NCBI GenBank assembly: GCA_017622845.1
Contig: JAGAQJ010000040.1
Coordinates: 1 to 54,900 of the forward strand
Direction of reading: 5' to 3'
Source: Lachnospiraceae bacterium
Lineage (GTDB): Bacteria; Bacillota; Clostridia; Lachnospirales; Lachnospiraceae
DNA length: 54,900 nt
Shown: piece after piece, positions 1 through 54,900 of the stretch
Layout: each line of letters starts with the position of its first letter
Position numbering within the stretch: position 1 is the stretch's first letter
The notes under the pieces: model-generated
The model's input: the letters and a program-made list of their open reading frames with translations, nothing else
Told to the model about the DNA's origin: nothing
The model's database searches: none
Translations under genes and position numbers: made by a program

Positions 1-4
1 CACA

Positions 5-236
5 GAAGGGCAGCAGTTCTATGCCGGAACAGGCTGGCGGAGAATGCTGATATTTTCTTATGGGTGATTCGATACATCAGCGAAAATCCGCACGGATGCG
101 GATTTAGGACGAAACGCGTCCATGGACGGCGCGTAGAGTCTGGTCGCGGACGGTTTTGAAAGCTTGTGGCATCACCCATTAGAAAATTCGCATTTGGAGT
201 CCAATCGCCTGTACTGGCATAGAACTGACGCCCTTC
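5..236. repeat. Interspersed element with terminal inverted repeats (copy A)
   Basis: A noncoding stretch bounded by near-identical inverted ends: left arm 5-25 and right arm 216-236 match at 19 of 21 positions when one is reverse-complemented (core CAGTTCTATGCC). The reverse complement of the right part (about 181-236) resembles 43928-43975, so the same family recurs about 44 kb away in the opposite orientation. No ORF of note lies inside. It could be a small nonautonomous mobile element or an intergenic RNA-hairpin repeat. The left edge is close to the window start, so the true boundary may lie outside. Confidence 0.5.
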
Positions 237-378
237 GTCCGGCTAAAATAATGCATAAGGCTGAACTGTTACGTTCATGCGTAAAAAAGGCAGGCATTTT
301 GGCGCACGATCCCCTCTGCTCTGATGGGAAGTGAACACTGACGCTAACCAATAGATATGCCTTAATCGTAAAAAAGGA

Positions 379-407
379 TTGATTAAACGCAGCAAATTAT
401 ATATACT
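379..407 (+). promoter_or_regulatory. Predicted sigma-A promoter of the GH127 gene
   Basis: TTGATT (379-384), a 17-bp spacer and TATACT (402-407) fit a vegetative promoter. Transcription would start near 414, giving a 5' leader of about 90 nt. The leader holds a weak stem (GTCGGCA near 421 with TGCCGGC near 449). The remaining bases between 237 and 378 show only the repeated GGCTGAACTGTTAC motif at 259-272. Confidence 0.55.
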
Positions 408-505
408 CTTGGTAGAAACAGTCGGCAGTTTCGCAATAGCAGCATTTTTTGCCGGCAGAAAAGAATGGGGAACTGCACAGAAACAGAATGGAAAAGAGGT
501 AAATT

Positions 506-2536
506 ATGGATAAGAATCAGTTTAGTACGCCGCTTTCACTTAGGAATATTCAGATTTCAGATACCTTTTGGAAAAACGAGATGGAGCTTGTACGCAAGGA
601 GGTAATCCCGTATCAGTGGGAGGCGCTCAATGACCGTGTGGAGGGGGTAGCACCGAGCTATTGCATGCGCAACTTTAAAATTGCAGGAAAGATGAATAAG
701 GAAAAAGGACGGCTGGGTGCGGCTTATGTCGAACCGAAATATACCTTCCGGGGATTTGAGTCGCTCCCGGAGGACCCGGACCATTTGGAGGACAAGTTCT
801 ATGGGTTTGTATTTCAGGATACCGATTTTTCCAAGTGGATTGAGGCAGTAGGCTACTCACTGACACAGCACCCTGATGCAGAGCTTGAGAAGCTTGCGGA
901 CAGTGCAATTGATATTGTCTGCGAAGCACAGCAGGAAGACGGATACCTTGATACCTATTATATTATCAACGGCAAAGATATGATTTTTTCAAACCTGCGC
1001 GACCATCATGAGCTGTACTGTTTTGGTCATCTTGCGGAAGGAGCAGCAGCGTATTATCAGGCGACAGGAAAGGATAAGCTGTTAAAGGCAGCAGAACGGT
1101 TTGCGGATTATATCGACAGCTATTTCGGACCGGAAGATGGAAAATGCAAGGGATATCCCGGACACGAGATTGCAGAGATGGCGCTTGTACGGCTTTATGA
1201 GGTGACAGGAAAGCAGAAGTACCTTGACCTCAGCGCCTTTTTTGTGGAGGAGCGTGGAAAGAAGCCCTATTACTTTGACAAAGAGGAACATCCGGATGTC
1301 GTGGATAAATCTCCTGAGGGAATCCGGTATGCCTACAATCAGGCCCACCTTCCGGTCAGAGAGCAGAAGGAAGCAGTGGGACACGCAGTAAGGGCTGTCT
1401 ATCTGTATTCAGGAATGGCAGATGTCGCAAGGCTTAAGAATGATGACAGTCTGTATGAGGCATGCGAAAGACTCTGGGACAATATTGTAAATCAGAAGAT
1501 GTATATTACAGGCGGCATCGGCGGTACGCATATCGGAGAGGCGTTTTCATTCCCCTATGATTTGCCGAATGACACTGCCTATGCGGAGACTTGTGCATCT
1601 ATAGGACTGGTCTTCTTTGCGCGCAGAATGCTGGAAATGAAGCCCGACGCAAAGTATGCAGATGTTATGGAGAGGGCGCTTTACAATGGAATATTGAGCG
1701 GTATGGCGCTCGATGGAAAAAGCTTTTTCTATGTCAATCCTTTGGAGGTCAATCCCGAAGCATGCCATAAGGACGAGCGAAAGTTTCATGTAAAGCCTGT
1801 TAGGCAAAAGTGGTTCGGCTGTGCGTGCTGTCCTCCCAATATCGCAAGACTCTTAAGCTCCATCGGTTCCTATGCATACACGGAAAATGATGATACGCTT
1901 TTTGTCCATTTGTATATAGGAAGCACGCTTACCAAGAAAATCGGTGACAGGGAAGCGGACATAAACATCACGTCGCAATTCCCATGGAATGGCGACGTGC
2001 AGATTAAAGTGCGCGCAAAGGATACCGGTTTCAAGCTGGCGCTTCGTATTCCCGGGTGGTGCGACAACTATCAGCTTGCAGATGAAGAAAGCTATGAAAT
2101 CACACAAAAGAACGGTTATCTTTACCTGTCTAAGGCATGGACAGAGGAAGATGTGGTGGATATATCCTTCCCCATGAGGGCAAGACTGATGGTCTGCTCG
2201 GCAGCAGTAAGGGAAAATATCGGAAAGGCTGCACTCATGAGAGGACCTGTCGTATACTGCCTCGAGGAAAAAGATAACGGAAAGAACCTGCATCTGCTGT
2301 CTGTCAAGCCGGATACAACATTTACCGTGATGGAAGAACAGATTGCAGGAACAACAATACGGAAAATTCAGCTTAACGGAAGCAGAATGGCAGCAGAGGA
2401 CACGCCATGCAACGGACTTTACAGCCCGCTTGGCACAGAGACAAGAGAAGATGTTACACTCACCTATATTCCCTATTATGCATGGGCGAACCGCGGAGAA
2501 AATGAGATGCAGGTGTGGACATCAGTGCTGCAGTAA
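506..2536 (+). CDS. GH127 beta-L-arabinofuranosidase (DUF1680 family)
   Basis: The 676-residue protein has the length and motifs of glycoside hydrolase family 127, whose type member HypBA1 removes terminal beta-1,2-linked L-arabinofuranose from plant glycoprotein sugars. Visible active-site elements are Glu345 in the GGIGG..IGEAF segment (likely acid/base), Glu361 and Cys363 in YAETCASIG, and Cys441-Cys442 in FGCACCPPN. By analogy with HypBA1 the last four form the zinc site and Cys441 is the nucleophile. There is no signal peptide, so it should act in the cytoplasm on imported oligosaccharides. AGAGGT lies 8 nt before the ATG. It stands alone, with its own promoter upstream and a hairpin terminator downstream; no transporter gene is next to it in the window. 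Confidence 0.9.
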   Translation: MDKNQFSTPLSLRNIQISDTFWKNEMELVRKEVIPYQWEALNDRVEGVAPSYCMRNFKIAGKMNKEKGRLGAAYVEPKYTFRGFESLPEDPDHLEDKFYGFVFQDTDFSKWIEAVGYSLTQHPDAELEKLADSAIDIVCEAQQEDGYLDTYYIINGKDMIFSNLRDHHELYCFGHLAEGAAAYYQATGKDKLLKAAERFADYIDSYFGPEDGKCKGYPGHEIAEMALVRLYEVTGKQKYLDLSAFFVEERGKKPYYFDKEEHPDVVDKSPEGIRYAYNQAHLPVREQKEAVGHAVRAVYLYSGMADVARLKNDDSLYEACERLWDNIVNQKMYITGGIGGTHIGEAFSFPYDLPNDTAYAETCASIGLVFFARRMLEMKPDAKYADVMERALYNGILSGMALDGKSFFYVNPLEVNPEACHKDERKFHVKPVRQKWFGCACCPPNIARLLSSIGSYAYTENDDTLFVHLYIGSTLTKKIGDREADINITSQFPWNGDVQIKVRAKDTGFKLALRIPGWCDNYQLADEESYEITQKNGYLYLSKAWTEEDVVDISFPMRARLMVCSAAVRENIGKAALMRGPVVYCLEEKDNGKNLHLLSVKPDTTFTVMEEQIAGTTIRKIQLNGSRMAAEDTPCNGLYSPLGTETREDVTLTYIPYYAWANRGENEMQVWTSVLQ

Positions 2537-2603
2537 ATTTGATGTAATTGTTCAGTACAGTATACTGGCTGCGGAGTGCGTGAGAATGCGTAAAATGCAT
2601 TCG

Positions 2604-2643
2604 GCATCAAGTCACCACGAAGTGGTTTTGCATGACTTGATGC
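2604..2643. repeat. Long intergenic hairpin with nested inner stem
   Basis: GCATCAAGTCA (2604-2614) and TGACTTGATGC (2633-2643) are perfect inverted repeats, and CCAC-GAA-GTGG forms a nested inner hairpin between them. It lies just after the GH127 stop and before two interspersed repeats. It has no T-run directly after it, so it is not a classic terminator; it may be part of the same intergenic repeat family. Confidence 0.5.
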
Positions 2644-2645
2644 TC

Positions 2646-2672
2646 GTAACTATGAGGGTACTGAATCGTTAC
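2646..2672. repeat. 27-bp interspersed palindromic repeat, copy 1
   Basis: Arms GTAACTAT and ATCGTTAC flank an 11-bp centre GAGGGTACTGA. This is the most diverged of three copies; the other two, at 10217-10243 and 45051-45077, are identical to each other and have perfect arms GTAACTAT/ATAGTTAC. Confidence 0.6.
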
Positions 2673-2717
2673 AATCTGACATGCTTTTTCAGAACGGCTG
2701 GATGGTAACAGTTATGG

Positions 2718-2758
2718 GAATTTCCTAATACGATGAATTAAGGTTTTGTAATGAGGAC
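2718..2758 (+). repeat. 41-bp interspersed direct repeat, copy 1
   Basis: A 41-bp segment beginning GAATTTCCTAATACGAT and ending AATGAGGAC is repeated at 43968-44008 with only a few mismatches. Both copies are intergenic and adjoin other repeats of this window (palindromic repeat here, inverted-repeat element there). Confidence 0.6.
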
Positions 2759-2767
2759 GTTGGATGA

Positions 2768-2807
2768 CAGGCTTCATGGACTGATTTTCGTTCATGAAGC
2801 CTGTTTT
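2768..2807 (+). terminator. Hairpin terminator downstream of the GH127 gene
   Basis: A perfect 11-bp stem CAGGCTTCATG (2768-2778) / CATGAAGCCTG (2793-2803) is followed by a short T-run. It probably ends the GH127 transcript about 230 nt after the stop codon. The bases from here to the first noncoding-RNA promoter hold no recognisable gene. Confidence 0.6.
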
Positions 2808-2983
2808 GCGCAAACCGCGCAGAGAAATGATACTGCTGAAACGTTATGCACGCTGCGCGGTGAGCAGCGGCAAAGACGATTCCTTCTGTATCATAAAGCG
2901 TCAGAAAATTCAGAAAATACTATACATAATAACTGATAGAAGATGTTTAAAGTGACAGTATTTAGAAAAATTAGATTAAGCTA

Positions 2984-3012
2984 TTGCAATTTGGGAAACG
3001 AAGTGTTACTAT
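2984..3012 (+). promoter_or_regulatory. Promoter of large noncoding RNA copy 1
   Basis: TTGCAA (2984-2989), a 17-bp spacer, then TACTAT (3007-3012), predicting a start near 3019. The second copy has the same arrangement with an identical -35 and a changed -10, so promoter function has been conserved while the spacer sequence drifted. The AT-rich block 2905-2939 upstream may act as an UP element. Confidence 0.7.
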
Positions 3013-3221
3013 AAAATCACATCAAGGGAAGAGAGAAAATAAAAGCAGCACAGTATAGAAGCTTTTATAAAGCATTTGAAATAGATACAAATGCAGAGTT
3101 CGGAAACCGGTAACCAATCGCGATAGAGGGTATGCTTAAGAAAGGAGATGAGTCCCTTGGCACATTTAGAAACCTGAATCTGATGAGAAGAAAACCCTTA
3201 ATAGATGAAATAATCAAAGAA

Positions 3222-3462
3222 AGCAGCTATTGAAACAGCAGAAGCGAATCGAATAAAAGGTCTGTGAAAACAGCATAGAAAGTCGAAGAAAGAAGCTGTG
3301 AAAACGGCATAGCAAATCGAATAAAGAAGCTGTGAAAACAGTATAGTAAATCGAATAAAAAGCTGTGAAAACAGCAGAACAAATCGAATAAAAGGTCTGT
3401 GAAAACAGCAAAGCGAATCGAATGAAAAGGCTGTCAGAATAGCAGAGCAGATTAAATTAAGC
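3222..3462 (+). repeat. Seven-unit stem-loop repeat array in ncRNA copy 1
   Basis: Units begin near 3224, 3259, 3293, 3327, 3360, 3393 and 3429 (period 33-36). Each has a short stem-loop, typically GCTGT-GAAA-ACAGC with a GNRA-type tetraloop, then a linker like AGCAAATCGAATAAAGA. Stem changes are often pair-preserving: ACGGC or ACAGT on the 3' side gives wobble pairs, and the last unit has GCTGT-CAGA-ATAGC. The array is noncoding, and because it has no unique spacers it is not CRISPR. Confidence 0.75.
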
Positions 3463-3578
3463 AGAGTATTTCAGATAAATCATTAGAGGATAGGAAGAGA
3501 AGGATTTACCAAAACAAATTATCAGATGTCGGATTAGAAATCTGGGAAAGAGGAAAAATTGGATAACGAATTTCATTA

Positions 3579-3633
3579 GAGCGGTCATCGTATCATTCAA
3601 ATAAGAAGGTATGATGACCGCTCCTGATTTTTT
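3579..3633 (+). terminator. Terminator of ncRNA copy 1
   Basis: A 16-bp stem (3579-3594 with 3608-3623; outer arms GAGCGGTCAT and ATGACCGCTC) is followed by a six-T run at 3628-3633. Compared with copy 2, the ninth pair changes from A-T to G-C on both sides and two more pairs move between Watson-Crick and G-U, so pairing is conserved. Confidence 0.85.
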
Positions 3634-3782
3634 CAGATGTACATGTTGGGGACTGCCGCATCATCATAATAGCATAAAGGCTTATGCGACCATGAATTAT
3701 CTGAAAATTCAGAAAATACTATACATAATAACTGATAAAAACTGTCTAAAACGACAGTATTTGGAAAAATTAGCATAAACTG

Positions 3783-3811
3783 TTGCAATCAGTCGAAAAG
3801 AGTGTTATCAT
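3783..3811 (+). promoter_or_regulatory. Promoter of large noncoding RNA copy 2
   Basis: TTGCAA (3783-3788), a 17-bp spacer and TATCAT (3806-3811). The spacer differs from copy 1 at many positions while both hexamers remain near consensus. Predicted start near 3818. Confidence 0.7.
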
Positions 3812-4032
3812 ACAATTACACCAAGGAAATGCAGAAAGACACAAAAGGATAAATGCATCAAAGTACAAAAGAGCTTTTATAAAGCATTTGAGATAGATGC
3901 AAATGCAGTCTTTGGCAGCAGGTGGTCAATTACAATCAGAGGTATGCATAAGAAAGGAGATGGGTCCCTTGGCACACTTAGAAACCTGAATCTAATGAAA
4001 AGAAATCCCTTAATATAAATAAGAAGATAAAA

Positions 4033-4135
4033 AGCAGCTATTCAAACAGCAAAACAAATCGAAAGAAGCAGATGCCGGACAGCAGAGCAAATCGAAAGAA
4101 GCAGTTATCGGGATAGCAGGGCAGATTGAATTAAG
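4033..4135 (+). repeat. Three-unit stem-loop repeat array in ncRNA copy 2
   Basis: Units begin near 4033, 4067 and 4100. Linkers (CAAATCGAAAGAAGC) match those of copy 1, while stems differ: the last is GTTAT-CGGG-ATAGC and the middle one is poorly paired. Variation in unit number between the copies indicates repeat expansion or contraction. Confidence 0.7.
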
Positions 4136-4251
4136 CAGTGCATTTCGGAAAAGTCATTAGAGGATAGGAAGAAGTAAGCTGTACGAAAAAGATTAAAAAA
4201 TATCGGATAAGAATCCGGGAAAGAGAAAAAATTGGATAACGAATTTCATTA

Positions 4252-4302
4252 GAGCGGTCGTTGTATCATTCAAAGAAGAAGGTATGGCGACCGCTCGTTT
4301 TT
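4252..4302 (+). terminator. Terminator of ncRNA copy 2
   Basis: The stem pairs 4252-4267 with 4281-4296 (outer arms GAGCGGTCG and CGACCGCTC, then G-U and A-T pairs), followed by TTTTT at 4298-4302. It is homologous to the copy 1 terminator, with pair-preserving substitutions. Confidence 0.85.
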
Positions 4303-4332
4303 GTTGTAATCTACAGGTTTCTGTGTTATACT
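4303..4332 (+). promoter_or_regulatory. Possible promoter of the histidine phosphatase gene
   Basis: TTGTAA (4303-4308), an 18-bp spacer and TATACT (4327-4332) sit directly after the ncRNA terminator. The roughly 160-nt leader contains a stem, GGCTGTG...CACAGCC with an inner AGAA/TTCT extension (about 4424-4453), which could be regulatory or merely structural. Confidence 0.4.
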
Positions 4333-4495
4333 ACCTGCAATTGCAAGACAGCAGCGCAGAAAAGCCGAAGGCTGAATTGCAGCAGTTCGGCATCAGAAAG
4401 CGCAGCGGACGGGATAATACGGGCTGTGAGAAAGTGATTCTCCACAGCCTGTCTCCTGTAACATTTGGCTGGGGAAAGGGATGGATTGAAAGAAG

Positions 4496-5068
4496 ATGGC
4501 ACAGGTATATTTTACAAGGCACGGACAGACAATATGGAATGTTGAGAATAAAATCTGCGGTGCTACAGATATAGCACTGACACAGCTTGGCTATGAGCAG
4601 GCACGGGCGCTCGGGCAGAAAATCGCAGAGGAGAAGCTCAAAATTGATGAAATATTGTATTCTCCGCTTATCAGGGCAAGAGATACAGCGCTTGAGATTG
4701 CTAAGATTGCGCAAATTCCTGCACGAGAGGAGCTTCGCCTTAAGGAGCAGAATTTCGGCAGGTATGAGTCGACAGCAAGAGACGGCGCAGAGTTTCAGGA
4801 GGCAAAAAAGTGCTTTGTCAATCACTTTGGCGGCGGAGAGACGATGCTGCATCTGGCGCAGCGCATTTATAATCTTCTTGATGAGATTAAGGCGGAGTCG
4901 GAACAAAAAACGTATCTTTTAGTAGCGCATAACGGCATTGCCAGAGTGGTACATTCCTATTTTTATGATATGACAAATGAGGAGTATTCTGCATTCGGCA
5001 TCAAAAATTGTGAGATACGGGAATACCGGTTTGCGGCTTGCGATGGACAGGAGCCAAATGAAAAATGA
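4496..5068 (+). CDS. Histidine phosphatase (phosphoglycerate mutase-like) family protein
   Basis: A 190-residue single-domain member of the histidine phosphatase superfamily. The catalytic RHG motif is at residues 8-10 (FTRHGQT), the second histidine is His145 in LLVAHNGIA, and the segment YSPLIRARDTA is the usual phosphate pocket. Such enzymes dephosphorylate small metabolites such as sugar phosphates, phosphoglycerate or alpha-ribazole phosphate; the substrate cannot be read from sequence. It is predicted cytoplasmic. The ribosome site is weak (AAAGAAG). The 3' end of the gene has been tandemly duplicated, placing a second copy of the last codons in the noncoding sequence beyond the stop. 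Confidence 0.85.
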   Translation: MAQVYFTRHGQTIWNVENKICGATDIALTQLGYEQARALGQKIAEEKLKIDEILYSPLIRARDTALEIAKIAQIPAREELRLKEQNFGRYESTARDGAEFQEAKKCFVNHFGGGETMLHLAQRIYNLLDEIKAESEQKTYLLVAHNGIARVVHSYFYDMTNEEYSAFGIKNCEIREYRFAACDGQEPNEK

Positions 5069-5153
5069 TGAGCCATGGGAATAATGTTATCGGATTGCGG
5101 CAGGAGCCAAATGAAAATGATGAGCCATGGGAATAATAGTTATCAGATTGCGG
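5048..5153 (+). repeat. 53-bp tandem duplication across a gene end
   Basis: The segment 5048-5100, starting CAGGAGCCAAATGAAA and including the phosphatase stop codon, is repeated at 5101-5153 with small indels and one substitution. It is a local duplication with no evident function. Confidence 0.75.
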
Positions 5154-5175
5154 CAGGCGAATAAATGACATGAAA

Positions 5176-5217
5176 AAGCTGCCGGAGGATTAAGTCTTCC
5201 GGCAGCTTATTTTTTTT
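5176..5217. terminator. Bidirectional terminator between convergent genes
   Basis: A 14-bp stem, AAGCTGCCGGA.GA (5176-5189) / TC.TCCGGCAGCTT (5195-5208), has A-runs on the left and T-runs on the right, so it can stop transcription from both the phosphatase gene and the minus-strand gene. Confidence 0.85.
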
Positions 5218-5227
5218 AAAGGGGATA

Positions 5228-5698
5228 TTACTTGAGCGGCTTAGAACCTGTCTTTTCCTGCATTTTATCAACCCATGCCTTGAATTTGCCTTTTTTCTTT
5301 GCAGGTGCGGTGTCAAGCTTTCCGCGGATGCCCTTCACATCTGTGATATAGATACCGCTGACAGTTGCTTTGACTTCTTTTTTGACAGGAATAATGTCAT
5401 ATATGGAAGCGTCACAAATCAGCGACATAATCTGAGGACCTATCTTAGCCTTTACAATAGGAAATTTTGCACGGCGCATGTACTTAGGAGTCTGTTCCAG
5501 TACGGCAGCCGGAAGTCCTGCGTCTTTTAGTTTTAGCTTCTTTTTGTCAATGATAAGCATTGTAACAGTCTGCTTGGCAGCTTCTATCTGCGCTTCCTGC
5601 TCTGCCTGCTTTTTCTGCATCTTTTTTCCGACGAAGTAAAGCACGACGAGAAGCACAACAAGAATGACAAGAATCGTAATTAAAACCTTTGCTAACAT
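5228..5698 (-). CDS. Membrane-anchored protein of unknown function
   Basis: A 156-residue protein with one N-terminal membrane segment (about residues 5-24, rich in Val/Leu/Ile), a short basic stretch GKKMQKKQ, a Gln/Glu/Ala-rich linker and a soluble domain of about 110 residues with a very basic C-terminus (PAKKKGKFKAW). I do not recognise a domain. A basic, possibly cytoplasmic domain could touch nucleic acid or ribosomes, but that is only inference. The ribosome site is AAAGG, about 13 nt before the start. It stands alone, converging on the phosphatase gene across a shared terminator. Confidence 0.7.
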   Translation of the reverse strand: MLAKVLITILVILVVLLVVLYFVGKKMQKKQAEQEAQIEAAKQTVTMLIIDKKKLKLKDAGLPAAVLEQTPKYMRRAKFPIVKAKIGPQIMSLICDASIYDIIPVKKEVKATVSGIYITDVKGIRGKLDTAPAKKKGKFKAWVDKMQEKTGSKPLK

Positions 5699-5795
5699 CT
5701 TTCATCATTACCTTTCTGATAGTACTTTTTTATATTGTCATAATATGGATTGTATCATTAAATAATGGAAAGTGCAAGAAAGTATACCGATTTCA

Positions 5796-5824
5796 TTGTT
5801 TTTTTGGGGTATTAATGATATAAT
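5796..5824 (+). promoter_or_regulatory. Predicted promoter of the PPIase lipoprotein operon
   Basis: TTGTTT (5796-5801), a 17-bp spacer, then TATAAT (5819-5824). The start would be near 5831, giving a leader of about 130 nt that contains competing stems (see the leader entry). Confidence 0.55.
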
Positions 5825-5829
5825 AAGCA

Positions 5830-5926
5830 ACGTGTCATAAGGTAAAAGTGTGTAGCACAAAGGTTGTGGGTATGCTGACACGTTCCTTATCAATTCAAAG
5901 ATGAACATGTCAGCACACTGGAACGG
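5830..5926 (+). other. 5' leader with mutually exclusive stems
   Basis: ACGTGTCA (5830-5837) is perfectly complementary to TGACACGT (5876-5883). The same strand 5874-5886 can instead pair GCTGACA with TGTCAGC (5908-5914), or CGTTCC with GGAACG (5921-5926). Overlapping alternatives of this kind are typical of regulated leaders, but no known riboswitch class was recognised and there is no T-run. Confidence 0.35.
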
Positions 5927-5962
5927 AGCGGACAGTAACGCAGAAGGAAAGGATTGCATATT

Positions 5963-7180
5963 ATGAAAAAGAAAATGGCATTGCTGTGCATGGCGGGAAT
6001 TATGGTATTGGGCATAAGCGCCTGTTCAGACAAGAAGGCAGCGAATCAGACATCGGAATCAGTAGAGACACAGACCGCCTCAGACGGGGAAGATGCTGCT
6101 CATACAGAAAGCACACAGACAGGTGAGGATTCGGACAGTTCATCCGCAGAGACGGAAAAAGTCAGTGACAGAGAAGATTACGTGGGAATACAGGACCTTG
6201 ATATTGAGGAATACATTACACTGGCGGATTATAAAAACATGACAGTCAGCGCCATAAAGCCTGACACAGATGATGAGACGATTGAAAATTATATTAACAG
6301 CCGCCTTCTGGTGGGGGATATCATGGACAGAGCAGTGGAGGAAGGCGATGTTGTTGATATTGACTTTGTGGGAAAGAAGGACGGAGAGGAATTTCAAAAC
6401 GGCTCGGCACAGGGCTATAAGCTTACTATCGGCTCGGGAGCATTTATACCGGGCTTTGAGGATGGACTCATCGGAGTCACGCCCGGAGAGACCGTTGACC
6501 TTGAGCTGACCTTTCCGGAGGATTATGATAATGAAGAGATGGCAGGACAGGAGGTCGTGTTTACCGTTACAGTAAACAGTATAAAGGGTTCGGCCGAGTA
6601 CGCGGCAGTGACCCCGCAGGACATGAAGAGCCTGGGACTTGCATACGAGACAAAGGAGGAAGTCTGGGAAGCAGGAAAGAAAGCCGTTGAGGAGAATGCA
6701 GCCGAAACGTTTGCAGCAAACTCAAGAAGCGCAATTCTTCAGAAGCTTGTAGAAGAGAGCACGGCTTCCTCGATACCGGAATATTTAGTCGAGGAAGAGG
6801 TCCAGAATTATAATACTTATATGGGTTCTCTGGCACAGCAGATGTACGGCGTGGACCTTGAGACCTTTGTAACCGGTGCATATGGCATTACAATGGACGA
6901 GTACAATACACAGCTTAACGAAATGTGCAGCGACACAGTCAAGCAGTATCTTGTGCTGGAGGCGGTTGCACGCTCAGAGGGAATCGAAATCACAGAGGAT
7001 ATGATGAAGGAAACGGCAGCTGGGGAAGCAGCGGAGTATGGCTATGCCTCCGCTGAAGAGCTGATTGATGATGTAGGCTATACCACCTACAGAATGTACA
7101 TGATGCAGGACAAGGTGCTTGAGAGGCTGATGGAGATCGTAACGGTTGAGGAGGAAGCTTCTGAGACTGGCGCAGAATAG
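5963..7180 (+). CDS. Trigger factor-like peptidyl-prolyl isomerase lipoprotein
   Basis: A 405-residue exported foldase. The N-terminus is a lipoprotein signal peptide with lipobox GISAC, followed by a Ser/Thr/Glu-rich linker (about 25-70). An FKBP-type isomerase domain follows, with marks VDIDFVGKKDG, SGAFIPGFEDGLIG and PGETVDLELTFPEDY, then a helical trigger-factor C-terminal domain. Cytoplasmic trigger factor has a ribosome-binding N-domain that is absent here, so this version probably folds or escorts secreted proteins outside the membrane. ATG 5963 is chosen because AAAGG lies 10 nt upstream; a TTG nine bases earlier is too close to that site. The next gene starts 37 bp downstream, suggesting an operon. 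Confidence 0.85.
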   Translation: MKKKMALLCMAGIMVLGISACSDKKAANQTSESVETQTASDGEDAAHTESTQTGEDSDSSSAETEKVSDREDYVGIQDLDIEEYITLADYKNMTVSAIKPDTDDETIENYINSRLLVGDIMDRAVEEGDVVDIDFVGKKDGEEFQNGSAQGYKLTIGSGAFIPGFEDGLIGVTPGETVDLELTFPEDYDNEEMAGQEVVFTVTVNSIKGSAEYAAVTPQDMKSLGLAYETKEEVWEAGKKAVEENAAETFAANSRSAILQKLVEESTASSIPEYLVEEEVQNYNTYMGSLAQQMYGVDLETFVTGAYGITMDEYNTQLNEMCSDTVKQYLVLEAVARSEGIEITEDMMKETAAGEAAEYGYASAEELIDDVGYTTYRMYMMQDKVLERLMEIVTVEEEASETGAE

Positions 7181-7217
7181 TTTTCACCGGACAGGCTTTG
7201 CAAAGGGGAAGAGATAC

Positions 7218-8498
7218 ATGAAGAAAGGATACGGACGTTTGACAGCAGCGGTCCTTTGCGCAGCAGTACTTTTTACTGCCTATGACGGGAGAGGCTTTCA
7301 GGAGCCTTCCCGGGTTCAGGCAGCAAAAAAGGACGATTTGAAACAACAAAATGAAGACGATCAGGAGAGGCTTGATGAGATTGATGAGCAGGTCGATGAA
7401 CTGACAGGCGAGCAGGAAGGCATTGACGAGGAGATACAGACGTTAAGTGACCAAATTGCGGAAATCATGGCAAGCATCAGCCTTCTTGAGGAGGAAATTG
7501 AGCAAAAAAAGGCAGAGATTGAACAGGCAAAGCTTGACCTTGCCGAGGCACAGAAAGTAGAGCGCGAGCAGTATGAGAATATGAAGGCGCGCATTAAGGC
7601 AATGTATGAGAACGGCGAAACTTCCTATCTCGATGTCCTTTTCAGCGCTGCTTCCATGCAGGACATGATGAACAAAGCGGATTATGTGGAAAAGATTCAC
7701 GAATATGACCGCAGGATGCTCACAAATTACCAGATTGCAAGACAAAAGGTTGAGGAATTAAAGGAAAACCTCGAGATTGAGGAATCAGAGCTTGAGTCTG
7801 CACAGGAAGGGCTTGAAGAGGAGAGAGACAGCGTAGAGGAAGCAAGGGCTGAACTTGAGGAAATCAGCGCCGACTACGCAGTACAGATTAGCAAGGCAAA
7901 ACAGCAGGCTGAAGTTTACAAATCACAGATTAAGCAGCGGAATGCCCAGATTAAGCAGATTGAGGAGGAAGAACGCAGGGCGGCTGAGGAGGCTGCCAGA
8001 AAAGCTGAGGAGGAGCGCAAAAGAAAAGAAGCCGAGGCGAACAAAAATAATAACAGCAACAGCAGTAATAATAACAGCACTGCTTCCGCAGCGGCGAAGC
8101 CGGCCGGGACAGCAGCAGTTGACAAAGCATCGATTATGGCAGCAAATGGAAGCGCAAAGGGAAAGGAAATCGCGATCTATGCCTGCGGCTTTGTGGGAAA
8201 TCCTTATGTGGCAGGAGGTACAAGCCTTACAAACGGAGCAGACTGTTCCGGTTTTACGCAGTCGGTATTTAAGGCATATGGATACAGCCTTCCCAGAAAT
8301 TCCACTTCCCAGAGAAGCGTAGGCAGGGAGGTCAGCTATGCGGAGGCGGAGCCGGGAGACATTATCTGCTATCCGGGACATGTGGCGATATACATAGGAA
8401 ATGGTAAGATTGTCCATGCAAGCTCTGCCAAGACCGGAATTAAAATCAGCAATGCTTTGTACCGCGATATTTTGTGCGTGCGGAGAGTTGTTTCATAA
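7218..8498 (+). CDS. Secreted coiled-coil NlpC/P60 peptidoglycan endopeptidase
   Basis: A 426-residue cell wall hydrolase. It has a signal peptide, a long Glu/Lys/Gln-rich coiled coil (about residues 40-270) like those of PcsB and CwlO, a low-complexity Asn/Ser and Ala/Pro linker, and a C-terminal NlpC/P60 domain with the expected triad Cys343 (ADCSGFT), His388 (PGHVAIYIG) and His400 (VHASS). The family cleaves stem peptides of peptidoglycan, often at D-Glu-diamino acid bonds. Related coiled-coil hydrolases are activated by FtsEX, which is not in this window. ATG 7218 has AAAGGGG upstream; an in-frame ATG at 7146 overlaps the preceding gene and would hide the signal peptide. Confidence 0.88.
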   Translation: MKKGYGRLTAAVLCAAVLFTAYDGRGFQEPSRVQAAKKDDLKQQNEDDQERLDEIDEQVDELTGEQEGIDEEIQTLSDQIAEIMASISLLEEEIEQKKAEIEQAKLDLAEAQKVEREQYENMKARIKAMYENGETSYLDVLFSAASMQDMMNKADYVEKIHEYDRRMLTNYQIARQKVEELKENLEIEESELESAQEGLEEERDSVEEARAELEEISADYAVQISKAKQQAEVYKSQIKQRNAQIKQIEEEERRAAEEAARKAEEERKRKEAEANKNNNSNSSNNNSTASAAAKPAGTAAVDKASIMAANGSAKGKEIAIYACGFVGNPYVAGGTSLTNGADCSGFTQSVFKAYGYSLPRNSTSQRSVGREVSYAEAEPGDIICYPGHVAIYIGNGKIVHASSAKTGIKISNALYRDILCVRRVVS

Positions 8499-8581
8499 GA
8501 AGACAGTATTTCAAACCGGATCAGACAGGGCTGCCGGAGAGAATATTCAAAAGCTGGAAATACATGCGGCAGAGGCTGCAA

Positions 8582-8613
8582 GCGGTTTAGAGTAAAATCT
8601 AAACCGCATTTTT
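8582..8613 (+). terminator. Terminator after the NlpC/P60 gene
   Basis: A perfect 10-bp stem GCGGTTTAGA (8582-8591) / TCTAAACCGC (8598-8607) is followed by ATTTTT. It separates this operon from the convergent spoIIID gene. Confidence 0.85.
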
Positions 8614-8640
8614 ATGCGCAGACCTGTTTTTCTTTCTGCT

Positions 8641-8898
8641 CTATGCCTCGTGCTGATGGGCATATTTTTCACGGGTAGCAAGTCCCCCTCTGATATGGCG
8701 CTCGGATTTGTTGATATCCAGCACTGTCCGTGCTTGTTTGGCGAGCGTAGGATTGACCTGCATAAGTCGTGATGTGACATCTTTATGTACAGTAGACTTG
8801 CTGACACCAAATGCCTTGGCAGTCTGTCTTACAGTGGCGTTATTGTCAATAATATAGACAGCAATATTGATGGCTCTTTCCTCAATATAATCCTTCAT
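8641..8898 (-). CDS. spoIIID: Stage III sporulation regulator SpoIIID
   Basis: An 85-residue protein matching SpoIIID closely: N-terminal DYIEERAINIAVYIID, then the helix-turn-helix VRQTAKAFGVSKSTVHKDVT (about residues 23-42), and a basic tail. SpoIIID is a mother-cell transcription factor acting between sigma-E and sigma-K during endospore formation. Its presence says the organism belongs to a spore-forming lineage. AGAAGGAG lies upstream of the start. A sigma-E-like -10 sequence lies further upstream. Confidence 0.95.
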   Translation of the reverse strand: MKDYIEERAINIAVYIIDNNATVRQTAKAFGVSKSTVHKDVTSRLMQVNPTLAKQARTVLDINKSERHIRGGLATREKYAHQHEA

Positions 8899-8935
8899 AA
8901 TCTGAAAAAGGGTTCTCCTTCTGAATCATTTGTAC

Positions 8936-8966
8936 ATTCTATGAAACAGGTTGAAAGATTATGAGT
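8936..8966 (-). promoter_or_regulatory. Possible sigma-E promoter of spoIIID
   Basis: On the minus strand, CATAGAAT (8936-8943) differs by one base from the sigma-E -10 consensus CATACAAT, and TCATAAT lies about 14 bp upstream at a -35-like position. In Bacillus subtilis spoIIID is sigma-E dependent. Confidence 0.4.
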
Positions 8967-9029
8967 AGCAGTTCAGGGGATACTTTTTTGTGTTTTAGAA
9001 TTTATTTATAAATAATTAGAAAAAGATTG

Positions 9030-9058
9030 TTGACAATAAAATCTGAAAGTAGTAATTT
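9030..9058 (+). promoter_or_regulatory. Heat-shock operon promoter
   Basis: TTGACA (9030-9035), 17 bp, TAATTT (9053-9058), just upstream of the CIRCE operator. The predicted start falls close to the operator, so HrcA binding would block initiation. Confidence 0.6.
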
Positions 9059-9072
9059 AATATATGTAAATA

Positions 9073-9099
9073 TTAGCACTCCATCAAAACGAGTGCTAA
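9073..9099. promoter_or_regulatory. CIRCE operator (HrcA binding site)
   Basis: A perfect match to the CIRCE element: TTAGCACTC (9073-9081), 9-bp spacer, GAGTGCTAA (9091-9099). HrcA binds it and represses the operon until heat or unfolded protein inactivates HrcA. Confidence 0.97.
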
Positions 9100-9143
9100 T
9101 AAAACAAAAGGAATGACTTTATAGCGGAAAGGAGCGTGGCAGG

Positions 9144-10205
9144 TTGGATTTAGATGAGCGAAAGCTGAAGATATTGCAGGCGATTATCCGCAATTACCTT
9201 GAGACAGGAGAGCCGGTCGGAAGCAGAACGATTTCGAAGTATACGGACTTAAACCTAAGCTCTGCTACGATCCGGAATGAAATGTCAGACCTTGAGGAGC
9301 TTGGCTATATCATACAGCCGCATACCTCGGCAGGCCGGATTCCATCCGACAAGGGCTACCGCTTATATGTGGATCAGATGATGCTTGAGAAGGAGGAACA
9401 GCTCAGTCAGGCGACACAGGAAGTAAAGGAAATGCAGAAGATACTTCTTGACCGCGAGGATAAGATGGAGTCGGTCCTCAAACAGATGGCAAAGATGTTA
9501 GCGGCAAATACGAACTATGCCACCATGATATCTGCTCCGCAGGTGAGAGGAAATAAGCTCAAGTTCATACAGCTTTCGAGAGTGGATACAAGACAGCTTC
9601 TCACAACGATTGTCGTTGAGGGAAATGTGATTAAGAATAACATGATAGCCGTTGCCGGGGCGATTGACGATGAGACGCTTTTGAAGCTGAATATTTTACT
9701 CAACACCAATTTAAACGGACTTCCGATAGAAGAAATCAATCTGGCAATGATAGCAAAGCTTAAGCAGCAGGCAGGCGTACATGCAGGAGTGATAGCGGAT
9801 GTGATGGATGCAGTGGCAGCAGTGATTAAGGAGGACGAGGACATCGAAATCTACACAAGCGGAGCCAACAACATTTTCAAGTATCCGGAGCTTGCGGATA
9901 ACCAAAGAGCCAGCGAACTGATTACAACCTTTGAGGAGAAGCAGTTATTGACAGAGCTTGTGCAGGATACCCTTACAGACGAGACAGGAACAGGCATTCA
10001 GGTTTACATCGGAAGTGAGACGCCGGTTCAGACTATGAAGGACTGCAGTGTTGTGACAGCTACCTATGAGTTAGAGGAGGGAATGAAGGGAACCATTGGA
10101 ATTATCGGTCCCAGACGTATGGATTATGACAAGGTAATCAGTACCCTGAAAACGTTAAAAAGTCAGCTCGATACAATTTATAAAAAAGAGGATGAGCAGA
10201 CTTGA
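9144..10205 (+). CDS. hrcA: Heat-inducible transcription repressor HrcA
   Basis: The 353-residue protein has the HrcA N-terminal winged helix (ERKLKILQAIIRNYLETGEPVG, SATIRNEMSDLEELGYI, HTSAGRIPSDKGYRLYVD) followed by the dimerisation/GAF-like part. It is the first gene of the operon it controls through the CIRCE site 45 bp upstream, so it is autoregulated. The start is TTG at 9144, with GGAAAGGAG nine bases upstream; no better ATG exists. Confidence 0.97.
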   Translation: MDLDERKLKILQAIIRNYLETGEPVGSRTISKYTDLNLSSATIRNEMSDLEELGYIIQPHTSAGRIPSDKGYRLYVDQMMLEKEEQLSQATQEVKEMQKILLDREDKMESVLKQMAKMLAANTNYATMISAPQVRGNKLKFIQLSRVDTRQLLTTIVVEGNVIKNNMIAVAGAIDDETLLKLNILLNTNLNGLPIEEINLAMIAKLKQQAGVHAGVIADVMDAVAAVIKEDEDIEIYTSGANNIFKYPELADNQRASELITTFEEKQLLTELVQDTLTDETGTGIQVYIGSETPVQTMKDCSVVTATYELEEGMKGTIGIIGPRRMDYDKVISTLKTLKSQLDTIYKKEDEQT

Positions 10206-10216
10206 TATAGAAGCCG

Positions 10217-10243
10217 GTAACTATGAAGGTACTGAATAGTTAC
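10217..10243. repeat. 27-bp interspersed palindromic repeat, copy 2
   Basis: Perfect arms GTAACTAT and ATAGTTAC surround GAAGGTACTGA. It is identical to the copy at 45051-45077. It sits between hrcA and grpE in the heat-shock operon, where the RNA hairpin could affect processing or stability of the mRNA. Confidence 0.75.
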
Positions 10244-10272
10244 AAAGCATGATTAATTCAGAAAGGAAACGA

Positions 10273-10896
10273 GTGAGAGTGGAAGAAAAAGAATTAGATG
10301 AACAAATCGTGGAAGATACAGATTCAGAAGAAAGCTCAGAACCCGGGACAAATGAAGCTGCCGACAGCGGGGAACAGAACGCTGACGCTGAGACAGAGGG
10401 GGCTGAGAGCAATAAAAAAAAGAAGCCTTTCTTAGGAAAAGACAAAAAGGAAAAGGCAAATAAGCTTCAGGAGAAGGTCGATGAGCTGGAGGATAAGGTA
10501 AAACGCCAGATGGCGGAGTTTGACAATTTCAGGAAGCGTTCCGAAAAGGAAAAATCAGCAATGTTTGAAACCGGAGCAAAGAGTGTTGTGGAGAAGATTC
10601 TTCCGGTAGTGGATAATTTCGAGAGAGGTCTTGCAGGACTTTCCGAGGAAGAGATGAAGCAGCCCTTTGCAGAAGGAATGAACATGGTATATAAGCAGCT
10701 GATTACAGAGCTTGAAAAGCTCGAGGTAAAGCCCATTGAGGCAGTCGGCTGTGAGTTCAATCCGGAGCTTCACAATGCAGTCATGCAGGTGGAAAGCGAT
10801 GAGTATGAGTCAGGAATCATTGCCCAGGAGCTTCAAAAGGGTTATACCTACCGTGACAGCGTGGTAAGACACAGCATGGTAGCGGTAGTGCAGTAA
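10273..10896 (+). CDS. grpE: Nucleotide exchange factor GrpE
   Basis: A 207-residue GrpE. The acidic, disordered N-terminus (Glu/Asp/Ser-rich) and a basic stretch KKKKPFLGKDKKEK lead into the long coiled coil with AEFDNFRKRSEKEK and the beta domain containing FNPELHNAVMQVES and GYTYRDSVVRHSMVAV. GrpE releases ADP from DnaK. GTG 10273 is preferred because AAAGGAAA lies just upstream; an in-frame ATG at 10249 lacks a ribosome site and abuts the palindromic repeat. Confidence 0.93.
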   Translation: MRVEEKELDEQIVEDTDSEESSEPGTNEAADSGEQNADAETEGAESNKKKKPFLGKDKKEKANKLQEKVDELEDKVKRQMAEFDNFRKRSEKEKSAMFETGAKSVVEKILPVVDNFERGLAGLSEEEMKQPFAEGMNMVYKQLITELEKLEVKPIEAVGCEFNPELHNAVMQVESDEYESGIIAQELQKGYTYRDSVVRHSMVAVVQ

Positions 10897-12822
<1,926 letters not shown>

Positions 12823-12840
12823 AGCTCAGAAAATAGAGTA

Positions 12841-12871
12841 ATGACTTGTAGCTGAAATGGCTGCAAGTCAT
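12841..12871 (+). terminator. Hairpin between dnaK and dnaJ
   Basis: A 12-bp stem with one G-U pair: ATGACTTGTAGC (12841-12852) / GCTGCAAGTCAT (12860-12871). It lacks a good T-run, so it may be a partial attenuator or an mRNA-stabilising 3' end that keeps DnaK above DnaJ levels. Confidence 0.45.
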
Positions 12872-12898
12872 TCGATTTCAATGAGAGGAAAATGAAAA

Positions 12899-14077
12899 AT
12901 GGCAGAGCAGAAGAGAGATTATTATGAGGTGTTAGGCGTTGAGCGCGGCGCAGATGATGCCAGCATTAAGAAAGCATACAGACAGCTTGCCAAGAAATAT
13001 CATCCGGATATGAATCCGGGTGATGCTGAGGCTGAGAAGAAATTTAAGGAAGCATCAGAGGCCTATGCCGTATTAAGTGATCCGGACAAGAGACGTCAGT
13101 ATGATCAGTTTGGACATTCCGCATTTGAGGGCGGCGGTGCAGGCGGATTCGGCGGATTTGATTTTGGCGGAGCTGATTTCTCTGATATCTTTGGCGATAT
13201 TTTTGGTGATTTCTTTGGCGGCGGCAGAAGCAGCGGCGCGAGAAATAATGGCCCTATGAAGGGCGCAAATATCCGCACCAGTGTGCGCGTTTCCTTTGAG
13301 GAAGCTGTTTTCGGCGTAGAAAAAGAGCTGGAGCTGAATCTGAAGGATACCTGTAAAACCTGTAACGGCAACGGAGCCAAGCCGGGTACTTCACCGGAGA
13401 CCTGCCACCGCTGCGGCGGACGCGGTCAGGTTGTCACACAGAGCAAGACACCGTTCGGCGTTATCAGAAATGCACAGGTATGCCCTGACTGCGGCGGTTC
13501 CGGCAAGACTGTAAAAGAGAAGTGCCCTGACTGTCATGGAAGCGGTTATATCTCAAGCAGAAAGAAGATACAAGTGTCGATTCCAGCCGGTATCGACAAC
13601 GGACAGAGCGTCCGCATCAGAGACAAGGGCGAACCGGGTGTTAACGGAGGACCAAGAGGCGACTTGCTTGTTGAGGTAGTCGTTGACAGACATCCTATTT
13701 TCCAGAGACAGGATATGAATATCTTTTCTACTGTCCCTGTTTCTTTTGCAGTGGCAGCACTCGGCGGCGAAGTACTGATTGATACGGTAGACGGCAAGGT
13801 TGTCTATGATGTAAAAGCAGGCACACAGACTGACACGCGTGTCAGACTGCGCGGAAAGGGTGTTCCTTCTCTCAGAAATAAGGATATCCGCGGAGACCAC
13901 TATGTAACACTTGTTGTTCAGGTGCCGGATAAGCTTTCCGGCGAGGCAAAGGAGCTTCTCCGGCAGTTTGACAAAGAGACGGGAAACAGCTTAGAGGCTG
14001 TGAAAAAAATGGAATCCAATGACTCGGGCGGCGAGGAGAAGAAGAAGGAAAAGAAGTTTAAGAATCCTTTTAAATAA
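12899..14077 (+). CDS. dnaJ: Co-chaperone DnaJ (Hsp40)
   Basis: A complete class I DnaJ of 392 residues. It has a J domain with the HPD motif ([10 protein letters not shown]), a Gly/Phe-rich linker ([13 protein letters not shown]), four zinc motifs of CxxCxGxG form ([32 protein letters not shown]) and the C-terminal substrate domains. The Lys/Glu-rich tail ([14 protein letters not shown]) is longer than usual. It stimulates DnaK ATPase and delivers substrates. GAGAGGAAAATGAAA gives the ribosome site. Last gene of the heat-shock operon. Confidence 0.97.
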
Positions 14078-14087
14078 AATGAAACTG

Positions 14088-14147
14088 ATACCATAACACA
14101 TCGCAAACGGCAGAAACACGAAACCTGCAGTGTGTTGTGGTATTTTT
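14088..14147 (+). terminator. Terminator of the heat-shock operon
   Basis: A 13-bp stem ATACCATAACACA (14088-14100) / TGTGTTGTGGTAT (14131-14143), with one wobble and a small inner GCAG/CTGC hairpin in the loop, followed by TTTT. Confidence 0.75.
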
Positions 14148-14241
14148 ATGGTTAAAAAGCAGCACACATTCCCCTGTACACTGATGCTAATCGTGTTGTA
14201 TAATAAGCAAAATGATAAAGTGAGATTATGGAGGCCGGCGT

Positions 14242-14544
14242 ATGTGTTTTGTCTGTGAGAGAATTAGTATGATTCAAGAGGGAAACAACCCATACTTTGT
14301 GAAGGAATTGGAGACAGGATATGTTGTGATCGGAGATTATCAGCATTTCAAAGGTTATACTTTATTTCTTTGCAAAGAGCATAAGACAGAGTTGTTTCAG
14401 TTAGACTACTCAACAAAAATGAAGTTTTTGGAGGAGATGTCGGTCGTAGCAGAGGCTGTGGCGAAAGCCTTTGACGCTGAAAAAATGAAAGAAAAGTTAT
14501 TGAAAGAGTTGGAAAAATGTGTCTCAAAGAGGCGCAGCGAGTAG
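14242..14544 (+). CDS. HIT-family-like protein lacking the histidine triad
   Basis: The 100-residue product resembles the N-terminal half of histidine triad nucleotide-binding proteins (CFVCERI zinc-knuckle-like start, NPYFVKELETGYVVIGDYQ, FKGYTLFLCKEHKTELFQLD, MKFLEEMSVVAEAVAKAF). In full-length relatives a segment with the HxHxH catalytic triad follows; here the frame instead runs into a Lys/Glu-rich tail and stops, and I find no triad in the next bases in any frame. It is probably a decayed or truncated gene, though the intact reading frame leaves a noncatalytic role possible. A TATAAT at 14199-14204 may drive it, with a poor -35. Confidence 0.6.
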   Translation: MCFVCERISMIQEGNNPYFVKELETGYVVIGDYQHFKGYTLFLCKEHKTELFQLDYSTKMKFLEEMSVVAEAVAKAFDAEKMKEKLLKELEKCVSKRRSE

Positions 14545-14569
14545 TGGAGAAGGGAATTTCCCTGCTCAA

Positions 14570-14597
14570 TTGTTAAGATTTTGCGTCAGGTTATAAT
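14570..14597 (+). promoter_or_regulatory. Predicted promoter of prmA
   Basis: TTGTTA (14570-14575), a 16-bp spacer and a perfect TATAAT (14592-14597). The start would lie within a few bases of the ribosome site, so the mRNA is nearly leaderless if ATG 14604 or 14613 is used; another promoter further upstream is also possible. Confidence 0.45.
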
Positions 14598-14612
14598 GAA
14601 AGGATGAAACAG

Positions 14613-15581
14613 ATGAAGTGGAAAAAATTTACAATTAAGACCATTACAGAGGCGGAGGACATTATCATAAGCACACTCTATGATATCGGGCTGGAAGGAG
14701 CGCAGATTGAGGATAAGGTGCCTTTGACTCCGCTTGAAAAGGAGCAGATGTTTGTGGATATCCTGCCGGACGGACCGGAGGATGACGGTATTGCATACCT
14801 GAGCTTTTTTGTGGAGGAGAGCGAAGAGAACCCGGTAGATGCAGAGGAGATGGTTCAAAATATCAACAGAGAACTTGATGAACTACGTAACTTTATGGAA
14901 GTAGGCGAAGGGACGGTTATGGTATCGGAAACAGAGGATATTGACTGGATTAATAACTGGAAGCAGTTTTTCCATCAGTTTTATATTGATGACCTGCTTG
15001 TGATTCCTTCATGGGAGGAGGTAAAGCCGGAGGATAAGGACAAAATGATTCTTCATATCGATCCGGGTACAGCTTTCGGTACCGGAATGCACGAGACAAC
15101 ACAGCTTTGCATCAGACAGCTCAAAAAGCATATTACTCCTGAGACAGAGCTTCTTGATGTGGGAACGGGAAGCGGTATCCTGGCGATTCTTTCTTTGATG
15201 TATGGTATCAAGCATGCAGTCGGTACAGACCTTGACCCATGTGCAGTGGAGGCAGTGCATGAAAATATGGAAGCAAACCACATTGCACCGGAGAGCTTTG
15301 AGATGATGATTGGAAATATTATCACGGATAAGGCAGTGCAGGATAAAGCCGGCTATGAGAAATATGACATTGTTGTCGCAAATATTCTGGCAGATGTGCT
15401 TGTGCCTCTGACACCGGTGATTGTGAATCAGCTCAAACCGGGCGGTGTGTATATTACATCAGGAATTATTGACAATAAGGAACAGACTGTGCGTGATGCG
15501 GTTGAGGCAGCAGGAATGGAGGTTCTTGAAGTCACTTATCAGGGAGAATGGGTGAGCGTGACGGCAAGAAAGCCGGAGTGA
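14613..15581 (+). CDS. prmA: Ribosomal protein L11 methyltransferase PrmA
   Basis: A 322-residue PrmA with an N-terminal L11-recognition domain (MKWKKFTIKTITEAEDIIIS) and a C-terminal Rossmann methyltransferase fold. SAM motif I is LDVGTGSGILAI, preceded by the family signature PGTAFGTGMHETTQLC, and VVANILADVLVPL corresponds to motif IV. PrmA trimethylates L11 of the large ribosomal subunit. ATG 14613 is preferred because AAAGG lies nine bases upstream; ATG 14604 is nearly on top of that site. rsmE follows 13 bp downstream, as in many Firmicutes. Confidence 0.95.
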   Translation: MKWKKFTIKTITEAEDIIISTLYDIGLEGAQIEDKVPLTPLEKEQMFVDILPDGPEDDGIAYLSFFVEESEENPVDAEEMVQNINRELDELRNFMEVGEGTVMVSETEDIDWINNWKQFFHQFYIDDLLVIPSWEEVKPEDKDKMILHIDPGTAFGTGMHETTQLCIRQLKKHITPETELLDVGTGSGILAILSLMYGIKHAVGTDLDPCAVEAVHENMEANHIAPESFEMMIGNIITDKAVQDKAGYEKYDIVVANILADVLVPLTPVIVNQLKPGGVYITSGIIDNKEQTVRDAVEAAGMEVLEVTYQGEWVSVTARKPE

Positions 15582-15594
15582 GGAGGACATGCAG

Positions 15595-16353
15595 ATGTAC
15601 CATTTTTTTGTAGAGCCGGATCAGATTTCTGACAAGAGTGTCATAATTACAGGAGATGATGTAAACCATATCAGGAATGTCATACGCTTAAAGCCGGGAG
15701 ATGAAATCAGCATCAGCAACGGCATGGACGGCAGGGATTACCGATGCGGAATAGAATCCATTACAGACACAGAAGTTCTCTGCCGCCTTCGTTTTATTAA
15801 GGAGGACGGTGTTGAACTTCCGGCAAAGGTTTATGTTTTTCAAGGACTGCCCAAGGGCGACAAGATGGAGCTTATCATTCAAAAGCTGGTAGAGCTTGGT
15901 GCTTATGAAATCATTCCTGTCGCCATGAAGCGCTGTGTCGTAAAGCTCGACGATAAAAAGGCAAAATCGAAAATTGCGCGCTGGCAGGGCATTTCCGAGG
16001 CTGCAGCGAAGCAGAGCAAGCGCGGTGTGGTGCCGCAGATTCATGAAGTAATGGCTTACCGTGAAGCCTTGGAGTATGCGGCAGGCATGGATGTCAAGCT
16101 TGTCCCTTATGAGATGGAGGAGAGCCTGGACGGCGCTTCGGGCATGGCAGGAACAAAGCGGATTATCGAGGATATTGCAAAAGGACAGTCCATCGCAGTT
16201 TTTATCGGGCCGGAAGGCGGCTTTGAGGACAGCGAAATTCAAGCTGCAGTGGAACACGGCATGCAGCCGATTACATTGGGAAAACGAATCTTAAGAACTG
16301 AGACAGCAGGAATGACAGTGATGTCATGGATTATGTATCAGTTGGAGGAGTAA
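15595..16353 (+). CDS. rsmE: 16S rRNA m3U1498 methyltransferase RsmE
   Basis: A 252-residue SPOUT-class methyltransferase with an N-terminal PUA-like domain (MYHFFVEPDQI, ITGDDVNHIRNVIRLKPGDE) and the knotted SAM domain with IGPEGGFEDSEI and LGKRILRTETA. It methylates U1498 of 16S rRNA at N3. AGGAGG lies 8 nt before ATG 15595; ATG 15589 would leave only 2 nt. Cotranscribed with prmA; the next gene begins 4 bp after its stop. Confidence 0.95.
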   Translation: MYHFFVEPDQISDKSVIITGDDVNHIRNVIRLKPGDEISISNGMDGRDYRCGIESITDTEVLCRLRFIKEDGVELPAKVYVFQGLPKGDKMELIIQKLVELGAYEIIPVAMKRCVVKLDDKKAKSKIARWQGISEAAAKQSKRGVVPQIHEVMAYREALEYAAGMDVKLVPYEMEESLDGASGMAGTKRIIEDIAKGQSIAVFIGPEGGFEDSEIQAAVEHGMQPITLGKRILRTETAGMTVMSWIMYQLEE

Positions 16354-16357
16354 GAAA

Positions 16358-17041
16358 GTGGCAGGCAGTTTATTGAAAACAACTCAGAATACCAGAGATT
16401 TAGGCGGATATCGGACGAAGGATGGTGCCTTTACGAAGGAAAAAGCGATTCTTCGCAGTGATGTTCAAAATTTCCCCAGTGAGGAGGATTTTGAATATTT
16501 GAAAACATATGGAATTACGACCATTATTGATATGCGCGGCAAGGATGAAGTAGAGAGAAAGCCAAGTGGTTTTGCAGGAAAAGACGGCTTTCATTATTTT
16601 AATTTTCCGATAAACGAGGGAAGCGGCGTGCCGGAGTCGGTGGAAGCGGTTCCTGAAAGTTATATGGATATAGCAGCAGCCCGGGCAATGCCGGAGGTGT
16701 TTCGATGCATTGCGAATGCTGCATCGGGCGTTATGTTCAACTGCACTGCTGGAAAGGATAGAACGGGTGTGGTATCCGCAATTTTGTTATATCATGCAGG
16801 TGTGAGTGACAGGGATATTATAGAGAACTATGTATTGACAAAGGAATATGGAAGGGAACGGTTAGAACTGGTGCACAGGAATTTTCCGGAGCTTGATATG
16901 AATATTGTCACACCATGTAAAATGTTTATGGAAGAATTTCTCAGAAGGTTCAGGGAGAAATATGGTGATACAGAACAGTATTTTATGACGATAGGTCTGC
17001 ATGATGAGGAAATCCGATGGATTCGGGAAAAGCTGTCATAA
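16358..17041 (+). CDS. Tyrosine/dual-specificity phosphatase-like protein
   Basis: A 227-residue protein with the fold signatures of bacterial Y_phosphatase3-type enzymes: N-terminal NTRDLGGYRT, central IIDMRGKDEVERKP and the P-loop NCTAGKDRTG with nucleophile Cys129. The residue before the cysteine, normally His (HCxxGKDR), is Asn128, which may raise the cysteine pKa and alter activity. The target may be a protein, phosphoinositide or nucleotide. The start is GTG, 9 nt after GGAGG that overlaps the end of rsmE. It is the third gene of the prmA transcript and ends at a very strong terminator. Confidence 0.82.
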   Translation: MAGSLLKTTQNTRDLGGYRTKDGAFTKEKAILRSDVQNFPSEEDFEYLKTYGITTIIDMRGKDEVERKPSGFAGKDGFHYFNFPINEGSGVPESVEAVPESYMDIAAARAMPEVFRCIANAASGVMFNCTAGKDRTGVVSAILLYHAGVSDRDIIENYVLTKEYGRERLELVHRNFPELDMNIVTPCKMFMEEFLRRFREKYGDTEQYFMTIGLHDEEIRWIREKLS

Positions 17042-17086
17042 AATGCTTCTGGTGTATCTGGCGCCGTTTTATTAGAATATGTGATC

Positions 17087-17140
17087 GGGGCTGCTGCACA
17101 ATGATTCTTCAATCATTGTGCAGCAGCCCCTTTGATTTTT
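17087..17140 (+). terminator. Very strong terminator ending the prmA operon
   Basis: A perfect 20-bp stem (17087-17106 with 17111-17130; outer part GGGGCTGCTGCACAATG) closed by a CTTC tetraloop, followed by TTTGATTTTT. It marks the boundary between host-like sequence and the AT-rich island. Confidence 0.92.
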
Positions 17141-17727
17141 CCGGACCGATAAAAAATGTTTAATGTAATAAAAGTACAAAAAGGAAGTATTAGGTGTAAA
17201 AAATTCATTTTCCTTAAAAATTGAGTTATTTTTACACTATTTTACAATTATTGTTATAAAAAATAATTTTTTGCAACTTTGTGATATATAATAATTTTAC
17301 AACTACTATTATAAAGTTAATTAACAAGTCCCTGTTGCTACAGCACATTCATAATTATTTATTATGCTTTTCTCTCATTGAAAAACATATGTTTACTTAG
17401 CTTTTATATTTCTTGTTTCTGTTCAGCAGATTGTGTTGTATTTATTATATTATATTGTGTGCTACGTTGGTTATTTCAGCATTTTCACCAATTGAGTGCA
17501 CAAATAAGAAGTTAAATGATATGGAAAAGAAAGTTTGCTAATTAGTAAGTGTTGTTTTTGTAATAATAAATTTGGTGTCATTTTGGGTATCTACGTGCTG
17601 GGAAATGTAATTATATGCGAAAGCAACTTGCAGTGAATTGTTATTGGTGGCGTCTGGTTTTTAGATATTAAGCTGATAGCGGCAAATAATTCTCTTAATA
17701 CTATAAGAAAATGATGATTATAAAACT
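17141..17727. other. AT-rich gene-free stretch at the island edge
   Basis: About 590 bp without a convincing gene on either strand. It is much richer in A and T than the preceding operon, with runs such as TTTTTTGCAAC and TATATAATAATT. A TATAAT near 17288 lacks a well-placed -35. It may hold the remains of the island's original promoter region, or of genes lost when the adjacent IS3-type element inserted and decayed. Confidence 0.4.
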
Positions 17728-18775
17728 TCAAAGATTCCCCTTCTGGACTCTTCGAAATTTTGATAGGTATGAAGATAGATTTCCTCTTTTTTTCAGCATA
17801 GAATGAAATAATTCGATACAGGCATTGTCATAGGGGTTCCTTTTCCGCCTGAAATAATGCAACATTTCCCTACTGCCCAGAAATCTCTCAAATGACTGGC
17901 TCGTATACTGGCTTCCTAAATCACTATGGTGAATGCTCTCCTTTGTGTCCCTGAGTGTCCCTGACATTCAGGCAGGTATTCTTAAAAGTTTCTGCAGTCA
18001 GTTTCGCCGTCATGGACGTGCCATCCGTATATCTGATTATTTTGTGGTCACAAGTCCATAACAGAAGCCAGATAGATAGATCCATCCGTCTTTCTTTCTG
18101 CACATGTATATAGGTGATATCCGTACACCATTCCATGTTAATGGTTTCTTGCTATAAAATCGCGCTTCAGGATATTATCCATATTATCAGGAATGCTGCC
18201 ATGATTGGCATGGTGGTTGTATTTCTTTACTACAACAGAGCGCAGCCCCTGTTCATCCATATGCCGCTGCCCCCGTTTTATTTTGCAGGGTGTTCCGTTA
18301 TCATTGAGGATACGGCATATTTTCACTGCTCCATACCTTTGCCTTCTCGATGAAATCGCCATATTCCTTTTGACGGTTTGAAGGTACACGAACAAGAGCT
18401 TTGTAATAGGTACTCTTTGGGAATTTCAGGGCGCTGCAAAGCTAGGCTACAGTATAGCGAGGTAGGTTTTGCCGGATAAAAGAAACAATCTCAGCTATTA
18501 TTCTTTTGGGAATATGGCAGTAGCTTTTTTATATTTTATTTTCAATTTTGAGGCACTGAATCTTTTTCTGAAGTGCCTTATACTCTTTGGGAGCGACTGT
18601 TTCCTCCTCTGACACTTTGATTGTCCAGTTGTGAATACGAGGTACCTCTGGCATTGCACAGAGCTGTAATCGGCTACTTAAATTCCGGAGTGTAAGATTT
18701 TTGGTTTTTCGCCATATTGAACATCTCTTTTGTTATTTCATTTAATAGTATAGGTTGTTCAACTTTTTCTGTCCA
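17728..18775 (-). mobile_element. Degenerate IS3-family (IS150-like) insertion sequence
   Basis: On the minus strand, pieces of an IS3-type transposase appear in order but in different frames. An orfA start reads MAKNQKSYTPEFK and stops at once (about 18715-18677). OrfB parts follow: RYGAVKICRILNDNGTPCKI and HMDEQGLRSVVVKKYNHHAN (18395-18138), WCTDITYIHVQKE (about 18130-18090), CDHKIIRYT.GTSMTAKL (about 18050-17990), and HHSDLGSQYTSQSFERFL...NPYDNACIELFHSMLKK (17930-17790). At least three frameshifts and a missing OrfB C-terminus make it inactive. One end (GTGTGGACAGAAAAAGTTGA on the minus strand, near 18778) looks like an IS terminus; the matching end was not found. Confidence 0.85.
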
Positions 18776-18878
18776 CACTTATATACTAACATCAACTTGA
18801 AAGTATTTGGCGTATCATCTTACTGAAAAACCTTCCACTATGTTATGTCATACAATAATTGAAAAGATGGGTGCGAAA

Positions 18879-19694
18879 ATGTTTAAAAAAGTATTTCGAA
18901 GAATCATATTTTTTTTGTTAATGCTTATTACATGCTTGGGTGTATATAGTATTTGCATAGAACCTTCGCAGATAGTAGTAGAAAGAATTCAATTATCTAC
19001 AGAAGGTGTAATGCCAGAGGAAGTTCGAATTGTTCAGATAAGTGACATTCATTACAGTGATATTGTAGGTATAAATAAAATTCAAAAAGCAATCCAATTA
19101 GTAAATGCTGAAAAAGCCGATGTTATTGTATTGACAGGTGATTATATTACATATGATGATTCTTATTTTAATGAGTTAACAGAAGAATTAAGAAGTTTGA
19201 AGGCCCAATATGGCATTTATGCTATATGGGGAAATCATGATTATTGTGGAAATATGGAGGGGATGAGAAACAGGTTTGAAGAAATAGGTGTTAATATGCT
19301 GGTTAATGAAAATAGGTACATTTCAATAGGGGCTAGTGGGTTTTGGTTAATAGGTGTTGGAAGTTATTACGAGAATGATGTTGATTTACAGAAAGCAATA
19401 AACAATATTCCGGAACAAGATATGAAAATTTTGTTGTGTCATGAGCCTGATTTTGTTGATAATTTATCAGAGGCACAGGTTTTTTTACAAATATCAGGAC
19501 ATAGTCATGGTGGACAAGTAAGATTACCTTTATATGGAGCATTAAAATTACCCCCATTAGGAGAGAGATATCCAATGGGTCTATATAGTGTAAATGAAAA
19601 TTATTTGTATACAAGCAGGGGACTAGGTGAAACAGATTACAAAGTACGTTTTAACTGTAAACCTGAAATTACTATAATAACATTGAAAAAATAG
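18879..19694 (+). CDS. Membrane-anchored metallophosphoesterase (YkuE-like)
   Basis: A calcineurin-like phosphoesterase with an N-terminal membrane anchor (RRIIFFLLMLITCLGVYSI). Metal-binding motifs are in order: DIHYSD, LTGDYI, GNHDYC, CHEPD and GHSHGGQ. Homologues act on phospholipid, nucleotide or envelope precursor phosphates; here it may trim a lipid-linked intermediate. Start assignment is uncertain: in-frame ATGs at 18807, 18867 and 18879 all lack a strong ribosome site, and 18879 places the membrane segment properly. It begins right after the IS3 remnant, and sequence from here on is notably AT-rich, so upstream partner genes may have been lost. Confidence 0.8.
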   Translation: MFKKVFRRIIFFLLMLITCLGVYSICIEPSQIVVERIQLSTEGVMPEEVRIVQISDIHYSDIVGINKIQKAIQLVNAEKADVIVLTGDYITYDDSYFNELTEELRSLKAQYGIYAIWGNHDYCGNMEGMRNRFEEIGVNMLVNENRYISIGASGFWLIGVGSYYENDVDLQKAINNIPEQDMKILLCHEPDFVDNLSEAQVFLQISGHSHGGQVRLPLYGALKLPPLGERYPMGLYSVNENYLYTSRGLGETDYKVRFNCKPEITIITLKK

Positions 19695-19723
19695 TAGGGT
19701 AATTAATAGAGAGGGGGAAGAAT

Positions 19724-20461
19724 TTGAAAGTATGTATAGTAATACCAACCTATAATGAAAGAAAAAATATATTGAAATTAATACCAGAAATAAATGAAAT
19801 ATTTAATGTTAATAATATAGATGGGCAAATTCTGATTATTGATGATAACTCTCCAGATGGGACATGGGATTTAGCAAAAAAATATGAAAAAGAAAATTAT
19901 TGTAAGCTTCTGCGAAGAAAAAGTAAACAAGGCTTGGGAACAGCATATAAACAAGGATTTATGTATGCTCTAAAGAATGGGTATGATGTAATATTTGAAA
20001 TGGATGCAGACTATTCTCATGACCCTAATTATATACCTCAGATGTTAAGTAAGATTAATGAAGGATATGATATGGTGGTAGGAAGTAGACTTGAGGATGG
20101 AGGAAAAAGAGTAGAATATCCATTACATAGAACTGTAGTCAGTAATGTTGCCAATGAAATAATAAAGCTTTTTCTGCATATTCCAGAGAGAGATGTAACT
20201 ACAGGGTATAGAGCTTTTAGAAAAGAGGTGTTGGAAAAAATTGATGTTAAAACTTTAGAATCAAAGGGATTTGAATTTCAGTTAGAGACATTGTTTAAAG
20301 CTAATATAAAAGGGTTTAAAATAACGCATATTCCTATTATTTTTAGGCAAAGAGTTTACGGGAATTCCAAAATGTCAATAAATGAAGTAATCAGATTCTT
20401 AAAATTGGCAGTAAAACTAAAATTTAAATATGAGATCCCATTAAGAAAAGGGAGACTCTAA
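19724..20461 (+). CDS. Polyprenol-phosphate mannosyltransferase-like GT2
   Basis: A 245-residue family 2 glycosyltransferase of the DPM1 type: IPTYNERKNILKLIPEI, ILIIDDNSPDGTW, KQGLGTAYKQGF, MDADYSHDPNYIP and VVGSRLEDGG, then RDVTTGYRAFRKEVLE. These enzymes move a sugar, often mannose or glucose, from a nucleotide sugar to polyprenyl phosphate, giving a lipid-linked donor used outside the membrane. There is no membrane domain of its own. The start is TTG with AGGGGG seven bases upstream. It is the first of a tightly packed series of polysaccharide genes. Confidence 0.85.
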   Translation: MKVCIVIPTYNERKNILKLIPEINEIFNVNNIDGQILIIDDNSPDGTWDLAKKYEKENYCKLLRRKSKQGLGTAYKQGFMYALKNGYDVIFEMDADYSHDPNYIPQMLSKINEGYDMVVGSRLEDGGKRVEYPLHRTVVSNVANEIIKLFLHIPERDVTTGYRAFRKEVLEKIDVKTLESKGFEFQLETLFKANIKGFKITHIPIIFRQRVYGNSKMSINEVIRFLKLAVKLKFKYEIPLRKGRL

Positions 20462-20483
20462 AAGATTGAGGGGGGGAAATCAA

Positions 20484-21377
20484 ATGTTAGAAGTCTCTGT
20501 TGGTATTTGCGCATATAATGAAGAAAATAATATTGGAAAATTGTTAGAAAGCATATTTAAGCAAAAGTGTGAGAAAATACATATAAAAGAGATAGTTGTT
20601 GTGTCTTCGGCTTGTACAGATGACACGGATAAAATTGTGGAGAACTATGCGAAGATAGATAGTAGAATTACATTAATTAGACAGAAAGAAAGAAAAGGAA
20701 AAAGTTCTGCTATTAATTTGTTTTTAAAAGAAATAAGTGGTGATGTATGCATTTTGGAAAGTGCCGATACGATTCCGCTAAGTGATGCATATGAAAACTT
20801 ATGTAAAAGTTTTGAAATAGCTGATGTTGGAATGGTTGGTGCACATCCGGTTCCGGTGAATAATTCTAAAAATTTTATGGGCTTTGTTGTAAATTTGCTT
20901 TGGAAATTGCATCATAAAACAGCGTTAATTGCACCGAAATGTGGCGAGCTCGTAGCTTATAAAAATATAGTAGAGAGTATACCAGAAGATAGTGCTGTTG
21001 ATGAAGCTAGTATTGAGGCAATTATTGTTAGTAAGGGATATAAGCTTGCATATGCTCAGGATGCGATTGTAAAAAATAAAGGTCCAGAAAGCATAGGGGA
21101 TTATGTTATTCAAAGACGTCGGATTATTTGTGGACATAAATGGTTAAACGATAACTATACTTACAAAGTATCAACTTCAAATATGTTAAGGACGGTACGA
21201 AATGTACTGAAAGAGTTTAACCTAAATATCAAAAATAATATTTGGATTATAGCTACCATCTGTTTAGAATTGTACTGTAGAATTATGGGGTATTACGATT
21301 ACTACATTAAAAAAAAGAATCCATTTATATGGGAAATTGCAGATAGTACTAAGAAGGTGACAGATGAACAAGGTTAG
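20484..21377 (+). CDS. Glycosyltransferase family 2
   Basis: A 297-residue GT-A enzyme: VGICAYNEENNIGKLLESIF at the N-terminus, IVVVSSACTDDT as nucleotide-sugar pocket, and LESADTIPL near the usual DxD position, where the acidic pair is less canonical. A hydrophobic stretch near residues 255-275 (IWIIATICLELY) may associate with membrane. The sugar transferred is unknown. ATG 20484 has GAGGGGGG upstream; an earlier TTG overlaps that site. The 3' end overlaps the flippase gene by 14 bp. Confidence 0.82.
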   Translation: MLEVSVGICAYNEENNIGKLLESIFKQKCEKIHIKEIVVVSSACTDDTDKIVENYAKIDSRITLIRQKERKGKSSAINLFLKEISGDVCILESADTIPLSDAYENLCKSFEIADVGMVGAHPVPVNNSKNFMGFVVNLLWKLHHKTALIAPKCGELVAYKNIVESIPEDSAVDEASIEAIIVSKGYKLAYAQDAIVKNKGPESIGDYVIQRRRIICGHKWLNDNYTYKVSTSNMLRTVRNVLKEFNLNIKNNIWIIATICLELYCRIMGYYDYYIKKKNPFIWEIADSTKKVTDEQG

Positions 21378-22593
21378 GGGTATTCTTTGTGTATATGGCA
21401 ATAATATTTATGGTGCTGTGCTTCGGACAGCAAGCCTCATACTGTTAACTCGTATGCTCGGAAAGGTTGGTTATGGACAAATAAAGGTAGCAGAATCACT
21501 AATAGGATCCGCATTGCCAATTGTACTATTTGGTCTTGATAATGCTGTACTTAAATTTTGTTCTGAGAAGTGTGAAAATACGGAAAAGTGTAAAATAGTA
21601 TCAAATGCAGTTATTATTATATTTTTTATTTCTGTCGTTTGGACAATTGTTAATGCTGTGCTTGTTGAAACAACAGATTTATATCAATTATCTAATAGAT
21701 ATTTAAATCGTATTGTCATATGGACATTACCATTTTTAGCATTAAAGGATGTAATAGAATCCTACCTATACTCACAGAAAAAATTTGAACAAACTGCGTT
21801 GCTTAATACAGGGATTCTGACGTTTGAAGTGATTCTGATAGTATCATTCTGTTATCTTTTTGATACGACTGGATGGGCAGTAGCTAAGATTATTGCTTTA
21901 TTATTTAATGTGATTATCCTTTTATTCTTTGTTAAGGATCAAATTGTATATAAGATAGATATAAAAAAATTTAAAGAGACATTAAGATTTAGTCTATACG
22001 ATTGGATTACTACTGTTTTGGCAGGCTTAACAAGTGCAGCACCTGTTTTATTATCTACTTGGATGCGTGTTAATGATGATCATATTGGTTCGTTTGCTAT
22101 CGTTACTGGAATAATTGGAGGAATAAGATTTATTCCACAAACAATTATTGACGTTGGAACGCCTGATATGTCAAGAAATATGGAAGATATAAATAAATTT
22201 AGAAAAATTGTTGCCAATATATTTCTTTGGGAAAATTTAATTAGTATTTTAATATTTCTAGGTGTTGTGCTTACGAATAAATTTGTGTTAGTATTTGTGC
22301 TAAAAATTGAAGACGATATAACAGGTTCAATACTTATCATTATGAGTTTTGCATTAATAATGGAACAGAACTCTTATACATTTATGACTGCATTAATGAG
22401 TCTGGGTAAAACAAAATTGACTGCAATAACGTATTTTGTTACTTTCATTAGTTCAGTAATATTCTGCGGAATTGGAATCTTCATAAATGGTATATTCGGT
22501 TTGACGTTTGGAATTGTATTTGCAACAATAATTAGTGGGATATGTAATTTATATTTTTATCATGTAAGTTTAAAAAAGAGAATAAAGGAGTAA
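21364..22593 (+). CDS. Polysaccharide flippase (Wzx/MOP family)
   Basis: A 409-residue polytopic membrane protein with about 12 hydrophobic segments and the MOP-superfamily layout (N-terminal GNNIYGAVLRTASLILLTRMLGKVGYG). It is the likely exporter that flips undecaprenyl-linked oligosaccharide units across the membrane. It is shorter than many Wzx proteins (about 450-480), mainly at the C-terminus. AAGGTGACAG precedes the ATG, which lies within the previous gene, implying translational coupling. No Wzy polymerase was recognised nearby. Confidence 0.82.
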   Translation: MNKVRGILCVYGNNIYGAVLRTASLILLTRMLGKVGYGQIKVAESLIGSALPIVLFGLDNAVLKFCSEKCENTEKCKIVSNAVIIIFFISVVWTIVNAVLVETTDLYQLSNRYLNRIVIWTLPFLALKDVIESYLYSQKKFEQTALLNTGILTFEVILIVSFCYLFDTTGWAVAKIIALLFNVIILLFFVKDQIVYKIDIKKFKETLRFSLYDWITTVLAGLTSAAPVLLSTWMRVNDDHIGSFAIVTGIIGGIRFIPQTIIDVGTPDMSRNMEDINKFRKIVANIFLWENLISILIFLGVVLTNKFVLVFVLKIEDDITGSILIIMSFALIMEQNSYTFMTALMSLGKTKLTAITYFVTFISSVIFCGIGIFINGIFGLTFGIVFATIISGICNLYFYHVSLKKRIKE

Positions 22594-22599
22594 TGGAAT

Positions 22600-23130
22600 A
22601 TGGATGATGTAGTGGTAAGATTAAAGGATATATTTTGTACAATACGAGTTCTAAAAGAAACGGATATAGAGGATTTACTTAAAATAAAAAATGAAATAGA
22701 GATTCATAGAGAAAGATTAGAACTTCAAAAGAATGGAAAAGCTTGTTATCTAGGAGCTGTAATAAATCATTGTGTCATTGGTTTTGTTTTAATTTCTCTG
22801 GATAATAAGAAAGATGTTATGCCATACACAAATAACGAAAAATGTGCAGATATGATAGATTTATTTGTTATGAAACCATTCAGGGGAAAAAGTATTGGAA
22901 CATATTTAATTGCTCAATCCGAAAGAATATGTAAGGAAAATAAAATTTTCTTTTTGGGCTTAGACGTAAATCCAAAAGATAATTTGAGTGCTATGGAATT
23001 ATATAAAAGATTATCCTACAAAAAAGTTGGTGAGCTTCATTTAGACGGTATCTATCCCTCAAAAGATGAAAATGGGAAGGACTGTGAATATGAAGACTGG
23101 TGTATAGATATGATAAAGAAATTAAATTAG
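22600..23130 (+). CDS. GNAT-family N-acetyltransferase
   Basis: A 176-residue single-domain acetyltransferase. The acetyl-CoA site is recognisable as DLFVMKPFRGKSIGTYLIAQ (motif A, R/Q-x-x-G-x-G/A type), and LGLDVNPKDNLSAMELYKRL is the following motif B region. It may acetylate an amino sugar or nucleotide sugar of the polysaccharide, although a housekeeping substrate is possible. AAGGAG precedes the start. It lies 6 bp after the flippase gene in the same operon. Confidence 0.82.
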   Translation: MDDVVVRLKDIFCTIRVLKETDIEDLLKIKNEIEIHRERLELQKNGKACYLGAVINHCVIGFVLISLDNKKDVMPYTNNEKCADMIDLFVMKPFRGKSIGTYLIAQSERICKENKIFFLGLDVNPKDNLSAMELYKRLSYKKVGELHLDGIYPSKDENGKDCEYEDWCIDMIKKLN

Positions 23131-23143
23131 AGGATGTTTACTT

Positions 23144-24055
23144 ATGGTTCGATGTTCAGTTGTGATTGCTGTGTATAATGGTGAAAAGTATATAAAGAGT
23201 ACACTTGATTCGATAATAAATCAAAACTATGAGAATATGGAAGTTATAGTTGTGGATGATGGTTCTAATGATGGAACAGCAATGATACTTAAGGATTTTG
23301 GTGAACAAATAAAATACTTTCGAAGTAATAGGGTGGGACCCGGAGGAGCAAGAAATATAGGTATTCAAAATAGTATGGGTGAATACATAGCATTTTGTGA
23401 TGCGGACGATTTATGGGTTTCGGATAAATTGAGAAAGCAGATACAGTTTATGGATAACAATCTACAAGTGATTGGTTGTTATAGTGATTGTGAATATATA
23501 GATCAAAACAATTGCCATATTGAAGATGTAGATTCAATTTCAAAGATAAAAGATAAAACATTTTATGAGAAATTGTTATTAGGTGGAAATTATGTTTGCT
23601 TCTCATCTTTATTAATAAGAAAAGTTTTTTTAGAACGGGTAGGTGGATTTGATGAATCACCAGAATTAATTGGTTCAGAGGATTATGATTTATTAATACG
23701 ACTCGCAAAGGAAGGAGAAATTAGGCGTGTGTACGATAGATTAATTCAATATAGAAAATACAGAGGATCATTAAGCAGTTCTAATGAGAAAAGTTTTCAC
23801 TCAACATTAAAGGTAATTTGTAAAGAAATGAATAAAGCTGATTGGAAAAATAGTTTTAAAAAAAAGGTATTGTGTAATTTCTACGATACCTTTGCTTACG
23901 ACTTTATTGGAGACGGAAATAGTCAGATGGCATGGTATTGTATAAGAAAAGCTTTAATGAAAAATTGCTTTGAGTTACGTATTCAAAAAAATATATTGAG
24001 AGCATTTAAATTATTGTTTCAACAGAAATATAAGAAGAGAAAGCATTGTATATGA
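23144..24055 (+). CDS. Glycosyltransferase family 2
   Basis: A 303-residue GT-A glycosyltransferase with a textbook N-terminus (SVVIAVYNGEKYIKSTLDSI, VIVVDDGSNDGT), a GGARNIGI signature and the metal-binding CDADDLW. The middle contains GGFDESPELIGSEDYDLLIRL, the acceptor-side ED motif. No membrane segment is seen, so it likely works at the inner face on a lipid-linked acceptor. Its stop overlaps the next start in an ATGA arrangement. Confidence 0.87.
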   Translation: MVRCSVVIAVYNGEKYIKSTLDSIINQNYENMEVIVVDDGSNDGTAMILKDFGEQIKYFRSNRVGPGGARNIGIQNSMGEYIAFCDADDLWVSDKLRKQIQFMDNNLQVIGCYSDCEYIDQNNCHIEDVDSISKIKDKTFYEKLLLGGNYVCFSSLLIRKVFLERVGGFDESPELIGSEDYDLLIRLAKEGEIRRVYDRLIQYRKYRGSLSSSNEKSFHSTLKVICKEMNKADWKNSFKKKVLCNFYDTFAYDFIGDGNSQMAWYCIRKALMKNCFELRIQKNILRAFKLLFQQKYKKRKHCI

Positions 24056-26028
24056 GTGGAAATAGAAAATTAGAAACCGATAATAAGCAGAATAGGGTAA
24101 GTTTAGTCATAACTGTATATAATGAAGCAGATACGATTGGACAATTGCTTGATTCTATTAAAAAGCAGACTCTTCAACTTTTTGAATTAATCTTTGTAGA
24201 TGCCGGATCTACAGATGGTACAATAGAAATACTTGAAGATCAAATATTACCATTTCAGGTAAAGCTGATTAAGGAAAAACAGTGCTATCCCGGAAAGGGA
24301 AGAAACATTGGAGCAAAGAATGCTACAGGTGATGTAATTGTATTTGCAGATGCAGGTTTCGTATTTAAAGAAGACTGGTTGGAGTGCCTTGTTAAAGGGT
24401 TAACTGGGGATGTGTGCTTTGGAAATTGGCAAGTTTATTTATATAAACAAACAGGTTTTCACAAGGCTTGTTGTCTTATATACATGGATCCCATTGTGAA
24501 TAGAAATGGTAGCGAAGTAAGAGAGGAAAGCGTTGCATCAATGGCTGTTAAGAAAGATGCGTGGAATAGCATGGAGAAATTTGCTGAAGAATATCGCTGT
24601 GGTGAAGATGTTCTATTTTTAAAAAAATTATTACAGTCAGATTTCGAAATAAATTATGCAATGGATGCTCAATCATACTGGTTTCCACCAAGAAACATTT
24701 GGGAGGTTTGGAAAAAACAAGTTTCTTATAGCAGGTGGAGAGAATATCTACAGTTTGATGGTTTTGAATTTTGGAAAAGTATAATTTTCCTGGGCGCATA
24801 TATAACTTTTACGGAGCTGATTTCTGTTCTATTCTCAACAGGATTAGCAATTGTATATTTTATTATCAATTTATATAGAAAGAAATGTAGTGTACATCTT
24901 AGTAAAAGCTCTGTCAGTATTATTCCGAGTTATGTGGTTTTAAGCAGCGTAGTATTTTTAGCCAATTTAGTGGGGAGAGGGAAAGGGAAGATGCAGAGGT
25001 TAATTGCAGATTTAAAAATAATCAAATTCAAATTAACCGTTTTTAGAGATAATTATAAGAGAGGAAAATACTCGCTTACAATGCGAAAAATAAATAAAAT
25101 AGTACATAGCAAAGTAGATAATCCAATAAACAGACCACAGGCTGTTTTGATAGAGACAACCAATAAATGCAATGCAAAATGCGTAATGTGTCCACAGCCG
25201 GATTTGGGAAGAAAGCATGAAGTTATGTCTAGAGAACTTTATAAAAAGATTATTGATGAGTGTGTTGAATTAGGAGTGGATATGGTTCAACTAAATGGAA
25301 CAAATGAGCCATTATTAGATCCTTATTTGCTAGACAGAATAAATTATGCGAAAGAAAGAGGAATAAAGAGACTATATTGCTATACGAATGGAGCCTTGCT
25401 CAATGAAAAAATGGCTCAAGAAATTCTAGAGTCCCCATTGGATATGTTGATTATCAGCTTTGATGCATTGGTAGAAGAGTATTATTTAAAGATGAGGAGA
25501 GGATTGGATTTTAATAGAGTCAAAAACAATACACTTTACATTTTGAATGAAAAAGCTAGATTGGGGAAAAAGTTGCGTATTGTTATTGCATCAACTTTAT
25601 ATAATAAAAGAAATGTGGAAATGGCCTTTAGTTCAGAATTGTATAAAAAATTGAGTTGTTTGGCAGATGATGTAGATATTATGTTTCCGAGTGAACTGCA
25701 TAATTGGGCTGGACAAATAAAATTTGAAGGAATGAGATATGAAAATTACAGTAAAAAATATCAAGTTCCTTGCTTAAGATTATGGTCTAGAATGAGTATT
25801 TTGTCGAATGGAAATGTTTCATTATGTTGCTTAGACTATAAAGGTCAGAATACACCTGGGAACTTAAATGATAATACAATTTATGAAATATGGAATGGAG
25901 AAAAATGGAAAAATATAAGGGAACGCCATATACAAGGAAAGATTCATTTATGTAATCAATGTACAGAAGCAGATCCGCTTCGTTGGATTGATCAGAAATC
26001 AGAAAATATCTTGGGGAGGTATGATTAG
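24052..26028 (+). CDS. Glycosyltransferase GT2-radical SAM/SPASM fusion protein
   Basis: A 658-residue two-enzyme protein. Residues about 15-235 are a GT2 domain (SLVITVYNEADTIGQLLDSI, FVDAGSTDGT, GKGRNIGAKNATGD, FADAGFVF). Two or three membrane segments follow (about 240-310). Residues about 365-560 are a radical SAM domain with the cluster motif Cys373, Cys377, Cys380 (CNAKCVMC) after ETTNK, plus NGTNEP and CYTNGALL. The C-terminal part (LSNGNVSLCCLDYKG, and HLCNQC) has the cysteines of a SPASM-type domain for auxiliary Fe-S clusters. Radical SAM/SPASM enzymes modify peptides or sugars by radical chemistry, so this may couple sugar transfer to epimerisation, dehydrogenation or linkage formation. 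ATG 24052 overlaps the previous stop (ATGA); a TTG six bases earlier is possible. Confidence 0.85.
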   Translation: MSGNRKLETDNKQNRVSLVITVYNEADTIGQLLDSIKKQTLQLFELIFVDAGSTDGTIEILEDQILPFQVKLIKEKQCYPGKGRNIGAKNATGDVIVFADAGFVFKEDWLECLVKGLTGDVCFGNWQVYLYKQTGFHKACCLIYMDPIVNRNGSEVREESVASMAVKKDAWNSMEKFAEEYRCGEDVLFLKKLLQSDFEINYAMDAQSYWFPPRNIWEVWKKQVSYSRWREYLQFDGFEFWKSIIFLGAYITFTELISVLFSTGLAIVYFIINLYRKKCSVHLSKSSVSIIPSYVVLSSVVFLANLVGRGKGKMQRLIADLKIIKFKLTVFRDNYKRGKYSLTMRKINKIVHSKVDNPINRPQAVLIETTNKCNAKCVMCPQPDLGRKHEVMSRELYKKIIDECVELGVDMVQLNGTNEPLLDPYLLDRINYAKERGIKRLYCYTNGALLNEKMAQEILESPLDMLIISFDALVEEYYLKMRRGLDFNRVKNNTLYILNEKARLGKKLRIVIASTLYNKRNVEMAFSSELYKKLSCLADDVDIMFPSELHNWAGQIKFEGMRYENYSKKYQVPCLRLWSRMSILSNGNVSLCCLDYKGQNTPGNLNDNTIYEIWNGEKWKNIRERHIQGKIHLCNQCTEADPLRWIDQKSENILGRYD

Positions 26029-27174
26029 GTGAATGTATGGAACGTGTACCCTGTCCTGCATATATTTGAGTCAAGTGGGTCAAAAAGTACAGGAGGTGTC
26101 GATACCTATATTGAGATAATACAAAAGTATTGGCAAAAGAAAGATAAAAATGCAGTAATGTTTCTGGTAATTCATAATGATGAATTTACAAATATACTAA
26201 AAAATATAGGATTTAAGGTATTTTCTATTTCAGAGGAACGCTCTTTATATAAAAAGTCTATTAGATACTTACGAGCATTGATAAATGAGATTGTAAAATA
26301 TCAAATAAAAACTATTCATTCCCATGGATACAAAGCCGATTATATTGGATATTTGCTCAAAAAAAAACTGACTGCAAAGAAAAGAGAACCTATTTGGATA
26401 GTACATTGCCATGGATGGATTAATACAGGCTTAATAAATAAATTTCAAACATGGATTGATATTAAACTGCTAAGAGGGGTGGATGGAATCGTAATTGTTT
26501 GTGATTATATGAGAAGGATATTGTTAGCGAATAAAATAGATGAGGATAAGATTTATGTAATTAAAAATGTTGTAAAACCAAAGAAAAGGTCTGTAAAAAA
26601 AGCAGCATCACAATATAGAAGAATTATTGGAGTTGGAAGACTGTCACCGGAGAAAAGATGGGATCTCTTTATAGAGATGGTAGGAAGATTACGACATTTG
26701 GAATATGTTGAGTTTATAATCTACGGTGAAGGCAAATTAAAAGAACCCTTGCAGCAGCAGATTAATCGTTTAGGTTTAAGTAAAAAAGTGAAATTGGCAG
26801 GTTATGTTCGGGAAAAAGAGATTTTATATGATAATGCGGATATTATGGTTATTTGTTCCGATACAGAAGGAATTCCATTTGTTTTACTAGAGGCGATGGA
26901 AAGAGGTATTGCAGTAATCGCGACAAGAGTAGGCGGAATACCTGAAATAATCACAGATAGCGAGAATGGTTTGCTTGTTGATGTGGGTAATTGTGAAAAA
27001 ATGGCTGATTCGTTAGAACGATTACTTATGGATGATATACTGCGAGCGAATATTATAGATAATGCACGTAAATACTTAGATAATATGTCAAGTAACCATA
27101 ACTTAGTATTGGAGTTAGAGCAAGTATATCTAAAAGTAAGCAAGTTAAAATTTAAAAGTGGGGGATATACTTGA
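26029..27174 (+). CDS. Glycosyltransferase family 4
   Basis: A 381-residue GT-B enzyme. The N-terminal acceptor domain contains STGGVDTYIEI and the C-terminal nucleotide-sugar domain has GVGRLSPEKRWDLFIEMV, IYGEGKLKEPL, KLAGYV and the ExE region SDTEGIPFVLLEAMERGIAV.ATRVGGIPEII. It is probably a retaining transferase extending the lipid-linked glycan. The start is GTG directly after the stop of the preceding gene; GGGGAGG lies about 12 nt upstream. Confidence 0.88.
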   Translation: MNVWNVYPVLHIFESSGSKSTGGVDTYIEIIQKYWQKKDKNAVMFLVIHNDEFTNILKNIGFKVFSISEERSLYKKSIRYLRALINEIVKYQIKTIHSHGYKADYIGYLLKKKLTAKKREPIWIVHCHGWINTGLINKFQTWIDIKLLRGVDGIVIVCDYMRRILLANKIDEDKIYVIKNVVKPKKRSVKKAASQYRRIIGVGRLSPEKRWDLFIEMVGRLRHLEYVEFIIYGEGKLKEPLQQQINRLGLSKKVKLAGYVREKEILYDNADIMVICSDTEGIPFVLLEAMERGIAVIATRVGGIPEIITDSENGLLVDVGNCEKMADSLERLLMDDILRANIIDNARKYLDNMSSNHNLVLELEQVYLKVSKLKFKSGGYT

Positions 27175-28313
27175 AAATAGAAGAGGTTAATTTGCTTGAG
27201 GAACTAATGAAATATGAACGGGATTGGAACCAGTTATATCGAGAATCTTTAGATACAAATTTTTATCTTAATTTTTATTGGGTTGTTAACTGGTGGAAAT
27301 ATTTTGGAAAAAATTATAAGATGCATTGTTTCTTTATTTATGAGGAAGAAAATAATAAAATGGTTATGATATTACCATTGATGGGAAATGAGATAAGGTA
27401 TGGGATACATAAGGTCGAGCAGATGAAATTTATTGGTGAAGATTTATTAGATATTGGAGGGTGCATCAGCCGAGATTTAAAATTAAATGTAATTGATATC
27501 TTAGAGTTTATATTTCAAAAATATCCGTTATGTTGTATTAGATTATTTAATATCCCAAGGAATGAATGGAAAAAGTATAAAAATACAAATATAAGTTGCT
27601 TTATGATTACAAACGAGGAAGCTATCCTATGGCTGAGATTAAAACAAGATTGGAAAGAGCAACTTAGCTCGTGTACAAGTGGACTTAGATATGACATTAA
27701 AAAAGGATTTAAATTGATTGAAGAAAAAGGATTGGAAATAAAGGTATATAATAATACATTTTCTTGTGAAAAACAAATGGAAGAGATTGATTTACAGTCG
27801 CATAAGGTTAACAGAAAAGAAAATTTTTTTATTAGTACAGAAAGAAAAGAGTGGATAGCATCGCTATTGCATGATGTATCATGTGACAAGGATTTGGGCG
27901 CAGTAGTTGCATTTATTTATGATAATGAAAAGCCGATTGCCTATGCACTAGCATGGATTTTTAAAGATAGGGCGTATTTCTATCAGACATCGTTTAACCA
28001 AAAGTATGGATATTTAAATCCAGGTCACGTGTTGATATCAATTCTAATACAAGAATGTCAGAATCAAGGAATAAAGTATTTTTTAATGGGAAGGGGTCTT
28101 AGTACATATAAATATAAATGGACGAAAGAAGAAGAAATATATCGAACATATACATTTTATCATAGTAATTTTGTTGGTAATGCAATATATCATTATGTAA
28201 AAATAGTAGAACATATTAGAAAATGTTTTTTAATATATTATGGACATGTTTCGGAGAAGAGAATTGATAAGTTACTATTAAAAAAAATATGGATAAAATT
28301 AAGGAATGAGTAG
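27171..28313 (+). CDS. GNAT/FemAB-like acyltransferase (BioF2/CelD type)
   Basis: A 380-residue protein with the double-GNAT layout of the BioF2/CelD group often found in exopolysaccharide clusters: N-terminal NFYWVVNWWKYFG and LPLMGNEIRYG, central SGLRYDIKKGFKLIEEKG, C-terminal AFIYDNEKPIAYALAWIF, YFYQTSFNQKYGYLNPGHVLI and FLMGRGLSTYKYKW. The family transfers acyl or aminoacyl groups; the substrate here is unknown. The start is TTG overlapping the previous TGA, with GGGGGAT upstream. Confidence 0.75.
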   Translation: MKIEEVNLLEELMKYERDWNQLYRESLDTNFYLNFYWVVNWWKYFGKNYKMHCFFIYEEENNKMVMILPLMGNEIRYGIHKVEQMKFIGEDLLDIGGCISRDLKLNVIDILEFIFQKYPLCCIRLFNIPRNEWKKYKNTNISCFMITNEEAILWLRLKQDWKEQLSSCTSGLRYDIKKGFKLIEEKGLEIKVYNNTFSCEKQMEEIDLQSHKVNRKENFFISTERKEWIASLLHDVSCDKDLGAVVAFIYDNEKPIAYALAWIFKDRAYFYQTSFNQKYGYLNPGHVLISILIQECQNQGIKYFLMGRGLSTYKYKWTKEEEIYRTYTFYHSNFVGNAIYHYVKIVEHIRKCFLIYYGHVSEKRIDKLLLKKIWIKLRNE

Positions 28314-28348
28314 ATTGAAAAATAAACTTGATAGCTTATTTTTTAATC

Positions 28349-28432
28349 AGCTATTTGTTTCTGAACGAAAACAAATAGCTTTTATGGCAGATGAGAAAAC
28401 GCATGTGCGGATTTCTCATCGCCTTTTCGCGA
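28349..28432 (+). other. Cluster of three hairpins before the deacetylase gene
   Basis: AGCTATTTGTTT (28349-28360) / AAACAAATAGCT (28369-28380) is a perfect 12-bp stem followed by TTTT. GATGAGAAA (28390-28398) / TTTCTCATC (28412-28420), extended by GGC/GCC and an inner CGCA/TGCG, is followed by CCTTTT. GCGATAAATCGC follows. The first two resemble terminators in series. They lie within the upstream extension of the deacetylase reading frame, which argues that this stretch is untranslated and regulatory. Confidence 0.6.
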
Positions 28433-28458
28433 TAAATCGCTCAGAAATGGGGAGTAGT

Positions 28459-29316
28459 ATGAGAGTAAAACAATTTATAAAAAGTATTCTTATTTATTTT
28501 GATAAAGTGGTATTTGGTCAAATTGATGGAAAAATTCCTATCCTTGCGTATCATTCGATTACAGATCAGGATTCAGATATATCTGTGTCAATTGATAGAT
28601 TTTCATTACAGATGAAATATTTATATGAACAAGGATTTAAAACAATAACAAATGAACAACTTTTACAATTGAGGGAAGGGGAAAAAGTATTAAGGCAAAG
28701 AAAAGTTGTAATGATAACATTTGATGATGGGTATAAGGATTTTTTGGATATAGCAGTGCCGATTATGGAGAAATATAAGTTTAGTGCAACGGTATTTATC
28801 TCGCCAGAACTTGTAGGAAAGAAGATACAATGGAATAAAAATGGTCCTATTTTTTCTTTGATGAATTGGAGTGATATAAATGAGGTTATACAAAGGGGGT
28901 TTGAAGTTGGAAATCATACATTAACGCATGTGTGGCTCAAGCGAATTGATTCTGATAATTTGAAAAGAGAAATTGATGGTGCACGTGTTATTTTAGAAAA
29001 AAGAGCAGGAAAAATTATTAAATCTTTTTGCTCACCATATGGTGTCTTAGGAAGAAAAGCAAAATTATTTTTATATAAGAATAAAAAACAGATTATTTAC
29101 AGTGGGAAAGAAGGATTGTGTAATTATAAAAGTAAAAATTTATTTTATCCGAGGATAACAATAGATAATAAAATGTCGTTTAATGATTTTTGTAATGTTT
29201 TGCAGTATAGAAGTATTTATTTTTACAGTATAAGAAATGTGTTGGGAATTTTGAAAAAGGATATCCCATTTTTGATTGGAATAAGAGTACTTAAAAAAGC
29301 AAGGGTTATAAGATAA
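28459..29316 (+). CDS. Polysaccharide deacetylase (NodB domain)
   Basis: A 285-residue carbohydrate esterase 4 protein: ILAYHSI, VMITFDDGYKDF with Asp89-Asp90, FISPELVGKK, GFEVGNHTLTHVWL (metal-binding HxxxH) and FCSPYG. It would remove N-acetyl groups from the cluster's polysaccharide or its lipid-linked precursor. The open frame extends back to 28306, but ATG 28459 is chosen: GGGGAG lies 5 bp upstream and the preceding 100 bases are packed with hairpins. A hydrophobic segment is not obvious, so it may act in the cytoplasm or be peripheral. Confidence 0.85.
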   Translation: MRVKQFIKSILIYFDKVVFGQIDGKIPILAYHSITDQDSDISVSIDRFSLQMKYLYEQGFKTITNEQLLQLREGEKVLRQRKVVMITFDDGYKDFLDIAVPIMEKYKFSATVFISPELVGKKIQWNKNGPIFSLMNWSDINEVIQRGFEVGNHTLTHVWLKRIDSDNLKREIDGARVILEKRAGKIIKSFCSPYGVLGRKAKLFLYKNKKQIIYSGKEGLCNYKSKNLFYPRITIDNKMSFNDFCNVLQYRSIYFYSIRNVLGILKKDIPFLIGIRVLKKARVIR

Positions 29317-29703
29317 GCGTTGAAGTGAGGCTGGGGCAAATTTTAACAAAAGTAATTGATTTATTTGTATCAATGTGCGTATGTACATAAACATTTGGTA
29401 GGTGAGCATAGAACCATGAATCATGAAATACAAAGTGAAAATAAGATGGTAGTTGAGATTGATAAAGGAATCCGAGCTTTACCCAAGTATGGACATTATC
29501 ACAAGCTGATCATGCGATGCTTTGAACTTATACTGAGAGCAGAAAATAGCAGATGATTTATTGCGTCTACAATGAAGTAATTTGAAAATATCCTATTGTT
29601 ATAAATTGATTGGTTTTAATAAAAGCAATTCTTTCAGGATAAGGACAATGAAAAATCGGGCTTTAAGGCTTTGCAGTACCATTTTTGTACAGGAAAGAGA
29701 TAT
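29317..29703 (+). other. Gap of about 390 bp in the polysaccharide island
   Basis: No strong gene is seen. It contains a small open frame (29416-29556) and AT-rich sequence. Base composition in 29400-29550 is less AT-rich than the neighbouring island genes, which suggests a foreign fragment or a deleted gene. Confidence 0.4.
29416..29556 (+). CDS. Small open reading frame of unknown status
   Basis: A 46-codon frame starting MNHEIQSENKMVVEIDKG with AGGTGAGC about 8 nt upstream. I do not recognise it. It may be a short real gene or a leftover of a deleted gene; an in-frame extension upstream to 29356 also exists. Confidence 0.25.
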   Translation: MNHEIQSENKMVVEIDKGIRALPKYGHYHKLIMRCFELILRAENSR

Positions 29704-30642
29704 ATGAAACAGGAGAGAATATTAGTAACAGGGGGAGCGGGATTTATAGGCTCTCATTTGTGTGAAAAACTATTAGAACAAGGAAATAATGTTATTTGTT
29801 TAGATAATTTATTTACTGGACAAAAGGACAATGTTAGACATTTAATGGGTAACCCTTACTTTGAGTTTGTGCAACAAGATGTATTAGAGAATATTTATGT
29901 AGAATGTGACCAAATATATAATTTAGCATGTCCGGCGAGTCCTGTATATTATCAGTATGATCCTATAAAAACAGTAAAAACAAGTGTGATAGGAGCTATA
30001 CATACATTAGGGTTAGCAAAAAGATGTCATGCTCGTATTTTGCAAGCAAGTACAAGTGAGGTATACGGGGATCCAGAAGTTCATCCACAGCCGGAAAGCT
30101 ACAGAGGTTGTGTTAATCCTAATGGAATAAGGTCTTGCTATGATGAGGGAAAGAGAATGGCTGAAACTTTGTTTTTTGACTATCACAGACAGCATAATGT
30201 AGAAATAAAAGTTATAAGAATTTTTAATACGTATGGTCCTCGTATGAGGACTGATGATGGAAGAGTTATATCAAATTTTATAGTACAATCATTAAAAAAT
30301 GAAGATATAGCTATTTATGGTAATGGAAAGCAAACAAGGAGCTTTTGCTATGTAGATGATTTGGTTAATGGAATGATAAAAATGATGAACAGTAGAAGTG
30401 ATTTTTTAGGACCAGTAAACTTAGGAAATCCAGAAGAGCTTACAATACTTGAATTGGCCCAATTGATTATTAAATTGACGGATTCAAAATCTAATTTGGT
30501 ATACAAACCATTACCATCCGATGATCCATTGCAGAGAAAACCAGTAATTGAATTGGCAAAGAAAGAATTAGATTGGGAGCCTACAATCGCATTGGAAAAA
30601 GGTTTATTGAAGACAGTTAATTATTTTCGGACTTTAGTTTAA
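29704..30642 (+). CDS. UDP-glucuronate decarboxylase (UDP-xylose synthase)
   Basis: A 312-residue extended short-chain dehydrogenase: NAD-binding [17 protein letters not shown], the family-specific [47 protein letters not shown] (catalytic YxxxK) and [10 protein letters not shown]. These features match UXS-type enzymes, which decarboxylate UDP-glucuronate to UDP-xylose through a 4-keto intermediate. UDP-xylose would be a donor for the cluster's transferases, suggesting a pentose-containing glycan. ATG 29704 has GGAAAGAG upstream; an ATG 33 bases earlier lacks a site. Last gene of the island. Confidence 0.88.
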
Positions 30643-30794
30643 AGATGTGGATAAAAACTAAACGGTTATTTATTTACTCAAACTTCCCACATTAAAAACG
30701 GGATTGCACTTTGAAAAATCAATACTTTAACTCATAAAAAAGCAGTCAGGTAGCACTATAATGGTCTCATAAATTAAGACACTTTTTCGGACAG

Positions 30795-31285
30795 ATTTTA
30801 ATGAATCTGATATACTTAGAAAGATTATCTGTATTGACGGAAAAACAATGTGTGGACACAGCCAAAAGAAAGAGAAGCCTTCTCATATTGTGTCAGCACG
30901 GAGTAAAGAAGAAGGATTCTGTCTTGGACAGAAGGCGGTGGAAGAAAAAAGTAATGAGATCATAGTGATACCGGAGCTACTGGAAAAACTCTGGATAAAA
31001 GGTCAGATTGTAACCATTGATGCAATGGGAACACAGAACGATGAGCAGGGCGGTAAGAGGCCACTGGAGTATAGAAAGTATGCATTGGCATTTAGATGTA
31101 ACGTTTAGGAAAGATGCAAATACAACCATAGATAAAACAGCAGCACAGAATCAAAATATCATAAGGAAATGGTGTCTGAGTATACTAAAATGGCAGAATT
31201 ATCTACAAGAAATCGGCGGTTATCCATGAAAAAGAAACGATTTGTGATCAGTTTAAGACCAATTAAATATCTTGAAGAGATTTTG
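30795..31285 (+). mobile_element. Degenerate ISAs1-family transposase remnant
   Basis: Translated pieces match DDE transposases of the ISAs1 (H-repeat) family. IDGKTMCGHSQ, SHIVSARSKEEGF.LGQKAVEEKSNEI and GQIVTIDAMGTQ (to about 31035) are followed after an internal deletion and frame change by RGHWSIESMHWHLDVTFRKDA (31053-31120), and after a further change by RFVISLRPIKYLEEIL (about 31240-31290). It is inactive. Upstream, 30764-30800 carries a GTCTCATAAATTAAGACAC-like end that may belong to another IS. Together with the IS3 remnant it brackets the AT-rich island. Confidence 0.8.
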
Positions 31286-31356
31286 AGCAATTAAAAAAAC
31301 AAAAAAATAAGAATTGGAGCAATAAAGTGATTCATGCGTTTGTCGTGGTAGATGCA

Positions 31357-31380
31357 CGCGGATATCTTGTGATATCCGCG
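31357..31380. terminator. Perfect hairpin overlapping the next promoter
   Basis: CGCGGATATC (31357-31366) / GATATCCGCG (31371-31380) is a 10-bp stem with loop TTGT, followed by TTGTTTTGTT. It may end island transcripts. The -35 hexamer of the following promoter begins inside its loop. Confidence 0.65.
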
Positions 31381-31395
31381 TTGTTTTGTTATAAT
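31367..31395 (+). promoter_or_regulatory. Promoter of the secreted protein/two-component operon
   Basis: TTGTGA (31367-31372), 17 bp, then TATAAT (31390-31395). The inverted repeat that covers the -35 could alternatively be an operator. Confidence 0.6.
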
Positions 31396-31434
31396 ATACA
31401 GAAAGGCTAAAGTGCACGTAAAGGAGGGCAGACC

Positions 31435-32529
31435 ATGAAATACTTCAGATACATGACAGCAGTGTGTTTTATTTTGGCGGTTTTGTGCCATTGTATCACA
31501 ACAAATGCAGCAGAAGACACCGAAGAAAATGTTTTGGAACAATATCAGGAGTATTGCCGCCGTCTGGAGTCCGTGGAGCACAAGGATGACATTGCCGGAT
31601 GCGGCTTTGAGATTGAGGAGAGCCAGATTTTTCCGATTGCTTTTGGAGAGAATGAAGAGGTATTCATGATACCTGCCTTTGATAAAACATACCATCGGCT
31701 TGCGCTGTTTTTGGCAGATGGACAGGGAAAGGTGCTCTATAAGACGGACCAGCTTGAAACCAACAGCCGTGTCCTTGGGCAGATGCAGCAGCCCAACTGT
31801 GGGATTGCAGCCGTGTCTTTTCAGGATGTAAATGGAGATGAAAGGCTCGATATTGTGCTGATTACATATTGCCGGAACAGCAGCGGCGATTATAAAGGAA
31901 AGACTTATAAGGTTGGCGATGTGCTGTTTCAGAATCAGCAGGGCACAGGATTTTACAGAGACTACCGCATTGCGGATAAAATCAACCGCTTTGGCATGAA
32001 CAAAAGCACGGAGCTGATTACTGCATTTGTAAGGGACGGATATTCCACAGAATTTTTGTATACGGCAGCGACATTAAAGGAACTGCAGAAGCAGCAGTTT
32101 CAGGTCATTACAGAGCAGTGCTATTCCAGAACCTTTGGAAAGCTTGGAAAACTGCAGGTAGTTCCGGGAACGTACCATATCGCGGATTATGATATTTTTA
32201 TGATTTATCTCGTGAATGAGGAAGGCTGTATTGTGTCGGGACTGCAGCCCATGGGGGAATATGATAATCTTTATGCTCTGAAAGGAATCAACTGCCGTGA
32301 CATTGACGGAGACGGGCTGAAAGATATTGTTGTGCTGGCAAGGTACAGCTATGAGGGCGAGAAAGGAGAGCTTGTTGTCGAGTCCGATTATGCGATTTAT
32401 TATCAAAGGACAGGAGGATTTTCGGCAGATACAGACATTAAGAGCAGGTATCAGTGCAGTGACGAGGATACCATGGAAATACTGATACAAAAGGCAAGGG
32501 CTTACTGGGGGTGGAAAATAGAGCCATGA
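31435..32529 (+). CDS. Secreted protein with VCBS/FG-GAP-like calcium repeats
   Basis: A 364-residue exported protein with a signal peptide ending near TTNAAED. Two loops, DVNGDERLDIVLI and DIDGDGLKDIVVLA, have the DxDGDGxxDxxV pattern of VCBS/FG-GAP beta-propeller or dockerin-like calcium sites. Function is unknown; such proteins often bind ligands or sense surface conditions. It is the first gene of an operon with a response regulator (ATGA overlap) and a histidine kinase, so it may help sensing. AAAGGAGG lies upstream of the ATG. Confidence 0.75.
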   Translation: MKYFRYMTAVCFILAVLCHCITTNAAEDTEENVLEQYQEYCRRLESVEHKDDIAGCGFEIEESQIFPIAFGENEEVFMIPAFDKTYHRLALFLADGQGKVLYKTDQLETNSRVLGQMQQPNCGIAAVSFQDVNGDERLDIVLITYCRNSSGDYKGKTYKVGDVLFQNQQGTGFYRDYRIADKINRFGMNKSTELITAFVRDGYSTEFLYTAATLKELQKQQFQVITEQCYSRTFGKLGKLQVVPGTYHIADYDIFMIYLVNEEGCIVSGLQPMGEYDNLYALKGINCRDIDGDGLKDIVVLARYSYEGEKGELVVESDYAIYYQRTGGFSADTDIKSRYQCSDEDTMEILIQKARAYWGWKIEP

Positions 32530-33191
32530 TTAAAATACTGATTGTAGATGATGAAAAACCGATTTGCGATTTAATCGATTTAAACCTTTCTTCGGCAGGG
32601 TACCAGTGCACATCGGTACAGGACGGACTGAAGGCGCTTGACCTGATTGAGCAGGAAACATTCGACTTGATTCTTCTGGATATCATGCTGCCGGGAGCAG
32701 ACGGCTATGACATTATGGAGTACATACGTCCGATGGGTATTCCGGTTATCTTTATTACCGCAAAGCATGAGGTGAAGGACCGTGTGAAGGGACTTAAGCT
32801 GGGAGCAGATGACTATCTGGTGAAACCATTTGATGTGGTTGAGCTGGTGGCGAGAGTGGAGGCAGTACTGCGCCGCTACAATAAGACGGAGCAGCATTTG
32901 ACGGCAGGAGATGTTATGGTTGATGTGGAAGCGCGCCTGGTGACAAAAGGCGGCAGGCCGGTGGAGCTGACCAACAAGGAATTCGGACTGCTGGTGCTCT
33001 TTATGAAAAATAAAAACGTGGCGCTGTTTCGGGAAAACTTATACGAGAAGGTCTGGGAGGAAGAATATTATGGAGACAGCCGTACCTTGGACCTGCATGT
33101 GCAGAGACTGCGGAGAAAATTAGGCTGGGAGCATTGTCTTGTAGCAGTTTACAAGGTCGGATACCGTTTAGAGATACCGGCACAGCATTAA
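32526..33191 (+). CDS. OmpR-family response regulator
   Basis: A 221-residue two-domain regulator. The receiver has the acidic pair in IVDDEK, phosphoacceptor Asp52 (LILLDIMLPG), Thr in FITAKHE and Lys in YLVKPFD. The C-terminal winged helix contains LTNKEFGLLVLFMKN, DSRTLDLHVQRLRRKLG and YKVGYRLEI. It probably binds direct repeats with about 11-bp spacing, and such an array occurs downstream at 35568-35633. ATG 32526 overlaps the previous stop (ATGA); a GTG at 32511 has no properly spaced site. Confidence 0.93.
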   Translation: MIKILIVDDEKPICDLIDLNLSSAGYQCTSVQDGLKALDLIEQETFDLILLDIMLPGADGYDIMEYIRPMGIPVIFITAKHEVKDRVKGLKLGADDYLVKPFDVVELVARVEAVLRRYNKTEQHLTAGDVMVDVEARLVTKGGRPVELTNKEFGLLVLFMKNKNVALFRENLYEKVWEEEYYGDSRTLDLHVQRLRRKLGWEHCLVAVYKVGYRLEIPAQH

Positions 33192-33253
33192 AGCGGCGTC
33201 AATGCTCTAAATACAATTAGGGTGTGAACAGTAAGGGAAAGTGTGGCGCGATC

Positions 33254-34672
33254 ATGAAATTTTCATTAAAATTACTTTTGTGGACCATCATTGTCACTGC
33301 ACTGGCACTGGGGTTCAGCGGATTTTACTTTGTCAACTATGTTTTTGAGACTTCGCTTGACAGGGAAGTGGGACAGGCGTTGGACGAGAGCAGTATTTTA
33401 AGCTTTGCATTTGAGACGGCAGCGCTGAACGTGCCTGCCAAATATAACGTACTGCCCGACAATACAGTGGAAGAAATCGCTTCTAATTTGGTGACAGGCA
33501 GCCGGAGCGGAAGCCGCCTGATTCGCATTTCCGGAGAAGAGAAAAATATACTTTATACAAGTGACGGTTTTGAGACGGACAGACAGCTTCTTGCGCAGAC
33601 GGATACCAATACCAAATCCTACCGCGTTATCCAGGCAGGAGAGGGATATTATATTCACACCTGCGTGGCAGTCAACACGCTGGACCGGATTTTGTATTTG
33701 GAGACGATGCGGGACGTTTCCGAGGTTTTTACGGAGAGAGCTGTCGGTTTTTCTTTATACCGCAGGGTCACGCTGATTATGCTGTTGATTGCGACAATTA
33801 TTATGCATTTTATTTCCTCAGTGCTGACAAAGCCGATTCGTCTGCTGACAAAAGCGACCAAACGCATGGCGGCAGGGGATTATGCTTATCGGGCAAAACA
33901 GGTAAGCCATGATGAGCTGGGGCAGCTGACGCTGGATTTTAATCATATGGCAAATGCCCTGGAGGAGAATATCGACAAGCTTGAGGAAGAGATTGAAGCC
34001 AGAGAGGAGTTTATGGGCGCTTTTGCACATGAACTGAAGACGCCGCTGACAGCGATTATCGGTTATGCGGATATGCTGCGTTCCCATAAGCTGGATGAGG
34101 AAAAAAGCATTTTGTCGGCAAATTATATTTACACGGAAGGGAAGCGGCTGGAAGCGATGTCCTTCCGCCTGCTGGATATTTTTGTCGCCAAGAGGGATGA
34201 GGTGCGGCTGCAGCAGGTTTCGGCAGAAGATATTTTTGCGTATCTGAGGGATATGTTTGCAGATGGCAGAGGAATGGAATTTCATTTTGACTATGATAAG
34301 GATGGATTCCGCGCGGAGACAAATCTCATTAAAACCGTGCTGGTGAATCTGATTGACAACGCCTGCAAAGCTTCGGAGCCGGGCAGTGTGATTGAGGTAC
34401 ATGGTTCTTCGCTGGAGCAAGGCTACTGCTTTGCAGTCAGGGACTACGGAATCGGCATACCGGAGGAAGAACAGCGCAAGGTTACAAAGGCTTTTTATAT
34501 GGTGGATAAATCCCGGTCGCGAAGCAGAAACGGAGCAGGACTCGGTTTGGCGTTATGCGTGGAAATACTCAAAATCCATCACAGCGAGCTGAAAATCGAA
34601 AGCAAGGTGGGGGAAGGCTCCTGCATCAGCTTTATCCTTCCGAAACAGGAGGTGGAATCCTATGAAAAATAA
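33254..34672 (+). CDS. Sensor histidine kinase
   Basis: A 472-residue membrane kinase. It has a first transmembrane helix (LLLWTIIVTALALGFSGFYF), an extracytoplasmic domain of about 150 residues, a second helix (VTLIMLLIATIIMHFI), HAMP (TKPIRLLTKATKRMAAGDY), HisKA with His259 in FAHELKTPLTAIIGY, and the ATPase domain with NLIDNACKAS, DYGIGIPEEE and GAGLGLALC. It should phosphorylate the response regulator encoded just upstream. The start is uncertain: ATG 33254 directly precedes the membrane segment, while GTG 33224 is also in frame; neither has a strong ribosome site. Confidence 0.92.
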   Translation: MKFSLKLLLWTIIVTALALGFSGFYFVNYVFETSLDREVGQALDESSILSFAFETAALNVPAKYNVLPDNTVEEIASNLVTGSRSGSRLIRISGEEKNILYTSDGFETDRQLLAQTDTNTKSYRVIQAGEGYYIHTCVAVNTLDRILYLETMRDVSEVFTERAVGFSLYRRVTLIMLLIATIIMHFISSVLTKPIRLLTKATKRMAAGDYAYRAKQVSHDELGQLTLDFNHMANALEENIDKLEEEIEAREEFMGAFAHELKTPLTAIIGYADMLRSHKLDEEKSILSANYIYTEGKRLEAMSFRLLDIFVAKRDEVRLQQVSAEDIFAYLRDMFADGRGMEFHFDYDKDGFRAETNLIKTVLVNLIDNACKASEPGSVIEVHGSSLEQGYCFAVRDYGIGIPEEEQRKVTKAFYMVDKSRSRSRNGAGLGLALCVEILKIHHSELKIESKVGEGSCISFILPKQEVESYEK

Positions 34673-35492
34673 TCTGAAAGGAATCGCATTCCTTCTGTTT
34701 GCAGCGCTGTCGATGGGATTGTCCATATGGGGACCGGAGGCGCTTGCGCGGTATAAGGATCAGGGAATTCTGGGGGAAGCGCACATAGAGATTGTGGAGG
34801 AGGCCGGACAAGGCTACCGTTACCAGATGAATGCCAATGAGAAGTTATATATTTTGTCGTGCTGTCTCAACAGCCAGACGATGCCCGAAAGCGATCAGAA
34901 TGCCCTGACACATGCAGGCAGTGAGGGGGTCAGCTATCAGGAGCTTGAGGGCTCATATGCTTTTATTGTGAACCGCAGGGGGCCTTCCGGAAAGGAAATT
35001 ACGGACGAGCAGATTTATGAAACCTGTAACGAGGGGCTGCGGACGCTCAAAGAGCTTGGAATCCTGCCTGAAGAAATCAAGGAAGTCGGTGCAGCCCGCT
35101 ATGATGCAGCCTTGTATTCGGCAATTGATATTCTTGAGCCGGGAAACAATGTGGCAGTCTGGAAGGTAAGCCTGTCCAACAGCCAGCAGAATGCGGATAA
35201 AGAAAACCGTCTCATTGATGCATACATTGATGCAGACGACGGGAAGCTGTATGCGTTTTATGTCAGGACACCGCTTTTGTGGGAGGACATTGACCCGGAT
35301 CAGATTGTAGAGCGATGGAGAACCTATATGGGACTTGGCAGTCCCGAACCATATGATTCGGACAATCCGCTGTTAGAGACAACTCCTTATTTTAAAAAAT
35401 ATGTTTTTGCAGGCATGGGCGACGGAAAAACGGTGGTAACAGTGGGATTTTATGAAGGGATTAATGAACTGTTTCTGAAGATTGCGCAGTAA
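34662..35492 (+). CDS. Exported accessory protein of the two-component operon
   Basis: A 276-residue protein with an N-terminal signal or anchor (KGIAFLLFAALSMGLSIWG) and no domain I recognise. The exported part is acidic and contains a pair CC near residue 68 and the segment DAYIDADDGKLYAFYV, which resembles PepSY-like or copper-amine-type repeats in style only. Its gene overlaps the kinase gene by 11 bp, with AGGAGG upstream, so it is very probably coexpressed and may modulate the sensor. The operon ends at the terminator after the 11-bp repeat array. Confidence 0.75.
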   Translation: MKNNLKGIAFLLFAALSMGLSIWGPEALARYKDQGILGEAHIEIVEEAGQGYRYQMNANEKLYILSCCLNSQTMPESDQNALTHAGSEGVSYQELEGSYAFIVNRRGPSGKEITDEQIYETCNEGLRTLKELGILPEEIKEVGAARYDAALYSAIDILEPGNNVAVWKVSLSNSQQNADKENRLIDAYIDADDGKLYAFYVRTPLLWEDIDPDQIVERWRTYMGLGSPEPYDSDNPLLETTPYFKKYVFAGMGDGKTVVTVGFYEGINELFLKIAQ

Positions 35493-35567
35493 ATGATGAT
35501 TTTGTATGGTAAGCTATAACAGCAGAGGAGATTATTTCCTGTTAATGAGGCATATTTTAAAAGATGA

Positions 35568-35633
35568 TGATGCAAAAATGATGCAAAAAAGATGGGAATT
35601 TGATGCAATTATGATGATGTTTTGATGCAGCTC
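35568..35633. repeat. Six tandem 11-bp repeats (TGATGCAAWWW), likely regulator-binding array
   Basis: Units begin at exactly 35568, 35579, 35590, 35601, 35612 and 35623. Units 1, 2, 4 and 6 carry TGATGCA, while units 3 and 5 are degenerate (AGATGGG, TGATGAT). The 11-bp period places each core on one face of the helix, the usual format of OmpR-family response-regulator sites. The array ends just before a possible -10 (TATAGA, 35650) and about 170 bp upstream of the amidase-deacetylase gene, with the response-regulator operon on its other side. Confidence 0.65.
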
Positions 35634-35670
35634 CCATGTAATCTAATCTTATAGATTACATGGGAGTTTT
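35631..35670 (+). terminator. Terminator of the two-component operon
   Basis: A perfect 15-bp stem CTCCCATGTAATCTA (35631-35645) / TAGATTACATGGGAG (35652-35666) followed by TTTT. The stem also contains TATAGA, which could serve as a -10 for the next gene, so the two functions may overlap. Confidence 0.8.
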
Positions 35671-35689
35671 TATGCGCGCGGTTACTCTG

Positions 35690-35717
35690 GTGTGCTGTCC
35701 GGCTGATATTCAGGCAA
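35690..35717 (+). repeat. 28-bp interspersed repeat, copy 1
   Basis: Matches 49437-49464 at 24 of 28 positions (shared GATATTCAGGCAA). Here it lies inside a wider inverted repeat TTACTCTGGT...ACCAGAGTAA (35682-35691 with about 35733-35742). Both copies are intergenic. Confidence 0.5.
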
Positions 35718-35804
35718 GGAGCTTTTCCGGATACCAGAGTAAAATGTCAGCAGAGCCGGAAGAATGCTTTGGCAAAAGCGGCACAGCGCAGGAGGAGCAT
35801 CAAG

Positions 35805-37247
35805 ATGTACGAAGGAGATTCGGAATACAGAAAATACTGCAATTGGCTGAATAAGAAACAAAAAAAGAGCAAAAGACGCAAAAATATCCGGATGCTGATG
35901 ACGGCAGTCTGTGTCGGTGTGCTGTCGTTGCTGCTGCTGGGTTTTGTGTGGAATTTCTGCAAAGCTGCTATGCAGAAAAAAGAAACGACAGAGACAACCA
36001 ATATTTTGATGGAGGATAATGCTTCGGAATATGTCGTTGCCGAACCGGCTGTTGTGGAGCCGGCAGAGACACCTGGGGAGCCTTCGGCAGATATCGCTGA
36101 TGAAGTAGAAACAGAGCCGGTCATTTTTGTAGATGCCGGACATGGCGGAGCAGATGAGGGCTGTGCCAGAGAGGGAGTCCGGGAGAAGGATATCAATCTG
36201 GCAATCGCGCTGCTGGTGCAGGAAAAACTCGAAAATCTCGGTTATCAGGTGGTGATGGCACGGGAGGGCGACAGCTATATCGCAAAAGAAGACAGGGTAA
36301 AAAGGGCAAACGCCATACAAGCTGACATTTATGTCAGTATTCACCAGAATGCGTCCGACGAAACCGGGGTAAGCGGTATGGAGGTGTGGTATCAGGATAC
36401 AGACGAAAGAGACAATAAAAGACTTGCAAAGCTGATTTGTCAGCAGACTGCAAAAAGTACAAACGCTTTGGAACGCGAGCTGAGGGGAGATGCCGATTTT
36501 CATGTAACAGGAAAGACAACGATGCCGGCATGTCTGATTGAAACCGGATTTCTGTCCAATGCACAGGAACGGACAAAGCTGACTGCCCCGGAGTATCAGG
36601 AGCAGATTGCGGACGGAATCGTGCAGGGAATTGATTATTACTTTCACCCTAAAACGATGTACCTGACTTTTGACGATGGTCCCTCGGAGGAAAATACAAA
36701 CAGAGTGCTTGATATCCTCAAGGAACGAAACATCCAGGCAACCTTTTTTCTGGTAGGGGAAAATGTTCAAAAGCATCCCGAAGAAGCCAGGCGGATTGCA
36801 GCAGAAGGACATACGATAGGCATTCATTGCAACAATCATGACTATGGAGTGGTTTATGCAAGCGCAGACAGTTATATACAGGATTTTGAGCAGGCACGTC
36901 AGATTATCTATGAAGTAACCGGAGTAGAGGCAAATATTTTCCGTTTTCCGGGCGGAAGCGTTAACAATTACAATCAAAATGTGCGCGATGAAATTATAGA
37001 GAAGATGACAGAAAAAGGCTATATCTACTATGACTGGAATGCAAGTCTGGAGGACGCGGTTCAAAAATCGGAGCCGCAGCAGTTGGTGCAGAACGGAGTG
37101 GGAAGCACATTGGGCAGGCAGAAGGTCATTATGCTGGCACATGATGTGGTATATAATACGGGGATTTGCCTGAATGACTTGCTGGACGCACTGCCGGAAT
37201 ATGAGATGAAGCCGCTCAGTGAGTCAGTGGAGCCGATACAATTTTAA
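35805..37247 (+). CDS. Bifunctional N-acetylmuramoyl-L-alanine amidase-polysaccharide deacetylase
   Basis: A 480-residue cell wall enzyme joining two hydrolases. After a basic cytoplasmic tail, a membrane anchor (MLMTAVCVGVLSLLLLGFVW) and an acidic linker, residues about 105-285 form an Amidase_3 domain: DAGHGGADEG (110-119), SIHQNAS and the zinc/catalytic ETGFLSN. Residues about 285-470 form a NodB deacetylase: TFDDGPSEENT (Asp290-Asp291), GIHCNNHDYG, FRFPGGS and a late LAHD. Amidases cut the muramyl-L-Ala bond and CE4 enzymes deacetylate glycan strands, so it could process the same peptidoglycan in two ways. ATG 35805 has AGGAGG 9 nt upstream; the open frame extends to a TTG at 35769. Confidence 0.9.
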   Translation: MYEGDSEYRKYCNWLNKKQKKSKRRKNIRMLMTAVCVGVLSLLLLGFVWNFCKAAMQKKETTETTNILMEDNASEYVVAEPAVVEPAETPGEPSADIADEVETEPVIFVDAGHGGADEGCAREGVREKDINLAIALLVQEKLENLGYQVVMAREGDSYIAKEDRVKRANAIQADIYVSIHQNASDETGVSGMEVWYQDTDERDNKRLAKLICQQTAKSTNALERELRGDADFHVTGKTTMPACLIETGFLSNAQERTKLTAPEYQEQIADGIVQGIDYYFHPKTMYLTFDDGPSEENTNRVLDILKERNIQATFFLVGENVQKHPEEARRIAAEGHTIGIHCNNHDYGVVYASADSYIQDFEQARQIIYEVTGVEANIFRFPGGSVNNYNQNVRDEIIEKMTEKGYIYYDWNASLEDAVQKSEPQQLVQNGVGSTLGRQKVIMLAHDVVYNTGICLNDLLDALPEYEMKPLSESVEPIQF

Positions 37248-37303
37248 GACGCGATTGCTCCGGACATGCATAAATATGCGCATAAGAAAGGACCATAGAT
37301 AAC

Positions 37304-38317
37304 ATGAGAAAAAAGATAGGACTGCTTGTGCTGTGTGTGATGCTGATGGCAGGCTGCGGGAACGGAGCAGCTATGACAGACACTTCTCATAAGGAAGCTG
37401 TTGACAGTCTGGCAGAAGCAAGAGCCGGACAGCAGATATCAGACAATGCTGACGAACAGCCGGCTGATAAAAATAATGGGCAGATGCCCCGGAATGAGAG
37501 AATTAAAGGAGATATTTACCGTTGGTATAACAAAGCGGAGGACAGCGGAATCAGCGAAGAAGAGATACTTGATGTAAAAGGAAAATTATACGCAGGCAGT
37601 CTGACCATTCACAGTGGGGAGGAACTGCTTCTTTTTCGTGCGTGGTATGACTGGGATACGGTTTGGGAATCGACAGTTATATTTTCCGAGAATTTAGAGG
37701 AATGGTCTACGGAAGAGTTAAAGGAGCTTTCCTGCCTGACAGGAAGTGTGCATATTGACAGCATATCCGACGGAGGAAGGATTGCAGCCAAAGCACTGAC
37801 GTATTTGACAGGAGCAGAAGCATTGTGTTTTGGCGATACCACAGACGTAGTAGGAACATTGCAATTGTTTCCACAAAATGTGAAATCTTTAACAATATTG
37901 TCCTATCAGCCGGGCAATTATACCAGATTGTTCAAAATATTGCAAGGCTCACAGTTGCAGGAGCTGGCAGTCTATGAGGATTACCGCACACGTGCAGAAG
38001 GACCGAAGTGCTTCTGGCTTGACGATGCAGTCGGGATAGAATCGCTGGAGGAGCTGTATTTGTATGACAGTTGTATCAGAGTCAGGGACAGGGCGCTTTT
38101 AAAAAAGTCCAATTTAAAAGTGCTGCAGGGATATGTCGACGAAGAAACAAAACTAAGCTTTGTGAAGCTGCTTCCAAAGCTGGAAAAATTGCACTGTACG
38201 ATTATGGAAGAAATGGATTTGTCTTTTTTGACGCAGCGAGAGGATTTGGAAGTTACACTGCATTTTTGTCAGTCTGCGGCAGCATCCGGGGACGAAGCTT
38301 ACATAAAAGAAAAATAG
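37304..38317 (+). CDS. Lipoprotein with leucine-rich-like C-terminal repeats
   Basis: A 337-residue protein with a lipoprotein signal (lipobox LMAGC) and a charged Asp/Gln-rich linker. The C-terminal half has irregular leucine-rich segments such as SLEELYLYDSCIRV, LLKKSNLKVLQGYV and LLPKLEKLHC, which may form a short LRR-like solenoid. Function is unknown; a surface binding role is inferred. AAAGGACC lies about 13 nt upstream. It follows the amidase-deacetylase gene by 56 bp and may be cotranscribed. Its stop abuts a radical SAM remnant. Confidence 0.7.
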   Translation: MRKKIGLLVLCVMLMAGCGNGAAMTDTSHKEAVDSLAEARAGQQISDNADEQPADKNNGQMPRNERIKGDIYRWYNKAEDSGISEEEILDVKGKLYAGSLTIHSGEELLLFRAWYDWDTVWESTVIFSENLEEWSTEELKELSCLTGSVHIDSISDGGRIAAKALTYLTGAEALCFGDTTDVVGTLQLFPQNVKSLTILSYQPGNYTRLFKILQGSQLQELAVYEDYRTRAEGPKCFWLDDAVGIESLEELYLYDSCIRVRDRALLKKSNLKVLQGYVDEETKLSFVKLLPKLEKLHCTIMEEMDLSFLTQREDLEVTLHFCQSAAASGDEAYIKEK

Positions 38318-38791
38318 ATTTTCAGCAGACGATTTAATGAAGCGGTTCATTGGAGAAGGGAACGCTTTGAAGCATTGAAAAAATTGCGGGATGCAGGAAT
38401 ACCAACTGTTGTATGGCTTACGCCAATTTTACCGTTTATGAATGACACGGAAGATAATATTTCAAATATTCTGGATATGTGTATTGAAGCAAGGGTTTAT
38501 GGTATTATTTGCTTTGGAATGGTACTGACACTCCGAGAAGGAAAACGAAAATATTTTTATGAGCAGTTAGACCGATTGTTTCCAGACCTAAAAGAGAAAT
38601 ACATCCGTACATACGGAAATCGGTATATGATAGAAAGTAGTTATAATAGGGATTTAATGCGGCTTTTTCATCGGAAATGTGAAGAAAACGGAATTGTGCA
38701 TGATAACCGGAAGATATTTAACTATCTGCATTTCTTTGAGGAAAAGAATGCCAATAGGCAATTAAGTATTTGGGATTTGGAAGTGAGATGA
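38318..38791 (+). pseudogene. C-terminal fragment of an SPL-like radical SAM protein
   Basis: The translation from the codon after the lipoprotein stop reads RRFNEAVHWRRERFEALKKLRDAGIPTVVWLTPILPF and continues to QLSIWDLEVR at 38788. This matches the C-terminal part of spore photoproduct lyase-like radical SAM proteins of Clostridia. The N-terminal part with the CxxxCxxC cluster motif is missing; only a TTG (38375) could start translation. It is a truncated gene, probably left by the rearrangement that placed the lipoprotein gene here. Confidence 0.7.
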
Positions 38792-38971
38792 AATAAGAAT
38801 GGAACTTATGGAACAGAATGGATACGCTGCCCTGTCTGCGGAAATAAGACAAGATTGCAGATACGACAGGATACAGAATTAAAAAATTTTCCTCTTTATT
38901 GTCCGAGATGCAGGCAGAAAACCTTGATCTTCCTGAAGGATTACCAACTGCATTATCAGGAAGTATTGTAG
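38792..38971 (+). pseudogene. Cysteine-rich KTR-domain protein remnant
   Basis: In the same frame as the radical SAM fragment, immediately after its TGA, the sequence encodes EWIRCPVCGNKTRLQIRQDT and then ELKNFPLYCPRCRQKTLI before TAG at 38969. This is the core of small cysteine-rich KTR proteins (two CPxC pairs, zinc-ribbon-like). No ATG, GTG or TTG precedes the motif, so it appears to be a headless fragment, or is expressed only by readthrough. Confidence 0.55.
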
Positions 38972-39159
38972 AATGTCATGTTCGTGGGATTCTGGGAGAA
39001 AAAGGGGCTTTTGAATTTCGAGACGCCTGGGGACATGAGGTGGACTATGTAAATGTAACGAATCGCATAGCGGTAGAAATAACAATTTCTAATAAACGTT
39101 CGAACGAAATGAATTTTAGGTATTTGCCGGCAGATTACAAAAAAATTATCTTGACCTGA

Positions 39160-39507
39160 CGTTTTTTGATGTGTTATCCTCAAAATTTTATTGCGCGCCC
39201 TTGTCCATTCTGTTATGATAAAATGAGCGTTAGCGAGTGGGAACAGACAACGTCTGCTCATCACGAGCGGCGAATGGCGATCATGAATCTCTGATTCATG
39301 ATATAATGAGTGTCGGCAGGTAACAGTTCAGCATTGTCTGAACTGCTGTATCTGCAGTGCGCACCAAATGATAACGGAGCGCATATTTATATTATATGAT
39401 TATGATTTGGGGCTTAGTACGATAAAAGCGAAAGCTTTCATGGCAAACTCACATCATGCGATACTATTGGCTCCCCAAAAGTTAAAAATACGTTTGAAGG
39501 TGTTAAT
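39160..39507 (+). other. Intergenic region with hairpins upstream of the cysteine desulfurase gene
   Basis: It contains a possible promoter TTGCGC (39191-39196), 17 bp, TATGAT (39214-39219), giving a leader of about 280 nt. Within the leader are two perfect hairpins: ATCATGAATC/GATTCATGAT (39280-39302) and CAGTTCAG/CTGAACTG (39324-39345). GTAACAGTTCAGC here is the reverse complement of the GCTGAACTGTTAC motif found at 260-272. No known riboswitch was recognised. Confidence 0.45.
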
Positions 39508-40665
39508 ATGATGGAAGTTTATCTCGACAATTCGGCGACCACAAAATGTCTGCCGGAGGTAGCAGCACTCATGACACACATCATGTGTGAGGACTACGGC
39601 AATCCCTCAAGCATGCATAGAAAAGGCGTAGAGAGTGAAAAGTATGTGCGCTATGCCCGGGAAGTGATTGCAAAATGTATGAAGGTACAGGAAAAGGAAA
39701 TACTTTTTACATCAGGCGGAACGGAATCAGACAATATTGCACTGATTGGCGGCGCATTCGCCAACAGCAGGGCGGGCAGACACATTATCACAACAAGAGT
39801 TGAGCATCCGGCGGTTCTGCAGACTTGCGCATATCTGGAGGAGCAGGGCTTTGAAGTGACCTATCTTCCGGTGAATGCGAAGGGTGTCATTAATCCTGCA
39901 GACCTTGAAAAGGCAATGAACAGAAATACAATTCTGGTGTCTGTCATGCATACCAACAATGAAGTAGGTGCAGTACAGCCGATAGAGCAGGCAGGCGCGC
40001 TGATTAAGCGCATGAATCCAAACACATTGTTTCATGTGGACGCGGTTCAGGGCTTCGGAAAGTTCAGAATCTATCCCAAGCGCATGAACATTGACCTGAT
40101 GTCGGTGAGTGCCCATAAGATACATGGTCCAAAGGGCGTCGGATTTTTATACATCAGCGAAAAGGCAAAGGTCAGACCGATTATCTTCGGAGGCGGCCAG
40201 CAGAAGGGAATGCGTTCGGGAACAGAGAATGTCCCCGGCATTGCAGGCATGGCAAAGGCAGTCGAGGAAATCTTTACCGACTTTGAGCCAAAGATTCATT
40301 ATTTGTATTCCATTAAACAAAAGTTTATCGATGGCGTTCGAACGATTGACGGCATCAGGATAAACGGTCCCGAGGGAAGAGAGGGTGCACCGCATGTAGT
40401 AAGCGTGTCCATTCAGGGCGTCAGAAGCGAGGTAATGCTCCATGCGCTTGAAGATAAGGGCATTTATGTTTCGGCAGGAAGCGCCTGCTCATCCAACAAA
40501 CCGGCAGCGTCAGCGACATTAAAAGCAATCGGTGTTGAGAAGCAGTATCTGGATTCAACCTTACGGTTCAGCTTTAGTCTGTACACGACGGAGGCAGAGA
40601 TTGATTATACAATACAGTGCATGAAAGAACTCATACCAATGCTCAGGCGCTACACCGGAAGATAA
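39508..40665 (+). CDS. Cysteine desulfurase (NifS/IscS-like) partnered with ThiI
   Basis: A 385-residue class V aminotransferase-fold enzyme: YLDNSATTKCLPEV at the N-terminus, TSGGTESDN, HVDAVQGFGK, the PLP lysine in SAHKIHGPKG (Lys204) and the active-site cysteine in SAGSACSSN (Cys327). It removes sulfur from cysteine as a persulfide. Next to thiI it corresponds to B. subtilis NifZ, the dedicated sulfur donor for tRNA 4-thiouridine. AAGGTG lies upstream; ATG 39508 or 39511 could be the start. Confidence 0.93.
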   Translation: MMEVYLDNSATTKCLPEVAALMTHIMCEDYGNPSSMHRKGVESEKYVRYAREVIAKCMKVQEKEILFTSGGTESDNIALIGGAFANSRAGRHIITTRVEHPAVLQTCAYLEEQGFEVTYLPVNAKGVINPADLEKAMNRNTILVSVMHTNNEVGAVQPIEQAGALIKRMNPNTLFHVDAVQGFGKFRIYPKRMNIDLMSVSAHKIHGPKGVGFLYISEKAKVRPIIFGGGQQKGMRSGTENVPGIAGMAKAVEEIFTDFEPKIHYLYSIKQKFIDGVRTIDGIRINGPEGREGAPHVVSVSIQGVRSEVMLHALEDKGIYVSAGSACSSNKPAASATLKAIGVEKQYLDSTLRFSFSLYTTEAEIDYTIQCMKELIPMLRRYTGR

Positions 40666-40712
40666 CAGATAACACCGTTACAGGAAACCGGGAGGTGAAC
40701 TGTAATATAAGA

Positions 40713-40745
40713 CCCGTAACAGTCAGAGCCGGGAACTGTTGCGGG
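40713..40745. repeat. Intergenic hairpin between cysteine desulfurase and thiI genes
   Basis: CCCGTAACAGT (40713-40723) / ACTGTTGCGGG (40735-40745), an 11-bp stem with one G-U pair. It contains the GTAACAGT core seen in other intergenic repeats of the window. It has no T-run, so it is more likely a repeat or mRNA-processing hairpin than a terminator. Confidence 0.5.
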
Positions 40746-40770
40746 TTCACATGACAAAAGGGAGGAAACG

Positions 40771-41955
40771 ATGTACAAATCATTTTTAATAAAGTACGCA
40801 GAGATTGGCGTGAAAGGAAAAAACAGATACCTGTTTGAAGACAAACTCTGCGACCAGATTCGCTATGCACTGACGCGCTGCGAGGGTACGTTTGAGGTCG
40901 TTAAGTCACAGGGAAGAATTTACGTCAATGCGCTTTCGGAGTTTGATTTTGAGGAGACGGTTGAGAACTTAAAGACGGTATTCGGCGTGACCGGCATCTG
41001 TCCGGTGGTGCATGTGGAGGACGAAGGCTTTGAGAAGCTTTGTCAGGACGTGATTGATTATATGGACAGGGTTTATCCTGACAAGCATATCACCTTTAAG
41101 GTAGAGGCGCGCAGGGCAAGAAAAAATTATCCGAAAAATTCCATGGAAATCAACTGCGATATCGGCGAGGCATTGTTAAATGCATTTCCTGAGATTCAGG
41201 TCGACGTGCATAAGCCCGATGTGCTGCTGCGCATTGAAATTCGTGAGAAAATATATATTTATTCAATTGTGATTCCCGGTCCGGGCGGACTTCCCGTCGG
41301 AACAAACGGAAAGGGCATGCTTCTGCTGTCAGGCGGAATTGATTCTCCGGTTGCAGGCTATATGATATCCAAGCGCGGCGTAAAGCTTGACGCAGTATAT
41401 TTTAATGCACCGCCTTACACAAGCGACCGCGCTAAGCAGAAGGTAATCGACCTGGCAAAAACGGTGTCCAGGTACAGCGGTCCCATCAGACTGCATGTGA
41501 TTAATTTTACCGATATACAGCTCTATATTTACGAGAAGTGCCCGCATGATGAACTGACCATCATTATGAGACGCTATATGATGCGCATTGCAGAGGAGCT
41601 TGCGAAGGAAAGCGGCTGTCTGGGACTCATCACAGGAGAAAGTATCGGACAGGTGGCGTCGCAGACCATGCAGTCGCTGATGGCAACAAATGATGTCTGC
41701 ACGATACCGGTGTACAGACCGCTGATTGGATTTGACAAACAGGAAATCGTGGAGATTTCTGAGAAGATCGATACGTACGAGACTTCCATTCTTCCTTATG
41801 AAGACTGCTGCACAATCTTTGTGGCAAAGCATCCTGTGACAAAGCCAAACCTCAATGTAATCCGCATTCATGAAAAAAACCTGGATGAGAGGATAGAGGA
41901 GCTTGTAAAGACCGCGCTTGAGACAGACGAAGTGATTGAAATTTCCTATCGTTAA
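40771..41955 (+). CDS. thiI: tRNA 4-thiouridine synthetase ThiI
   Basis: A 394-residue ThiI: an N-terminal ferredoxin-like/THUMP region (KYAEIGVKGKNRYLFEDKL), then the adenylating PP-loop domain with LLSGGIDSPVAGYM and ESIGQVASQT. It adenylates U8 of tRNA and inserts sulfur. The C-terminal rhodanese domain of the E. coli enzyme is absent, as in other Firmicutes, consistent with direct persulfide transfer from the neighbouring desulfurase. GGGAGGAAACG is the ribosome site. Confidence 0.96.
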   Translation: MYKSFLIKYAEIGVKGKNRYLFEDKLCDQIRYALTRCEGTFEVVKSQGRIYVNALSEFDFEETVENLKTVFGVTGICPVVHVEDEGFEKLCQDVIDYMDRVYPDKHITFKVEARRARKNYPKNSMEINCDIGEALLNAFPEIQVDVHKPDVLLRIEIREKIYIYSIVIPGPGGLPVGTNGKGMLLLSGGIDSPVAGYMISKRGVKLDAVYFNAPPYTSDRAKQKVIDLAKTVSRYSGPIRLHVINFTDIQLYIYEKCPHDELTIIMRRYMMRIAEELAKESGCLGLITGESIGQVASQTMQSLMATNDVCTIPVYRPLIGFDKQEIVEISEKIDTYETSILPYEDCCTIFVAKHPVTKPNLNVIRIHEKNLDERIEELVKTALETDEVIEISYR

Positions 41956-42051
41956 AAGGAATCGTTTGAGACAGGGCTGCGCATTTACTGTGCAGTCCTG
42001 ATTAAGACACGATGATAACGCTGATATTATAAAGTAAATGCAAAAACAAAA

Positions 42052-42075
42052 CCAGGTACATAGCATTGTACCTGG
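42052..42075. terminator. Hairpin between thiI and the convergent HPr-like gene
   Basis: CCAGGTACA (42052-42060) / TGTACCTGG (42067-42075), a perfect 9-bp stem with an A-rich left flank (good T-run for the minus strand) and a weak T-run on the right. It mainly suits the minus-strand transcript. Confidence 0.6.
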
Positions 42076-42141
42076 CAAGTTTCCATTAATCTTAATATTA
42101 AGCCTTGCAGGCTTCCGGATAAGATACAGATATATCCGGCC

Positions 42142-42372
42142 TTAGATTAAATAAGGCTTTAATACATCCATAACCTCGTCTGTATCGCCCTCTGCATGAA
42201 TATTCAGATCAATCGGTTTTGATAAGTCTAAGCTGAAGATACCCATGATTGACTTTGCATCAATTACGTATCTGCCTGAAACAAGGTCAAAATCATAATC
42301 GAACTTTGTGATATCGTTAACGAAAGACTTTACCTTATCAATAGAGTTTAAAGAAATCTGAACTGTTTTCAT
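42142..42372 (-). CDS. HPr-like protein lacking the phosphorylated histidine
   Basis: A 76-residue protein with the length and fold pattern of the PTS phosphocarrier HPr. The region that normally reads GLHARPA with active His15 is instead NSIDKVKSF (residues 9-17) with no histidine, while the regulatory-serine helix is kept as AKSIMGIFSLDL with Ser41 matching HPr Ser46. It therefore cannot pass phosphate in the PTS but could be a target of HPr kinase or a regulatory partner, a Crh-like idea. AAAGGAGG precedes the ATG and a good promoter lies upstream. Confidence 0.85.
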   Translation of the reverse strand: MKTVQISLNSIDKVKSFVNDITKFDYDFDLVSGRYVIDAKSIMGIFSLDLSKPIDLNIHAEGDTDEVMDVLKPYLI

Positions 42373-42407
42373 TTTGACTACCTCCTTTTATTATACCTTC
42401 AATCATT

Positions 42408-42436
42408 ATAATAAAGGTAATCCTTGGAAAAGTCAA
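42408..42436 (-). promoter_or_regulatory. Promoter of the HPr-like gene
   Basis: On the minus strand TTGACT (42431-42436), 17 bp, TATTAT (42408-42413). It is close to consensus, suggesting strong expression. It lies 18 bp from the divergent mtaB promoter. Confidence 0.65.
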
Positions 42437-42453
42437 CCAAAGATAAAAAACAG

Positions 42454-42483
42454 TTGTCATGAAAAATGACGAAAAAATACTAA
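42454..42483 (+). promoter_or_regulatory. Promoter of mtaB
   Basis: TTGTCA (42454-42459), 18 bp, TACTAA (42478-42483). A small inverted repeat GTCAT-gaaaa-ATGAC overlaps the -35. Confidence 0.45.
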
Positions 42484-42571
42484 AAATATGTACAAATTGC
42501 CATTGGTACCTTTGCAAATCAGCTATTTTACCATAGACGGACAGGAACAGAGAACGAAAGGAAACAACATT

Positions 42572-43912
42572 ATGAAGACAGTAGCATACCATAATCTCGG
42601 CTGCAAGGTGAACTCTTATGAGATGGACGCCATGCTTGGGACACTCAGGCAGAAAGGGTATCAGATTGTGCCGTTTGAGGAAAAAGCAGATATCTATATT
42701 GTAAATACCTGCACGGTGACCAATATCGCTGACAGAAAGAGCAGACAGATGCTTCACAAGGCAAAAAAGACAAATCCCGAAGGAATTGTCGTGGCAGTCG
42801 GCTGTTATGTGCAGTCCGATACACAGGCTGTCGAGGCGGACAGTGCGGTGGATATTCTCATAGGAAACAACAGAAAAAAGGATTTGGCTGCGATTCTGGA
42901 AAATTATCTGGACGGTGTGAAGCAGGAAAGCGTGATTGACATCAACCATACACTGGAATACGAGGAGATGCGCCTTACGTCAACGGAGGAGCACACCAGA
43001 GCTTATATCAAGATACAAGACGGCTGCAATCAGTTCTGCACCTACTGCATGATACCGTATGCAAGAGGTCGTGTCAGAAGCCGCAGCAAAGCAGCGGTTC
43101 TTGAGGAAATCAGAGGGCTGGCGGCAGCAGGCTATAAAGAATTTGTACTTACAGGCATTCATATCAGCTCTTACGGCATTGATTTCAAGGAAGGAGAAAA
43201 TCAGAGGGAAAATCTGCTCACGCTGGTTCAGGCAATCGACACGATAGAGGGTGTGAAGCGAATCCGGCTCGGTTCCCTCGAACCGCGCATTGTCACGGAA
43301 GCATTTGCCAAAAGCCTGTCAGAGCTGCAGCATATCTGTCCGCATTTTCATCTTTCCCTGCAAAGCGGCTGCGATACAGTGCTGAAACGTATGAACCGCC
43401 ACTATACATCAGAAGAATATCTCAAGGGTGTGGCACTGTTAAGAGAAGCATTTGAGCATCCGGCGATTACGACTGACGTGATTGCAGGCTTTCCGGGAGA
43501 GACGCAACAGGAATTTGAGCTTACAAGACAATTTGTAAAGACTGTTCAATTTTACGAGATGCATATTTTTAAATATTCCAAGAGAAAAGGCACCAAGGCG
43601 GCTGTGATGCCTGACCAGATACCAGAGGAGACCAAGGCGGAAAGAAGCGCAGCGCTGCAAGAGATAGAGACGAAGGATTCTAAAGACTTCCGGGCATTCT
43701 ATATCGGAAAGGATGTCGAGACGCTGCTCGAAGAAAAGAAAGAAATAGGGGGCAGGACGTACTGGGTCGGACATACTAAGGAATATGTGAAAACTGCACT
43801 CGAGGCTCTGCCCGGCGAAGATGCAGCGAAAGGCGTGCTCCAAAACAGTCTTGTCACAGGAAGAATCACAGGTTTTTTAGAGGACGAGATTCTGCTGATG
43901 GAGCTGTGTTAG
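42572..43912 (+). CDS. mtaB: tRNA ms2t6A methylthiotransferase MtaB
   Basis: A 446-residue radical SAM methylthiotransferase. The N-terminal UPF0004 domain has three cluster cysteines (NLGCKVN, NTCTVT, GCYVQ). The radical SAM domain has CNQFCTYC at Cys152, Cys156 and Cys159, with PYARGR, and a C-terminal TRAM-like region follows. MtaB adds a methylthio group to t6A37 in tRNAs reading ANN codons. ATG 42572 has GAAAGGAAA upstream; the open frame runs back to 42488 but without a ribosome site, and that stretch would not fit the family N-terminus. Confidence 0.95.
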   Translation: MKTVAYHNLGCKVNSYEMDAMLGTLRQKGYQIVPFEEKADIYIVNTCTVTNIADRKSRQMLHKAKKTNPEGIVVAVGCYVQSDTQAVEADSAVDILIGNNRKKDLAAILENYLDGVKQESVIDINHTLEYEEMRLTSTEEHTRAYIKIQDGCNQFCTYCMIPYARGRVRSRSKAAVLEEIRGLAAAGYKEFVLTGIHISSYGIDFKEGENQRENLLTLVQAIDTIEGVKRIRLGSLEPRIVTEAFAKSLSELQHICPHFHLSLQSGCDTVLKRMNRHYTSEEYLKGVALLREAFEHPAITTDVIAGFPGETQQEFELTRQFVKTVQFYEMHIFKYSKRKGTKAAVMPDQIPEETKAERSAALQEIETKDSKDFRAFYIGKDVETLLEEKKEIGGRTYWVGHTKEYVKTALEALPGEDAAKGVLQNSLVTGRITGFLEDEILLMELC

Positions 43913-43921
43913 TGACCGGAC

Positions 43922-44084
43922 AAAGGTCGGCAGTCCTATGCCGGACAGGCAGTCGGACTTCCAATGCGAATTTCCTAATACGATAAATCAAGGCTTTCTA
44001 ATGAGGACTTAAAATGGCAAGCTTTAAGATGGATAACAAGCAGTTGTTCATACACAGAAGGTCGGCATAGAACTGCCGACCTTC
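43922..44084. repeat. Interspersed element with inverted-repeat ends (copy B)
   Basis: The left end (43924-43942, AAGGTCGGCAGTCCTATGCC) and the right end (44064-44084) are inverted relatives. The right end itself forms a perfect 11-bp hairpin GAAGGTCGGCA/TGCCGACCTTC (44057-44084). The left part 43928-43975 resembles the reverse complement of 181-236. The element contains the 41-bp repeat at 43968-44008. No ORF is present. Confidence 0.55.
43968..44008 (+). repeat. 41-bp interspersed direct repeat, copy 2
   Basis: Near-identical to 2718-2758; both read GAATTTCCTAATACGAT...AATGAGGAC. Confidence 0.6.
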
Positions 44085-44148
44085 GTCCTGATTAAAATAA
44101 TCCAAGGCTGAGCTATTACCTCACTTTTGAAATATTGCAAAAGTTTTA

Positions 44149-44177
44149 TTGAATTTTATCTCAGTTTACGATATGAT
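44149..44177 (+). promoter_or_regulatory. Promoter of the ireB-ruvX operon
   Basis: TTGAAT (44149-44154), a 17-bp spacer and TATGAT (44172-44177). It would drive ireB, ruvX and probably the DUF1292 gene. Confidence 0.5.
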
Positions 44178-44230
44178 AAGAATAACAATGCAAAAATATG
44201 GAACCCCATCGATTAGAAGGAGCATAGAAA

Positions 44231-44518
44231 ATGGAAGATTTAACACGTACACAATTTATACAGTTAACACCTGAGGATATCGGAGAGACCGCCTCAGTGA
44301 AAGATGTGATAGCTTCTGTGTATGCTGCTCTTACAGAGAAAGGGTACAATCCGGTCAATCAGATTGTTGGCTATATTATGTCGGGAGACCCCACCTATAT
44401 CACAAGCCACAAGGGCGCAAGGGCCATGATTATGAGAGTGGAGCGGGACGAGCTTGTGGAGGAAATGCTGAAATCTTATATTGAGCATGCAGACTGGAAT
44501 GCTGTCAGAAGATTTTAG
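44231..44518 (+). CDS. ireB: IreB-family regulatory phosphoprotein (UPF0297/YrzL)
   Basis: A 95-residue protein with the IreB signature VYAALTEKGYNPVNQIVGYIMSGDP and TYITSHKGARAMI. In Enterococcus, IreB is phosphorylated by the PASTA kinase IreK and influences cephalosporin resistance; in B. subtilis yrzL precedes the Holliday resolvase gene yrrK, as here. N-terminal Thr residues (LTRTQFIQLTPED) are plausible phosphosites. AGAAGGAG lies upstream. Confidence 0.92.
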   Translation: MEDLTRTQFIQLTPEDIGETASVKDVIASVYAALTEKGYNPVNQIVGYIMSGDPTYITSHKGARAMIMRVERDELVEEMLKSYIEHADWNAVRRF

Positions 44519-44616
44519 ATGGGACCGATAAACGTGAAGATATCATTACAGCTTGGAAATATTCAACTCTTACGGGATATTGAAGCGGCTGCAGATTTAG
44601 CCGACAGGAGAAAAAC

Positions 44617-45054
44617 ATGAGAAAGATGGGACTTGATTTTGGAGCGAAAACAGTGGGAGTCGCTGTCAGCGATCCCCTTCTGATCACAGCTCAGGGAATT
44701 GAGATTGTACGCAGGAAGTCTGAGAGCAAGCTCCGTCAGACCTTGGCAAGAATCGAAGAACTGATCGTAGAGTACGAAGTAGATGAGATAATCCTTGGTT
44801 ACCCCAAGAATATGAATGACACACTGGGAGAACGGGCGGAAAAGACTCTGGTCTTCAAGGATATGCTTGAGAGAAGGACAGGGCTTAGTGTACATCTGTG
44901 GGATGAGAGACTGACCACAGTAGCAGCAGATAAAGCTATGATGGAAGCCGGTATAAGACGTGAGCAGCGGAAAGAGCACGTTGACAGGATAGCGGCAGTT
45001 TTTATTTTGCAGGGATATTTAGATTATCTGAAAAATAACGAAAATGAAAGGTAA
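44617..45054 (+). CDS. ruvX: Putative Holliday junction resolvase RuvX (YqgF family)
   Basis: A 145-residue RNase H-like protein: [52 protein letters not shown] and [15 protein letters not shown]. The family is linked to Holliday junction cleavage and 16S rRNA 5' maturation. ACAGGAG is upstream. It sits between ireB and the DUF1292 gene, a conserved Firmicute order. Confidence 0.94.
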
Positions 45055-45077
45055 CTATGAAGGTACTGAATAGTTAC
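45051..45077. repeat. 27-bp interspersed palindromic repeat, copy 3
   Basis: Identical to 10217-10243: arms GTAACTAT/ATAGTTAC around GAAGGTACTGA. It overlaps the last four bases of ruvX, including its TAA stop, so the repeat may have supplied the stop codon. GGCTGAACTGTTAT follows at 45106. Confidence 0.75.
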
Positions 45078-45150
45078 AGCGAAAGTCTGTAACAGAAAGC
45101 CGCAGGGCTGAACTGTTATGCTTGTTTTAAGAAAGGTTTGGTTTACGGAG

Positions 45151-45408
45151 ATGGAAAAAATTACCTTTACGCCGGACGGAGAGGACACAATTGATTTTTA
45201 TGTACTGGAACAGACAACGATTGGCGGGGTGAATTATATTCTGGTAACAGATGCAGAGGAAGATGAGGATGGCGAAGCATATATTTTAAAGGCGGCTTCC
45301 GGTGCTGATGACAGTGAGCAGGTTTACAGTATGGTAGAGGACGATGAGGAACTTGCGGCAGTAGCGGGCGTTTTTGAAAATATGCTGGACGACATCGACC
45401 TTGTCTGA
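45151..45408 (+). CDS. DUF1292 family protein (YrzB-like)
   Basis: An 85-residue very acidic protein of the DUF1292 family: ITFTPDGEDTIDFYVLEQT, GVNYILVTDAEEDEDGEAYILK and YSMVEDDEELAAVAGVFENML. Function is unknown, although it is conserved next to ireB and ruvX. ATG 45151 fits the family N-terminus; an in-frame ATG at 45118 would add 11 residues. The ribosome site is GAAAGG, at a long distance. Confidence 0.85.
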   Translation: MEKITFTPDGEDTIDFYVLEQTTIGGVNYILVTDAEEDEDGEAYILKAASGADDSEQVYSMVEDDEELAAVAGVFENMLDDIDLV

Positions 45409-45441
45409 CAGGAAACGGAATAATGTAATAGGAGGTTCATT

Positions 45442-47115
45442 TTGAAACAGAATAAACAACAAAATACGTCAAAGCTTAAGATTATTCCTTTGGGAGGTCT
45501 TGAGCAGATTGGAATGAACATTACTGCCTTTGAGTATGAAGACAGTATTGTTGTGGTGGACTGCGGCCTTAGCTTTCCGGCTGATGATATGCTGGGCGTA
45601 GACCTTGTCATTCCCGATGTCACATACCTGAAAAATAATCAGGACAAGGTAAAGGGATTCGTGATTACGCATGGACATGAGGACCATATCGGTGCGCTGC
45701 CATATGTGCTTAAGGAGCTGAATGTTCCGGTATATGCCACAAAGCTTACGATGGGAATTATCGAGAATAAGCTGACGGAGCATAACCTGATTCACAATGT
45801 GCGCAGAAAAGTAGTGAAATTCGGACAGAATATTAATCTGGGCTGCTTCCGCATCGAATTTATCAAGACAAACCACAGTATTGTGGACGCGGCAGCGCTT
45901 GCAATCTATTCACCGGCAGGCATCGTGGTTCACACGGGCGATTTTAAGGTGGATTACACGCCGGTATATGGTGACGCGATTGATCTGCAGCGTTTTGCCG
46001 AACTGGGCAAAAAAGGCGTGCTTGCGCTGATGTGCGACAGCACCAATGCGGAGAGGCCGGGCTTTACGCCGTCGGAGAAAAAGCTGGGACCTGTATTTGA
46101 TTCCCTGTTTGAGGAGCATAAGAAGACGCGTATCATTATTGCTACGTTTGCTTCCAATGTGGACAGGGTGCAGCAGATTATCAACACTGCGGACAAGTTT
46201 GGAAGGAAGGTAGTGGTAGAGGGACGAAGCATGGTCAATATCATCGAGACGGCTTCCAATCTCAACCGCATCAGCATACCGGACAATACGTTGATTGACA
46301 TTGAACGGTTAAAAAATTATCCCAAAGATAAAACTGTTATTATTACAACAGGAAGTCAGGGAGAGAGCATGGCGGCGCTCAGCCGTATGGCAAGCGGCAT
46401 GCATAAAAAGATTTCGATTGGAAAGGGCGATACGGTTATCTTTTCTTCAAGCCCGATTCCGGGAAATGAGAAGGCAGTTACAAAGGTTATCAATGAGCTG
46501 TTTAAGAAAGGCGCCGATGTTATTTTTCAGGATACGCATGTATCAGGACATGCGTGTCAGGAAGAAATCAAGCTCATTTATACATTGACCAAGCCAAAAT
46601 ATGCGGTTCCGGTGCATGGTGAATATAAGCACTTAAAGGCACAGGCAAAGCTTGCAATGGATTTGGGCATTGATAAAGATGATGTGTTTATCCTGCAGTC
46701 GGGAGATGTGCTCTCACTGGATTCGGAGAGCGCGAGCGTTACGGGAAAGGTGCCTGTCGGCGCAGTGCTCGTAGACGGACTTGGAGTCGGGGATGTCGGA
46801 AATGTCGTGTTAAGAGACAGGCAGCATTTGGCAGAGGACGGTATATTGATTGTCGTTATGTCGCTTGACGGCGGTTCAGGAGAGCTGCTTGCAGGACCGG
46901 ATATCGTATCGAGAGGTTTTGTGTATGTCAAGGAGTCAGACGAGCTTCTTGAGGAGGCAAGAAAGGTCATCGAGAAAGCAGTGCTTAGCTGCCTTAAGAA
47001 AAATATCACAGACTGGGGTAAGATTAAGGGAACGATAAAGGATACGCTGAGTGAATTTGTATGGAAAAAGACAAAGCGGCGCCCCATGATTTTGCCGATT
47101 ATTATGGAAATATAG
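45442..47115 (+). CDS. Ribonuclease J
   Basis: A 557-residue metallo-beta-lactamase/beta-CASP nuclease: LKIIPLGGLEQIGMN, metal motif HGHEDH (His77-His82), HTGDFKVD, CDSTNAERPG, TTGSQGE, SSSPIPGNE, and GHACQEEIKL with PVHGEYKHLKAQA. It combines 5'-3' exonuclease and endonuclease activity in mRNA decay and rRNA maturation. The start is TTG, 6 nt after GGAGG. Whether it corresponds to J1 or J2 cannot be told here. Confidence 0.95.
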   Translation: MKQNKQQNTSKLKIIPLGGLEQIGMNITAFEYEDSIVVVDCGLSFPADDMLGVDLVIPDVTYLKNNQDKVKGFVITHGHEDHIGALPYVLKELNVPVYATKLTMGIIENKLTEHNLIHNVRRKVVKFGQNINLGCFRIEFIKTNHSIVDAAALAIYSPAGIVVHTGDFKVDYTPVYGDAIDLQRFAELGKKGVLALMCDSTNAERPGFTPSEKKLGPVFDSLFEEHKKTRIIIATFASNVDRVQQIINTADKFGRKVVVEGRSMVNIIETASNLNRISIPDNTLIDIERLKNYPKDKTVIITTGSQGESMAALSRMASGMHKKISIGKGDTVIFSSSPIPGNEKAVTKVINELFKKGADVIFQDTHVSGHACQEEIKLIYTLTKPKYAVPVHGEYKHLKAQAKLAMDLGIDKDDVFILQSGDVLSLDSESASVTGKVPVGAVLVDGLGVGDVGNVVLRDRQHLAEDGILIVVMSLDGGSGELLAGPDIVSRGFVYVKESDELLEEARKVIEKAVLSCLKKNITDWGKIKGTIKDTLSEFVWKKTKRRPMILPIIMEI

Positions 47116-47131
47116 TGACGGAGGAAGCGCT

Positions 47132-47515
47132 ATGAATATAAAACAGCTATTGGGAGCGATCTCTGCAATGATTATAAAGATTGCACTGGCAGCAGTGATT
47201 ATCGCTGTAGTGTTTAAGCTTGCGGTGTATGCATATGATTTCGGATATCAGGTTTTTGCAGATACTCCCATAAGCGAGGGGGAAGGCAGAACAGTGAGTG
47301 TTGTGGTATCTGAGGGACAAAGCATCAGAGAGGTTGCCAGGCTTCTTGAACAGAAGGGACTGGTTAAGGATGCAAATGTGTTCTATGTTCAGGAGCAGCT
47401 TTCTGACTATAAAGACATGCTCAAGCCCGGAACATACGAGCTGAGCACTGCCATGAACTCTGAAGAGATGCTTCAAATATTATGCGATGCCGAGGCAGAG
47501 CAGGAGGAAGAATAA
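47132..47515 (+). CDS. Short MltG/YceG-like membrane protein without catalytic domain
   Basis: A 127-residue protein: one N-terminal membrane segment (IKIALAAVIIAVVFKLAVYAY), then an extracellular stretch VSVVVSEGQSIREVARLLEQ, GLVKDANVFYVQEQL and MLKPGTYELSTAMNSEEML, which is the LysM-like N-terminal subdomain of the MltG transglycosylase. The C-terminal catalytic lobe with its essential Glu is absent. In B. subtilis the full-length mltG gene (yrrL) occupies this place before trmR, so this is a shortened relative that may bind peptidoglycan. GGAGGAAG lies upstream. Confidence 0.78.
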   Translation: MNIKQLLGAISAMIIKIALAAVIIAVVFKLAVYAYDFGYQVFADTPISEGEGRTVSVVVSEGQSIREVARLLEQKGLVKDANVFYVQEQLSDYKDMLKPGTYELSTAMNSEEMLQILCDAEAEQEEE

Positions 47516-47520
47516 TAACG

Positions 47521-48183
47521 ATGGACGAGAGAATGTTGACGTTTATACATTCCTTTGACAGTGAGAAACCGGCGTACTTAAATGAGCTGGAGAAATATTC
47601 CAAGGAAACCAATGTACCGATTATCAGACCGCAGATGCAGAGTCTTTTGAGACTTCTTATCGCATGGGGAAGACCCATGCGCATCTTGGAGGTCGGAACG
47701 GCCATTGGTTTTTCTGCGCTGTTGATGAGTGAATATGCGCCAAAGGGATGCAGAATCACCACAATCGAAAAGTACGGGAAGCGCATACCGCTTGCAAAGG
47801 AGAACTTTGAAAAGGCAGGAAAATCAGACTGCATTACATTGCTTGAGGGAGATGCTGCGCAGATTCTTGCGTCCCTTGATGAGGACGGTGCGTACGATTT
47901 GATCTTTATGGATGCGGCAAAGGGACAGTATATCAATTTCCTGCCGGATATCCTGAGACTCTTATCACCCACAGGACTTCTGGTATCGGATAATATTCTG
48001 CAGGAAGGGGAACTGATTGAGTCAAAGTATGCAGTGACGCGCAGAAACCGCACGATACACAACAGAATGAGAGAGTATCTGTATGCGCTGACGCATTGTG
48101 AGGAACTGGAGACAATGATACTGCCGATAGCAGACGGCGTGACGCTTTCCGCAAAACGAAATGGAGGAGAAGATGAACAATAA
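47521..48183 (+). CDS. trmR: tRNA 5-hydroxyuridine methyltransferase TrmR-like O-methyltransferase
   Basis: A 220-residue class I O-methyltransferase of the COMT type: ILEVGTAIGFSALLMSEYAP (SAM motif I), ITTIEK, and LIFMDAAKGQYINFLP with the metal-binding acid. Position next to the U32 peptidase-like TrhP gene matches the B. subtilis yrrM-yrrN-yrrO locus, where TrmR methylates ho5U34 to mo5U34 in tRNAs. The start ATG 47521 is 5 bp after the previous stop. Its 3' end overlaps trhP by 11 bp. Confidence 0.88.
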   Translation: MDERMLTFIHSFDSEKPAYLNELEKYSKETNVPIIRPQMQSLLRLLIAWGRPMRILEVGTAIGFSALLMSEYAPKGCRITTIEKYGKRIPLAKENFEKAGKSDCITLLEGDAAQILASLDEDGAYDLIFMDAAKGQYINFLPDILRLLSPTGLLVSDNILQEGELIESKYAVTRRNRTIHNRMREYLYALTHCEELETMILPIADGVTLSAKRNGGEDEQ

Positions 48184-49432
48184 AAGGCAGGGAAAACCGG
48201 AGCTTTTAGTACCAGCAAGCAGCTTGGAGGTCTTAAAAACCGCTGTCATGTTTGGAGCAGATGCGGTATATATTGGCGGAGAGGCATTCGGACTCCGCGC
48301 TAAGGCAAAGAATTTCTCGGTGGAGGAGATGGCGGAGGGAATCCGTTTTGCACATGCGCATGAGGTGAAAGTGTATGTCACTGCAAATATTCTTGCGCAC
48401 AATGGCGACCTTGAGGGCGCGCGCGCATATTTTCAGGAATTAAAGCAAATAAAGCCGGATGCTTTGATTATATCTGACCCCGGGATGTTTATGATTGCGA
48501 AGGAAGTTTGTCCTGAGATTGAAATTCACATCTCAACACAGGCGAACAACACTAACTATCAGACCTACCGGTTCTGGTGGCAGCAGGGGGCAAGGCGCGT
48601 GGTGTCGGCAAGAGAGCTTTCACTCGCGGAAATCAGGCAAATCAGGGACAATATTCCTGATGAGATGGAGATAGAGAGCTTTATCCATGGGGCGATGTGC
48701 ATTTCTTACTCGGGAAGATGTCTGCTGTCAAATTACTTTACAGGCAGAGATGCTAATCAGGGAGCCTGCACGCATCCATGCCGTTGGAAATATGCGGTGG
48801 TCGAGGAAAAGCGTCCGGGTGAGTATCTTCCCGTCTACGAAAATGAGCGCGGAACTTATATTTTTAATTCAAAAGACTTGTGCATGATAGAGTATATTCC
48901 GGAAATTATCGCTGCCGGAATCAACAGCCTAAAGATTGAGGGGCGCATGAAGACAGCGCTCTATGTGGCATGTGTGGCGCGCACCTACCGGAAAGCAATT
49001 GATGACTTTTTTGAGTCAGAGGAAAAATACCGCGAAAACATGGAATGGTACAGGGCGGAGATTGCAAAGTGTACCTACCGCCAGTTTACGACAGGCTTTT
49101 ATTTCGGAAAGCCTGATGAAAATACACAGATATACGACAGCAACACCTATGTCAATGAATATGTATACCTTGGCATCGTGGACTCTGTTGATGAGAGAGG
49201 GTATGCAAAGTTCGAGCAGAGAAACAAATTCTGCGTGGGCGATACCATAGAAATCATGAAGCCCGACGGAAGCAATGTCAGCACAAGGGTGCTTGCGATG
49301 TACAATGACGAGGGCGAGGCGGTGGAGAGCTGTCCTCATTCCAAACAGGTTTTGTATGCGGAACTTGCCGACAGACCGGAACCGTATGACATCATGCGCG
49401 TAGAGGCAGCTAAGGCATCGCTAAAGAAGTAA
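48173..49432 (+). CDS. trhP: U32 peptidase-family tRNA hydroxylation protein TrhP
   Basis: A 419-residue U32 family protein: N-terminal LLVPASSLEVLKTAV.FGADAVYIGG, the signature ESFIHGAMCISYSGRCLLS, and further cysteines in GACTHPCRW and KDLCMIEYIPE that fit a four-cysteine Fe-S cluster; C-terminal beta domain. TrhP/YegQ proteins help form 5-hydroxyuridine at tRNA position 34 using prephenate. With trmR it would give 5-methoxyuridine. ATG 48173 has GGAGG 5 nt upstream; ATG 48161 lacks one. B. subtilis has two such genes; only one is seen here. Confidence 0.9.
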   Translation: MNNKRQGKPELLVPASSLEVLKTAVMFGADAVYIGGEAFGLRAKAKNFSVEEMAEGIRFAHAHEVKVYVTANILAHNGDLEGARAYFQELKQIKPDALIISDPGMFMIAKEVCPEIEIHISTQANNTNYQTYRFWWQQGARRVVSARELSLAEIRQIRDNIPDEMEIESFIHGAMCISYSGRCLLSNYFTGRDANQGACTHPCRWKYAVVEEKRPGEYLPVYENERGTYIFNSKDLCMIEYIPEIIAAGINSLKIEGRMKTALYVACVARTYRKAIDDFFESEEKYRENMEWYRAEIAKCTYRQFTTGFYFGKPDENTQIYDSNTYVNEYVYLGIVDSVDERGYAKFEQRNKFCVGDTIEIMKPDGSNVSTRVLAMYNDEGEAVESCPHSKQVLYAELADRPEPYDIMRVEAAKASLKK

Positions 49433-49436
49433 GCCC

Positions 49437-49464
49437 GTGTACTGTCTGACGGATATTCAGGCAA
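49437..49464 (+). repeat. 28-bp interspersed repeat, copy 2
   Basis: 24 of 28 positions match 35690-35717 (shared GATATTCAGGCAA). It lies immediately after trhP and marks the junction with the restriction-modification locus. A 20-codon frame at 49499-49561 follows, without a ribosome site. Confidence 0.45.
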
Positions 49465-49596
49465 ACACCCTTGCATGATTTTACCAGACCCAAAAAGATG
49501 TTAGATTACAGGGTAAACATTTCTGATATGTCAAAATCTGAGAAAGAAAAAGCGGCATGAAAGAAGATACAGGGAAAATCAGGGAGAGATAAAAGA

Positions 49597-50634
49597 ATGA
49601 GGTTTATTGGCTGTAAAACATTATTATTAGATAATATTAAACAAGTGGTAGATGAAAAAGCTCCTGATGCAGAGACATTTTGTGACATTTTTTCGGGAAC
49701 ATCCGTTGTAGCCAGATTTTTCAAGCAATGGTACGAGGTTTATTCTAATGACATTCTTTACTTTTCATATGTTCTTCAAAAGGCAACCATCGAGGTGGAT
49801 GCGATGCCGGACTTTTTCGGATTGAGAGAAAGAGGCATTACCGACCCGATTGCCTATTTTAACGATATGCCTTCCGAAGAAATGGAGCTGCTGCCGCAGG
49901 AGCGCAGATTTTTTCAAAATACGTATGCGCCTACAGGAAACAGAATGTATCTGAATGACGAGAACGCTTTAAGAATTGATTATGCGCGCAATACTGTTGA
50001 GGATTGGAAGCAGGCAGGAATTGTAACGGAGAAAGAATATTTTTATCTCGTGGCATGTATTGTTGAGGGAATCCCTTTCGTAAGCAATACATCGGGAACG
50101 TATGGAGCATTTCATAAGAATTGGGAGAGACGTTCCTTTAAGAAATATGAAGTATATAGATTACCGGTTTTGTCAAACGGTAAACACAATCAATGCTTTC
50201 ATATGGACGGCGCTGCATTGTTAAAGCAAATTTCGGGAGATGTGCTGTACATTGATCCGCCCTATAATGGAAGACAATATCTGCCGAACTATCATGTGCT
50301 GGAGACTGCTGCAAAGTACGATTATCCGGAGGTCAGGGGGATAACGGCTCAAAGGCCTTATGAGAATAATAAATCTGATTTTTGCATGAAATCCAAAGTG
50401 GCGGCTGCATTTGACGAACTGATTGCGAATGCCCGGTTCAAACATATTATTTTAAGCTATAGTACAGATGGTCTGATGACTGTGGAACAAATCGAGATGA
50501 TCATGAAAAAATACGGAAAACCTGAGACCTTTCAGATTTATTGGATTCCTTACCGCAGATATAAGAGCAGGGAACAGGGAAAAAAGGAAGAATTAAAAGA
50601 AATGCTTGTTTACGTAGAAAAGCAGGTGGAATAG
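49597..50634 (+). CDS. D12-class DNA adenine N6-methyltransferase (first)
   Basis: A 345-residue methyltransferase. FCDIFSGTSVVARFFK is the SAM-binding motif I, and IDPPYNGRQYLPNYHVLET carries catalytic motif IV (DPPY at 220-223), with order and spacing of the D12/alpha group. A large insert (about 60-190) should hold the target recognition region. It would methylate adenine at one strand or site of the cognate restriction sequence. GGGAGAG is the ribosome site. The stop abuts the next ATG, so the three methyltransferase genes form one operon. Confidence 0.87.
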   Translation: MRFIGCKTLLLDNIKQVVDEKAPDAETFCDIFSGTSVVARFFKQWYEVYSNDILYFSYVLQKATIEVDAMPDFFGLRERGITDPIAYFNDMPSEEMELLPQERRFFQNTYAPTGNRMYLNDENALRIDYARNTVEDWKQAGIVTEKEYFYLVACIVEGIPFVSNTSGTYGAFHKNWERRSFKKYEVYRLPVLSNGKHNQCFHMDGAALLKQISGDVLYIDPPYNGRQYLPNYHVLETAAKYDYPEVRGITAQRPYENNKSDFCMKSKVAAAFDELIANARFKHIILSYSTDGLMTVEQIEMIMKKYGKPETFQIYWIPYRRYKSREQGKKEELKEMLVYVEKQVE

Positions 50635-51528
50635 ATGGAATTTATCAAAAGTCCTTTGAATTATACAGGAGGGAAATACAAGATACTGGCTCCTCTTTTT
50701 GAAATCTTTCCGGAGCATGTCAGAATATTTGTTGATTTATTTGCAGGGGGGTTTAACGTCGGCATCAATGCAAATGCGGATAAAATTATATGCAATGATC
50801 AAATTCATTATCTGCTGGATTTGTACCGCACATTTCAGGGTATGCCTACAAATGAATTAATCAATGAAATTAACGAACGTATCGATTATTTTGATTTAAG
50901 CCTGACGAATGCAGAAGGGTATCATGCTTTACGGGAAAGATATAATGACAGCAAAAACAGTATAGACTTTTTTGTTTTAACATGTTATTCCTTTAACCAT
51001 CAGATTCGATTTAACAACAGCCAAAAGTTTAATACGCCGTTCGGAAAAGAACGAAGTTCCTATAATGCCAGCATTGAGAACAATTTAATCAGGTTTTGCG
51101 AAGCCTTGAGAACAAAAAATGTAGAATTTCATAATCAGGATTTTTTAGATTTGGACTTATCAAAGTTAACGTCTGACGATTTCGTATATTGCGATCCGCC
51201 CTATCTCATTTCAACGGGTTCGTATAACGATGGAAAGAGAGGGTTCAAGGATTGGACATTAACGGAGGAACGTCAATTATTGGGGCTGTTGGACGAGCTT
51301 CATGCAGGAAATATCAAATTTGCTCTTTCAAACGTTCTATATCATAAGGGGATGTCAAATGACTTGCTCATAGAATGGAGCAGAAACTATCATGTCTATT
51401 ATATTGACAAGAGGTATTCCAACTGCAGTTATCAATTCAAAGACAGAAACACAAAGACCGTTGAAGTTGTCATTACAAATTTTGAAAGCGGGGGATATGT
51501 GCAATGGCAGCAGCAAAGTCTTTTCTAA
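50635..51528 (+). CDS. D12-class DNA adenine N6-methyltransferase (second, Dam-like)
   Basis: A 297-residue Dam/DpnM-like enzyme: N-terminal IKSPLNYTGGKYK, motif I FVDLFAGGFNVG, and motif IV CDPPYL (187-190). Two D12 enzymes encoded side by side are typical of systems with asymmetric recognition sites, each methylating one strand, as in the fused FokI methylase. It begins directly after the first methyltransferase stop (GTGGAATAG then ATG) and overlaps the third gene by 25 bp. Confidence 0.9.
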   Translation: MEFIKSPLNYTGGKYKILAPLFEIFPEHVRIFVDLFAGGFNVGINANADKIICNDQIHYLLDLYRTFQGMPTNELINEINERIDYFDLSLTNAEGYHALRERYNDSKNSIDFFVLTCYSFNHQIRFNNSQKFNTPFGKERSSYNASIENNLIRFCEALRTKNVEFHNQDFLDLDLSKLTSDDFVYCDPPYLISTGSYNDGKRGFKDWTLTEERQLLGLLDELHAGNIKFALSNVLYHKGMSNDLLIEWSRNYHVYYIDKRYSNCSYQFKDRNTKTVEVVITNFESGGYVQWQQQSLF

Positions 51529-52643
51529 ATAAGGAGTCAATTAGGGAAAAGCTGGAAAACGCCGGCGTAGAGGACATAGATGGAGCTGTGAAGGAGCTTG
51601 ACAGCATGGTAAAGAAGTTTATAAGGCAGCAGGAAAAGCTTGCACAGCCTCAGCCAAACGAAGCCTACGAAAGCGGAAGCCCGTTTTTGGAAGAATATCC
51701 GGATTATGAGATCGACAGGCTGCCCGGCTGGATAAAAGACAGCCTTCAGGACGCCAGAGTGATTGGAAATACAAAGCAGACAGTGATTCTCCCCAACGGA
51801 TTAAAATACCAGTTAAATAATACGCTGAATCATATGAACGGCGGGGAATGGACTTATTTTACCAATTCTGTTCTGAATACGTCATATAAGACGAGCGGAG
51901 AAGATTCCTTCGCACATAAGATTAGAAAAATTCACCCAACACCCAAACCGCCGCAGCTCATGAGGGATATCATAACTTTTTTTACAAAAGAGAATGAAAT
52001 TGTTTTTGATTATTTTATGGGTGTCGGAGGTACACTGCTCGGAGCCGGACTCTGCAGCAGGAGAGCCTTTGGAATAGAACTGAATCCGGAATATATTCAG
52101 GCATATAAAATGGCAGCTCGGGAAATCGGATGCAGAGAGTTTGAATGCATCGAGGGCGATTGCCTGAAAATCCTGACGGACAGCAGCAAAATGAAATCGC
52201 TGTTAGGTGATGAAGAAATTAGTCTGGTACTGCTTGACCCGCCATATGGAAATATGATGAGCAGAGAAAAAACAGGCGCCGATATCAAGGTATATGGAAA
52301 TGTGGCGACTCCGTTCACCAACAGTGAGGAAGACTTTGGGAACTTTGAGTTAGCTCTTTTTTTTGAAAAGCTGAAAGAGTCTGTGGAAGATGTGCTGCCT
52401 TATGTAAAAAAACGGGGGCATGTGGTGATTTTTATCAAAGATTTGCAGCCCAGCGGCAAAGAGACGAATCTTTTACATGCAAAGATTGTAGACAAGCTGA
52501 ATGAGATTCCCAATCTGAATTATAAAGGAATGAAAATATGGGCTGACCAGACAGCCAAGCTGTTTCCATACGGATATCCCTTTTCTTTTGTTGCGAATCA
52601 AATCCATCAATACATTTTGATATTCAGAAAAGAGAAGCAGTGA
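51504..52643 (+). CDS. Site-specific DNA methyltransferase with permuted motif order
   Basis: A 379-residue N6-adenine or N4-cytosine methyltransferase. HPTPKP (144-149) and motif I DYFMGVGG (169-176) with FGIELNPEYI precede catalytic LDPPYG (DPPY 245-248). In the common beta class the DPPY motif comes first, so this one is circularly permuted relative to it. The N-terminal 80 residues are helical and charged (REKLENAGVEDIDG). It overlaps the second D12 gene, with GCGGGGGATATG upstream. Its base specificity is not determinable here. Confidence 0.82.
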   Translation: MAAAKSFLNKESIREKLENAGVEDIDGAVKELDSMVKKFIRQQEKLAQPQPNEAYESGSPFLEEYPDYEIDRLPGWIKDSLQDARVIGNTKQTVILPNGLKYQLNNTLNHMNGGEWTYFTNSVLNTSYKTSGEDSFAHKIRKIHPTPKPPQLMRDIITFFTKENEIVFDYFMGVGGTLLGAGLCSRRAFGIELNPEYIQAYKMAAREIGCREFECIEGDCLKILTDSSKMKSLLGDEEISLVLLDPPYGNMMSREKTGADIKVYGNVATPFTNSEEDFGNFELALFFEKLKESVEDVLPYVKKRGHVVIFIKDLQPSGKETNLLHAKIVDKLNEIPNLNYKGMKIWADQTAKLFPYGYPFSFVANQIHQYILIFRKEKQ

Positions 52644-52664
52644 CCGCTTCTCTTTTCCGGCAGT

Positions 52665-54059
52665 TTAGATTGTGATGCCTTCAGCGCGGAACGCATCGAG
52701 GATGCATTGCGGAGCGTTGGGATTTATGATGACCCGTCCGGTTTCACTCAGATATAAGATGACTTTGGGATCAGGCAGTCTGTTGAGACGTCCTCCGAAA
52801 ATGCTTACGTACCGATATATTCTGCATTCAGGGTAATTTGGCTTGATAAATTCATTTTCAATACTGTCATAATCTTCAATTTCAGCCAGCCCGGCTTTTA
52901 AAGTCGAAAGCTTCTTCCCTTCTACGAGAATAATGCAGCTGCTTTCCGGGTCATGGAGAACTAAGTCAGGAATATACAGGTTGATCCCGTTTCGGTCTTT
53001 CTTGGGAAGCGTGATCAGCCTGTTTTTTTTGGTTTTGAAATAACCGCGTTCGCACCCTGCATGATTCTGATATATGCCGCGTAAACCATGATATTCGCCG
53101 ACCATATGTAAAAGAATGGAAGCCATTTTTTCCGAGCTCATTTCATAGTGCCAATATTTTTCAGGAAAGGTAACATGATCGGGCATTTGAATACCGTCAA
53201 GCTCCATACCCAGTATTTTGCAGATATACAAAAATTTATTTTTTCCGTGGGTTCTGTCGACGTAAGACTGGGAAACACCATGCATTGTAATTACAATCCT
53301 TTTGTCCCAGCCCAGCATTCGCAGGCTTTTTGAGATAAGCGAAAGGGCGCCGATATTAGGGTCATGTCCGATATTTCCGGCCCCGGCAGGCTTTGAGAGC
53401 CTTCCGGATATCTCAATCCGATCGTCATAACAGGTAATATTGATGGGAACATTTCCGCAAGGGGGCTGACGCATTCCTTTTTTGAAACGTATGATATCAT
53501 CGATATCCTTAAATTTCCGAAACCAACAGGAAGTATCCTTTCCAATGATATCCACATTGAGAGTCAGCAGCATATTGGTACCAAAAATATTGGTGTCACT
53601 TGGTTTTTTGCTTTCTCTGGCTTCTAATTCCTCATTGTATAACATGTAGAGCTTTACATCCTTGTAAAAAGCATCAATAAATGCAAATTTTGACGCTCTT
53701 TGATAGACGCCTGTATTGCGTGATTCGTCATCGCTCGTCTTCGTTTCTTCAACTGCCATCAGAAGATTTCCTTTTTCATTTTCGGAAGGAGCATTTTCCT
53801 GTAAAAAAACAAGAAAATCAAAGAAACTCGAACTGCCGCTTACTGTCTTAATAATGATTTGGCCTATATTTCTTATTTTTATCCCTTCAACAAGATATTG
53901 AAATTGAAATATTCCATCATGAAAGACGGGCCTGATTTGAACAGAATCTTCATGATAAGATGCAACCTCTCCGTTAAAATCTTTTTGATATAGTTTTACA
54001 ATTGCGCTTATCACAGAAGATTTTGGACGTTCCTCTGTCAAAATCCATAAATGATTCAT
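52665..54059 (-). CDS. Putative type II restriction endonuclease (PD-(D/E)XK type)
   Basis: A 464-residue protein with no family that I recognise overall. The C-terminal part has YIPDLVLHDP..., then CIILVEGKKL: Asp365, Glu380 and Lys382 fit the PD-(D/E)XK nuclease motif (PD...ExK). The location, converging on three methyltransferase genes and divergent from an XRE-type regulator, strongly suggests the restriction subunit. The N-terminal 300 residues may recognise DNA. AGGAGG precedes the start on the minus strand. It could alternatively be an unrelated defence nuclease. Confidence 0.65.
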   Translation of the reverse strand: MNHLWILTEERPKSSVISAIVKLYQKDFNGEVASYHEDSVQIRPVFHDGIFQFQYLVEGIKIRNIGQIIIKTVSGSSSFFDFLVFLQENAPSENEKGNLLMAVEETKTSDDESRNTGVYQRASKFAFIDAFYKDVKLYMLYNEELEARESKKPSDTNIFGTNMLLTLNVDIIGKDTSCWFRKFKDIDDIIRFKKGMRQPPCGNVPINITCYDDRIEISGRLSKPAGAGNIGHDPNIGALSLISKSLRMLGWDKRIVITMHGVSQSYVDRTHGKNKFLYICKILGMELDGIQMPDHVTFPEKYWHYEMSSEKMASILLHMVGEYHGLRGIYQNHAGCERGYFKTKKNRLITLPKKDRNGINLYIPDLVLHDPESSCIILVEGKKLSTLKAGLAEIEDYDSIENEFIKPNYPECRIYRYVSIFGGRLNRLPDPKVILYLSETGRVIINPNAPQCILDAFRAEGITI

Positions 54060-54085
54060 ATGGTATCCTCCTTTTTCTTTTGCAC

Positions 54086-54115
54086 TTTACAAATATCATA
54101 CATCAATGATATGAT
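54086..54115 (+). promoter_or_regulatory. Regulator promoter with overlapping operator and divergent promoter
   Basis: TTTACA (54086-54091), 18 bp, TATGAT (54110-54115) reads toward the regulator. The inverted repeat ATATCAT (54093-54099) / ATGATAT (54106-54112) lies between -35 and -10. On the minus strand a TATGAT (54096-54101) with TTTTTA 17 bp upstream could serve the nuclease gene, so one operator would cover both. Confidence 0.5.
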
Positions 54116-54122
54116 TATAAAA

Positions 54123-54138
54123 ACCGCATATATGCGGT
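54123..54138. promoter_or_regulatory. 16-bp perfect palindrome before the regulator gene
   Basis: ACCGCATATATGCGGT lies just upstream of the AAAGGAG ribosome site. It may be a second operator for the XRE regulator or an RNA hairpin affecting its translation. Confidence 0.5.
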
Positions 54139-54151
54139 GAAAGGAGAATAG

Positions 54152-54847
54152 ATGGATATTGCTGCAAGAATCAAAAAGTATCGGCAGTATTTGGGGTTAA
54201 CACAGGAACAATTGGCGTCTAAGGCGGAAATAAACGAAAAATACTATGGAAGAATTGAACGGGGAGAAAGCTGCCCTACCATAGATTATGTGGTAAAACT
54301 ATGTGATGCTATGGAGATGGATATTATCGAACTGTTTCTGTATGAACCGGATGAAAACGGGAAAGAATTCCGGTTAAATCCCAGAGTGGCGCAGACGATT
54401 GTAAAGGGTCTTAGAAAGAATGTCGATGTTCATTTTAACAGAGACGTGATTGATAATCATTGTGAGAGTGTGATTTGGTATCATGGATTTGTAGGTTCGA
54501 TGAGCTTTGATGAATTTGAACTTATGCTGTATGCGGAGGGCAATATTAAAGGCAGCCTGTACTTGAATTATAAAGTGATGCTGGAATTAAACAGTAATGA
54601 TGTTTCGAATGAGTTAAAGAAATACATTCAAGATGACAGGCAGCTTCGTCATCTGATTGAATACATGCCGTATGATGAAGATATTCTTAAGGAAAAAAAC
54701 GGAAATGTATTTTTTGCTGAAGAGACCAACTGGCTTACCGCCAGATTAGTCAACCATAATACTAGAGCGTGTTTGAAAAATAAAAAATGCACAAAAAATA
54801 TGTTCATCTCTCTTTTTTATGGTAAAATAAAGAAAAAGGGGTGTTGA
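54152..54847 (+). CDS. XRE-family transcriptional regulator (C-protein-like)
   Basis: A 231-residue protein with an N-terminal HTH_3 domain (IKKYRQYLGLTQEQLASKAE and YYGRIERGESCPTIDYVVKL, residues about 5-65) and a C-terminal domain of about 160 residues that I do not recognise. Controller proteins of restriction systems are usually only about 80-100 residues, so the extra domain is unusual and might sense a ligand or DNA state. It is divergent from the nuclease gene across a 92-bp region with two palindromes. AAAGGAG is the ribosome site. Confidence 0.8.
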   Translation: MDIAARIKKYRQYLGLTQEQLASKAEINEKYYGRIERGESCPTIDYVVKLCDAMEMDIIELFLYEPDENGKEFRLNPRVAQTIVKGLRKNVDVHFNRDVIDNHCESVIWYHGFVGSMSFDEFELMLYAEGNIKGSLYLNYKVMLELNSNDVSNELKKYIQDDRQLRHLIEYMPYDEDILKEKNGNVFFAEETNWLTARLVNHNTRACLKNKKCTKNMFISLFYGKIKKKGC

Positions 54848-54849
54848 TT

Positions 54850-54900
54850 ATGTTGAGGCGTTATGAATTGACTGATCAGGAATGGGAACAGATAGCTCCA
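54850..54900 (+). mobile_element. 5' end of an IS5-type transposase gene (cut by window end)
   Basis: The last 17 codons read MLRRYELTDQEWEQIAP, the typical N-terminus of IS5-family transposases (RYELTDxxWExIxPLLP). It begins 2 bp after the regulator stop. The rest lies beyond the window, so its integrity is unknown. It suggests an insertion directly beside the restriction-modification locus. Confidence 0.75.

Follow-up and report, generated by a model that had tools for sequence, protein, structure and literature searches.

We report what is almost certainly a new class of large structured RNA in the Lachnospiraceae, found in a 54,900-nucleotide stretch of DNA from a member of this family (hereafter, the window). 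Positions 2905-4302 of the window carry two RNA genes, arranged head to tail, which can be aligned with each other from end to end and gave BLAST pieces with 78% and 79% identity. Comparison with copies in other genomes shows an RNA of about 380 to 960 nt (aligned copies, predicted ends), with a predicted promoter and a predicted terminator of its own, and retained by selection on its fold; a genome has one copy of it or, sometimes, two. As an RNA family the class is new; as a kind, it joins the large ornate RNAs. Its job is probably tied to protein synthesis. A preliminary description of this DNA had proposed a tandem pair of large structured RNAs, and the proposal stands: both units are present and alignable, relatives are found across the family, and compensatory changes fit the fold. 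The parts of the two genes are collected in the table.

Table. Features of the two RNA genes, in window positions
Feature	Copy	Positions	Strand	Remarks
Upstream element	1	2905-2938	+	AAAATTCAGAAAATAC...ATAACTGATA; the identical 34 bases precede copy 2
Upstream element	2	3704-3737	+	Identical 34 bases as in copy 1
Promoter	1	2984-3012	+	TTGCAA-N17-TACTAT; conserved in relatives; absent from consensus scan list
Promoter	2	3783-3811	+	TTGCAA-N17-TATCAT; conserved in relatives; listed by consensus scan
RNA	1	3018-3635	+	About 610 nt; start and end predicted
RNA	2	3817-4302	+	About 485 nt; start and end predicted
Hairpin CATTTG...CAAATG	1	3073-3093	+	In the predicted fold of copy 1; also in one subgroup of relatives
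Possible hairpin CATTTG...CAAATG	2	3885-3905	+	From sequence; absent from the minimum-energy fold of copy 2
Core	1	3141-3160	+	AAAGGAG (Shine-Dalgarno-like), GTCC, TTGG
Core	2	3953-3972	+	AAAGGAG, GTCC, TTGG
Possible 6-codon frame TTG...TGA	1	3157-3177	+	Putative
Possible 6-codon frame TTG...TGA	2	3969-3989	+	Putative
Long-range core helix, 5' strand	1	3190-3201	+	GAAAACCCTTAA; partner 3455-3472
Core helix, 5' strand	2	4002-4013	+	GAAATCCCTTAA; partner 4129-4146
Core helix, 3' strand	1	3455-3472	+	AATTAAGCAGAGTATTTC
Core helix, 3' strand	2	4129-4146	+	AATTAAGCAGTGCATTTC
Post-core pairing strand	1	3481-3497	+	CATTAGAGGATAGGAAG with CCTGAATCTGATG
Post-core pairing strand	2	4155-4171	+	CATTAGAGGATAGGAAG with CCTGAATCTAATG
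Repeat array	1	3233-3449	+	Minisatellite-like, 6.4 units of about 34 bases, GCTGT-GAAA-ACAGC hairpins; absent from copy 2
Terminator hairpin	1	3579-3623	+	16-bp stem
Terminator hairpin	2	4252-4296	+	16-bp stem

A promoter of the form TTGCAA-N17-TAYYAT had been claimed for each unit, and both were found. By consensus they are weak, as the scan returned that of copy 2 only, with 9 promoter-like sites against 5.8 ± 2.2 expected by chance. We consider them credible because they and the upstream element are conserved in the majority of 29 aligned same-genus copies; a sequence similar to the upstream element was seen 5' of most of these copies (alignment A4, in which L026 is poorly aligned). The conserved element 5' of the promoters (2901-2965 and 3700-3765), likewise present upstream of same-genus copies (A4), has CAGAAAATTCAGAAAA, ATAACTGA and ACAGTATT and looks as if it were bound by a regulator; LytTR- or Spo0A-like sites may be candidates. 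At the other end, the 16-bp terminator stem, for which compensatory change between the copies had been noted, is kept in 28 of 28 aligned copies, with compensatory change at 7 of the 16 pairs; two pairs do not form in every copy, one being broken in 5 of the 28 and the other in 1. Both terminators are missing from the list of the terminator scan, which allows loops of at most 8 bases.

One part of the preliminary description did not hold beyond the window. The long-range helix near the 5' end (CAAGGGA/TCCCTTG) can form in both window copies, but is not conserved among same-genus copies. It has 8 bp in copy 1, matched by 1 of 200 shuffles, and 6 bp in copy 2, matched by 23 of 200; among the other same-genus copies, the search pattern missed L004, and the best helix in the remaining 23 had 3 to 5 bp, with between 44 and 200 of the 200 shuffles doing as well. 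The predicted transcripts are more stable than their shuffles, with folding-energy z values of -9.0 for copy 1 and -3.1 for copy 2. The repeat array of copy 1 sits in a region that is variable among relatives. In the window, the gene has been duplicated and copy 1 has acquired its array of GAAA-loop hairpins. Elsewhere in the window (5048-5157), the 3' end of a histidine phosphatase gene contains about two copies of a 53-base unit (94% match).

All 4227 Rfam 15 models were run with cmscan on the window and, at gathering score, on 19 relatives; the two units and a pair of relatives were also searched with a looser limit, E up to 10. The sole match in the whole window was to the TwoAYGGAY RNA at 35-202, and none fell in either unit. 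The TwoAYGGAY RNA (RF01731, 88.5 bits, + strand) lies upstream of a GH127 beta-L-arabinofuranosidase gene (506-2536). At E up to 10, the stretch with both units returned weak chance rows only; the 19 relatives had no match at gathering score, and the two relatives searched at E up to 10 gave only unrelated weak rows. A known family was rejected for the RNA, the best weak row (E 0.33) being to an unrelated microRNA family. The preliminary description had left the choice between a known large class and a new one, and it is the second branch that holds. A literature search, with most subscription journals outside its scope, found no recognisable description of the RNA; the thousands of candidate structured RNAs from human microbiomes reported in one study could include fragments of it (PMC8040213). 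That the units hold no credible protein gene, as noted earlier, was borne out by the reading frames. On the + strand, the longest frames in the predicted window transcripts had 33 and 30 codons; on the - strand, they had 65 and 32. Across 46 aligned transcripts, the longest frame ranged from 12 to 80 codons (+ strand) and from 14 to 131 (- strand), with no consistent pattern.

Looking across relatives, as had been suggested, we found by DNA search copies of the RNA in 27 of 35 other genomes of the same genus; the tally for near relatives, 29/60, also counts the genome of the window itself and a 35-base scrap from a different family. Two covariance models were used for wider searches. Of 348 genomes of the bacterial family, R1, a model of the 3' block built on the window genus alone, matched 38; one of these is the window's own genome, in which it found both window copies and no other. 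R3, a model of the GURAAGAA hairpin block, which is largely lost in the window genus, matched 44 of the 348 and missed the window's own copies. The union of the two is 57 genomes. Both models match 25, and in 21 of these the R1 and R3 matches lie on the same contig and strand, within about 0.6 kb; some weak matches may be false, because G164, G195, G204 and G207 have R1 and R3 matches on different contigs. The remaining 291 family genomes had no match at strict filters, through absence or through model weakness. When R3 alone was used on a sample of 391 genomes of the class, at least 16 of them inside the family, a single match was obtained, in a genome of the family. A 3'-block pattern detected 46 loci in named genomes, nearly all in Lachnospiraceae, Blautia, Lactonifactor, Fusicatenibacter and similar; carriers include the cultured Blautia hansenii, Lactonifactor longoviformis and [Clostridium] fimetarium. 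Among the Lachnospiraceae loci are also two from metagenome bins assigned to Bacteroides (L081) and Rhodospirillaceae (L095), the contigs of which are probably misbinned. Of ten loci matched by R3 and not by R1, 5 have the AGGAGG...TCC-NTGG core, in a constant position 220-231 nt 5' of the hairpin. Two exact patterns had 0 matches in viral contigs, and a search of plasmids and phages with the Blautia hansenii copy (L080) found nothing; a mobile origin was rejected on these results. Side-by-side duplication is not general among carriers. Three same-genus genomes (G006, G012 and G031) each match the RNA in two different places, and G358:C24:101977-105406 (L105 and L128; taken as [Clostridium] fimetarium) holds two copies about 2.8 kb apart.

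The copies fall into three lineage types (Blautia, third and window) with a common order of parts. The Blautia type (780-964 nt) has a TTGACA/TATAAT-like promoter. There follow, in order, a hairpin with GACGAGAAATC, AAGGAGG-NNN-AGTCC-N-(A/T)TGG, CAATATGARAGTGGTA, CATATTGAAYANNTACCACA, a GURAAGAA-loop hairpin, GAAACTTTC, AATTGAATA and the terminator. The third type (612-778 nt) follows this order too, and its CCTCCG precedes the terminator by some 40-45 nt; in 12 third-type-like loci, some of them cut by contig ends, AGGAGG was seen in 9, CCTCC in 9 and both in 7. The window type is shorter (379-680 nt), with the core helices CCU-AUCUGA/UUAGA-AGG and GAAAUCCCUUAA/UUAAG...AUUUC. L017 and L026/L104, from the window genus, bear Blautia-type motifs and form a bridge between the types.

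Covariation supports three lineage-specific folds, with compensatory change present in excess of shuffles. For the window type, 93.5% of cells were paired over 47 pairs in 26 copies, and 18 pairs were changed on both sides, against 10.1 ± 1.6 in shuffled alignments and 6 to 12 when slid. The Blautia-type alignment (A5) comprises 13 of 14 located transcripts of a hand-picked lineage (L083 is the same locus as L037), and the third-type alignment (A8) comprises 7 of the 12 third-type-like loci inspected. Over 170 pairs in A5 and 92 in A8, the percentages paired were 96.2% and 92.7%, figures inflated by a filter applied before the count, which discarded helices shorter than 4 bp or with under 85% of their cells paired. 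With structures derived from those same alignments, 37 pairs in A5 were changed on both sides (14.7 ± 2.5 shuffled, 6 to 12 slid), as were 32 in A8 (14.9 ± 2.7 shuffled, 3 to 11 slid). The GURAAGAA hairpin was analysed in 32 of 38 segments (A7), the other six being near-duplicates. Its covariation score was 0.560 against 0.209 ± 0.021 for shuffles, and 78 cells showed compensatory change against 22.5; the 11 pairs changed on both sides (8.4 ± 1.3 shuffled) were reached by 19 of 500 shuffles, and the other four measures by 0 of 500. Alignments A2, A3 and A6 were made without L029, which is too divergent, and without L030, a 35-base scrap of promoter that comes from a different family; A2 and A6 also lack the too divergent L017 and L026. 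The covariation figures are strong, and they are not independent probabilities because the shuffles ignore relatedness and the helices were picked on the same alignments.

The constant centre of the RNA is a Shine-Dalgarno-like AAGGAG(G), followed by UCC-N-(U/A/G)UGG. The 3' tail of 16S rRNA could pair with AAGGAG(G). A pattern search found 55 distinct sites with AGG(A/G)G, and in all of them an NTG stands 8 to 10 bases further on (the pattern allowed 5 to 12); the first base of this start-like triplet, in these pattern-positive loci, is T in 35, A in 18, G in 2 and C in 0. Our reading, for which we see roughly even chances, is that the RNA acts in trans and contacts the translation-initiation machinery via a masked Shine-Dalgarno element.

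The element is predicted to be paired in the consensus fold of all three types. In the Blautia type, the pairing is GGAGGUUU/AAACUUUC, and the first five pairs of the element with ACUUUC are present in 13 of 13 rows. In the third type, it is GGAGG/CCUCC, the CCUCC being an exact anti-Shine-Dalgarno sequence; this helix is formed in full in 6 of 7 rows and by four pairs in L139, and it was picked by unconstrained RNAalifold in two third-type alignments. In the window type, a local GGA/UCC hairpin is paired in 98.7% of cells. The duplexes of the element with its own partner had -4.38 kcal/mol, compared with -3.71 kcal/mol for permuted partners (p 0.011; the partners were picked by eye from the alignment). 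Within one lineage, the helix shows no covariation in A5, and 2 of 5 pairs covary in A8, from rows that are misplaced by a base in a second alignment. Pairing in each of the three folds is also what would be expected if the RNA were purely structural or catalytic and AGGAGG a mere helix strand, with no ribosome link. The NUGG also fits a small UCC-NNU-GGA hairpin, so that the start-like triplet may be structural, and the lack of a conserved peptide (see below) agrees with this. We nevertheless think this explanation unlikely, as the AGGAG letters are constant while the partner varies (ACUUUC, CCUCC or UCC), and the spacing of 8 to 10 nt to UUG, AUG or GUG is kept at all 55 sites found with the pattern. 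In addition, in the 13 rows of A5 the G.U pairs at two positions of the element never become G-C, and these letters look as if they were held for another reason. That the letters persist while the partners change suggests a second reader, for which the 16S tail would be the obvious candidate.

A short frame could in principle be what the element serves. Frames from the start-like triplet have 2 to 18 codons in 54 of the 55 sites, and over 30 in one. The frame of the window copies would encode (M)AHLET, and that of the Blautia type often includes QYESG; a conserved peptide was rejected because the short frames at the 55 sites share none. Those of L055, L101 and L104 stop after three codons, yet these copies keep CAATATGAAAGTGGTA, the letters of which are thus probably kept for the RNA. 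The L107 copy has two successive mini-frames, seen by eye about 570 bases 5' of its terminator block; each has a Shine-Dalgarno sequence and AUG, and the second is of only two codons. RNAIII of Staphylococcus aureus is a dual-function regulator, which both codes for a peptide and pairs with Shine-Dalgarno sequences. A regulator of this sort would make a short peptide and pair with the Shine-Dalgarno sites of target mRNAs via CCUCC, ACUUUC and UCCCUU, and would account for the RNA's own promoter with its upstream element, the Shine-Dalgarno sequence plus short frame, and the pyrimidine-rich motifs resembling anti-Shine-Dalgarno sequences. Against it stand the very short frames with no peptide in common, some ending after three codons, and the ability of the pyrimidine motifs to pair within the RNA itself; we regard it as quite improbable.

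If the RNA does contact the initiation machinery, it would act there in trans, as an RNA or as an RNA-protein particle. Its AAGGAG(G) would be masked by a helix whose partner is lineage-specific (ACUUUC in the Blautia type, CCUCC in the third type and UCC in the window type). The masked element may be a sensor or a docking site for 30S subunits, or for a protein dealing with Shine-Dalgarno duplexes, for example bS21; its engagement would open the long-range fold, and the remainder of the RNA would change state. As the short peptides are not conserved, it is docking, rather than a peptide, that would matter. A bS21 gene was found in 19 of 20 RNA-bearing genomes (carriers only), which is compatible with the idea and is not support for it. 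Only the draft genome of the window itself (G000) had no bS21 match. Its csrA match was also weak (6.6e-15, against about 1e-25 in most same-genus relatives); this genome may be incomplete. A more specific form, which we put forward tentatively and think somewhat unlikely, is that the RNA is a widespread and hitherto undescribed machine of gut Lachnospiraceae, with both a Shine-Dalgarno element and its own anti-Shine-Dalgarno sequence, that senses free 30S subunits or bS21 as a bistable device, and an independently evolved counterpart of the translation link of OLE RNA.

CsrB is a sponge for the RNA-binding protein CsrA, and the new RNA could be another, with GGA motifs in loops. Its sequence is GGA-rich by eye, and csrA is present in 24 of 30 near relatives (12 of those 30 being from other families of the order); only 8 of 30 R1-positive genomes (30 of the 38 were tested), however, have the gene. 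On gene presence we rejected this very improbable explanation, which is close to refuted as a general function.

The genomic neighbourhood differs between the types. A terminator-like hairpin (2767-2807) lies between the RNA pair of the window and the GH127 gene upstream. Of 33 loci in named genomes that are not of the window type, 25 are followed by a pseudouridine synthase gene (PF00849) and 14 have an aconitase-family gene upstream within the locus. The neighbours at 13 window-type loci include a GH127 enzyme, a PTS EIIC protein or a histidine phosphatase, and some, read from their sequence, are presumably GlgC/GlgD-like proteins. In the third type, a different gene follows in 3 of the 4 loci examined here. 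A cis-acting leader of the downstream gene would fit the recurrent pseudouridine synthase, but the RNA ends in its own terminator and the changing neighbours in other lineages contradict cis-regulation, which we rejected as having hardly any chance of being correct. A fold that is kept amid differing neighbourhoods is as expected of a trans-acting RNA.

The classes of large structured RNA in bacteria are few. Like RNAs of the RNAIII or VR-RNA type, the new RNA has its own promoter, a length of several hundred nt, a short frame and pyrimidine-rich motifs resembling anti-Shine-Dalgarno sequences; it differs from them in having no conserved peptide. The raiA RNA is likewise a structured RNA of Clostridia, and the new RNA has no match to the raiA model; in the accessible part of one report, raiA RNA has 205 nt, with one from C. 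acetobutylicum (PMC12286853). ROOL and GOLLD resemble the new RNA in size and complexity, and again no Rfam model matches. The same source places GOLLD and ROOL in phages and prophages in the part seen (PMC12286853), whereas the new RNA had no matches in viral contigs (two exact patterns) or in plasmids and phages (L080 copy) and has conserved neighbours in 25 of 33 loci. In that part, and in abstracts, OLE, ROOL and GOLLD are still described as being without settled biochemical roles (PMC12286853). The new RNA is found in common gut bacteria, including cultured and named species, and is thus testable.

The closest comparison is with OLE RNA (RF01071), which is also large and ornate, also occurs in Bacillota, and forms a complex with Oap proteins and bS21. 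RF01071 matched neither the window nor 19 relatives at gathering score, and with E raised to 10 the units and two relatives gave no OLE match either; an OLE search of the family genomes gave 0 of 348, with control genomes equally silent. According to the accessible text of one study, the P6 element of OLE RNA is a mimic of a Shine-Dalgarno/anti-Shine-Dalgarno duplex that is bound by bS21 (PMC12054373), so that a masked Shine-Dalgarno design has a precedent. In the new RNA, the corresponding duplex is predicted to be GGAGG/CCUCC in the third type, and weaker, with ACUUUC and UCC as the partners, in the Blautia and window types. The masked element is a checkable hypothesis; it would make the new RNA a second candidate, beside OLE, for an internal Shine-Dalgarno/anti-Shine-Dalgarno duplex in a large RNA, and it bears on why large RNAs touch the translation apparatus.
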